From Eubacterium sp. (GTDB lineage Bacteria; Bacillota; Clostridia; Eubacteriales; Eubacteriaceae): a stretch of 37,693 nucleotides of DNA. The stretch covers positions 1-37,693 of the forward strand of contig JAUNGS010000017.1 of assembly GCA_030524435.1 (NCBI GenBank), written 5' to 3'. A program made the position numbers and the translations under genes. Of this stretch, positions 1 through 37,693 are shown piece by piece. The notes under the pieces were generated by a model. That model did no database searches and was not told where the DNA came from. It worked only from the letters and a program-made list of their open reading frames with translations. Position 1 is the first letter of the stretch; every line of letters begins with the position of its first letter.

Positions 1-128
1 TATACTAGAACTATGGGTCATTATTTATTTGTTGCACTTAGATTGTAAATTCAAGTTTGAAATAAGAGATGATCAATTTTTGCAGGAAATTATCGCTTTC
101 ATATAGATATCAGAACAAAGGAGAAAAA

Positions 129-3100
129 ATGATGAGAAGAGTAGAATCTTTGGGACGTGGAAAGACCATGGTGGCCCTGAGCTTTGCCGTGTTTATGGTC
201 ATGGTCGTGGTATTTTCCATGTTTTCATCCGTAGGCCTCGCCGCAGAGAAAACCATCGATACGTCATCAATGGATGACTGGCAGAAGACGACGGCTGACA
301 ATACCAGAAATATTGGACGGGTCTGGGTAGATAAATCGGTGTCCACCCAAGATGTCACCCTGCCCGGAGGCAATGAACCACAGGTGACCATGAATGCAGA
401 CGACGATTTCCTGGTAACCCTGTCGGCCCTGTCCTCGGCGGCCACGGTGACCGGAGAAAGCGCCACCTATGAACCCCTGGACATTGTCCTTGTGCTGGAT
501 ACCTCGGGGAGTATGGCCAGTGCCATGGGCAGCGGCACCTATTATGAAAAGGTGTGGGATACAGATGATACCTGGGAACAGGTCTGGAACAGAGGAAACC
601 GGGACAATCTGTATGTGCGGCTCAGCGATGGACAATATCGCCGTCTGGTTATCTCAAGGGGGTTTAACCGAAAATATACTGCCTACTATAGGGTCAATCG
701 AGAAGACGTTTATATTGCGCAGGATGTCAGCGGTGATGCCAAGATTTCACAGATACTGTATGTCTCCAGATCTAATATGACCCGTATGGACGCCCTTAGA
801 ACGGCGGCCAGCAATTTCATCGATGCTACCAGCGACATGAATGCCAAGATAACGGGTGCTGAAAATAAGCACCGGGTATCCCTGGTGACCTATGCGTCCG
901 ATGCCTATATACGCTATAGTTTGACTACCTGTGAGGGGTCAGATGCCGACAGTATAAAGAATACCATCGGCGGCTTATACGCCAACGGCTCCACAGGGGC
1001 TGACTACGCTATGGAAAAAACCCAAAAGGCTCTTGGTAATGCCAGAAGCGATGCTCAGAAGGTAGTGATCTTCTTCACCGATGGCGAGCCCAATCATTAC
1101 ACTGGTTTTGATGAAGATGTTGCCAACGCTGCTATTGGTAAAGCCAAAGAGATGAAAGCAGAGGATACTTTAATTTACTCCATCGGTGTCTTCCAAAGTG
1201 CCAATCCTGAAAACACGGGACAGGGTGGTAATGAAGAGCAAAATAACTTCAACGGCTACATGCACGCCATGTCCAGCAACTACCCTGACGCCACCAGCTA
1301 CACGCACCAAAGCCTTGGAGAGCGGGCTCAGATCGACGGCCAGGATTCCCAGTATTACAAGGCGGCCACTGACCCCGAGGGGCTGGACACCATCTTCTCG
1401 GATATTGCCTCCGAGCTTTCGGAGCGACCGGCCACCTCCCCCACGGAAATACAACAGGGAATGCAGCCCGACGAAACGGGGTATATCACCTTCAACGATC
1501 AGCTGGGCGACTACATGAAGGTCAACGACTTTAACGCCATTGTTTTCGCAGATAATGTTTATGAAAAAACAGAAAAAACCACATCTGGAAATACAGACAG
1601 GTATATTTTCCGTTATGAGGTATCGGGGAACGTGGTCTACCCCAACGGCAATTTAGAGGATATTGTCATTACGGTGGAAAAATCTGAGGACTTACAAACC
1701 GGGGATAAGGTCACGGTGAAAATTCCGGCCTCCTTAATTCCGCTGCGCTCCTACGATGTCGACATCGATCCGACCACCGGCAGCGCCACCACAGAAATCT
1801 CAGACACCTATCCCATTCGTATTTTCTACGGCGCAGGCCTGAAGAAAGGGGTAGAGGAAGCGTTGGAAAATCCCGACGAAACCCTCCAGGCGTATATCGA
1901 TGCCAACAAAACTTCAGACGGCAAGGTGTCTTTCTACGCCAATGCCTTCGAGGGAGAAGAAGCCGGTGTTACAGTAGATTACACACCGGCCAGCACCAAT
2001 GAATTTTACTATTTTGACAAGGATACAGCTCTCTATACAGATGAAGGCTGCACTCAGAGGGCAACAGAAATTGATAGCAATACAGCCTACTATTACCAGA
2101 GAACTTATTATGAAGCAGGTGAAGCAAAGGCGCCGCTGACGCGGGTTGTAGAGATTCCCAAAGACAGCAATGAAGTTCTCTCGGGCTTTGTGAAAAACGA
2201 TGCGGAGGGCCTGTATATTCCCAAGGGAACGCCGAGAATCACGGGCCTCTACGAATACGGACAAAAGAAAACAGATAATATGACTGCTACGGCGGGTTAT
2301 GTGTATAAACCAAGTTGGAGTAGCCTGGATACGACGATGGCACCGGGTGAAACGAGAAATGTCATCGCCCGTCTGGGCAACAACGGCCGCCTGGATGCAG
2401 ATCTCCCCGGGGAGCTGACGGTTTCTAAGACCGTTGCCGCTGAACAGGGGCACACCGCACCAGCTGAGGATAGCTTTACCTTCACCCTGGATTTAACAGC
2501 GCCCTCCGGCACTACCCTGAAGGACAGATACAATGCCCAGGTCTTTGATGCCGATGGCAAGGCGGTGGGCCCGGCCTTTACCCTTGCCGATAAAGGCACC
2601 TTTACCCTGAAGGATGGGGAAACCCTCCGCGTATACGGTCTGGCGGCAGGAACCGGCTACACGGTCACAGAAACTGCAAAGGCTCACTATACGACAACGC
2701 AAACAGGAGAAACGGGTACCATTGCCTCTGGCACAACCAGCAGTGCAGCCTTCACCAACACCTACAAGGCCGAGGCCGTAACGGTTGGCGGTACGGATCA
2801 CTTTAAAGCGGCCAAAACCTACAATGGCTGGGACAGCACCTCAGAGCGCTTTGAATTCGTCCTCCAGGCCCAGGGCAGTGCACCGCTGCCGGAAGGCAGT
2901 GCTGCCAATGAAAAAACGGCAGAGGTAACCCGGGATAATGCATCCAATGTCGATTTTGGGGCGATTACCTACACCGCACCCGGAACCTATACCTATGATA
3001 TCTTTGAGAGAACCCCCGAAAACGAGACTCCCGGGGTGACCTACTCCGATGCGGCCTACAGGGTTGTGGTCACGGTGACCGACAACAATGGCAAACTTGA

Positions 3101-6100
3101 GGCGTCCTCGACGATGACAAAAACGGTCAATGACGATGGTACCTCGGTGAACAATCCCCAGCCATTGCCAGACAATGCAAAGACTGCAGAAATCACCAAC
3201 AGCTTTGATGCCCAGGCCGCCAATGTCAGTCCCCTGGCCACAAAGCAGTATACGGATCACACGGGCAATAAGCCCCTGGTGGATGAGGCCTTTACCTTCT
3301 GCATTGAACGTGACGATACAAGCGTGCCCTTCCCCGAGGCGGCAGGCGATGCCCTGACCTGGGAGGTTAAAAACATCGGAGACACCATTGCCTTCGGTCA
3401 GATTCACTTTACTGCGGCAGATAACGGCAAGACCTACGACTATAAAATTTCCGAGGTCATGCCGGCCGAAGCCAATGAAGGCAATAATTATACCGTCAAT
3501 GGCATAAGCTATGATCCCACAAGCTACTATGTGCGCCTGGCGGTTTCTGTCCAGGAGGTCCAGGGTGAGGACATGGTTGTGGTCACCACCACCTATCACC
3601 GCGATGACGCGTCCAAAACTCAGCTGACAGCAGAGGCTCTGGATCAAAATGGCCGTGTCGCTTTTAAAAACAGCTATCAGGCGGCGGCGGTAACCCTCAG
3701 CGGCGATACCGCCCTCAAGGGTACCAAGACCATCACAGGCCGCGATATGAAGCAGGGAGAAAGCTATAAGTTTAGGCTGTCTCTGGCTGAGGCCAAGGAT
3801 ATCAGCGGCAGTGACATTAAAGACAGCGTCACCATGGCGAATACAGAAGCAACCGTACAGGGGGCTGCACAGGGTATCCCCGCAGACTTTAGCTTTGGCG
3901 ATATTACCTTTGCCAAAGCGGGAACCTACACCTTTAATATTGTCGAAGCTGCTCTTCCCCAGGACGGCAAGGGTATGACCTACGACAGACATACCGCAAA
4001 GGCAGTGGTCACCGTGACTGACAACAACGGACAGCTGGAAGCCAGCGTCGTGTACGATGGCGATACAGGCAAAACCGTTGCGGCCTTTGAAAATGTCTAT
4101 AAGGCTTCTATGGATTACGGCACCGACGGCGGCTTTGCGGTAGCCAAGACTCTAACGGGCCGCGGCATGGCAAATGGTGAATTTAACTTTACCATTGCCA
4201 AGGCGGCAGATGCCGATCCAAAAACGCCAGATCTCAGTGCCGAGGATGCGGCCTTTACAAATCCCTCCAGAGCAGCGGGGGCGGCGGCAGAAATGAAGAA
4301 GCTCAGCCTGAGCTTTACCCAGGCCGACGCAGGCAAAACCTACAGCTACATCGTGGATGAAGCCGAGGGCAATACCCCAGGCATTACCTACGATCAATCC
4401 CAGTACCGCGTGGACATTGCCGTCAGCGATAATGGAGACGGCACCATGCATACAGTAACGCAGGTTACGCGAATTGTGGACAAGGCAGGCAATGCCGTCA
4501 CTGAAAAGCTGGGTACTTACAATAGCGGGGATGCGGAAAAGCCTGTGGTAAGCTTTGAAAACAGCTACACCGCCGGGGCAGTTACCCTGGATACCAGTGT
4601 CGGCGCTTCCCTGAATAAGGTGCTTAGCGGCCGTGACTGGACAAAGAATGACAGCTTTAACTTTAATGTGACAAAGGTATCCTACAACGGCAGCACCGAT
4701 CAGGCAGCTTTGGATACCATGCCGAAACCGAACTCACCCATAACGGTGAGCAATGAAAATGGCAAGGACGGCGAACCCATAGCCTTTAGCCTTGGCCGTC
4801 TGACCTTTAGCAAGGCGGGCACTTACGTCTATCAGGTGCGCGAGGATAAGGCGGATACTGTAGAAAATGGTTTGACCTACTCAGATTACACAGCAGTGCT
4901 TACCATCAGCGTGACGGACGACGGCAGCGGACAGCTGAAAGCCAGTGCTTCTGTCGCCGGAAGCAGAGATTTCGTCAATACCTACACCTCCGCCATGCCC
5001 GAAGACCAAACCGCAAAGACCAAGGTCACCTTCACCAAGACCCTTGCGGGCCGCGACTGGACCGATGCCGACAGCTTTACCTTTAAGCTGACGGCTGAGG
5101 ACAATGCGCCACTGCCCAAGAATGCCCAGGGTGAGGATGTCACCAAAGTCACCGTTGGCAAACCGGAAAGTGGCAATGAGGCAGCCTTTAGCTTTGGCGA
5201 AATCGCCTTTACCTACGATATGATCAAGGATGCGCCGAATAAGACAAAAACCTTTGTCTATAGCGTCAGCGAGGATACGGGGGATAATGCAGGGATCACC
5301 TACGATACCCACACCGCAAAGGCAGAGATCACCGTCAAGGACAACGGCGACGGCACCATGTCGGCGACAGCCAACGTGATGGATTCAAGCTTTACCAATA
5401 TCTACAAGGCAGAGGTCAATTACGTCGCAGCCGGTGATTTTAATATCACCAAGGTACTCAATGGCCGGGCCATGACCTATGGTCAGTTTACCTTTAATCT
5501 GACCCCAGCTGACAAGGCCTCAGCCAGTAAGTTTAATATTCCTGAAGTGGGCGTAGGCCTGCCATCACTGGAGGCAGCCGACGGCGAAACCACTGTCATT
5601 CAGGCTTTTCTGGGTAAAAACATTGTCTTCACTCAGAAGGATGTGGGCCAGATCTACAGCTTTACCGTAACCGAGAGCAACGACGGCAAGGCAGGCTACA
5701 CCTACGACGATACGACCTATAGGGTAAAAATTGAAACGGCAGATGATGGCCAGGGCAAACTGACGGTCACCACCACCGTAAGCGACGGCAGCGCAGATAC
5801 CGCCTACACCTATGTGACGGGAGAAACCCCGGCCCAGACGGCAGCCGCAGCCTTTACCAACAGCTACCATGCCGAAGGAACCTTGGGCGGGGAAGGCAAC
5901 GCCAGCATCGAGGCCACCAAGACCTTAACCGGCCGTGACCTGATTGCAGGTGAGTTTGACTTCAATATTATAGATGCCAAGGACAATATAGTTTCTGCGG
6001 GAACCAACGACGCCGACGGCAGGATCACCTTCAGCCCCATCACCTACACCACCGAAGGTCTGAAGCAGGCGGTGAAAGCTGGCACGGCAACCTTAAAGGA

Positions 6101-7526
6101 CAATGTTTACAGCTTTGCTTACACCGCCGTGGAGGATACCACCCTCCTGCCGATGGGCGTATCTGCCACCGAGGATCTTTTCGCCTTTACGGTTGAGGTA
6201 AAGGATAATGGCGACGGTACCCTGGGTATCGAAGTAAAAGCGCCGGAGGGCGGCATCGCCTTTGAAAACACCTACTCCGCCGGAGGGCCCATCAGCTTTA
6301 TCCCGAAGGGGACCAAGCGTCTGGCTGCGGCCGAGGGCTTGACGGCACCGGACATCACCGGCAAATTTACCTTCACCCTCTACAATAATGAGACGGGTGA
6401 AGTGATAGACACAACAACCAACGACGAACACGGCAATGTTGTCTTCGATGCCTTGAGCTTTGATCTGGACATGCTGGAGGGAGCAGAAACGGCTGAGGAT
6501 GGATCCCGCCGTCGCACCTTTGTCTACAGGGTAGAGGAAAGCGGCGAGGTACCTGGCATCACCAACGACAGTCAAAACGTAAGCTATATTTACTTGACGC
6601 TGATCGATGACGGCATAGGCGAGATAACCGTTTGGACCGACGGCGGCTATACCGGCCATTTCTCCTTCACCAACACCTACAGCGTCACCCCGACGACCTC
6701 CAGTGTCAGCGAGGATCTCGACATCACCAAGGTGCTGACCGGCCGTGATATGCAGGAGGGCGAATTCAGCTTTGTGCTGAAGGATGCAGGCAATGCTGTG
6801 GTTGCTGAAGGCACCAACGGCGCCGATGGCAGCATTGGTCTCTCGGGTATTGAATTTGATAAACCGGGAACCTACAGCTACACCCTAAGTGAAACCGCAG
6901 GCGAAGCCGGCGGCGTAGACTACGACGGCACGGTTTACGAGGTAAGGGCAGTGGTCACCGACAACAGCGACGGCACTCTGTCTGTAGCCTGGGAAACCGA
7001 AGGCGAGACCATCGTCTTTAACAACAGCTACAAGGCCGAAGCGACCAGCGTTGTGCTGGGGGCCTCCAAGGTCCTTGAGGGCAGAGATCTCAGCGCCGAT
7101 GAATTCACCTTCGTGCTGAAGGATGAGCAGGGCGAGGTTGTCTCTGAGGCCAGCAATGATGCCGAGGGCAATATCAGCTTCGAGCCCGTGGAATTCACGG
7201 AGGCGGGCAGCTACAGCTACACCATTTCCGAGGTGACGGGCAAAGACAAGACCATCACCTACGACACCAAGGAATACAGCGTTACAATCACGGTAACCGA
7301 TGATCTGGAAGGACATCTGACGGCGACGGTGGATAACGGCGACGAAACGCCGGTATTCACCAACAAGTACACGGCGCCGGCAGCACCCCAGAAGGAGGAA
7401 ACTAAGGTTATCACCAATATCGTCACAGGTATTGGCGGCTCCGGCGGCATGATTTCCGTCGGTGTGGTGCTTGCAGCCGTTACAGCGCTGGGCATCACAG
7501 CCATTGTACGCAAAAAACGCGCTTAA
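129..7526 (+). CDS. Giant vWA / FctA-repeat surface adhesin (pilus-tip-like)
   Basis: Encodes 2465 residues. I start at ATG 129 because AAAGGAG (117-123) sits at good spacing; an in-frame ATG at 69 lacks such a site and would bury the signal peptide. Residues about 13-39 form a signal peptide ending near GLAAEK. A vWA domain follows, with MIDAS DTSGS at 124-128, GSTG near 287 and FFTDGEP around D318; about 85 residues are inserted between the MIDAS loop and the next helix, as in RrgA-type pilus adhesins. A Cna-B-like module starts near 759. Eleven FctA-like modules (about 115-155 residues each) run from about 881 to 2414, each with K-x-L-x-GR, Y-x-Y-x-I/V-x-E and F-x-N-x-Y. That pattern fits self-forming Lys-Asn isopeptide bonds with a catalytic Glu. 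The C-terminus has NIVTG (2430-2434), a hydrophobic helix (2441-2459) and RKKRA, resembling a sortase signal without LPxTG. No sortase gene is nearby. Probably a wall-anchored adhesin; the ligand is unknown. Confidence 0.92.
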   Translation: MMRRVESLGRGKTMVALSFAVFMVMVVVFSMFSSVGLAAEKTIDTSSMDDWQKTTADNTRNIGRVWVDKSVSTQDVTLPGGNEPQVTMNADDDFLVTLSALSSAATVTGESATYEPLDIVLVLDTSGSMASAMGSGTYYEKVWDTDDTWEQVWNRGNRDNLYVRLSDGQYRRLVISRGFNRKYTAYYRVNREDVYIAQDVSGDAKISQILYVSRSNMTRMDALRTAASNFIDATSDMNAKITGAENKHRVSLVTYASDAYIRYSLTTCEGSDADSIKNTIGGLYANGSTGADYAMEKTQKALGNARSDAQKVVIFFTDGEPNHYTGFDEDVANAAIGKAKEMKAEDTLIYSIGVFQSANPENTGQGGNEEQNNFNGYMHAMSSNYPDATSYTHQSLGERAQIDGQDSQYYKAATDPEGLDTIFSDIASELSERPATSPTEIQQGMQPDETGYITFNDQLGDYMKVNDFNAIVFADNVYEKTEKTTSGNTDRYIFRYEVSGNVVYPNGNLEDIVITVEKSEDLQTGDKVTVKIPASLIPLRSYDVDIDPTTGSATTEISDTYPIRIFYGAGLKKGVEEALENPDETLQAYIDANKTSDGKVSFYANAFEGEEAGVTVDYTPASTNEFYYFDKDTALYTDEGCTQRATEIDSNTAYYYQRTYYEAGEAKAPLTRVVEIPKDSNEVLSGFVKNDAEGLYIPKGTPRITGLYEYGQKKTDNMTATAGYVYKPSWSSLDTTMAPGETRNVIARLGNNGRLDADLPGELTVSKTVAAEQGHTAPAEDSFTFTLDLTAPSGTTLKDRYNAQVFDADGKAVGPAFTLADKGTFTLKDGETLRVYGLAAGTGYTVTETAKAHYTTTQTGETGTIASGTTSSAAFTNTYKAEAVTVGGTDHFKAAKTYNGWDSTSERFEFVLQAQGSAPLPEGSAANEKTAEVTRDNASNVDFGAITYTAPGTYTYDIFERTPENETPGVTYSDAAYRVVVTVTDNNGKLEASSTMTKTVNDDGTSVNNPQPLPDNAKTAEITNSFDAQAANVSPLATKQYTDHTGNKPLVDEAFTFCIERDDTSVPFPEAAGDALTWEVKNIGDTIAFGQIHFTAADNGKTYDYKISEVMPAEANEGNNYTVNGISYDPTSYYVRLAVSVQEVQGEDMVVVTTTYHRDDASKTQLTAEALDQNGRVAFKNSYQAAAVTLSGDTALKGTKTITGRDMKQGESYKFRLSLAEAKDISGSDIKDSVTMANTEATVQGAAQGIPADFSFGDITFAKAGTYTFNIVEAALPQDGKGMTYDRHTAKAVVTVTDNNGQLEASVVYDGDTGKTVAAFENVYKASMDYGTDGGFAVAKTLTGRGMANGEFNFTIAKAADADPKTPDLSAEDAAFTNPSRAAGAAAEMKKLSLSFTQADAGKTYSYIVDEAEGNTPGITYDQSQYRVDIAVSDNGDGTMHTVTQVTRIVDKAGNAVTEKLGTYNSGDAEKPVVSFENSYTAGAVTLDTSVGASLNKVLSGRDWTKNDSFNFNVTKVSYNGSTDQAALDTMPKPNSPITVSNENGKDGEPIAFSLGRLTFSKAGTYVYQVREDKADTVENGLTYSDYTAVLTISVTDDGSGQLKASASVAGSRDFVNTYTSAMPEDQTAKTKVTFTKTLAGRDWTDADSFTFKLTAEDNAPLPKNAQGEDVTKVTVGKPESGNEAAFSFGEIAFTYDMIKDAPNKTKTFVYSVSEDTGDNAGITYDTHTAKAEITVKDNGDGTMSATANVMDSSFTNIYKAEVNYVAAGDFNITKVLNGRAMTYGQFTFNLTPADKASASKFNIPEVGVGLPSLEAADGETTVIQAFLGKNIVFTQKDVGQIYSFTVTESNDGKAGYTYDDTTYRVKIETADDGQGKLTVTTTVSDGSADTAYTYVTGETPAQTAAAAFTNSYHAEGTLGGEGNASIEATKTLTGRDLIAGEFDFNIIDAKDNIVSAGTNDADGRITFSPITYTTEGLKQAVKAGTATLKDNVYSFAYTAVEDTTLLPMGVSATEDLFAFTVEVKDNGDGTLGIEVKAPEGGIAFENTYSAGGPISFIPKGTKRLAAAEGLTAPDITGKFTFTLYNNETGEVIDTTTNDEHGNVVFDALSFDLDMLEGAETAEDGSRRRTFVYRVEESGEVPGITNDSQNVSYIYLTLIDDGIGEITVWTDGGYTGHFSFTNTYSVTPTTSSVSEDLDITKVLTGRDMQEGEFSFVLKDAGNAVVAEGTNGADGSIGLSGIEFDKPGTYSYTLSETAGEAGGVDYDGTVYEVRAVVTDNSDGTLSVAWETEGETIVFNNSYKAEATSVVLGASKVLEGRDLSADEFTFVLKDEQGEVVSEASNDAEGNISFEPVEFTEAGSYSYTISEVTGKDKTITYDTKEYSVTITVTDDLEGHLTATVDNGDETPVFTNKYTAPAAPQKEETKVITNIVTGIGGSGGMISVGVVLAAVTALGITAIVRKKRA

Positions 7527-7545
7527 TCAACTAAGTGTATTTCAG

Positions 7546-7568
7546 GGGAGGCTTCGGCCTCCCTTTTT
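7546..7568 (+). terminator. Rho-independent terminator of the adhesin gene
   Basis: A perfect 7-bp stem GGGAGGC / GCCTCCC with a stable TTCG tetraloop is followed at once by TTTTT. It lies 20 bases after the adhesin stop codon. Confidence 0.92.
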
Positions 7569-7592
7569 CTGTTTCGGTTACAGCGAATTTTT

Positions 7593-7926
7593 CTGTCCAC
7601 AGCTGTTGAAATTTCTTTTTCCGCAGCTTTTCCCACATTATAAACAAAATTATCCACAGATAAGGGGAAATTTACCGGAGGTCTGGCGATCATTTTATGG
7701 GAAAAGCAGGGCAAATTTTATAAAAAAGACACTATATTTTGTGAATTCTTTAATTTAAAGTGCGCAATCCAAAAAGTTTTCCACACTATCCACAGGTTTA
7801 TCCCCAGGCATCTTTTATAAAAAAGCGCTTTTGCCCCGGGCTTTTCCACAAATTTGGTCACAAAGGGGATAAATTGTGGAAAAGGGCTGTCTTTTTCCCA
7901 AAAAGAAAAGTGCAGTCCTTTTCACA
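7593..7926. other. Cluster of DnaA-box-like 9-mers in a non-coding gap
   Basis: The 492-base gap 7527-8018 has no convincing gene. It holds one perfect TTATCCACA (7650-7658) and five one-mismatch copies: TTTTCCACA 7777-7785, CTATCCACA 7786-7794 (abutting the previous one), TTATCCCCA 7798-7806, TTTTCCACA 7842-7850, and a minus-strand copy at 7875-7883. Two-mismatch copies occur at 7593-7601, 7629-7637, 7854-7862, 7864-7872 (minus) and 7918-7926. A very AT-rich stretch (about 7714-7760) lies between the first perfect box and the tandem pair. This looks like a DnaA-binding region. dnaA and dnaN are absent and genes on both sides run mainly on the + strand, so I do not call it oriC. Confidence 0.6.
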
Positions 7927-7966
7927 AAATTTCCAGGGTCCGAAGGCTTTCAATTCCTCGGGGAAA

Positions 7967-7975
7967 TGGTAGAAT
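7967..7975 (+). promoter_or_regulatory. Extended -10 promoter for the HAD phosphatase gene
   Basis: TGG followed by TAGAAT (7970-7975) forms an extended -10 element. The upstream -35 (TTTCAA at 7948-7953, 16-base spacer) is weak. The expected transcript start is near 7982, giving a short leader before ATG 8019. Confidence 0.45.
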
Positions 7976-8018
7976 GAGGCTAGGACGATACTAAAACGGA
8001 CAGAGGAGTTTTTAGAAC

Positions 8019-8873
8019 ATGAATATAAAATTATTGGCTTTGGACATGGACGGCACCACCCTGGGCAGCGATATCTCCGTGGCCCAGGAGACAAAGGCGG
8101 CGATTTCAGAGGCTGTGGCATCGGGGGTTATCGTGGTGCCCACCACCGGCAGGGTGCTCCAGGAGCTCCCCGAAGAAATCACAGACCTTTCCGGCATCGA
8201 CTACGCCATCACCTCCAACGGCGCCAGGGTGACGGATATGTGCCGAAATAAAAGCATTTACACGAATCCCTTAAGCAAAGCGGAATTAAAGCGTATTCTT
8301 GAAATTTTTGAGGATTTTGATTTGATGCTGGACGCCTATGTTGAGGGAAAGACCATGGTGACAAAGTACAGTCTGGACCACCTGGCGGAGTACAATGTGC
8401 CGCGCCAGTACTGGGATTTTTTCCACGAAACCAGAAAGCCCGTGGCGGATGCCTCTGCCTACAAGGATTATCTGCTGACCCACGAGGTGGAAAAGTTCAA
8501 TATCTTTTTCAGAAATATGGCGGACAGAGAACGCCTGGCGGCGGTGCTTACCCAACAGACAAAGCTCACCATCACCTCGGCGGTGGAAAACAACCTGGAA
8601 ATCAACAACCCCACGGCCAACAAGGCCGACGGGCTGAAGCAGCTGTGCCAGGTGCTCGGCATTAAACCCCAGGAGGTCATGGCCGTCGGCGACAGCAACA
8701 ACGACTACGATATGCTGTCCTACGCCGGGCTGGCCGTGGCCATGGCCAACGGCATCGACCGCGTCAAGGCCATCGCCGACTTTGTGACCAAGTCCAATGA
8801 TGAATTTGGGGTGGCCTGGGCCATCGACAAATACATTCTGAAGAACGAGGCCCAGAGGGCGCAGGCATCTTAG
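8019..8873 (+). CDS. Cof-type HAD superfamily hydrolase
   Basis: 284 residues, the usual length for the Cof/YidA class of cytosolic sugar-phosphate or nucleotide phosphatases. Motif I is DMDGT, with nucleophile D9 and acid/base D11. Motif II is in PTTGR, the conserved Lys is in the NKADGL segment, and motif IV is GDSNND at 224-229 for magnesium binding. The cap lies between motifs II and III, as in the C2 class. AGAGGAG (8002-8008) precedes ATG 8019. It opens a run of closely spaced + strand genes and ends in TAG. The substrate cannot be read from sequence. Confidence 0.92.
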   Translation: MNIKLLALDMDGTTLGSDISVAQETKAAISEAVASGVIVVPTTGRVLQELPEEITDLSGIDYAITSNGARVTDMCRNKSIYTNPLSKAELKRILEIFEDFDLMLDAYVEGKTMVTKYSLDHLAEYNVPRQYWDFFHETRKPVADASAYKDYLLTHEVEKFNIFFRNMADRERLAAVLTQQTKLTITSAVENNLEINNPTANKADGLKQLCQVLGIKPQEVMAVGDSNNDYDMLSYAGLAVAMANGIDRVKAIADFVTKSNDEFGVAWAIDKYILKNEAQRAQAS

Positions 8874-8908
8874 GGGCGAAGGATTTTTTAAATTAAAGGG
8901 GGAAGAGT

Positions 8909-9268
8909 ATGGAAACCAACAGAAAAAAAGCGCTTCGGGAAAGCTATAAAAATTATCGGCCGGAAATGGGGGTTTTCGGTATTCGTCATAGAGACAGCAG
9001 AAAAATTTACCTTATGGCCACCAACAACCTCAAGGGCAAGATGAACAGCGTGATGTTTCAGCTGAAAAATCACAGCTTTGTCACCTGCAGAGCCCTCAAT
9101 GAAGCTTTTAAGCAGGAGGGCGAGGCAGCCTTTGAAGCTGAGGTTTTGGAAAAACTGGATTATGATAAGGATGACGAAGCAGGCCAGAAGGACTACAGCC
9201 AGGAGCTGGAGCTGATGAAAGATCTGTGGCGGGATAAGCTTCTTGCCCAGGGCTTTGAGGTTTATTGA
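8909..9268 (+). CDS. GIY-YIG nuclease-like small protein
   Basis: 119 residues. A stretch starting at GVFGIRH, followed by KIYLMATNNL, resembles the two short strands of the GIY-YIG fold in the stand-alone proteins of Firmicutes. The later pattern AFKQEGEAAFEAEVLE matches the G-x(4)-F-x-x-EVLE helix-strand of that group. The canonical GIY and YIG triplets are degenerate here (VFG, YLM), so nuclease activity is uncertain. AAAGGGGG (8895-8902) lies six bases before the ATG. It sits 35 bases after the phosphatase gene, and the next gene starts two bases after its stop, so co-transcription is likely. Confidence 0.65.
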   Translation: METNRKKALRESYKNYRPEMGVFGIRHRDSRKIYLMATNNLKGKMNSVMFQLKNHSFVTCRALNEAFKQEGEAAFEAEVLEKLDYDKDDEAGQKDYSQELELMKDLWRDKLLAQGFEVY

Positions 9269-9269
9269 G

Positions 9270-9701
9270 ATGATTCGAAAAATGCGGGAAGGCGAGCTGG
9301 AGCGGGTGATGGAAATCTGGCTGGCTTCGGTCGTCGAGGGCCACAGGCCCTTTATCCCAGCCAGCTATTGGCAGGACCACGAGGAGATGGTTCGCCGGGA
9401 GTACATGCCCCAGGCCGAGGTTGTGGTCTGTGAGGAGGAGGGGATCCTCAAGGGCTTTGCGGCCATTGTCTCGGGACGGCACATCGGGGCCTTTTTTGTG
9501 GATCCGGCCTATTTCAGGGAGGGCGTGGGCACCCGGCTCATGCTCTGGTGTCAGCTGACCCACCGGGAGCTGACCCTGGCGGTGATGGCGGAAAACGCCC
9601 GGGCCCTGGCCTTTTATGAGGACTTTGGATTTCAGATCGGCGTGGAGCAGATCGATGAGGAAAGCGGCTGTATGGAATACATCATGGCCTGGAAGGAGTA
9701 A
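9270..9701 (+). CDS. GNAT family N-acetyltransferase, YiaC-like
   Basis: 143 residues. I use ATG 9270, two bases after the upstream stop, not the in-frame TTG at 9243 inside the previous gene. The early IWLASVVEGHRPFIPASYW segment, the GRHIGAFFVDP strand and the acetyl-CoA loop REGVGTRLM are the hallmarks of the E. coli YiaC/YjaB branch. A C-terminal N-x-x-A-x-x-FYEDFGF segment is typical of GNAT enzymes. YiaC has been described as a protein lysine acetyltransferase; the target here is unknown. Starts and stops of the flanking genes are nearly fused, which suggests translational coupling. Confidence 0.88.
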   Translation: MIRKMREGELERVMEIWLASVVEGHRPFIPASYWQDHEEMVRREYMPQAEVVVCEEEGILKGFAAIVSGRHIGAFFVDPAYFREGVGTRLMLWCQLTHRELTLAVMAENARALAFYEDFGFQIGVEQIDEESGCMEYIMAWKE

Positions 9702-9704
9702 CGT

Positions 9705-10067
9705 ATGAAACCAATCTTTTTACATTATCCCAAATGCAGTACCTGCCAGAAGGCAAAGAAATTTTTAGATGCCCAGGGCGTCGACTACACGGCGCGGCAT
9801 ATTGTGGAGGACAACCCCAGCGCCCAGGAGCTTCTGGGCTGGATGGGCCACTGTGACAAGGCACCCAAGGCTTTTTTCAACACCAGCGGCATGGTGTACA
9901 GAGAGCTGGGCCTCAAGGATAAGGTTAAGACCATGAGCAAGGAGGAGATGGCCGAGGCTTTGGCCTCCAACGGCATGCTGGTGAAGCGTCCCCTGCTAAT
10001 TCTTAAGGATAAGGTGCTGGTGGGCTTTAAGGAAGCGGAGTGGGCCGAGGCCCTGGGCATTGCGTAA
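9705..10067 (+). CDS. ArsC/Spx family thioredoxin-fold protein
   Basis: 120 residues, the normal size for the ArsC/Spx/YffB family. A C-x-x-C motif (C11-S-T-C14) sits after the first strand (FLHYPKCSTC). Later features are NTSGMVYRELG and the conserved RP in LVKRPLLIL. YffB/Spx-type members act as glutathione- or thiol-dependent reductases or as RNA polymerase-binding regulators. No ars genes are nearby, so arsenate reduction is not supported by context. AAGGAG (9693-9698) gives good spacing to ATG 9705. The stop TAA overlaps the next gene's ATG. Confidence 0.85.
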   Translation: MKPIFLHYPKCSTCQKAKKFLDAQGVDYTARHIVEDNPSAQELLGWMGHCDKAPKAFFNTSGMVYRELGLKDKVKTMSKEEMAEALASNGMLVKRPLLILKDKVLVGFKEAEWAEALGIA

Positions 10068-10780
10068 TGCGCTTTGAGGATAGGTACAGCCGGATTGCCG
10101 AAGGGCCTGAGCCCCAGGAGATCGTTCTTCTGATGGGCCGGGGCTGCTTCTGGAAAAAATGCAGCTTTTGTGATTACCACGAGGACCGGGGGTCTGATGC
10201 CGAGGCCATTCCCCTGGACCTTCGGGTGCTTGATCAGGTCACCGGGGAGTTTGGCCGGCTGGTGGTGCTTAATTCTGGTTCTTATTTTGAGCTGCCCCGG
10301 GAAATCCGGGATAAAATTCTTGAAATTTGCCGTAAAAAGGGCATCAGACACCTGCATATGGAGAGCCACTGGCAAATGGCTGAAAAAACCAGAGCCCTCA
10401 AGGCCGGGCTTTTAGCCGAAGGCATCGCCCTTCACCCCCGTATTGGCATCGAGACCTTCGACGAGGATTTCAGAGAGGACATCATGATCAAGGGCATGGG
10501 CCGGGGAATTTCTCCGGAGGCCATTGCCGAAATCTACGACGAGTGCTGTCTGCTCTTCGGCATGGAAGGACAAAGTCCAGCCCAGTTTGAACGGGATGTG
10601 GCCATTGCCAGGGATCATTTCAGCCGGGTGTACATCAATATCTTCAATGACAACACCACCGCTGTCAAGGCCGATCCGGCGCTGATTCGGTGGTTTATGG
10701 AAAAGCAGTACCCGGCGTTATCAAAGGATCCCACCTTCTGTGTTCTGGTGGAGAATACGGAATTGGGTGTGGGGGACTGA
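10067..10780 (+). CDS. Radical SAM-like Fe-S protein
   Basis: 237 residues, starting at an ATG that overlaps the upstream stop (TAATG at 10065-10069); a GTG at 10040 is in frame but deep inside the previous gene. The N-terminus carries GRGCFWKKCSFCDYH, with cysteines C27, C32 and C35 in a C-x4-C-x2-C pattern, followed by alternating strand/helix segments and ESHWQ and HPRIGIETFDED strands that suit a partial TIM barrel. The classical radical SAM motif is C-x3-C-x2-C with an aromatic before the last Cys, so one spacing is longer here. Radical SAM chemistry is the best guess. No partner substrate protein is evident. Confidence 0.68.
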   Translation: MRFEDRYSRIAEGPEPQEIVLLMGRGCFWKKCSFCDYHEDRGSDAEAIPLDLRVLDQVTGEFGRLVVLNSGSYFELPREIRDKILEICRKKGIRHLHMESHWQMAEKTRALKAGLLAEGIALHPRIGIETFDEDFREDIMIKGMGRGISPEAIAEIYDECCLLFGMEGQSPAQFERDVAIARDHFSRVYINIFNDNTTAVKADPALIRWFMEKQYPALSKDPTFCVLVENTELGVGD

Positions 10781-10813
10781 GGAAATAATTGTTAAGAAGG
10801 AAGGATGAGGCGC

Positions 10814-11098
10814 ATGTTAAACGAAAAAGAAAAGGCAGCGACGGCCAGGGAGCTTCAGATCAATTACGCCCAGCTGGAAAGTAGCGAAGCCAAGGTGCTT
10901 AAGGATTTAGCCTTTAGCAAAGCCGTGCTTGAAGATGCCCTGAATGTCTGCAGACAGGGGATTGCTGCTCCGGGAGACGTCTGGAAACTCAGGGATTATT
11001 TAGAGGAAAAGCTGAGGCTTCAAAACAAACCGCTCTGTCCTTTTTCAGTATTAAAGCCTGGGCGCAATCATTGGTTTTCCTATGAAAAAACCTGGTGA
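10814..11098 (+). CDS. Conserved small hypothetical protein
   Basis: 94 residues from ATG 10814, chosen because AGGAAGG (10798-10804) stands nine bases upstream. An ATG at 10805 is in frame but directly abuts that site. The first two thirds are charged and helical, with an NEKEKAATARELQ start and an A/E/L-rich segment; the C-terminus (KPGRNHWFSYEKTW) is basic and aromatic. No signal peptide, membrane segment or metal motif is visible and I do not recognise the family. It ends the + strand run just before a bidirectional terminator. Confidence 0.6.
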   Translation: MLNEKEKAATARELQINYAQLESSEAKVLKDLAFSKAVLEDALNVCRQGIAAPGDVWKLRDYLEEKLRLQNKPLCPFSVLKPGRNHWFSYEKTW

Positions 11099-11116
11099 CA
11101 ATTAAAAGCTAAAATA

Positions 11117-11154
11117 AAAATCCCAGAGTCCGCTGAGTCTCTGGGATTTTTTAT
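11117..11154. terminator. Bidirectional terminator between convergent genes
   Basis: Perfect 12-bp stem: AAAATCCCAGAG (11117-11128) pairs with CTCTGGGATTTT (11139-11150) around a 10-base loop. T-runs follow on the + side and, read in reverse, on the minus side. It lies between the small unknown gene (+) and the MATE gene (-). Confidence 0.9.
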
Positions 11155-11171
11155 ATCGTTTTTTCGAAAGA

Positions 11172-12548
11172 CTAGGCCAAATCCGGGAGAGGCTTGACTT
11201 TCTGCTTGTAGATGTGGCGCAAAAACAGGGCCGAGCAGACCAGGGAGGCGACTTCCGCGATGGGGAAGGCCCACCAGATGGCGCTTAAGTTGCCGGTCTG
11301 GGCCAGCAGGAAGGCAGCGGGGATCAGCACCACCAGCTGTCTTGCCACGGAGACCAGCAGGGAGAGCACACCGTTGCCCAGGGCCTGGAACACGGAGCTG
11401 CACACGATGCAGAAGCCGGCAAACAGGAAGCTGATGCTGATGATCCTTAAAGCCGTATTGCCGATGGCCAGCATGTCCTGGGAGGCGCTGAAGATGGACA
11501 ACAGCTTGTCAGGGATGAACTGGCACAGGCAGAAGCCGATGAGCATGATCAAAATGGCGTAGGTGATGCTCAGGCGGATGGTCTGGGTGATGCGGTGCTT
11601 TTTCTGGGCGCCGTAGTTGTAGGCGATGATGGGCACCATGCCGTTGTTCAGACCGAAAATAGGCATAAAAACGAAGCTCTGGAGCTTGATGTAGATGCCA
11701 AAGACCGCTGTGGCTGTGGAGGTAAAGCTCATGAGGATATTGTTCATGAAGAAGGTCATCACCGAGGTGATGGAGGTCATGATGATGGAGGGAACCCCGA
11801 CGGCGTAGATGCGTCCGATGGTGTGCTTGTGGGGCTTAAAGCCCTTGATGGACAGGGTGATCTCGTGGTTGAGCTTGATATTTAAGATCAGGGCGATGAT
11901 CATGGCGACGATCTGTCCGATGACCGTGGCCAGGGCAGCGCCGGCAACGCCCAGCTCAGGGAAGCCAAAGAGGCCGAAGATCATGATGGGGTCCAGGATG
12001 ATGTTGATGATGGCGCCGGTGCCCTGGGTGATCATGGTCAAAATGGTGCGGCCGGTGGCCTGGAGGAGACGCTCAAAGGTGATCTGGCCAAAGACGCCGA
12101 TGGACAGCACGCAGCAGACGGTCAGGTAGGCCTTGCCGTGGGCGAGGATCTCGGGATCGCTGGTCTGGGTCTCGAAAAAGGCGCCGGTGAAAAAGATGCC
12201 AAAGAGGACAAAGACCAGGGTGCTGAGCACCGCCAGGAAAACGCCGTTGTTGGCGGCGCGGTTGGCCTCGGCGTAGTCCTTGGCCCCCAAGCTCTTGGAC
12301 AGCAGGGCGTTGATGCCGACGCCGGTGCCGGTGGCGATGGCGATCATCAGATTTTGAATCGGAAAGGCCAGAGATACCGCCGTCAGGGCATTTTCGCTGA
12401 CCATGGAGACGAACATGCTGTCGACGATGTTGTACAGGGCCTGAACCAGCATGGAAATCATGATGGGCAGGGCCATGGAAATCAGCAGCGGGTTGACGGG
12501 CATGACGCCCATCTTGTTTTCTTTAATCACTTCGTTGGTAGAATCCAT
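11172..12548 (-). CDS. MATE family multidrug/organic cation efflux protein
   Basis: 458 residues, typical for MATE transporters with 12 membrane helices. I start at the ATG at 12548 because AGGAGGAG lies just upstream; in-frame codons further upstream fall in the promoter region. Family features are the N-terminal NPLLISMALPIMISMLVQALYN-type helix, the VDSMFVSM segment, and a second, parallel half beginning near IGRIYAVGVPSIIM. MATE proteins exchange Na+ or H+ for drugs or metabolites at the cytoplasmic membrane. It is transcribed away from a DUF2284 gene, from a consensus promoter, and ends in TAG. Confidence 0.95.
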   Translation of the reverse strand: MDSTNEVIKENKMGVMPVNPLLISMALPIMISMLVQALYNIVDSMFVSMVSENALTAVSLAFPIQNLMIAIATGTGVGINALLSKSLGAKDYAEANRAANNGVFLAVLSTLVFVLFGIFFTGAFFETQTSDPEILAHGKAYLTVCCVLSIGVFGQITFERLLQATGRTILTMITQGTGAIINIILDPIMIFGLFGFPELGVAGAALATVIGQIVAMIIALILNIKLNHEITLSIKGFKPHKHTIGRIYAVGVPSIIMTSITSVMTFFMNNILMSFTSTATAVFGIYIKLQSFVFMPIFGLNNGMVPIIAYNYGAQKKHRITQTIRLSITYAILIMLIGFCLCQFIPDKLLSIFSASQDMLAIGNTALRIISISFLFAGFCIVCSSVFQALGNGVLSLLVSVARQLVVLIPAAFLLAQTGNLSAIWWAFPIAEVASLVCSALFLRHIYKQKVKPLPDLA

Positions 12549-12591
12549 AAATCTCCTCCTTATTTTATTTGTATTTTTGACAAACAAAGAA

Positions 12592-12613
12592 CAGCGCCGG
12601 AAAACATGCGCTG
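12592..12613 (-). promoter_or_regulatory. Hairpin at the 5' end of the MATE transcript
   Basis: CAGCGC and GCGCTG flank a 10-base loop. The hairpin would begin within about two bases of the predicted transcript start (near 12615). It could stabilise the mRNA 5' end; a run rich in T follows it, but no continuous U-tract, so attenuation is unproven. Confidence 0.4.
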
Positions 12614-12621
12614 TCTCTACA

Positions 12622-12650
12622 ATTATAAACAAAGCCTCCGCCAATGTCAA
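12622..12650 (-). promoter_or_regulatory. Perfect sigma-A promoter for the MATE gene
   Basis: Read on the minus strand, TTGACA (12645-12650) and TATAAT (12622-12627) are separated by exactly 17 bases. Both hexamers match the consensus fully. Confidence 0.88.
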
Positions 12651-12654
12651 TTTG

Positions 12655-12663
12655 TGTTATAAT
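12655..12663 (+). promoter_or_regulatory. Extended -10 promoter for the DUF2284 gene
   Basis: TGT followed by TATAAT (12658-12663) gives an extended -10; no good -35 is seen. It starts five bases past the -35 of the divergent MATE promoter, so polymerases at the two promoters should compete. Confidence 0.6.
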
Positions 12664-12706
12664 AAATGAAACGGGATGTATATGATTACATAGGAGGGGA
12701 GTTACG

Positions 12707-13249
12707 ATGACAGAAGAAATTTTAAAGATGATGGCGGATTATGATTTTGCCGAGGTCCTGCCCATTGACCCGGCGATGATCCATATCACCGAGGAGGTTC
12801 GGGCCGCCTGTGCGAAAAACGACTGCGGCAGCTACGGGAAAAACTACATGTGCCCGCCGTCGGTGGGAAGCCTCGAGCACTACAGGCAGGTGATCTCGGC
12901 CTTTAACCGGGGCATTCTCTTTTCCCAGGTTCACATTTTTTCTGACCGAAAGGAATACCGCCGCTACAATGAGATCGCCCTGGGCTTTAAAAAGATGACG
13001 GAAAAGCTGCACCGAGCCCTGGTGAAGGCCGTGCCCGGCGCCAAGGTCTTTTCCGCTGGATACTGTTCTATCTGCAAGGTCTGCGGCATTTTGGAGGACG
13101 TGCCCTGCCGCTTTCCCGAGGAGGCCATGCCGTCTTTGGAGGCCGCGGGCATCGACGTGGTTCAGCTGACCAAGGATACGGGCTTTACCTACAATCACGG
13201 GCCCAAAAGCATGACGATTATCGGGCTGGTGCTGTATCGGGAGGGGTAA
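12707..13249 (+). CDS. DUF2284 predicted metal-binding protein
   Basis: 180 residues matching the DUF2284 family in length and cysteine layout. C35, C40 and C49 lie in the N-terminal AACAKNDCGSYGKNYMCPP region. A second group follows in GYCSICKVCGILEDVPCRFPE. These cysteines suggest Fe-S or zinc binding; no reaction is established for the family, which is common in anaerobes. A strong GGAGGGGAG precedes ATG 12707. It is divergent from the MATE gene and followed 53 bases later by an MFS gene with its own promoter. Confidence 0.85.
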   Translation: MTEEILKMMADYDFAEVLPIDPAMIHITEEVRAACAKNDCGSYGKNYMCPPSVGSLEHYRQVISAFNRGILFSQVHIFSDRKEYRRYNEIALGFKKMTEKLHRALVKAVPGAKVFSAGYCSICKVCGILEDVPCRFPEEAMPSLEAAGIDVVQLTKDTGFTYNHGPKSMTIIGLVLYREG

Positions 13250-13261
13250 AGGCAGATCCTC

Positions 13262-13270
13262 TGATATAAT
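13262..13270 (+). promoter_or_regulatory. Extended -10 promoter for the MFS exporter gene
   Basis: TGA followed by TATAAT (13265-13270) is an extended -10 element 33 bases before ATG 13303. No consensus -35 is visible. Confidence 0.6.
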
Positions 13271-13302
13271 TGCAGCCACAGAGGTTTCTGGAGGGGGATA
13301 TT

Positions 13303-14523
13303 ATGAAAACAACACATTGGAAGCGATCCTTTTTCACCATCGCCTGCGGTCAGACCGTGTCCTTGGTGGGAAGCTCGGCGGTGCAGTTTGCCATGATCTG
13401 GTGGCTGGCAACCCAGACAGCCTCGCCGATGGTCATGTCTCTTTCGGGGCTGGCGGCCCTTTTGCCCCAGGCGATTCTGGGGCCCTTCGCCGGGGTGTGG
13501 GTCGACCGTCTGAAGCGCAAGGGCGTGGTCATCGGTGCGGATATGTTTATGGGGCTGGCGGCCCTGGTATTGGCAGCGGTTTTCTTTTTTAAGGAGCCGC
13601 CCTATTGGAGCGTCTTTATCGTGCTGGCCCTGCGCTCTCTGGGGACGGTGTTTCACACCCCGGCCATCCAGTCGATCATTCCGACCCTGGTGCCCCAGGA
13701 GGCCCTGGTCAAGGTCAACGGCTGGAGTCAGTTCATGCAGTCCGGCGCCTTTATGCTGGGACCGGTGGTGGGGGCGGCCATGTACGGCTTTCTTCCCATG
13801 TCGGTGATTCTTTTGACGGATTTTGTCGGCGCGGCGGTGGCCAGCTTGACGGTGCTGGCGGTTAAAATACCGGATCTGCGCCAGAGGACCGGGGAAAAGC
13901 CCCATTTCTGGCGGGAAATGAAGGAAGGGATTGCCGTCTGTATTGCCGACAGAACCCTGGCGAGGCTGCTTGCGGTGGCTGGGGTGAGCATGGTCTTTTT
14001 CATGCCCCTGTCGACCTTGTACCCGCTGATGACCAGCGATTTTTTCCAGGGAACGGTCTTTCAGGCCAGCGTGGTGGAGCTTTTGTACGCCATGGGCATG
14101 ATGGCGGCCTCCTTTGTGCTGGGGATTTTTGGCAGTGTCAGGCACCAGATTGCCGGGGCCTATCTGGGGTTGCTGCTCACCGGGGTCATGTCTTTGTTCA
14201 GCGGGCTTTTGTCGCCGAGCACCGGGGGCTTTTGGCTCTTTGTTCTGTTTTGCGGTTTTATGGGCGCAGGAGGCAATATCTATAACATCATGTCCGTGGC
14301 CTATATGCAGGCCCAGGTGCCCCAGGCGGCCCAGGGCCGGGTGTTTGCTCTGGTCAGCAGCATGCTGTCTCTGACCATGCCCCTGGGGCTTTTGATCTCG
14401 GGGCCGGTGGCCGAGGCCTACGGCGTGCCGATGTGGTTTTTGGTGTCGGGCATCGGCGTGATTGCGGCGGTGCTCTGGGGAATGCTGCAGGAGGGCAAAA
14501 GAAGGAGAGATTATGAAAATTAA
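13303..14523 (+). CDS. MFS exporter (DHA3/macrolide-efflux-like)
   Basis: 406 residues with about 12 hydrophobic helices. ATG 13303 follows GGAGGGGG; an in-frame TTG at 13270 overlaps the promoter. The N-terminus (RSFFTIACGQTVSLVGSS) and the loop GVWVDRLKRKGVV after helix 2 match MFS motif A of the DHA3 branch, which includes Mef-type macrolide and EntS-type siderophore exporters. Exporting a drug or small metabolite by proton antiport is likely, but the substrate is unknown. Its 3' end overlaps the next gene by 11 bases, so the two are co-translated. Confidence 0.92.
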   Translation: MKTTHWKRSFFTIACGQTVSLVGSSAVQFAMIWWLATQTASPMVMSLSGLAALLPQAILGPFAGVWVDRLKRKGVVIGADMFMGLAALVLAAVFFFKEPPYWSVFIVLALRSLGTVFHTPAIQSIIPTLVPQEALVKVNGWSQFMQSGAFMLGPVVGAAMYGFLPMSVILLTDFVGAAVASLTVLAVKIPDLRQRTGEKPHFWREMKEGIAVCIADRTLARLLAVAGVSMVFFMPLSTLYPLMTSDFFQGTVFQASVVELLYAMGMMAASFVLGIFGSVRHQIAGAYLGLLLTGVMSLFSGLLSPSTGGFWLFVLFCGFMGAGGNIYNIMSVAYMQAQVPQAAQGRVFALVSSMLSLTMPLGLLISGPVAEAYGVPMWFLVSGIGVIAAVLWGMLQEGKRRRDYEN

Positions 14524-15286
14524 AAAAGTTATTCAGGGGTATTTCAGCCCCACGGGAACTGCCGAGCAGGTGGTGCGCTGTCTTTGTGAGAGGATGGGCG
14601 CTTTGACGGAGGACTGCGATCTGCTTCCGAAGGTCTTTGAGGGAGCGTCCTTTGATCGGGAGGAGCTGCTTGTTCTGGGTGTTCCTGTTTTTGGAGGCAG
14701 GGTGCCCTCTGTGGCGGCAGAACGCATTGCCCGGCTGTCGGGGGATCATACCCCGGCGGTGGCGGTGGCTGCCTATGGCAACCGCGCCTATGAGGATACA
14801 TTGGCAGAGCTTCAGGATCTGCTTCAAAGCCGTGGCTTTGTGGTTGTGGCCGCCGTGGCGGCGGTGACGGAGCACTCCATTGTCCGCGAAATTGCTTCGG
14901 GACAGCCCGATGACCAGAGCTGTGAGGTGCTGCGCGGCTTTGGAGAGAAAATTGCAGCGATGCTTGGGGGGAAAGAAAGCCCGATATCTGTGGAAAATAT
15001 ACCGGGCGATCGCCCCTATAAGGATTATAAGGTACTGCCGGTGACACCTGAAACCTCGGCGGATTGTGTGGCCTGCGGTGACTGTGCCTCGGTGTGTCCG
15101 GTGGGTGCCATTGACGCCGGAGATCCGTCCTCGACGGATGCCGAGATCTGTATTTCCTGTATGGCCTGTATTGCCCGATGTCCCCAGGGAGCCAGAGGTG
15201 TGCCCAAGGAGGCCCACGCCATGCTTTTAAAAAAGCTGCAGGCGGCTTGCGGGGATACCGTCAAGGCCAATGCACTTTTTATCTGA
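14513..15286 (+). CDS. EFR1-type flavodoxin-ferredoxin fusion
   Basis: 257 residues. The N-terminal flavodoxin-like part has YFSPTGTAEQVV, the phosphate-binding loop for FMN. The C-terminus holds two 4Fe-4S motifs, CVACGDCASVCPVGAI and CISCMACIARCPQGAR. This order and length are those of the EFR1 family found in anaerobes, thought to carry electrons between reduced ferredoxin or flavin and partner enzymes. The start at 14513 follows GAAGGAGAG and lies inside the end of the MFS gene. An electron carrier coupled to an exporter gene is unusual; whether they act together is unknown. Confidence 0.9.
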   Translation: MKIKKVIQGYFSPTGTAEQVVRCLCERMGALTEDCDLLPKVFEGASFDREELLVLGVPVFGGRVPSVAAERIARLSGDHTPAVAVAAYGNRAYEDTLAELQDLLQSRGFVVVAAVAAVTEHSIVREIASGQPDDQSCEVLRGFGEKIAAMLGGKESPISVENIPGDRPYKDYKVLPVTPETSADCVACGDCASVCPVGAIDAGDPSSTDAEICISCMACIARCPQGARGVPKEAHAMLLKKLQAACGDTVKANALFI

Positions 15287-15444
15287 GAAGGCCGAGAGGC
15301 AAAAGGAAAAGATCAAGTTGGTCGGAGAGGCAACTCTGTCCGCAAAATAAAAACAGATGTAGATTCTGTAAAGATGGTTTTAAAAACAAGAAAAAACCTT
15401 TGGGTAAAGGGCACTCTGGGGGTGTAAAAGTTTACTGGGCTAAA

Positions 15445-15473
15445 TTGATTTTGATGCAAGTCGGTGTTATCAT
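15445..15473 (+). promoter_or_regulatory. Promoter of the aspartase gene
   Basis: TTGATT (15445-15450), a 17-base spacer and TATCAT (15468-15473), with an upstream TGT extension of the -10. The rest of the 231-base gap 15287-15517 shows only weak hairpins and no terminator with a T-run. Confidence 0.6.
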
Positions 15474-15517
15474 GTGCTTGTATCAAATACAGATAACACA
15501 ATGAGGAGTTTTCATCA

Positions 15518-16939
15518 ATGAAAGAGAGAATTGAGTATGATTCCATCGGCGGACTGCCCATTCCGGCGGAGGTTTATTACGGTGTTCAGACCCTGAGGGC
15601 AAAGCAGAATTTTGACATTACCGGCAAGCGGCTCCACGAGGATATGATCGTCAGCCTGGCTCAGGTCAAAAAGGCCTCGGCCATCACCAACGAGGAGATC
15701 GGTGACCTGGATCCGACCATTGCCAAGGCCATCATCGACGCCTGCAATGCCATTATCTCGGGTAAATTTCACGATCAGTTCATCGTCGATCCCATCCAGG
15801 GCGGCGCAGGCACCTCCTCCAATATGAATGCCAACGAGGTGGTGGCCAACATCGCCATCGAGAGCCTGGGGGGCACCAAGGGCGACTACTCAATCTGTCA
15901 TCCCAACGACCACGTCAACATGGCCCAGTCCACCAACGACGTTTATCCCACCTCCGGGAAGATTACGGCCCTCAAGCTGACCCAGAAGCTTTTGTTCCAG
16001 ATGGACCGTCTGACGGAGGTGCTGACCCAGAAGGCCGTGGAATTCAACGATATCATCAAGGTGGGGCGTACCCAGCTCCAGGATGCGGTGCCCATGCGCA
16101 TGGGCCAGGGCTTTAAGGCCTACGCCTCGGCGGTGGCCAGGGATGCCAAGCGTCTCAGAAAGACCCAGTCGGAGCTTTACACCGTCAACCTGGGGGGCAC
16201 GGCCATCGGTACGGCCATCAACGCCAATCCAGAATATCTGAAGCGCATCGCCGGCAATCTGAAAAAGACCACCGGCTTCGACATGGTGCTGGCCGACGAC
16301 CTCATCGACGCCACCCAGAACCTGGACGCCTTTGTGGCCGTCTCTGGTGCCCTGAAGGCCGTCAGCGTCACCCTGTCCAAAATGGCCAACGACTTCAGGC
16401 TGCTGTCCAGCGGTCCCAAGACGGGCTTTGCGGAAATCAACCTGCCGCCGAAGCAGAATGGCTCTTCTATCATGCCCGGCAAGATCAACCCGGTCATCCC
16501 CGAGGTGGTCTCCCAGGTGGCCTTCAACGTCATCGGCAACGATTTGACCATCACCATGGCTGTGGAGGCCGGTCAGCTGGAGCTCAACGCCTTTGAGCCG
16601 GTCATGTTCTACAACCTCTTTGAATCCATCGAGACCCTAACCAACGCCGTGGATACCTTCATCGACAATTGTATCATCGGCATCACCGCCAACCCCGATC
16701 GCTGCGAGGAGCTGTTGTCCCAGAGCATCGTCACCGTCACGGCCCTCTGCCCCTACATCGGCTACAAGGAGGCCTCGGAGATTGCCAAGGAGTCCATCCT
16801 CACCGGCAAGCATGTGGAGCAGATCGTCAAAGACAAGGGGCTGTTAAATCCCGAGGTGCTGGAGACCCTGCTGGATCCCACCCTGATGACGGAGCCTATG
16901 GACGAATCCCTGGAAGAATTAATCGAAGAAATCGTATAG
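15518..16939 (+). CDS. aspA: Aspartate ammonia-lyase (aspartase)
   Basis: 473 residues, the usual length. Aspartase interconverts L-aspartate with fumarate plus ammonia in the cytosol. The N-terminal RIEYDSIGGLPIPAEVYYGVQTLRA segment is characteristic of AspA rather than FumC. GGAGTSSNMNANEV, HPNDHVNMAQSTNDVYPT and the superfamily signature GSSIMPGKINP (about residues 315-325, bearing the catalytic-loop serine) are all intact. ATG 15518 follows GAGGAG at good spacing. It has its own promoter and terminator, so it is monocistronic. FumC is the main alternative, but the N-terminus argues against it. Confidence 0.93.
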   Translation: MKERIEYDSIGGLPIPAEVYYGVQTLRAKQNFDITGKRLHEDMIVSLAQVKKASAITNEEIGDLDPTIAKAIIDACNAIISGKFHDQFIVDPIQGGAGTSSNMNANEVVANIAIESLGGTKGDYSICHPNDHVNMAQSTNDVYPTSGKITALKLTQKLLFQMDRLTEVLTQKAVEFNDIIKVGRTQLQDAVPMRMGQGFKAYASAVARDAKRLRKTQSELYTVNLGGTAIGTAINANPEYLKRIAGNLKKTTGFDMVLADDLIDATQNLDAFVAVSGALKAVSVTLSKMANDFRLLSSGPKTGFAEINLPPKQNGSSIMPGKINPVIPEVVSQVAFNVIGNDLTITMAVEAGQLELNAFEPVMFYNLFESIETLTNAVDTFIDNCIIGITANPDRCEELLSQSIVTVTALCPYIGYKEASEIAKESILTGKHVEQIVKDKGLLNPEVLETLLDPTLMTEPMDESLEELIEEIV

Positions 16940-16946
16940 CATACCT

Positions 16947-16991
16947 GCGCGCCCCTGCCATCATTTTCGGCAGCGGCGCGCTGTTTTTTTT
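16947..16991 (+). terminator. Terminator after aspA
   Basis: GCGCGCC and GGCGCGC form 7 bp, then one mismatch, then CCTGCC/GGCAG extends the stem by 5 bp. A T-run (TGTTTTTTTT) follows. The hairpin begins 8 bases after the aspA stop. Confidence 0.92.
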
Positions 16992-17001
16992 GTGGCCGCC
17001 C

Positions 17002-17031
17002 TTGCCTGGCCAGGGACAGCTGTGATATGAT
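17002..17031 (+). promoter_or_regulatory. Promoter of the aldo/keto reductase gene
   Basis: TTGCCT (17002-17007), 18-base spacer, TATGAT (17026-17031), with TGA directly before the -10 as an extended element. Confidence 0.55.
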
Positions 17032-17046
17032 TGATAGACATTTACA

Positions 17047-17074
17047 GGCCCCTGCGCTGTGCGGCTGCAGGGCC
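17047..17074 (+). promoter_or_regulatory. Leader hairpin just before the aldo/keto reductase RBS
   Basis: GGCCCCTGC (17047-17055) pairs with GCAGGGCC (17067-17074) with one bulged C. The stem ends two bases before the GGAAGGAGGAG ribosome-binding region, so it could affect ribosome access. No T-run follows. Confidence 0.4.
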
Positions 17075-17091
17075 CGGAAGGAGGAGAGGAT

Positions 17092-18207
17092 ATGAACAAT
17101 AAAAAGCTTGGCTTTGGGTTTATGCGGCTGCCGCTGACCGACCCCAAGGAGGACACCAGCATCGACATGACCCAGGTGGAGACCATGGTGGATCTTTTCT
17201 TAGAGTAGGGCTTTACCTATTTTGACACGGCCTATATGTACCACCATTTTCAGAGTGAAATTGCCCTGAGGGAGGCCCTGGTAAAACGCCATCCCAGGGA
17301 CAGCTTTACCGTGGCCAGCAAGCTGCCCGTCAGCTTTTTAAAGGCCGAGGGCGATCAGGAGCGGATTTTTGAGGAGCAGCTTGAAAAGTGCGGCGTCGAC
17401 TACTTTGACTACTACCTGCTCCACAACCTGGGCACAGAAAAGTACGCCACGGCCCAGAAATACGACAGCTTTGCCTTTGTTAAAGCCCAGCAGGCGGCGG
17501 GAAGGGTGAAGCGCATGGGCTTTTCCTTCCACGACAAGGCCGAGGTGCTGGACAGAATCTTGACGGATCACCCGGAGACGGAGTTTGTTCAGCTGCAGAT
17601 CAACTACCTGGACTGGGACAGCGAGGGTGTCCAGTCCAGAAAATGTCTGGAGGTGGCCAGAAAGCACGGTAAGCCGGTGATTGTCATGGAGCCCGTCAAG
17701 GGCGGCGTGCTGGCCAATCTGCCCAAGGCCGCTAAGGCGCTTTTGGCAGAGCTGCACCCCGACTGGTCGCCGGCCGCCTGGGCCCTGGGCTTTGCGGCGA
17801 GCCTGGAGGGGGTTGAGATGGTGCTCAGCGGCATGAGCAACCGAGTGCAGCTTGTAGAAAATACAGAATTCATGAAGGATTTTGAGCCTCTTACAGGCCA
17901 GGAGATGGCGGCTTTAAAGCAGGCCGCAGAGATCATCAGCAAGTTTGAGCGCATCCCCTGCACCGACTGCCGCTATTGTGTAGACGGCTGTCCCCAGAAT
18001 ATCCCGATTCCAGGATATTTTGCCCTCTACAATGAGAAAAAGCCAACCTTAGACAAGAAGCTTTCGGGAGACGAGGACTATAAAAAGCTTTCGGAAAACC
18101 GCGGGAAGGCCTCGGACTGCGTGGCCTGCGGCCAGTGTGAGGCGGCCTGCCCCCAGCATATCGAGATCATCGACGGGCTGAAGCAGATTGAGCGGGTGTT
18201 TGAGTAG
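17092..18207 (+). pseudogene. Aldo/keto reductase with 4Fe-4S tail, interrupted by in-frame TAG
   Basis: Reading from ATG 17092, after a strong GGAAGGAGGAGAG, gives a full 371-codon aldo/keto reductase whose codon 39 (17206-17208) is TAG. Frame is kept on both sides: LGFGFMRLPL and MVDLFLE come before it, GFTYFDTAYMYHH after it. The AKR tetrad is D45, Y50, K77 and H111. The C-terminus has CTDCRYCVDGCP and CVACGQCEAACP, as in clostridial AKRs with two 4Fe-4S clusters. A restart at ATG 17236 (codon 49) has no RBS and would lose D45. The gene is therefore a recent pseudogene, a sequencing error, or read through at UAG (for example by pyrrolysine). Relatives usually have a charged or polar residue at this position. 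Nothing else in it is damaged. Confidence 0.85.
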
Positions 18208-18248
18208 GCTATAAAATAAAAATTGCCCAGGGGCTGGGCGAATAAAAG

Positions 18249-18294
18249 AGCTCCCGTCAGAGGATTTTGTGATCGTCTCTGGCGGGAGCTTTTT
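18249..18294. terminator. Bidirectional terminator between the AKR and iron ADH genes
   Basis: AGCTCCCGTCAGAG (18249-18262) pairs with CTCTGGCGGGAGCT (18277-18290) over 14 bp with one G-U. TTTTT follows on the + side and CTTTTATT on the minus side. A small GCCCAG/CTGGGC hairpin lies just upstream at 18222-18236. Confidence 0.92.
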
Positions 18295-18307
18295 AATGCT
18301 TTTTTAA

Positions 18308-19474
18308 TTAGGCGACAATAAATTTCTTAAGGGCTCTTTCGTACATGCCCTTGACCATATCCCGGGTCAGCGCCTCGGGATGTCTGTCGATACGCCACTG
18401 CTGGCTGCAGAACTGGTCGGTCCAAGCCTCGATTTCGTCGAGGGTAACCTTGATGTCGATGTGGGGCGCAATCACTGCCTGGATGTAGTCGCAGAAGTCA
18501 TCGACGGAATCAAAGCCGATGCATTTTACAACCTTTTCCACCCGGGCACGGCCTTCGGGATCGTGGAATTCTCTCAGGTATTCACCCTCGAAAACGCCGC
18601 AGGCCAGGCCGTGGGGCACATGGTAGTAGTGAGACAGGGGGTAGCCCAGACCGTGGGGCACACCGGTGACCTCGTTGATGATGACCATGCCCTGGAGCAT
18701 GCTGTGGAGGGCCTGCTTTGAGTAATCTTCATCGGACATGGTGTCCTTTAAGAGATTTTCCTTGAAGTCTGCAAAGAGACGGAAGGCGGCTTCCGAGATA
18801 AAGTTGGTCATGAAGTCGTCTCTGCTGCCGCGGCTTAAATAGGCTTCGATGCCGTGGCAAAGGGCGTCTACGGCAACGGCGTGATTTAAGGCTGTCGGTG
18901 TGGACATGATATATCTCGGGTCGGTGAAGTTGTAGCGGGCGTAGTTTCTGCGGTTGGTACCGCATTTATTGTCGATATCGGCTCGGGTCAGCACGGCGAC
19001 GCCGGTTAAATCGGCGCCGGTGCCGGAGGTGGTGGAGACACTGATGAAGGGAACCTTGCCTTCGTCCTCACCGCCGACGCCAAATACGTGGGGGCCGTTG
19101 TTAAACAATGCGTCGTAGGGCTCAAGATCGTTGTATTTCCACATGACGTTGACGCCCTTGACAGAGTCCATCACAGAGCCGCCGCCGATGCCGATGAGCA
19201 GATCGGGACAGAAGGCTTCAACCTCTTTAAGGATATCTACACAGGCCTCCACGGTGGGGTCAGGCTGAACGCTGTCGTTGACCTTATATTCGACCTTCTG
19301 GCTTTCTAAAACCTCAATGACTTCCTGCAGTGCGAGGTTAGGACAGCCATCTGAAAAAACACTGGTGATAATAAACGCTTTCTTTCCATACTGAGAGAAG
19401 ACCTCCGGATGTTCTTTTACTGCGTTTTCTCCAAAAAAGATTTCTCCGGGACATGCAAAATGAAACTTTGTCAT
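18308..19474 (-). CDS. Iron-containing alcohol dehydrogenase
   Basis: 388 residues, the family's standard length. It should reduce an aldehyde, or oxidise an alcohol, with NAD(P)H in the cytosol. The N-terminal FGENAV segment, the nucleotide loop GIGGGSVMDSVKGV, and TTSGTGAD are typical. Iron ligands are expected in HAVAVDALCHGIEAY and in HGLGYPLSHYYHVPHGLA. Start ATG 19474 follows GGAGG; an in-frame ATG at 19489 has no such site. It is divergent from the MFS/OYE gene cluster and shares an intergenic repeat with it, so it may process a product of that cluster. Confidence 0.93.
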   Translation of the reverse strand: MTKFHFACPGEIFFGENAVKEHPEVFSQYGKKAFIITSVFSDGCPNLALQEVIEVLESQKVEYKVNDSVQPDPTVEACVDILKEVEAFCPDLLIGIGGGSVMDSVKGVNVMWKYNDLEPYDALFNNGPHVFGVGGEDEGKVPFISVSTTSGTGADLTGVAVLTRADIDNKCGTNRRNYARYNFTDPRYIMSTPTALNHAVAVDALCHGIEAYLSRGSRDDFMTNFISEAAFRLFADFKENLLKDTMSDEDYSKQALHSMLQGMVIINEVTGVPHGLGYPLSHYYHVPHGLACGVFEGEYLREFHDPEGRARVEKVVKCIGFDSVDDFCDYIQAVIAPHIDIKVTLDEIEAWTDQFCSQQWRIDRHPEALTRDMVKGMYERALKKFIVA

Positions 19475-19520
19475 AATTTTTTCCTCCAAATACCATAATT
19501 GATTGTTTTTTTTTCTAAAA

Positions 19521-19531
19521 AGAGCTGCGTT
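19521..19531 (+). repeat. Direct repeat copy 1 (candidate operator, ADH side)
   Basis: AGAGCTGCGTT. It lies just inside the predicted start of the ADH transcript. The same 11-mer recurs 129 bases away on the other side of the divergent region, and both copies are closely followed by TTACGG or ACGG. Confidence 0.5.
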
Positions 19532-19545
19532 TAATTACGGAATTC

Positions 19546-19574
19546 ATTATAGCACGGCGCACCTTGCTTGAAAA
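19546..19574 (-). promoter_or_regulatory. Promoter of the iron alcohol dehydrogenase gene
   Basis: Minus-strand TTTTCA (19569-19574), 17-base spacer and a perfect TATAAT (19546-19551) preceded by TGC. Confidence 0.65.
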
Positions 19575-19611
19575 ATAAAGAATATCGATGGGGTCAATCA
19601 AAATCATTTGT

Positions 19612-19640
19612 TTGCCAAGAAAATGTCAATGCGTTAATAT
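19612..19640 (+). promoter_or_regulatory. Promoter of the MFS/OYE/permease cluster
   Basis: TTGCCA (19612-19617), 17-base spacer, TAATAT (19635-19640). The likely transcript start (about 19647) is followed at once by the second AGAGCTGCGTT copy. Confidence 0.5.
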
Positions 19641-19649
19641 TTTAACAAG

Positions 19650-19660
19650 AGAGCTGCGTT
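19650..19660 (+). repeat. Direct repeat copy 2 (candidate operator, MFS side)
   Basis: AGAGCTGCGTT, identical to 19521-19531 and placed just downstream of the predicted + strand transcript start. The LysR regulator encoded at 24715 is a possible binder; this is inference. Confidence 0.5.
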
Positions 19661-19702
19661 ACGGTCAAAAAACAAAAGTTGTATAAGACAGGAGTTAGGT
19701 TT

Positions 19703-20962
19703 ATGGGAGAGAAAGAAAAAAGCGGACAGCTGTACTACTGGATCATTGCTGTGCTGGCCTTTATCATCGTATTTTTTTCGGTGGGGGTGGCGGTTACAGC
19801 CTATTCGGCGACGTCCTATTACGTTATAGAGGAATGGGGCATCACCAATACGGAAAACAGCCTGCTGCTTACGGTGCGCACCTTAGCGGCGGTTGTTGCC
19901 ATGTATCTGACAAGTATCTATTATAAAAAGCTGTCCATCAGAGTCGGGCTGGCCCTGGGACTTCTGATGGGAACGGCGGGCTACGTCGTTTTTGCCCTGG
20001 GCAGCAGCATGATGTACGGCTATGTGGCCATGACCCTCATCGGATTTTCACATGGCTTTGCGGGAATGATCGCCATTTCTATTATTATTGAGCGGTGGTT
20101 TGTCAAGAACAGAGGCACGGTGCTGGGCATTGTCACAACGGCTTCGGGCTTTACCACAATGATTTTTCCGCAGATTTTGGTAAGACTGGTTGAAAGTGTG
20201 TCCTTACAGTTTACCTTCTGGATGGTGGCCGCCATGTTTGGCGCGCTGGCCGTTATTTCCTTTTTGGTGATTAAAAACAGTCCCGAGGATATCGGGATGG
20301 TTCGTCTGGGCGAAGGTCAGGAGACTCAAAAAAGCACAAAGCGCAGCGTTACAGAAAAATACGCACCCAACAATTTTCAGCTTGGGCTGATGCTGGCGGC
20401 CTGTTTTTTGATCGGAGGCATGTGCTATTCCCAGGGACAGGTGAGAACCCTGGTCTTTACGAGCGTGGGCTGGTCGGCGGAAAGCGCAGCTACAGTGCTT
20501 TCGGTGTACGGCCTTACGGTTATTCTGGGAAAGCTGATCTACGGGGCGGTTACAGACCGCGTGCCCATGAGAAAATGTACGGGAGTCTTCTTCCTGTTCA
20601 TTGCCGTAAGTCACGCGCTGCTGGGCTTTGCCGGCGCCAGCTGGTTTAATATGTTCTGGGCCAATGCAGCCAATGTGCTCTACGGCATCGGCGGCCCGGT
20701 GTGTACCGTAGGCCTGGCCCTCTATGGCTACGAAATGTGCAAAGACAACGATACGACAAAATGGGTTAGAAATTATACGGTGGTTTACAATATCGGCGCC
20801 CTGGTCTTTAATCCCATCGTCGGCGTCATGGCCGACGCCAGCGGCAATTACAGCAGCGCCTTCTTTATGTTTGCGGCAACCGCCGTCATCGGGGCGATCT
20901 GCACCCAGGCAGCCTACGCCGGCGCCAGGAGAAATAGTCTGACAGCGTCCGGTCAGAAGTAA
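19703..20962 (+). CDS. MFS transporter, organic-acid-type
   Basis: 419 residues with about 12 membrane helices, from ATG 19703 after AGGAG (19690-19694); the in-frame TTG at 19679 has no RBS. Family signs are the helix-4/5 region GFSHGFAGMIAISIIIERWF followed by KNRGTVLGIVTTASGFTTMIFPQ, which resembles the OFA/monocarboxylate-type branch, and DRVPMRKC in the second half. It is followed 16 bases later by an OYE-family reductase, so it likely brings in the substrate or exports the product of that enzyme. The exact compound is unknown. Confidence 0.9.
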   Translation: MGEKEKSGQLYYWIIAVLAFIIVFFSVGVAVTAYSATSYYVIEEWGITNTENSLLLTVRTLAAVVAMYLTSIYYKKLSIRVGLALGLLMGTAGYVVFALGSSMMYGYVAMTLIGFSHGFAGMIAISIIIERWFVKNRGTVLGIVTTASGFTTMIFPQILVRLVESVSLQFTFWMVAAMFGALAVISFLVIKNSPEDIGMVRLGEGQETQKSTKRSVTEKYAPNNFQLGLMLAACFLIGGMCYSQGQVRTLVFTSVGWSAESAATVLSVYGLTVILGKLIYGAVTDRVPMRKCTGVFFLFIAVSHALLGFAGASWFNMFWANAANVLYGIGGPVCTVGLALYGYEMCKDNDTTKWVRNYTVVYNIGALVFNPIVGVMADASGNYSSAFFMFAATAVIGAICTQAAYAGARRNSLTASGQK

Positions 20963-20978
20963 GAAGGAGGATAAGTTT

Positions 20979-22970
20979 GTGGAAAAGACGAAATACACGC
21001 ATTTATTTGCACCCTTGAGTGTAGGAAAATTAAAGCTGAAGAACCGTATTGCCTATGCACCGGTGGGTACCGGCATCAGCGAGAATGGCACCAGCGCCTT
21101 TGACGACGCCGACATCGATTTCTTTGTCGCGCGAGCCAAGGGTGGACCGGGCCTGATTTTTACAGGGGCGGTTCAGACGGATTTGGAAATCGATAAGTAC
21201 ACGCCGGGAAGCCTTGGGGCCTGGAACATTGCCTATAATCCCTCGCTGTTTAAGCTGATGTCGGGGCGTATGCTGGACAGGGTTCACAGCTACGGCGCAA
21301 GGATGTTCATCCAGCTGACCATGGGCGTTGGCAGAAACAGCGGTATGAAGGCGCCGTCGCCCATTCCGGTGTTTGCCGATCCCTCTAAGGAAAGTCCAGT
21401 GCTGACCACCGAGGAATTGCAGAAAAAGATTCAGTACATGATCGACGGTGCCGTGATTGCAAAGCAGTGCGGTTTCGACGGCGTCGAGGTTCACGCCATG
21501 CACTTCGGCTATCTGCTGGACGAGCTTGCCATGAGCATTTCAAACCAGAGAACAGACCAGTACGGCGGCAGCTTTGAAAACAGAATGCGGGCAGCCAAGG
21601 AAATTATCGATGGTATCAAGGCGAAATGCGGCGCCGATTATCCCGTGTCTATGCGGTTGGGGATGAAGAGCTACATCCGGGGTTTTAACCAGTCCGATTT
21701 AACCGGCGAGGAGGAAGCCGGAAGAACCCTGGAGGAAGCGGTTCAGATCAGCAAGTATTTAGAAGAGATCGGTTACGACCTTTTAAGTGTGGACGTGGGT
21801 ATTTACGACTCTTACTACTATTGCTATCCGCCCATGTATCTCGAAAAGGGAATTAACGTAAATCTGGCGGCGGTCATCAAGGAATCTGTCGATATCCCGG
21901 TGATTGTCTGCGGAAGAATGAATGAGCCCGAGCTCTGCGAGGATACCCTGGCGGCAGGCAAAGCCGACGGCGTTGTCATCGGCAGGGCCATGCTGGCAGA
22001 TCCGGACTTTGCCAAGAAGGCCAAGCTGAACCAGGCTGAGGCCATTCGCCCCTGTTTAAGCTGTAATATTGGCTGTCGCAGAAAAATGCAGAGCGGTCTG
22101 GGGCTGTCCTGTGTGGTCAATCCCCTTTTACGGAAAGAGGGCTCGGTTTACAGCTGTCTGCTTCCCGCCGAGACTGCCAAGGATATTATGGTCATTGGAG
22201 CCGGTGCGGCAGGCATGGAGGCCGCCAGGGCTGCAGCCGCAAGGGGACATCGCGTTACGGTTTACGAAAAGGCCTCGGCGCCGGGGGGCATGACCCGGAT
22301 TGCCGGAAAACCAGACTTCAAGGACGAGGATGAACGCCTGATCCAGTGGTATGTCAATCAGCTGAAGGCGCTAGGTGTGGAAATTATCTGCAACCAGGAG
22401 GTCGATCTGGACTTTGTGGTGTCAAAAAGCCCGGATGCGGTCATTTCTGCCTGCGGCGCCGTGCCGATTGTTCCAGGCATCGAAGGAAAAGACCATGAGA
22501 AAACCGTCGTTTTTGAAGATGCCCTTCTGGGTAAGAAGCAGGTTGGCAAAAAAGTGGTTGTTGTGGGCGGCGGCCTGGTTGGCTGCGAAACGGCCCTCCA
22601 CTTCGCCAAGAAGCACCGGGACGTCACTATTGTGGAGGCCCTTGACGATATTTTAAGTTCCGGAGCACCAACGCCGCCGATGAATAAGCTCTGTCTTGAG
22701 GATTTATTCAAGCAATACCATGTGGAGATACGTACCGCAAGCAGTGTCGAACTAATCAATGACGACGGAGCGGTCATCCATACAGCAGGGGGCCAGGAGA
22801 CGATAGAGGCCGATACCGTTATTATGGCGGTGGGCCTTAAATCGAGGGCAGGCTTTACCGAGGCGCTAGAGGCCTACAATATAGAGGCCTATTCCATCGG
22901 TGATGAATACCGGGTTTCAAATATGCTCCAGGCCATTGCCGGAGGCTATGAAATCGGGCGAAGCATCTAA
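20979..22970 (+). CDS. OYE-family Fe-S flavoenzyme (2-enoate reductase / dienoyl-CoA reductase-like)
   Basis: 663 residues from GTG 20979 after AAGGAGG. The N-terminal OYE barrel (about 1-345) binds FMN, with TDQYGGSFENR as its hallmark. The 4Fe-4S cysteines are C359, C362, C366 and C378 (C-x2-C-x3-C-x11-C). A FAD site follows at GAGAAGMEAA (about 405) and an NAD(H) site at VVGGGLVGCETA (about 527). This order is shared by 2-enoate reductase, bile-acid BaiCD/BaiH and 2,4-dienoyl-CoA reductase, which reduce C=C bonds next to a carbonyl. It is flanked by two transporters and a LysR gene. The substrate is likely an unsaturated organic acid; the sequence does not say which. Confidence 0.92.
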   Translation: MEKTKYTHLFAPLSVGKLKLKNRIAYAPVGTGISENGTSAFDDADIDFFVARAKGGPGLIFTGAVQTDLEIDKYTPGSLGAWNIAYNPSLFKLMSGRMLDRVHSYGARMFIQLTMGVGRNSGMKAPSPIPVFADPSKESPVLTTEELQKKIQYMIDGAVIAKQCGFDGVEVHAMHFGYLLDELAMSISNQRTDQYGGSFENRMRAAKEIIDGIKAKCGADYPVSMRLGMKSYIRGFNQSDLTGEEEAGRTLEEAVQISKYLEEIGYDLLSVDVGIYDSYYYCYPPMYLEKGINVNLAAVIKESVDIPVIVCGRMNEPELCEDTLAAGKADGVVIGRAMLADPDFAKKAKLNQAEAIRPCLSCNIGCRRKMQSGLGLSCVVNPLLRKEGSVYSCLLPAETAKDIMVIGAGAAGMEAARAAAARGHRVTVYEKASAPGGMTRIAGKPDFKDEDERLIQWYVNQLKALGVEIICNQEVDLDFVVSKSPDAVISACGAVPIVPGIEGKDHEKTVVFEDALLGKKQVGKKVVVVGGGLVGCETALHFAKKHRDVTIVEALDDILSSGAPTPPMNKLCLEDLFKQYHVEIRTASSVELINDDGAVIHTAGGQETIEADTVIMAVGLKSRAGFTEALEAYNIEAYSIGDEYRVSNMLQAIAGGYEIGRSI

Positions 22971-23010
22971 GACTTAAAGGAATGCAAAGAATTATAACAG
23001 GGAGGAAAAT

Positions 23011-24369
23011 ATGGCCTGGATTTATTTGGCGCTGATATTTTCAGTTGTTATTCTCTTATTTATCATAGGTAAGCGGCCCATGTACGAGGTCATGTTTCTG
23101 GCTCTTGTGGTGCTGCTGATCGTTTCTGGAAGATGGCAGCACTTTATGACCTACATGACAGAGACCGTCGGCAGCTATCTGCTGTTTACCATGGCGATGT
23201 TCATTATTTTTGGGACCATCGTTGAAAAAACAGGGATTGTAACAGATATTTTGGATGTTATCGCGGCGCTGGCTGGCAGATTCACCGGCGGCGCTGGCTA
23301 TGTCACGCTGATTGCCGGCGCAGCCATGAGCTCGGTCTGTGGCTCGGGAACTGGGACGGTGGCTGCCGCAGGAACCTTTATGATCCCTGCAATGAAAAAA
23401 ACGGGGTTCTCGCCGGAGCTGGCTGCCACGACCACGGCGGCCGCCGGTACTCTGGGGCCGCTGATTCCCCCGTCGGCGGCGATTCCGGTGATGTACTCCA
23501 TGCTGGTGGCGGTGTTTCCGGGCTATTGCACCGCCTCCCAGTTCTGGATGCTCGCCTGGCCAGTCTGCTTTTGGCTGTTTATCCAGAGGCTGATTACTCT
23601 CTACGTGCTGATACGGAAAAACAACGTTCAGCCGATTCCCCCAGAGGATCGCATGCCTTTGAAAAAAGCCTTAAAAAAGGGCTGGCGGACCCTGCTGCTG
23701 CCGGTGCTTATGGCGGCGCTCTTTGTGTTTGATAATATTTTTAAAGACACCCTAATCGCCGACCGGCTGGGAAGCTATGGGGCAGAAACCTTCTCCCAGG
23801 TGGTTCTGGTAACAGTGCCCTGTATTGCCTGTGTTTTTGTGCTGCTGCTGTGGCTTGGAAAGGGCAACAAGCTCTCTGTAAAAGAGGGCTACCGTATGGT
23901 TTCGGCGGGGGTTACTGTGGTGGCGCCGATTATCATGATGACCTTTTCCGGCTTTGCCATGGGCTCTCTTTTAAACGACCTTGAGCTGGCCTCCCAGATT
24001 TCAGCGCAGTTTGCAGCCTGGGGGATCTCAAAATGGGGCGTCATCATCGTGGCGCCGCTGATTTTCACGCTCCTGGGGATGTTTATGGAATCCTCGGCGG
24101 TGTATTTTCTGCTGGGGCCAGTTTTTATTCCCATCGCCATTTCCGTCGGTATTGACCCGATGCTTGCGGCCATGATGGTCAACGTTCTGGCCAACGGTAT
24201 GGGGCAGATGTCCCCACCCTTTGCCCTGTGTCTGCTTTTATCCATGGGGATCGCCGAGTCCGATTTCAAAAAAACCTCTGTTCAGGCGGCGGGCTGGTGC
24301 GCGGCACAATACATTGCCGTCGTTTTGATGCTCGGAGGGATGCTTCCCATGTTTGGCTTTTTAAAATAG
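23011..24369 (+). CDS. DctM-type TRAP large permease
   Basis: 452 residues, almost all hydrophobic. Two repeated segments are diagnostic of DctM: GSGTGTVAAAGTFMIPAMKK, followed by GTLGPLIPPSAAIPVMY, in the first half, and the ANGMGQMSPPFALCLLL region in the second. TRAP large subunits move carboxylates driven by Na+, normally with a DctQ small subunit and a DctP periplasmic/lipoprotein binder. Here a two-helix protein follows 9 bases later and no DctP gene is present. Start ATG 23011 follows GGAGG. Probably the second transporter of the OYE cluster. Confidence 0.88.
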   Translation: MAWIYLALIFSVVILLFIIGKRPMYEVMFLALVVLLIVSGRWQHFMTYMTETVGSYLLFTMAMFIIFGTIVEKTGIVTDILDVIAALAGRFTGGAGYVTLIAGAAMSSVCGSGTGTVAAAGTFMIPAMKKTGFSPELAATTTAAAGTLGPLIPPSAAIPVMYSMLVAVFPGYCTASQFWMLAWPVCFWLFIQRLITLYVLIRKNNVQPIPPEDRMPLKKALKKGWRTLLLPVLMAALFVFDNIFKDTLIADRLGSYGAETFSQVVLVTVPCIACVFVLLLWLGKGNKLSVKEGYRMVSAGVTVVAPIIMMTFSGFAMGSLLNDLELASQISAQFAAWGISKWGVIIVAPLIFTLLGMFMESSAVYFLLGPVFIPIAISVGIDPMLAAMMVNVLANGMGQMSPPFALCLLLSMGIAESDFKKTSVQAAGWCAAQYIAVVLMLGGMLPMFGFLK

Positions 24370-24378
24370 GAGGTCAGG

Positions 24379-24642
24379 ATGAAAAAATTTATGACAAAGC
24401 TAACCCTGTACGTGTTTTCAGCAGGCATGGTAGGTTCTATCCTTTTTGGCGTGATTACGGCAATTGTATTCCTTGTGGCGGGGCTGCTGGGCGGTCAGAC
24501 AGCAGAACATATCGTCAGGGTTGTTGTAGATGATGTCTTTCCCGTGGCCTTTGCCCTAAACGTCGTGTTTTGTGCTTTTGGCATTGTCCACAATTATCTG
24601 ATTGGCGACAAGAGCTTTCGCTTTGACATTGGAAAGAAATAA
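24379..24642 (+). CDS. Small two-helix membrane protein, DctQ-position
   Basis: 87 residues with two predicted membrane helices, about 9-40 (LYVFSAGMVGSILFGVITAI and onward) and about 50-74. GGAGG lies upstream of ATG 24379, and the gene begins 9 bases after the DctM stop. That is the place a TRAP small subunit normally holds, but DctQ has four helices and about 150-190 residues. It could be a shortened partner of the permease or an unrelated helper. No conserved motif is recognised. Confidence 0.7.
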   Translation: MKKFMTKLTLYVFSAGMVGSILFGVITAIVFLVAGLLGGQTAEHIVRVVVDDVFPVAFALNVVFCAFGIVHNYLIGDKSFRFDIGKK

Positions 24643-24645
24643 AGC

Positions 24646-24674
24646 TTGCGCATGAAAATAATTCCCATTACAAT
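24646..24674 (+). promoter_or_regulatory. Promoter of the LysR gene
   Basis: TTGCGC (24646-24651), 17-base spacer and TACAAT (24669-24674). It shows that the regulator can be made separately from the transporter genes and rules out a translation start at 24646. Confidence 0.5.
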
Positions 24675-24714
24675 AGAACAAAGAAATGGTTTTCTAAGGA
24701 TGGGAGTGATGGAT

Positions 24715-25647
24715 GTGCAGACGACAAAATTAAAGCTGCAGCAGCTTGCGTATTTTTTAGATGTCGCAGAGACAGGCAGCTTTACCCGGGCGGCGGAGAA
24801 GAATTATACCTCTCAGTCAAACATCAGCTACGCCGTCAAAGAGCTGGAAAGATATCTGGAGGTGCCCCTGTTTATTCGCAGGGTGAACGAGGTTGTACTG
24901 ACCAAATACGGCGAGGCCTTTTGCCCCTGTGTACAGGCGGCCTTTGAAAAGCTGGAGCAGGGCTGTGAAACCATTCAGCAAATGTCGGATCCCATATCGG
25001 GAGAGGTAAAGATCGGCTTTTCTTATATATTCAGCCTGTCGATTATTCCAGAATTATTCCGCAGGATCTACGTAAAGGCCCAAAAGGATGAAAGAACCCT
25101 CGATTTGCACTCAATCATGGCGCATATCAATGAAAATGTGCAGTGCGTCGAGGATATGATCCTGTCCGGCGTCTGCGATATCGGCGTCACCTGCGTGCGG
25201 GTCAGGGATGAAATTGCCTCTGCGCCCATCGGCGAACAAGAGCTGGTGCTGCTGCTCCCCGAGAGACATCCCCTTGCCAAGAAAAAACGCCTCAGCCTGG
25301 AAGAGGTGAAGGAGGAGCCCTTTATTTTGCTCAACGGCGATACGGAGATTACAGGCAGTTACTACATGAGGATGTTCGAGACCGTGGGTATTGCGCCGAA
25401 ATTGGCAGCCGAAGGGAAGGACTGGCTGTCTCTTTTGGTGGAGATCTCCTCCGGAAAATGTCTGACCATTGCGCCAAAATCAAACCTGCAGGGCTACCAT
25501 ATCGCCAGCGTTGAGCTGGAGCATCCCATGAAAATGCGCCCGATCCATCTCGCCTGGCCCCTGAACCGCAAGCTCAGCGCATCGGCCAACTACGTCAGGC
25601 AGCTGATACTGGCTATGCCGATGCTTGGGGCTGGGGTGTCTGATTAA
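24715..25647 (+). CDS. LysR-family transcriptional regulator
   Basis: 310 residues if begun at GTG 24715, which has GGGAG (24702-24706) eight bases upstream. In-frame ATGs at 24700 and 24709 have worse spacing but remain possible. The N-terminal winged helix-turn-helix is clear: LAYFLDVAETGSFTRAAEKN followed by QSNISYAVKELE. The rest is the two-lobed effector domain, including GEVKIGFSY and PLAKKKRLSLEEVKEEPF segments. It sits at the end of the OYE cluster on the same strand, so it likely controls that cluster and the divergent ADH gene in response to an organic acid. Confidence 0.92.
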   Translation: MQTTKLKLQQLAYFLDVAETGSFTRAAEKNYTSQSNISYAVKELERYLEVPLFIRRVNEVVLTKYGEAFCPCVQAAFEKLEQGCETIQQMSDPISGEVKIGFSYIFSLSIIPELFRRIYVKAQKDERTLDLHSIMAHINENVQCVEDMILSGVCDIGVTCVRVRDEIASAPIGEQELVLLLPERHPLAKKKRLSLEEVKEEPFILLNGDTEITGSYYMRMFETVGIAPKLAAEGKDWLSLLVEISSGKCLTIAPKSNLQGYHIASVELEHPMKMRPIHLAWPLNRKLSASANYVRQLILAMPMLGAGVSD

Positions 25648-25662
25648 GGCTTTTAAATCCCC

Positions 25663-25691
25663 TTGAGAACCTGCCATAAATGTAGTAAGAT
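25663..25691 (+). promoter_or_regulatory. Promoter of the two-gene VapD unit
   Basis: TTGAGA (25663-25668), 17-base spacer and TAAGAT (25686-25691). Confidence 0.45.
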
Positions 25692-25738
25692 GAACCTGAG
25701 ACATCTGTACAAAGGCATTTACAGGAAGGAGGATGGCT

Positions 25739-26065
25739 ATGGGTACAGTACAAGGACAGCCCTGGAGTTTTTCTGTAGAGTTTGACGAGCAGAAGGCAGC
25801 CCAAAACGGCTACGACGTCGACACCCTCTACGATTACGTGGGGAAAAACGTGGAAAAGCTTGGCAACGTGCGTATTGCCCGGGGAACCTGGAAGGCAAAG
25901 GCGGGGGACGAGGTTGAATCCCAATGCCTGGCTCTGTCCATGCTCTCAAGGGCAAAATGGGTGATGCAGAACATCAAGTCATTAACGGCCTTCGAGGATG
26001 ATCTCGAGGTAGTTGACTGTCTTGAGGTTATTCGCGAGGTGAATCCTGAGCGTCTTTACGTGTAG
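25739..26065 (+). CDS. Unknown small protein upstream of VapD-like gene
   Basis: 108 residues. I choose ATG 25739, six bases after AAGGAGG (25726-25732); the in-frame ATG at 25733 abuts that site. The protein is soluble and acidic, with an aromatic N-terminus (GQPWSFSVEFDE) and a long helical middle. I do not recognise a family, DNA-binding motif or catalytic site. It ends in TAG nine bases before the VapD-like gene, whose RBS overlaps this stop. The tight pairing makes it the natural candidate for an antitoxin, which is inference from position only. Confidence 0.65.
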   Translation: MGTVQGQPWSFSVEFDEQKAAQNGYDVDTLYDYVGKNVEKLGNVRIARGTWKAKAGDEVESQCLALSMLSRAKWVMQNIKSLTAFEDDLEVVDCLEVIREVNPERLYV

Positions 26066-26074
26066 GGGAATGCG

Positions 26075-26431
26075 ATGGCCCAAGGGAGAAAGGCATTTCA
26101 CTTTGACTTGGATGATAGGACTTTAAAGAAGTACTATCCATCGAGAAGTGAATATGGGTATAAGAATGCGTGGGGAAAAATCAGTAGATTTATGGAGAAA
26201 AATAGCTTTGAGCATACACAGTATTCTGGGTATGAATCGACCTGCAGGATGTCTTATTATCAAGCCTATGCAGTGCTTGAAAAATTGCAGGTTACTTACC
26301 CCTGGTTTCAAAAATGTGCCAAGGCTGCAACCCTTACGGAAATCGGCCGACGCTACAATGTTTTAGAGCATCTTTCCCAATCAAAAAATATGGAAGAACC
26401 CACATCGTCAGAGAACCTGTTTCCTTTTTAA
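26075..26431 (+). CDS. VapD / Cas2-like small protein
   Basis: 118 residues. KAFHFDLDDRTLKKYYP has the first strand and Asp of the VapD family, and FEHTQYSGYES followed by MSYYQAYAVLEKL fits the second half of its ferredoxin-like fold. VapD of Haemophilus and Helicobacter is an endoribonuclease related to Cas2 and acts as a toxin. The last 20 residues (from SQSKN) are extra and polar. It is visibly more AT-rich than the upstream gene. No CRISPR repeats or other cas genes are present, so a toxin or stress RNase is more likely than a Cas2. Family assignment is by eye. Confidence 0.68.
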   Translation: MAQGRKAFHFDLDDRTLKKYYPSRSEYGYKNAWGKISRFMEKNSFEHTQYSGYESTCRMSYYQAYAVLEKLQVTYPWFQKCAKAATLTEIGRRYNVLEHLSQSKNMEEPTSSENLFPF

Positions 26432-26476
26432 TTCGATATATCTTTTCTCTAGGTACTAAAGATAATTATAATATTT

Positions 26477-26504
26477 ACATTTGCAGCCAAAACGCAAATG
26501 TTTT
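26477..26504 (+). terminator. Possible terminator after the VapD-like gene
   Basis: ACATTTGC (26477-26484) pairs with GCAAATGT (26494-26501) over 8 bp, followed by TTT. Weak GC content makes it a modest terminator. Confidence 0.5.
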
Positions 26505-26515
26505 ACGCCATTTGA

Positions 26516-26563
26516 AAACCGCCTGTTTCCGGAAAAGCACTGTGCCCTGGAAACAGGCGGTTT
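26516..26563. terminator. Strong bidirectional terminator
   Basis: Perfect 15-bp stem: AAACCGCCTGTTTCC (26516-26530) pairs with GGAAACAGGCGGTTT (26549-26563). T-rich flanks lie on both sides. It separates the VapD unit (+) from the PspC gene (-). Confidence 0.9.
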
Positions 26564-26579
26564 GTTGTTGATATTTGGA

Positions 26580-26789
26580 TTAAGGCCGAGGCTCATTCAG
26601 ACCTTCGGGATTTCTTGGAATGACAATGGCGCAGATGAGATAAGCTAAAATACCAGAGCCGCCGCCAAGGCCAAACAGCACCCAGAGCAACCGGATCAGG
26701 GTAGGGTCGATATCGAAATATTCGGCGATGCCGCCGCAGACGCCGTCAATCATTTTTTCGCGATTAGACTTATAGAGACGTTTTTTCAT
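26580..26789 (-). CDS. PspC domain membrane protein
   Basis: 69 residues, a stand-alone PspC domain. The KRLYKSNREKMIDGVCGGIAEYF segment is the family signature, followed by DPTLIRLLWVLFGLGGGSG and one long membrane helix. In enterobacteria PspC is part of the phage-shock membrane-stress response, but here no pspA or other psp genes are seen. AAAGGAG precedes the ATG at 26789. It is divergent from gshF and has its own promoter. Confidence 0.93.
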   Translation of the reverse strand: MKKRLYKSNREKMIDGVCGGIAEYFDIDPTLIRLLWVLFGLGGGSGILAYLICAIVIPRNPEGLNEPRP

Positions 26790-26820
26790 GGGAAAACTCC
26801 TTTCGCCGTTCTAGGCTTTA

Positions 26821-26849
26821 ATTTTAGCATAAAACACCAAGTTAGTTAA
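26821..26849 (-). promoter_or_regulatory. Promoter of the PspC gene
   Basis: Minus-strand TTAACT (26844-26849), 17-base spacer and TAAAAT (26821-26826) preceded by TGC. Confidence 0.6.
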
Positions 26850-26869
26850 TGTTTATTTTAGCCAAGCTA

Positions 26870-26878
26870 TGCTATAAT
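26870..26878 (+). promoter_or_regulatory. Extended -10 promoter of gshF
   Basis: TGC followed by TATAAT (26873-26878). No good -35 is seen. The transcript would carry a leader of about 80 bases. Confidence 0.6.
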
Positions 26879-26891
26879 ATAAAAACATATA

Positions 26892-26928
26892 CCTATATTC
26901 CAAGGTCGGCAAGGCCCCTGGAAATAGG
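26892..26928 (+). promoter_or_regulatory. Leader hairpin in gshF mRNA
   Basis: CCTAT and TTCCA (26892-26902, one bulged A between them) pair with TGGAA and ATAGG (26919-26928). A short GGT/GCC helix may form inside. No known riboswitch class is recognised. Confidence 0.4.
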
Positions 26929-26964
26929 CAGCTATTTTCATATTTTAATCATAAAGGTGAACCA

Positions 26965-29280
26965 ATGAACATAGAAATTTTAAAAAAGACCTTTACCAAA
27001 GCGGAGCTTTTAACCGGCGAATTTGGTTTGGAGCGGGAGGGTCTCAGAATTACGGCCGACGGCAAGCTGGCCCTGACGCCCCACCCTGAGATCTTTGGGG
27101 ACAAGCTCAAAAATGTCTACATTACCACCGACTTTTCCGAAAGCCAGGTGGAGGTGGTCACCCCGGCCTACGCCTCGGTGCCCCGTACCCACAAGGTTTT
27201 GGAGGGACTGTGCGACATCGTCAACAACGAGATCGGCGACGAGTATTTCTGGCCCCAGTCCATGCCCTGCGACATTCCAGACGACAAGGACATCCCCATC
27301 GCCCGCTACGAAGGGGAAGCCGGCAAAGCCTCTATGGCCTACCGCAGGGGCTTAGTGGAGCGCTACGGCGGCAAGAAGCAGCTGATCTCCGGGATCCACT
27401 GCAATTTTTCCTTTACGGAGCGTTTCATCAAAAAGCTGCACCAGGCGGCAAGACCTGAGATGTCCTTCAAGGATTTTAAGGATCAGATGTATTTAAAGAT
27501 GGTCCGCAACTACCTGCGCTGTCGTTTTATGATCATCTACCTCATGGGCTGTACCCCGGCCCTCCACAAAAGCTACATTCCCAACTGCGTCCAGTGGCTG
27601 GAGGACGTGGGCAACGATTCCTACGTGAGCGTAGACGGCGTGTCCATCAGAAATTCCTCCTGCGGCTACAAGAACAAGGAACCCTTATTCCCGCGCTACG
27701 ACAGCATTGCCCATTTCACCGAGGACGTGCGCCGCTTTGTGGCCGAGGGCAAGCTCTCTGCGCCCAAGGAGCTCTACACCCAGATTCGCTTAAAGGCCAA
27801 GGGGGTTGACAACATCCTGGAATCCTTAGAGGAGGACGGCATCAAGTATCTGGAGCTTCGGACCATCGATATCAATCCCTTTGACAAGTGCGGCCTGGCG
27901 GAGATCGATCTGTCCTTCCTCCACCACTTTATGCTCTACATGCTCATCCGGAAGGAATCCGACTACCCCGACTGGCAGCAGGAGGCCATGGAAAATGAAG
28001 AGCGGGTGGCGGTTCACGGCCGGGGCCGGGAGCTGACGCTCCTCAAGGACGGCAAAGAAATTCGTTTCCGGGACTGGGCCGGAGAAATTCTTGCTGAAAT
28101 GGAGGAGGTCAACCGCCAGCTGAATTTGGGCTACGAGGCCGGTCTCATCGAGATGGCCAAGCGGGTGGACGATCCTAAAAACACCTACGCCAGCCGACTG
28201 GCAGCGCTGGTCAAGGAGAAAGGCTATATCCAGGCTCATTTGGATATCGCCAAGGGCTACAAGGCCGAAAGCCACGATACCAGATACCTGCTCCGGGGCT
28301 TTGAGGGCTACGAGCTTTCCACCCAGATTCTCATCAAGGAGGCCATCACCCGGGGCGTTCCCGTGGAGGAGGTCGACCCCATGGACAATTTCATCGGTCT
28401 GGGCAAGGGCGACAAGAAAACCTACGTCAAGCAGGCCACCAAGACCGCCAGAGACAACTATATCTCGGTGCTGGCCATGGAAAACAAGGTGGTCACCAAA
28501 AAGCTTTTGGCCCAAAAGGGCATCCCCGTGCCGGCGGGGGTCGAGTTTACCACGCCGGAGCAGGGTCAGATCTTTGCCGAGGATTACGCCGGACGTCCGG
28601 TGGTCATCAAGCCCAAGTCCACCAACTTTGGCCTGGGAATCTCCATCTTTGAAAAGGGCGGCTCGGCCCAGGATTTGATGGCGGCCATCGACATCGCCTT
28701 TGGCTACGACAATACCGTGCTTATGGAGGATTATATTAAAGGCCAGGAATACCGCTTCCTGGTCATTGACGGGGTGGTAGAAGCCGTGCTCAAGCGGGTG
28801 CCCGCCAACGTCACCGGCGACGGCAAAAGCACCATCAGCGAGCTGGTTGAAGAAAAGAACAAGCATCCCTTCAGGGGCGTGGGCTATACGGCGCCCTTAA
28901 AGAAAATCGTCATCGACGGTCAGACAGAGCTCTACCTCAAGCAGCAGGGCTTAACGCCGGAATCGGTTATCCAGGCAGATCAGACGGTTTACCTTAGAGG
29001 CAACTCCAACATCTCCACCGGCGGCGACAGCATCGACATGACCGACGTCATGCCGGACTGCTTCAAGCAGGTGGCGGTGAAGGCCGCAGCAGCGGCAGAC
29101 GCCGTGTTCTGCGGCGTGGATCTTTTGATCGAGGATTATACCGACGAAAACTCATCCTACGGCATCATTGAGCTAAACTTTAACCCCAGCACCGACATGC
29201 ACGCCTACCCCTACAAGGGCAAGGAGCGCAGAACCGGGGAAATGATTTTAAGAGCGCTGGGATTCATCGAGGAAAGATAG
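26965..29280 (+). CDS. gshF: Bifunctional glutathione synthetase GshF (GshAB)
   Basis: 771 residues, matching the fused enzyme of Firmicutes. It joins Glu and Cys, then adds Gly, both with ATP, in the cytosol. The N-terminal half (about 1-470) is the GshA-type ligase, with FGLEREGLRI near residue 21, ESQVEVVTPAY and SGIHCNFSF. The C-terminal half (about 485-771) is an ATP-grasp domain, with VIKPKSTNFGLGISIF, EDYIKGQEYRFLVIDG and ELNFNPSTDMH. Start ATG 26965 follows AAAGGTG. It ends in TAG four bases before a thioesterase gene. Glutathione is rare in strict anaerobes, so this supplies a notable redox buffer. Confidence 0.95.
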   Translation: MNIEILKKTFTKAELLTGEFGLEREGLRITADGKLALTPHPEIFGDKLKNVYITTDFSESQVEVVTPAYASVPRTHKVLEGLCDIVNNEIGDEYFWPQSMPCDIPDDKDIPIARYEGEAGKASMAYRRGLVERYGGKKQLISGIHCNFSFTERFIKKLHQAARPEMSFKDFKDQMYLKMVRNYLRCRFMIIYLMGCTPALHKSYIPNCVQWLEDVGNDSYVSVDGVSIRNSSCGYKNKEPLFPRYDSIAHFTEDVRRFVAEGKLSAPKELYTQIRLKAKGVDNILESLEEDGIKYLELRTIDINPFDKCGLAEIDLSFLHHFMLYMLIRKESDYPDWQQEAMENEERVAVHGRGRELTLLKDGKEIRFRDWAGEILAEMEEVNRQLNLGYEAGLIEMAKRVDDPKNTYASRLAALVKEKGYIQAHLDIAKGYKAESHDTRYLLRGFEGYELSTQILIKEAITRGVPVEEVDPMDNFIGLGKGDKKTYVKQATKTARDNYISVLAMENKVVTKKLLAQKGIPVPAGVEFTTPEQGQIFAEDYAGRPVVIKPKSTNFGLGISIFEKGGSAQDLMAAIDIAFGYDNTVLMEDYIKGQEYRFLVIDGVVEAVLKRVPANVTGDGKSTISELVEEKNKHPFRGVGYTAPLKKIVIDGQTELYLKQQGLTPESVIQADQTVYLRGNSNISTGGDSIDMTDVMPDCFKQVAVKAAAAADAVFCGVDLLIEDYTDENSSYGIIELNFNPSTDMHAYPYKGKERRTGEMILRALGFIEER

Positions 29281-29284
29281 ATTT

Positions 29285-30034
29285 ATGGGAAAGATATATC
29301 AAAAGCAGCAGAAGATCAACGGCTACGAGTGCGCCTGGAACTATAAGCTCCAGCCCACGGCGGCCATGAATTATTTCCAGCAGAGCAGCCAGGAGCAGAG
29401 CGAGGCCCTGGGCGTCGGCCCCGAGGTTTTAGATGAAATGGGGCTGGCCTGGTTCCTTGTGAAGTACCAGCTGAAATTTCACCGCTATCCCAGGTTTAAC
29501 ACCACGGTCACCGTCGAAACCGAGGCCATGTCCTTCGACAAATTTGCGGCCCACAGGCGCTTTGCCCTTTTAGACGAGCAGGGCGAGGTCATGATCGAGG
29601 GGGACACGGAGTGGATGCTTCTAAATCGCCGGGAAAATCGTCTGGAGCGGCTCAGCAACGTGCCGGAGATGGACGTCTACGGCAGCGGCCACGAAAACAA
29701 ATTTAAGCTGCGCCGCCTGACATCAGTGAAGGACTGGCAAACAGAAAAAGTCTTTCAGGTGCGCTACCAGGACATCGACTTCAACAGTCACGTCAACCAC
29801 GTCAACTACCTGGCCTGGGCGGTGGAAACCCTGCCCCTGGACAAGGTCAAAACCGAGGTCATCGACACGGCAAAAATTATCTACAAAAATCAGGGCTTCT
29901 ACGGCGATGTCATCACCGTGAAGATGGCTCAGATCGGCGAAAACGCCTACCGCATGGATATCGTCAACCAGGAGGATACCCTGCTGTGCCAGATCGAGCT
30001 GACCATGAAGCAGGAGGACGGCCATGAAGACTGA
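29285..30034 (+). CDS. Acyl-ACP thioesterase
   Basis: 249 residues of the bacterial FatA/TE (PF01643-type) family, built from two hotdog folds. It releases free fatty acids from acyl-ACP in the cytosol. The first hotdog is around FQQSSQEQSEALG. The second carries RYQDIDFNSHVNHVNYLAW, whose D, N and H match the catalytic region of this family. Start ATG 29285 has AGG (29270-29272) from the end of gshF as a distant site. Its 3' end overlaps the patatin gene by 11 bases, so lipid release and lipid hydrolysis are co-expressed. Confidence 0.9.
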   Translation: MGKIYQKQQKINGYECAWNYKLQPTAAMNYFQQSSQEQSEALGVGPEVLDEMGLAWFLVKYQLKFHRYPRFNTTVTVETEAMSFDKFAAHRRFALLDEQGEVMIEGDTEWMLLNRRENRLERLSNVPEMDVYGSGHENKFKLRRLTSVKDWQTEKVFQVRYQDIDFNSHVNHVNYLAWAVETLPLDKVKTEVIDTAKIIYKNQGFYGDVITVKMAQIGENAYRMDIVNQEDTLLCQIELTMKQEDGHED

Positions 30035-30875
30035 AAAGACAGCGTTGGTCCTTGAGGGCGGCGGCTTTAGGGGTATCTACACCTCCGGGGTGCTGGATGT
30101 GTTTATGGATCACGGCCTGAAGCTGCCCTACGTCATCGGGGTGTCCATGGGCACCGTCAACGGCGCCAACTATATCTCCTGGCAGCGGGGCAGAAGCCTG
30201 GAGATGGCCAAGACCTTCATGCCCGACAAACGCTACATGGGCTTTGGCAATTTGATCCGCGAGGGCAATTTCTTCGGCAGGGATTTCGCCTACAACGAGA
30301 TTCCAAGGCGCTATAATCTCTTTGATATGAAGGCCTACTACGCCTCCGATCAGCGCTTTTATCTCACCGCCACCGACTGCAATACCGGCAAAGCCCGATA
30401 TTTTGAAAAGATGGAGTACGAGGCCGGCGAGGCCATTGCCGCCTCCACCGCCCTGCCTTTTCTAAGCCGGATGGTGCCCCTGGGCGACAGCCTGTATTTA
30501 GACGGCGGCCTGGCGGATTCCGTCCCCATTCAAAAAGCCCTGGACGACGGCAACGACAAGGCCATTTTGGTGTTGACCCGGGAAAAGGGCTACCGCAAGG
30601 AGCCCTACGGCAAGGAAAAGCTGGTCCATGCCCGTTACGGCAAGTACCCCCAGCTGGTGAAGGCCATTTTAGACCGCCACATTTTCTACAACGAAACCAT
30701 GGATCTCATCGACAGGCTGGAGGCCGAGGGTAAAATCTACGTGCTTCGCCCCGAAAACCCCATCGAGACCAAGGTCATCGACAGGGACCGTGACACCATG
30801 GAAAAAAGCTACCAGATCGGCTTTGATCAGACCACGGCGGAGTGGGATCAGATCGAAGCATATTTAGAGAAATAG
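30024..30875 (+). CDS. Patatin-like phospholipase (RssA/YjjU-type)
   Basis: 283 residues. The patatin fold features are all present: the oxyanion loop GGGFRG near residue 13, the nucleophile elbow G-V-S-M-G, and the DGG dyad Asp in LYLDGGLADSVPI. It should hydrolyse acyl esters, probably membrane lipids. The later ILVLTREKGYRKEPY and PIETKVIDRD segments match the YjjU-like bacterial group. Start ATG 30024 sits inside the thioesterase gene after GGAGG. It ends the high-GC part of the window in TAG, followed by a terminator. Confidence 0.92.
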   Translation: MKTEKTALVLEGGGFRGIYTSGVLDVFMDHGLKLPYVIGVSMGTVNGANYISWQRGRSLEMAKTFMPDKRYMGFGNLIREGNFFGRDFAYNEIPRRYNLFDMKAYYASDQRFYLTATDCNTGKARYFEKMEYEAGEAIAASTALPFLSRMVPLGDSLYLDGGLADSVPIQKALDDGNDKAILVLTREKGYRKEPYGKEKLVHARYGKYPQLVKAILDRHIFYNETMDLIDRLEAEGKIYVLRPENPIETKVIDRDRDTMEKSYQIGFDQTTAEWDQIEAYLEK

Positions 30876-30883
30876 CAGTACAT

Positions 30884-30927
30884 AAAAAATCCTGGCTGTC
30901 TGAGGGATTGGACGGGCAGGATTTTTT
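30884..30927 (+). terminator. Terminator after the patatin gene
   Basis: AAAAAATCCTG (30884-30894) pairs with CAGGATTTTTT (30917-30927) over 11 bp, ending in a T6 run. It marks the sharp change to AT-rich DNA. Confidence 0.9.
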
Positions 30928-30954
30928 GACAATATTTTTGGACAATGCTTATAC

Positions 30955-30984
30955 TTGACGTTGACAAGGGTTATAGGATATAAT
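30955..30984 (+). promoter_or_regulatory. Promoter of the HAD/GntR unit
   Basis: TTGACG (30955-30960), 18-base spacer and a perfect TATAAT (30979-30984). The palindromic operator follows three bases later. Confidence 0.75.
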
Positions 30985-30986
30985 CA

Positions 30987-30998
30987 ATGTCATGACAT
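30987..30998. promoter_or_regulatory. Palindromic operator, copy 1
   Basis: ATGTCATGACAT, a perfect 12-base palindrome with the GT-N-AT-N-AC shape favoured by GntR/HutC regulators. It covers the predicted transcript start, so binding should block this promoter. Since it controls the GntR gene, autoregulation is expected. Confidence 0.7.
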
Positions 30999-31039
30999 AG
31001 TGATATAAGAGGTGAGATGAAAATCTGGAGAAAATAAAA

Positions 31040-31699
31040 ATGTATAAATTAATTGCGTTTGATTATGATGGTACTTTGGCAGATACGTTTGATTTTCACG
31101 TAAAATCGATTGGACATATTTTACGAAGTTGTGGTTCTCGGGTTGATGATCGAGAAGTGGGGGAGCTTATTGGAAAAACTTTAAAATATATTTTTGATAA
31201 AACCTTACCCTGCGAAAAGCACGCATTGGCTGTTGAAACCATGGAAAAGTTTTATGGTGATATACCAACTGAATATTGGGAGTATGTAAAACTATTTGAC
31301 GGTGTTGAAAAAACGCTGTCAGGTTTAAAACAGAGGGGGCTCAAACTGGCGCTGGTAACAAATTCACATAGGAAGCTTATTGAAGCAAGCTTGTGTCATG
31401 TTAAAATCTATTCGTATTTCGATTTTATTGAAGCTGCAGACGAAGACTCATATAATAAAGAACAAAGAATTGAAAAAGTTATACAACGATCTAAAATTGA
31501 AAAAAACAAAATTCTCTATGTTGGAGATACATCAGGAGATGTGAAAGATGCTCAAAAAAGTGGTATAAAGGCGTGTCTTGTAAATAATAAAAGCTCGTGG
31601 ATACATCGAGAAAAAACCAATATTTTTGATTTAAGACCGGATCTAACAATCAGCAGTATTAAAGAACTGTTGGAAATAATAAAAATTAATGGGAGCTAA
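31040..31699 (+). CDS. HAD-family phosphatase (PGP/beta-PGM-like)
   Basis: 219 residues. Motif I is AFDYDGTLADT (nucleophile Asp at about residue 8), motif II ALVTNSHRK, motif III a Lys in the EKVIQRSKIEKNK region, motif IV YVGDTSGDVKDA. The small helical cap is of the C1 class, as in phosphoglycolate phosphatase. AT-rich, unlike the genes to its left. The GntR gene begins one base after its stop, so they share a transcript. It probably removes phosphate from an intermediate or dead-end sugar phosphate of the cluster; the exact substrate is unknown. Confidence 0.88.
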   Translation: MYKLIAFDYDGTLADTFDFHVKSIGHILRSCGSRVDDREVGELIGKTLKYIFDKTLPCEKHALAVETMEKFYGDIPTEYWEYVKLFDGVEKTLSGLKQRGLKLALVTNSHRKLIEASLCHVKIYSYFDFIEAADEDSYNKEQRIEKVIQRSKIEKNKILYVGDTSGDVKDAQKSGIKACLVNNKSSWIHREKTNIFDLRPDLTISSIKELLEIIKINGS

Positions 31700-31700
31700 A

Positions 31701-32441
31701 ATGTTAAATGGAAAAATAGATAAAAATGTTCCAATTCCTCTGTATTTTCAGCTGAAAGAACTGATTATTAACGAAATAAAGTCTGGCAACTATAAAAAAG
31801 ACGAACTGATACCGACGGAAAAAGAGTTTATGGATATGTATCAAATTAGCAGAACGACCGTCCGGCAGGCGATGACAGAATTGGTGCAGGAAGGCTGGCT
31901 TTATCGTATAAAAAGTAAGGGAACCTTTGTTACTTATCCAAAAACGAATCATAATTTTATTCAAACCTTAGATTCCTTCAATGAACAAATGGAGAGGGTG
32001 GGTGCTACCCATAGAACCGAGGTGCTCGCTTTAGAGATCATAGAGGCCTCCGAGTTGGTGGCTGAAGGATTAAATATAAAAGCTGGTGAGCCGGTAATTT
32101 ATTTGTATCGTAGGCGGTTTGCAAATGAGGAGCCTGTTATTTTACAGAAAGCATACTTAAATTATGAGAGATGCAAGGCTTTGCTAAAAAGGGATTTTAC
32201 AAAGGATTATCTATATAAGTGTTTAGCTGAAGAAGAACAAACAAGAATTACGCATGTAAGGCGGATTGTTGAAGTGGACGAGGCAAACCTGGAAGATGAA
32301 AAATTACTGGATATGAAAAAGGGAAAACCAGTTCAGGCTTTTATAACCATTGGCTGCAACGTATTTGGAGAAATTATTGAATACTCATTGGCCAGATACA
32401 GAGGGGATAAAAGCAGATTTGAAGTGGTTGTAGATATTTAA
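31701..32441 (+). CDS. GntR-family regulator, HutC/UTRA type
   Basis: 246 residues from ATG 31701, five bases after GGGAG (31691-31695); the in-frame ATG at 31689 lies inside the HAD gene. The N-terminal winged helix-turn-helix is typical: PLYFQLKELIINEIKSGNYK followed by LIPTEKEFMDMYQISRTTVRQAM. The UTRA effector domain, starting near residue 80, includes PVIYLYRRRFANEEPV. Such proteins usually sense sugar or amino-sugar phosphates. It most likely binds the TGTCATGACA palindrome found at its own promoter and before the kinase gene. Confidence 0.93.
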   Translation: MLNGKIDKNVPIPLYFQLKELIINEIKSGNYKKDELIPTEKEFMDMYQISRTTVRQAMTELVQEGWLYRIKSKGTFVTYPKTNHNFIQTLDSFNEQMERVGATHRTEVLALEIIEASELVAEGLNIKAGEPVIYLYRRRFANEEPVILQKAYLNYERCKALLKRDFTKDYLYKCLAEEEQTRITHVRRIVEVDEANLEDEKLLDMKKGKPVQAFITIGCNVFGEIIEYSLARYRGDKSRFEVVVDI

Positions 32442-32459
32442 TGCGTAAATTTTATAATG

Positions 32460-32494
32460 AGAGAGCTGTATGGCTGTGAATATAGCTCTCTTTT
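32460..32494 (+). terminator. Terminator after the GntR gene
   Basis: AGAGAGCT (32460-32467) pairs with AGCTCTCT (32484-32491), ending in TTTT. It separates the regulator unit from the kinase unit. Confidence 0.75.
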
Positions 32495-32498
32495 AGAA

Positions 32499-32527
32499 TT
32501 GACAAGAAAAAAGAAACATGCTATTAT
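32499..32527 (+). promoter_or_regulatory. Promoter of the FGGY kinase unit
   Basis: Perfect TTGACA (32499-32504), 17-base spacer and TATTAT (32522-32527). The operator begins eight bases after it. Confidence 0.8.
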
Positions 32528-32534
32528 ATCGTTA

Positions 32535-32544
32535 TGTCATGACA
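32535..32544. promoter_or_regulatory. Palindromic operator, copy 2
   Basis: TGTCATGACA, identical to the core of copy 1 and again placed on the predicted transcript start. Confidence 0.7.
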
Positions 32545-32584
32545 ATACAATATTATGATTAAAGATTCAATAAGGGGGTAAATA

Positions 32585-34081
32585 ATGGATAATTTGATGT
32601 TAGGGATTGATGTGGGAACACAGAGTATTAGAATTGCTCTGGTTAATGAGAATGGAAATGTTATTGGCATGCGTCAGCGAACACATTTTATTGAAACCCC
32701 AAAAGCAAACTGGGCAGTACAGGATCCAGATTCCTGGTGGAATATTATTAAAGAAGAATGTCCTAAGCTGATTGAGGAAAGTAATGTAAAAAAAGAACAG
32801 ATTATTTCAATTGGTGTTGATGGACATATGCACGCGGCGGTGCCGGTGGGTTATGACGGAAAATTACTGAGCAATGAGGTCCAGCTCTATTGCGATAAGC
32901 GCAATTCTAAGATTGTTGACGATTTTGTGGTATCGGATGCGTGGAATGAAAAGTTATACAATCAAACGGCGAACTTTCCGATAACGAATTGGATTGCCTT
33001 TAAAATGAAGTGGATCAAGGAAAACCAACCAGAAGTTTATGAGAAAACATGGAAATTTTTAACAACGAAAGATTATATCAATTTTTGTCTTACCGGCAAT
33101 GCAGTTATTGATGTTTCTGAAGCCTCAGGCACATTTTTAATGAACTGTGATACCTGTAAATGGTCAGATGAATTAATTAATGCCATTGGTATTGATAAGG
33201 AAAAACTGCCGACGATTTATGAATCTTATGAATGCATTGGCACTGTTACCGAAGAAACGGCGCAGGTATTAGGAATTAATCCAGGTGTTTCAGTCGCAGC
33301 AGGCTGCGGAGATACAATGGCTAATTTAATGGTGACGGGAGTAACAGAGTACGGTGTTTTAGCAGATATTACAGGAACTGGATCAACAATATGTCTGTAC
33401 ACTGAAACGCCAGTTAAAGATAAACGACTGATGAATTTAAGATATTCGGCAAAGGGCTGGCTGGCCTTTGGCTGTTTAGATTCTTCGGGTGCAGCGTACC
33501 GCTGGTTTAAAGACACAGTTTCGGAGAATGAAACCTACGAATCTTTAAATGTATTGGCTGAAAAAACAGAGGCAGGGGCAGAAAAACTGTTCTTTTATCC
33601 TTATCTTGCGGGAGAAAGAACCCTTGGTTCTGTACATTCAAGAGGGATGTTTATTGGATTGTCTACACGGCACACAAAGGGGCATATGGTTCGAGCCATT
33701 CAGGAAGGAATCGCATTTGAGCATAAAAGAGCGCTGGAAATTATGGAAGATGCGGGATTTAATATCGAGTGTGTATACCATAGTGGCGGTGCAGCTAAGG
33801 GGGATCTTTGGAATCAGATTAAGGCAGATATTTATGACACGGAAGTGCGAACCATTGAAGAAAGTGAAAGTGCAGTCCTGGGTGCGGCCTTGTTAGGCGG
33901 AAATGCGGCAGGGTTATTCGATGATATTTTGAAAAAAGCAAAAGAATTATTGAGGGTAAAAAAGGCTTATGTGCCCAAGGAGAGTCGTCAGCAGGTGTAT
34001 AAGCAGCATTTTGAAATCTATAAGGAAATGCATGATGTGCTGCAGCCTTCGTTTATCAAATTGGGAAATATAGATAATTGA
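32585..34081 (+). CDS. FGGY-family carbohydrate kinase (xylulokinase-like)
   Basis: 498 residues, normal for the family. It transfers phosphate from ATP to a sugar or polyol. The N-terminal phosphate loop GIDVGTQSIRIAL and the GVDGHMHA segment start the FGGY fold. The ATPase core is seen in GCGDTMANLMVTG, ADITGTGSTICLY and HSGGAAKGDLWNQIKADIY. The closest group by eye is XylB, but substrate residues cannot be judged safely. A GGGGG site precedes ATG 32585. With the SDR and DeoC genes downstream, it probably phosphorylates a ketose or deoxy sugar that is later cleaved. Confidence 0.9.
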   Translation: MDNLMLGIDVGTQSIRIALVNENGNVIGMRQRTHFIETPKANWAVQDPDSWWNIIKEECPKLIEESNVKKEQIISIGVDGHMHAAVPVGYDGKLLSNEVQLYCDKRNSKIVDDFVVSDAWNEKLYNQTANFPITNWIAFKMKWIKENQPEVYEKTWKFLTTKDYINFCLTGNAVIDVSEASGTFLMNCDTCKWSDELINAIGIDKEKLPTIYESYECIGTVTEETAQVLGINPGVSVAAGCGDTMANLMVTGVTEYGVLADITGTGSTICLYTETPVKDKRLMNLRYSAKGWLAFGCLDSSGAAYRWFKDTVSENETYESLNVLAEKTEAGAEKLFFYPYLAGERTLGSVHSRGMFIGLSTRHTKGHMVRAIQEGIAFEHKRALEIMEDAGFNIECVYHSGGAAKGDLWNQIKADIYDTEVRTIEESESAVLGAALLGGNAAGLFDDILKKAKELLRVKKAYVPKESRQQVYKQHFEIYKEMHDVLQPSFIKLGNIDN

Positions 34082-34089
34082 GCTAAAAA

Positions 34090-34596
34090 ATGGAATTTGC
34101 AGATGTTATACGATCGAGGCAAAGTGTAAGGGAATATAGTCACCAGAAAATTCAAAGATCTTTGCTGAAAGAACTATGTGTTTCTGGTCTTGCAGCACCA
34201 TCGGCAAACAACAAAAAACCCTGTGAATTTATTGTTATAGAGGATCGGGAAAAGCTCATTAAACTAAGCAGCTTGAAACCGCAATGGAGTATGTTAAAAC
34301 AGGCGGCAGCAGCGATTTTGGTTCTTGGAAGGTATGATAAGTATTTTCAGCAAAATTGTGCCGCTGCAACGGAAAATATATTACTGGATGCGACAAGCAG
34401 ACAAATAGGCAGCGTATGGCTAGGACTGTATCCCAATAAAGATATCGTTCAAGCGGTTAAAGAGCTTTTTAAATTGCCGGAAACAATAGAACCGTTTTGT
34501 TTTGTTTCGTTGGGATACCCCCAACAGAACATTCAAAAGTATGTTGAATATGATTTTTCGAAAATTTATTTTGAAGCATACAATAAAAATGCTTGA
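34090..34596 (+). CDS. Nitroreductase-family flavoprotein
   Basis: 168 residues. The N-terminal IRSRQSVREYSHQKI segment and APSANNKKPCEFIVI bind FMN in this fold, and ENILLDATSRQIGSVWLGLYP is the family's central helix. Members reduce nitro groups, quinones, enones or flavins with NAD(P)H. It begins nine bases after the kinase stop and belongs to the same transcript. A flavin reductase in a sugar cluster is odd and may serve an enone or thiol-linked step; that is speculation. Confidence 0.88.
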   Translation: MEFADVIRSRQSVREYSHQKIQRSLLKELCVSGLAAPSANNKKPCEFIVIEDREKLIKLSSLKPQWSMLKQAAAAILVLGRYDKYFQQNCAAATENILLDATSRQIGSVWLGLYPNKDIVQAVKELFKLPETIEPFCFVSLGYPQQNIQKYVEYDFSKIYFEAYNKNA

Positions 34597-34676
34597 CGAT
34601 AAAACGTTTTGTATAATTTTACAATCCTCAAAGGAAGGGAATGGAGCGTATAATAAATAATAGTTTCACATCAAAA

Positions 34677-34694
34677 TGTCATTACATTGTGACA
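34677..34694. promoter_or_regulatory. Degenerate operator, copy 3
   Basis: TGTCATTACA (34677-34686) differs from the core operator at one base, and a further TGACA half-site follows at 34690-34694. It lies in the 125-base gap before the SDR gene. TATAAT hexamers occur at 34612-34617 and 34649-34654, but neither has a proper -35, so the promoter is unclear. Confidence 0.45.
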
Positions 34695-34721
34695 AAATAA
34701 TGTAAAAGAAAGAGGATAAGG

Positions 34722-35477
34722 ATGGATCTTTTTAATTTGAAAGGAAAGCACGCCATTGTTACAGGCGGCACAGGTGGTATTGGAAAGGCTTTAACCAAAG
34801 GGTTATTAGAAGCTGGAGTTGAGGTTGCAGTTTTGGATTATAGCTCCAAACTTGATGTGCTAAAAAAGGAACTGTCTGAATTTGGAAAAATGCACACTTT
34901 TCAATGCAATTTGGCGGATAAAACAATGCGCTGTGAGGTATTCGACCAAGCGGTACAGGCATTAAATGGAAATTTGGATATTTTAGTTAATTCGGCTGGA
35001 GTGCAAAAACGCGGAAAAATTCTTGATTTTAAAGATGAGGATTGGGACTTTGTGATGGAGGTCAATATCAATGCTGTTTTTGCGATGACACAGTGTGCCG
35101 GAAAATATATGCTTCCCAAAAAAAAGGGGAAAATTATTAATATAGCTTCAATGAACAGCTATTTTGGAGGAACGAATGTGCCGCCGTATGCGAGCTCTAA
35201 AGGCGCAGTGGTTCAGCTGACGAAGGCTATAGCAAATGAATGGAGTGCTTACGGTATTAACGCGAATGCGATAGCACCGGGTTTTATTGAAACGCCAATG
35301 ACAGCAGATATGAAAGAGAACAAAGAAGTCTATGAGTATAAAAGAAACAGAATTCCCAAGGGGCGCTGGGGGCTGCCTGAAGATCTGATCGGAACGCTTT
35401 TGTATCTATGTTCTGATGCATCGGATTATGTATGCGGTGTGACAATACCAGTAGACGGCGGATATTTGTGTAAATAG
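34722..35477 (+). CDS. Short-chain dehydrogenase/reductase
   Basis: 251 residues, a classical SDR. The NAD(P)-binding glycine motif is TGGTGGIG near residue 16, NSAG lies near residue 90, a catalytic Ser is in NIASMNS, and YASSK holds the Tyr and Lys. The C-terminal PVDGGYLCK is the usual end. The nearest functional groups are polyol, gluconate-5 and KduD-like dehydrogenases. AGAGGATAAGG precedes ATG 34722. It begins 12 bases before the DeoC genes and probably forms the keto sugar they cleave, or reduces a product. Confidence 0.92.
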   Translation: MDLFNLKGKHAIVTGGTGGIGKALTKGLLEAGVEVAVLDYSSKLDVLKKELSEFGKMHTFQCNLADKTMRCEVFDQAVQALNGNLDILVNSAGVQKRGKILDFKDEDWDFVMEVNINAVFAMTQCAGKYMLPKKKGKIINIASMNSYFGGTNVPPYASSKGAVVQLTKAIANEWSAYGINANAIAPGFIETPMTADMKENKEVYEYKRNRIPKGRWGLPEDLIGTLLYLCSDASDYVCGVTIPVDGGYLCK

Positions 35478-35489
35478 AGGAGTTAAAAT

Positions 35490-36239
35490 ATGATTGACTT
35501 GACAAAAGTAGAGAACAGAGCCATTGCCGAGCGTGTTCGCGAGGAAGGGCGGGAATTAATGAGTAAGGCTCATTTTGGTGTTCAAGGGATTGCAAAAACA
35601 GAAAATGACGTAAAAGCAGCGTTGTCACGCTTACAGAAAACAGGATTTAAACCAATGGCCTTTGATACAGAGATGAACTTTGTACCGATTGTGCGCAATA
35701 TAGTTGGAGATACATATAACTTGCATTGTGCAGTCTCCTATCCGCTGGGAAGAATGACATTGAAAAAGAAGATGCAGGATCTTGAAACACTGTTGAAGAT
35801 GGATATAAAGGATGTATGTGTTTGTCTGGATTGGCAGGCCATTTTTTCACATCGGTATAAAGATGTGGAAAAGGAAGCTCGTGCAATTGTAAAAGAGTTT
35901 GATGGGCTTTTCACCAAAAATGCCTATGTTATTCCAGCTACACTGCTCAGCGATACGGAAATGAAAGATACTCTTTCTGCCTTGGATGAGGCAGGTGTTT
36001 ACTCAGTCAAGGTTAATCCAGGGTGTAAATTGGGGGTTTCCTTTGAGGAGGTAGCATTAATTAAGCGGCTTTATCCAAATCGTTTTGATATTCATCCATC
36101 TGGTAATATACGGACTCTTGAAGCTTTCGAGAAATTTATGGAGCTTGGCTGTCAGGTTATTCACACTGCCAGCGCATTAGATATTGTAGAAGCTTATATG
36201 GAACGTCAGTTAAAAATTTATGGAGGAATTGAGGAATGA
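35490..36239 (+). CDS. DeoC-like aldolase-family protein 1 (divergent)
   Basis: 249 residues, class I aldolase barrel of the DeoC/LacD superfamily. The Schiff-base lysine position is kept as K174 in SVKVNPGCKLG, replacing the usual IKTSTGF. The second catalytic Lys of DeoC (VKAAGGIR) is replaced by the IHPSGNIR region, where His takes its place. LHCAVSYPLG matches [10 protein letters not shown] of the third copy. It overlaps the next gene by four bases (ATGA). It may be an aldolase of altered specificity rather than deoxyribose-phosphate aldolase. Confidence 0.8.
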   Translation: MIDLTKVENRAIAERVREEGRELMSKAHFGVQGIAKTENDVKAALSRLQKTGFKPMAFDTEMNFVPIVRNIVGDTYNLHCAVSYPLGRMTLKKKMQDLETLLKMDIKDVCVCLDWQAIFSHRYKDVEKEARAIVKEFDGLFTKNAYVIPATLLSDTEMKDTLSALDEAGVYSVKVNPGCKLGVSFEEVALIKRLYPNRFDIHPSGNIRTLEAFEKFMELGCQVIHTASALDIVEAYMERQLKIYGGIEE

Positions 36240-36892
36240 GTCTAGAAACAAGATTGGATTACTCAAATATTCAGTTATACAGGATCGGCGATACTGAAAT
36301 AGAAAATTTAGTATTTAAAGCCCTGAAATACAATATCAGCACCATTGTTGTAGGTCCTTCGGCAATGAATATTGTTTACAATACGCTAAGATCTGGAGAA
36401 AATTTAAACGTAAATGTGGCTGTTTCCTATCCTTCAGGAGCTTATACCAGCGAAGCCAAAATTCAGGAGATCGAGGGATTGCTGGAATTAGGCAATAAAA
36501 TTGATGGATTTTATATTCCTATGCAGGTAGGCTTGTATTTAAGCGGGTATAAGGAGGAAGCTTTCTGTGAACTGAAAGCCTTGGTCAAAGCGGCAAAGGG
36601 GATCCCAGTAAAAATCATTACAGAGATTGGTGTTATGTCGGATAAGCAGATAAAAGAGGTTTGTGAGATGGCCATTGCGGCAGGTGCAGACAGCCTTGTC
36701 ACTTCAGCTGGATTTTCTCCATATGATGTGCCTGGGCCAAGTGAAGCACAATACAAAATGCTCGTTCAAGCAGCAGATGGACAGATTCAGATTATTGCGA
36801 ATGAAGACAATCTGACGAAAGAGCAGGCAGAAAATATTTTAAAACTAGGTGTTGATAGAATTTGTACACCGAAGGCAGTAAACTTTTTATAA
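36236..36892 (+). CDS. DeoC-like protein 2, lacking the Schiff-base lysine
   Basis: 218 residues, the same barrel as its neighbours: [20 protein letters not shown] and [12 protein letters not shown]. In DeoC the last motif is IKTSTGF; here the Schiff-base Lys is V155. The second Lys (VKAAGGIR) is also gone (QIIANEDN). The Asp of the EIDYVINIG strand corresponds to D90, and K126 is retained. It is therefore unlikely to work as a class I aldolase. It overlaps gene 1 and lies 22 bases before gene 3, which fits a structural or regulatory partner, or a different reaction. Confidence 0.8.
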
Positions 36893-36914
36893 AAGAGAGA
36901 GAGGAAAAAATATT

Positions 36915-37604
36915 ATGAAAGCATTGACGGTTAATGAACTGGCAGCATATTTTGATCATACACAGCTGAAGGCCTTTGCCCATAAAGAAGATTTTGAAAA
37001 ACTATGTTCAGAAGCGGCAGAATATGGGTTTGCTATGGTAGCCATTAACTCATCGCCGGTAGCATTATGTAAAAAATTGTTAGAAAACACAAAGGTACAT
37101 GTGGGAGCAGCAATTAGTTTTCCACTCGGGCAAACGACAATTGAGGCAAAGGTTTTTGAAACTAAGAATGCAATTGAAAATGGCGCTGATGAAATTGATT
37201 ATGTTATAAATATTGGAGAGTTAAAGAACGGAAACTGGGAATATATCAAAAAAGAAATGGAAAGCATGGTCAATATTTGCAGAGCGCACCAGGTATTGAT
37301 CAAAGTGATTTTTGAGAATTGCTATTTGGAAAAAGAAGAGATTACTCAGTTGGCAAAAATTGCCAAAGAAATAAAACCAGATTATATAAAGACTTCCACT
37401 GGATTTGGCACAGGGGGTGCGACGATTGATGATGTTAAATTGATGAAAGAAATCGTTGGCGATGAGGTGAAGGTAAAGGCAGCAGGTGGTATTCGTAATT
37501 TAGAAACTTGTATGGCGATGATTGAGGCCGGTGCTGATAGAATTGGCTGCAGTGCCAGTGTTGAAATTACAGAAGCGTATAAAAAATATTTGCAGGAAAA
37601 ATGA
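36915..37604 (+). CDS. deoC: Deoxyribose-phosphate aldolase (DeoC)
   Basis: 229 residues with the complete DeoC set: DHTQLKA at the N-terminus, [11 protein letters not shown] (D95), [14 protein letters not shown] with Schiff-base K159, and [10 protein letters not shown] with K188. DeoC splits 2-deoxyribose 5-phosphate into acetaldehyde and glyceraldehyde 3-phosphate. It is the only one of the three adjacent copies that keeps all catalytic residues. AGAGAGAGGAAA precedes ATG 36915. Since the cluster has a kinase and an SDR but no phosphopentomutase or nucleoside phosphorylase, its substrate may be another (deoxy)sugar phosphate. Confidence 0.92.
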
Positions 37605-37635
37605 TTTAGATAAACCATGAAAATTGCTTGGATTA

Positions 37636-37663
37636 AGGGTTCTATAGATGATTATAGAACCCT
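37636..37663. promoter_or_regulatory. Perfect hairpin/palindrome after deoC
   Basis: AGGGTTCTATA (37636-37646) pairs exactly with TATAGAACCCT (37653-37663) around a 6-base loop. No T-run follows, so it may slow RNA decay or bind a protein rather than terminate. The final bases (GGAGGT at the window edge) look like the RBS of a further gene in the cluster. Confidence 0.5.
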
Positions 37664-37693
37664 CAAACTGTAGACAAAAATGGTGTTGGAGGT

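Follow-up and report, generated by a model that had tools for sequence, protein, structure and literature searches.

The intergenic gap at positions 7527-8018 (492 bp) of the window, which is the entire 37,693-base contig C68 of a 2.16-Mb Eubacterium draft assembly (96 contigs, ~81% complete), holds a real cluster of DnaA boxes outside oriC. Of a set of five such clusters it is the one that is not conserved in relatives, and its main interest lies in this exception, the kind of locus being already known. By analogy with Bacillus subtilis, we consider it probable that the gap carries a lineage-specific DnaA-box cluster of the kind described in that species, serving mainly as a reservoir of DnaA.

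The box cluster and its surroundings

The cluster separates a gene for a large surface protein from a gene for a hydrolase whose nearest named relative, that of Eubacterium callanderi, shares 61% identity with it. This places the host within the limosum/callanderi group of Eubacterium or in a lineage sister to it; the closest genomes used for comparison were four of the same genus. The features of the gap and its flanks are as follows:

69-7526, + strand: surface adhesin/pilin-like protein, 2485 aa, with a VWA domain and 11 FctA/Spy0128-like isopeptide domains; upstream of the cluster
7544-7565, + strand: intrinsic terminator of the upstream adhesin gene (9-pair stem, 4-base loop, T tail)
7593-7646, + strand: four two-mismatch boxes (starts 7593, 7617, 7629 and 7638); weak matches, candidate sites
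7650-7658, + strand: perfect DnaA box TTATCCACA, motif match
~7713-7760, no strand: AT-rich stretch between the box groups, 74% AT in 50-base windows, without a DnaA-trio run
7777-7785, + strand: one-mismatch DnaA box TTTTCCACA, abutting the next box
7786-7794, + strand: one-mismatch DnaA box CTATCCACA, motif match
7798-7806, + strand: one-mismatch DnaA box TTATCCCCA, motif match
7842-7850, + strand: one-mismatch DnaA box TTTTCCACA, left arm of a 14-nt inverted repeat
7864-7872, - strand: two-mismatch box TTATCCCCT, motif match
7875-7883, - strand: one-mismatch DnaA box TTTTCCACA, right arm of the inverted repeat
7970-7975, + strand: TAGAAT, probable -10 element of the HAD gene; same position and sequence upstream of the orthologue in four same-genus genomes
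8019-8873, + strand: Cof-type HAD-IIB family hydrolase (TIGR00099, 170.6 bits against a cut-off of 137; PF08282); downstream of the cluster

Scored against TTATCCACA, the gap contains eleven boxes if up to two mismatches are allowed, and six if only one is. A first-pass annotation of the same DNA had listed one perfect, five one-mismatch and at least five two-mismatch copies, and our recount returned one, five and five, all within 7593-7883. The abutting pair that it described is also present, the boxes at 7777 and 7786 adjoining exactly, as is the adjoining AT-rich stretch; five of the six boxes with at most one mismatch point in one direction. Its description of the gap as otherwise empty was likewise borne out, as no credible gene was found in 7527-8018, the next gene beginning at 8019, and only the adhesin terminator and the HAD -10 element accompany the boxes. 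There was no Rfam match across the window, on which ground an RNA element was rejected. As an observation apart, two of the TTTTCCACA boxes form the 14-nt inverted repeat at 7841-7884 (93% complementary, 16-nt spacer), which could be an operator for another regulator.

The density of boxes exceeds chance expectation, as had been claimed, by two measures. Among 5000 dinucleotide shuffles of the gap, none reached the observed six boxes with at most one mismatch (shuffle mean 0.11), none the eleven with at most two (mean 1.55), and none the four copies of TTWTCCACA (mean 0.02); the reversed motif had no match in the gap. Additionally, a pattern search listing every TTDTCCACA site in the assembly returned 139 sites, and at least four of these fall within 350 bp in only five stretches outside the dnaA region (on contigs C81, C87, C68, C56 and C45), of which the window cluster, on C68, is one; for uniformly scattered sites 0.0003 such stretches would be expected. 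Under the stricter pattern of four TTWTCCACA sites per 350 bp, three stretches were found genome-wide, the window cluster among them, against an expectation of 0.00005.

Conservation of the five clusters

The four companion clusters, which resemble that of the window in kind and density, lie between pyrG and nadE (13 boxes; L009, C45 2722-3108), beside eno (C87), upstream of eutL (C81), and upstream of a yabB/trmN-like methyltransferase gene (L010, C56 2643-2812). Each holds two to four perfect boxes, compared with one in the window cluster. The cluster downstream of pyrG was present in all 12 Eubacteriaceae genomes tested, with 6-9 boxes each; in many of these clusters, boxes of the same orientation recur with their starts 22 and 9 apart. 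Where both genes could be located in a single-contig genome (four genomes), the distance from pyrG to dnaA is 13-15% of the chromosome. The eutL cluster occurs in the four same-genus genomes and is absent from the other genera tested, and the eno and yabB-like clusters have counterparts beside the corresponding genes of the complete relative G003 (C1 508174-508463, L147, and 861478-861930, L165), where they lie ~181 kb and ~172 kb from dnaA, respectively, on opposite sides. The pyrG and window clusters share the same motif and a similar number of boxes, with abutting pairs in several genomes; however, the former is fixed at one gene in 12 of 12 family genomes whereas the latter is not conserved. 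Of the two, the pyrG cluster is the better candidate for a functional DnaA-control locus. By eye, the yabB/trmN-like gene on C56 also sits near a ricT (yaaT)-like gene; in B. subtilis the ricT (yaaT) neighbourhood holds yabA, a DnaA regulator.

For the window cluster the outcome was different. The HAD gene has orthologues in 26 other genomes (E below 1e-40), and in none of these did the 600 bp upstream of it yield two or more boxes when a single mismatch was allowed, ruling out a cluster conserved together with the HAD gene in those genomes. The first-pass annotation had listed a lack of conservation of the boxes in relatives among the findings that would speak against its proposals, and that is what was found for the gap. 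The TAGAAT element and its neighbourhood are kept in the four same-genus genomes despite the missing cluster, so that the HAD gene comes with the same promoter within the genus, and the difference lies in the DNA beyond it. In G003 the HAD gene is preceded by another gene, the homologue of which lies here on C81, and none of 40 relatives has a close homologue of the adhesin, two of them giving matches to shared domains only. The cluster therefore lies at the boundary of a lineage-specific rearrangement or insertion. The genome contains no second copy of the 501-bp stretch, nor were flanking repeats found, and a repeat or mobile element is thereby ruled out.

The same orthologues qualify the earlier statement that the gap lies far from dnaA. 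It holds insofar as dnaA is on a different contig, C90; in same-genus genomes, however, the HAD orthologue is only ~162 kb (G001), ~155 kb (G003) and ~160 kb (G002) from dnaA, equivalent to ~3.5-3.7% of the chromosome in the two of these genomes that are single contigs. Gene order near the HAD gene is conserved only in part, and other window genes map elsewhere in relatives. The distances in relatives therefore suggest that the window site may be origin-proximal, a placement to be read in light of that partly broken synteny and of the division of the genome itself into 96 contigs.

A probable reservoir of DnaA and its alternatives

Of the roles proposed at first pass, titration of DnaA is the best supported because the genome has a small set of clusters and relatives share four of these; the proposals as a whole are supported in part. 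B. subtilis likewise has several DnaA-box clusters besides oriC, and its origin, too, is bipartite and flanks dnaA (Okumura et al. 2012, as cited in PMC5295017 and PMC13220808). The B. subtilis clusters number six, compared with five here, some of which are origin-near in relatives of this genome. The window cluster shares with them a box density beyond chance and a position outside oriC (C68 as opposed to C90). Deletion of the six B. subtilis clusters outside oriC results in early initiation (PMC5295017; PMC13220808); one review nevertheless assigns them no significant role, a strong phenotype requiring the removal of all six (PMC5295017).

Were the window cluster such a reservoir, DnaA would bind the perfect box and the TTTTCCACA boxes and would fill the weaker neighbouring boxes cooperatively, a mode of occupancy favoured because the boxes at 7777 and 7786 abut and that at 7798 closely follows. 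The window site and the four other clusters would together hold part of the DnaA pool, such that free DnaA would reach its threshold at oriC later. If the site is indeed origin-proximal, the copy number of the cluster would double soon after initiation, which might help to prevent early re-initiation. Counting against a reservoir role are the lack of a cluster at the HAD orthologue in 26 other genomes and the presence of a single perfect box, and the lack of conservation lowers confidence in any essential role.

A more specific version of the reservoir reading can be offered only tentatively, namely that a conserved core of clusters (pyrG, eno, eutL and yabB-like) was recently joined by a lineage-specific one arising at a rearrangement boundary. 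If this is correct, the titration load on DnaA turns over in evolution. To our knowledge, the control of DnaA availability has been little studied in Firmicutes outside Bacillus, and the titles retrieved for DnaA in E. limosum included nothing relevant. Should DnaA prove to bind at the five clusters, acetogenic Eubacterium would constitute a second system for testing titration by dispersed clusters, one in which the conserved core points to function and the lineage-specific member provides a comparison.

The main rival to the reservoir reading is that DnaA acts here as a transcription factor, the boxes tying expression of the HAD phosphatase to the level of DnaA-ATP or to replication stress. 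Control of this flanking gene, also raised at first pass, is possible in principle, as the boxes end at 7883, ~85 bp upstream of the conserved -10 element at 7970, and in B. subtilis DnaA regulates transcription from several sites (PMC4447404). Yet that same spacing leaves the core promoter free of boxes and makes simple promoter occlusion unlikely, relatives keep the same -10 region without a box cluster upstream, and this general type of HAD phosphatase is no obvious DnaA target; on balance we regard such control as unlikely.

The rearrangement boundary raises another alternative, that the cluster is a remnant or by-product of rearrangement whose boxes derive from another cluster or from AT-rich spacer DNA and are now neutral. 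The lack of conservation upstream of the HAD gene, the different upstream gene in relatives, and the fact that the strong boxes are mostly non-perfect are all consistent with such an origin. Six boxes with at most one mismatch, an abutting pair among them, are nevertheless hard to reconcile with the 0.11 expected from composition, and the genome yielded neither a second copy nor a donor sequence. We therefore judge a neutral remnant improbable.

An active site in place of a passive reservoir, whether DARS-like (regenerating DnaA-ATP) or datA-like (hydrolysing ATP), seems very improbable, and the suggestion of a DnaA-reactivating locus gained no positive support. The number of boxes and their intergenic position resemble such loci in outline only; indeed, datA of Escherichia coli is also an intergenic DnaA-box cluster and lowers available DnaA-ATP. 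However, datA acts by IHF-dependent ATP hydrolysis (PMC5295017). Both datA and DARS2 need IHF or Fis; neither IHF nor these loci are present in B. subtilis (PMC13220808). Of the six better boxes in the gap, five share one orientation, the spacing is not common to any conserved cluster, and no result obtained here supports an effect on nucleotide state.

Location of the replication origin

The canonical oriC of this genome is the dnaA-dnaN region on C90, where dnaA has rnpA on one side and, on the other, dnaN followed by more genes orthologous to those around dnaA in G003. The dnaA-dnaN gap contains two perfect boxes and one TTGTCCACA box, together with a DnaA-trio run, TAATAGTAATAG (C90:89646), beside the perfect box at 89671; additional boxes lie upstream of dnaA, and G003 has the same dnaA-dnaN arrangement with a longer trio run. 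GC skew has its minimum near dnaA on C90, changing sign within ~10 kb of the gene there and at dnaA in G003. The window has no such negative-to-positive switch, its skew being approximately zero over the adhesin gene and positive beyond it, and the GC-skew check that had been proposed for this site thus points to dnaA instead.

The window gap also has no TA[GA] run of two or more, the only repeat found in a search for iterons across 7400-8100 was one two-copy 19-nt repeat, and the nine window proteins scanned were metabolic, surface or without a match, with no replication gene among them. It therefore has neither the dnaA/dnaN adjacency, trio run and GC-skew minimum of a B. subtilis-type oriC nor the tandem iterons and, among those nine proteins, the nearby rep gene of a plasmid origin. 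The clustering of boxes beside an AT-rich stretch is in keeping with the proposal of an origin separate from dnaA, but with a trio-bearing canonical origin on C90 and the skew switch located there and in G003, the trio, skew and dnaA context rule this out for the gap, leaving a second or alternative chromosomal origin, or that of an integrated plasmid, with next to no probability.

Finally, at the far end of the window (31000-37693) the GC content falls sharply from ~54% to 34-42% and the skew rises. Judged by eye, the open reading frames in this segment resemble those of a GntR-type regulator, a carbohydrate kinase, aldolases and a dehydrogenase, and the segment has the appearance of an acquired island for sugar use or of a change where the assembly was joined.
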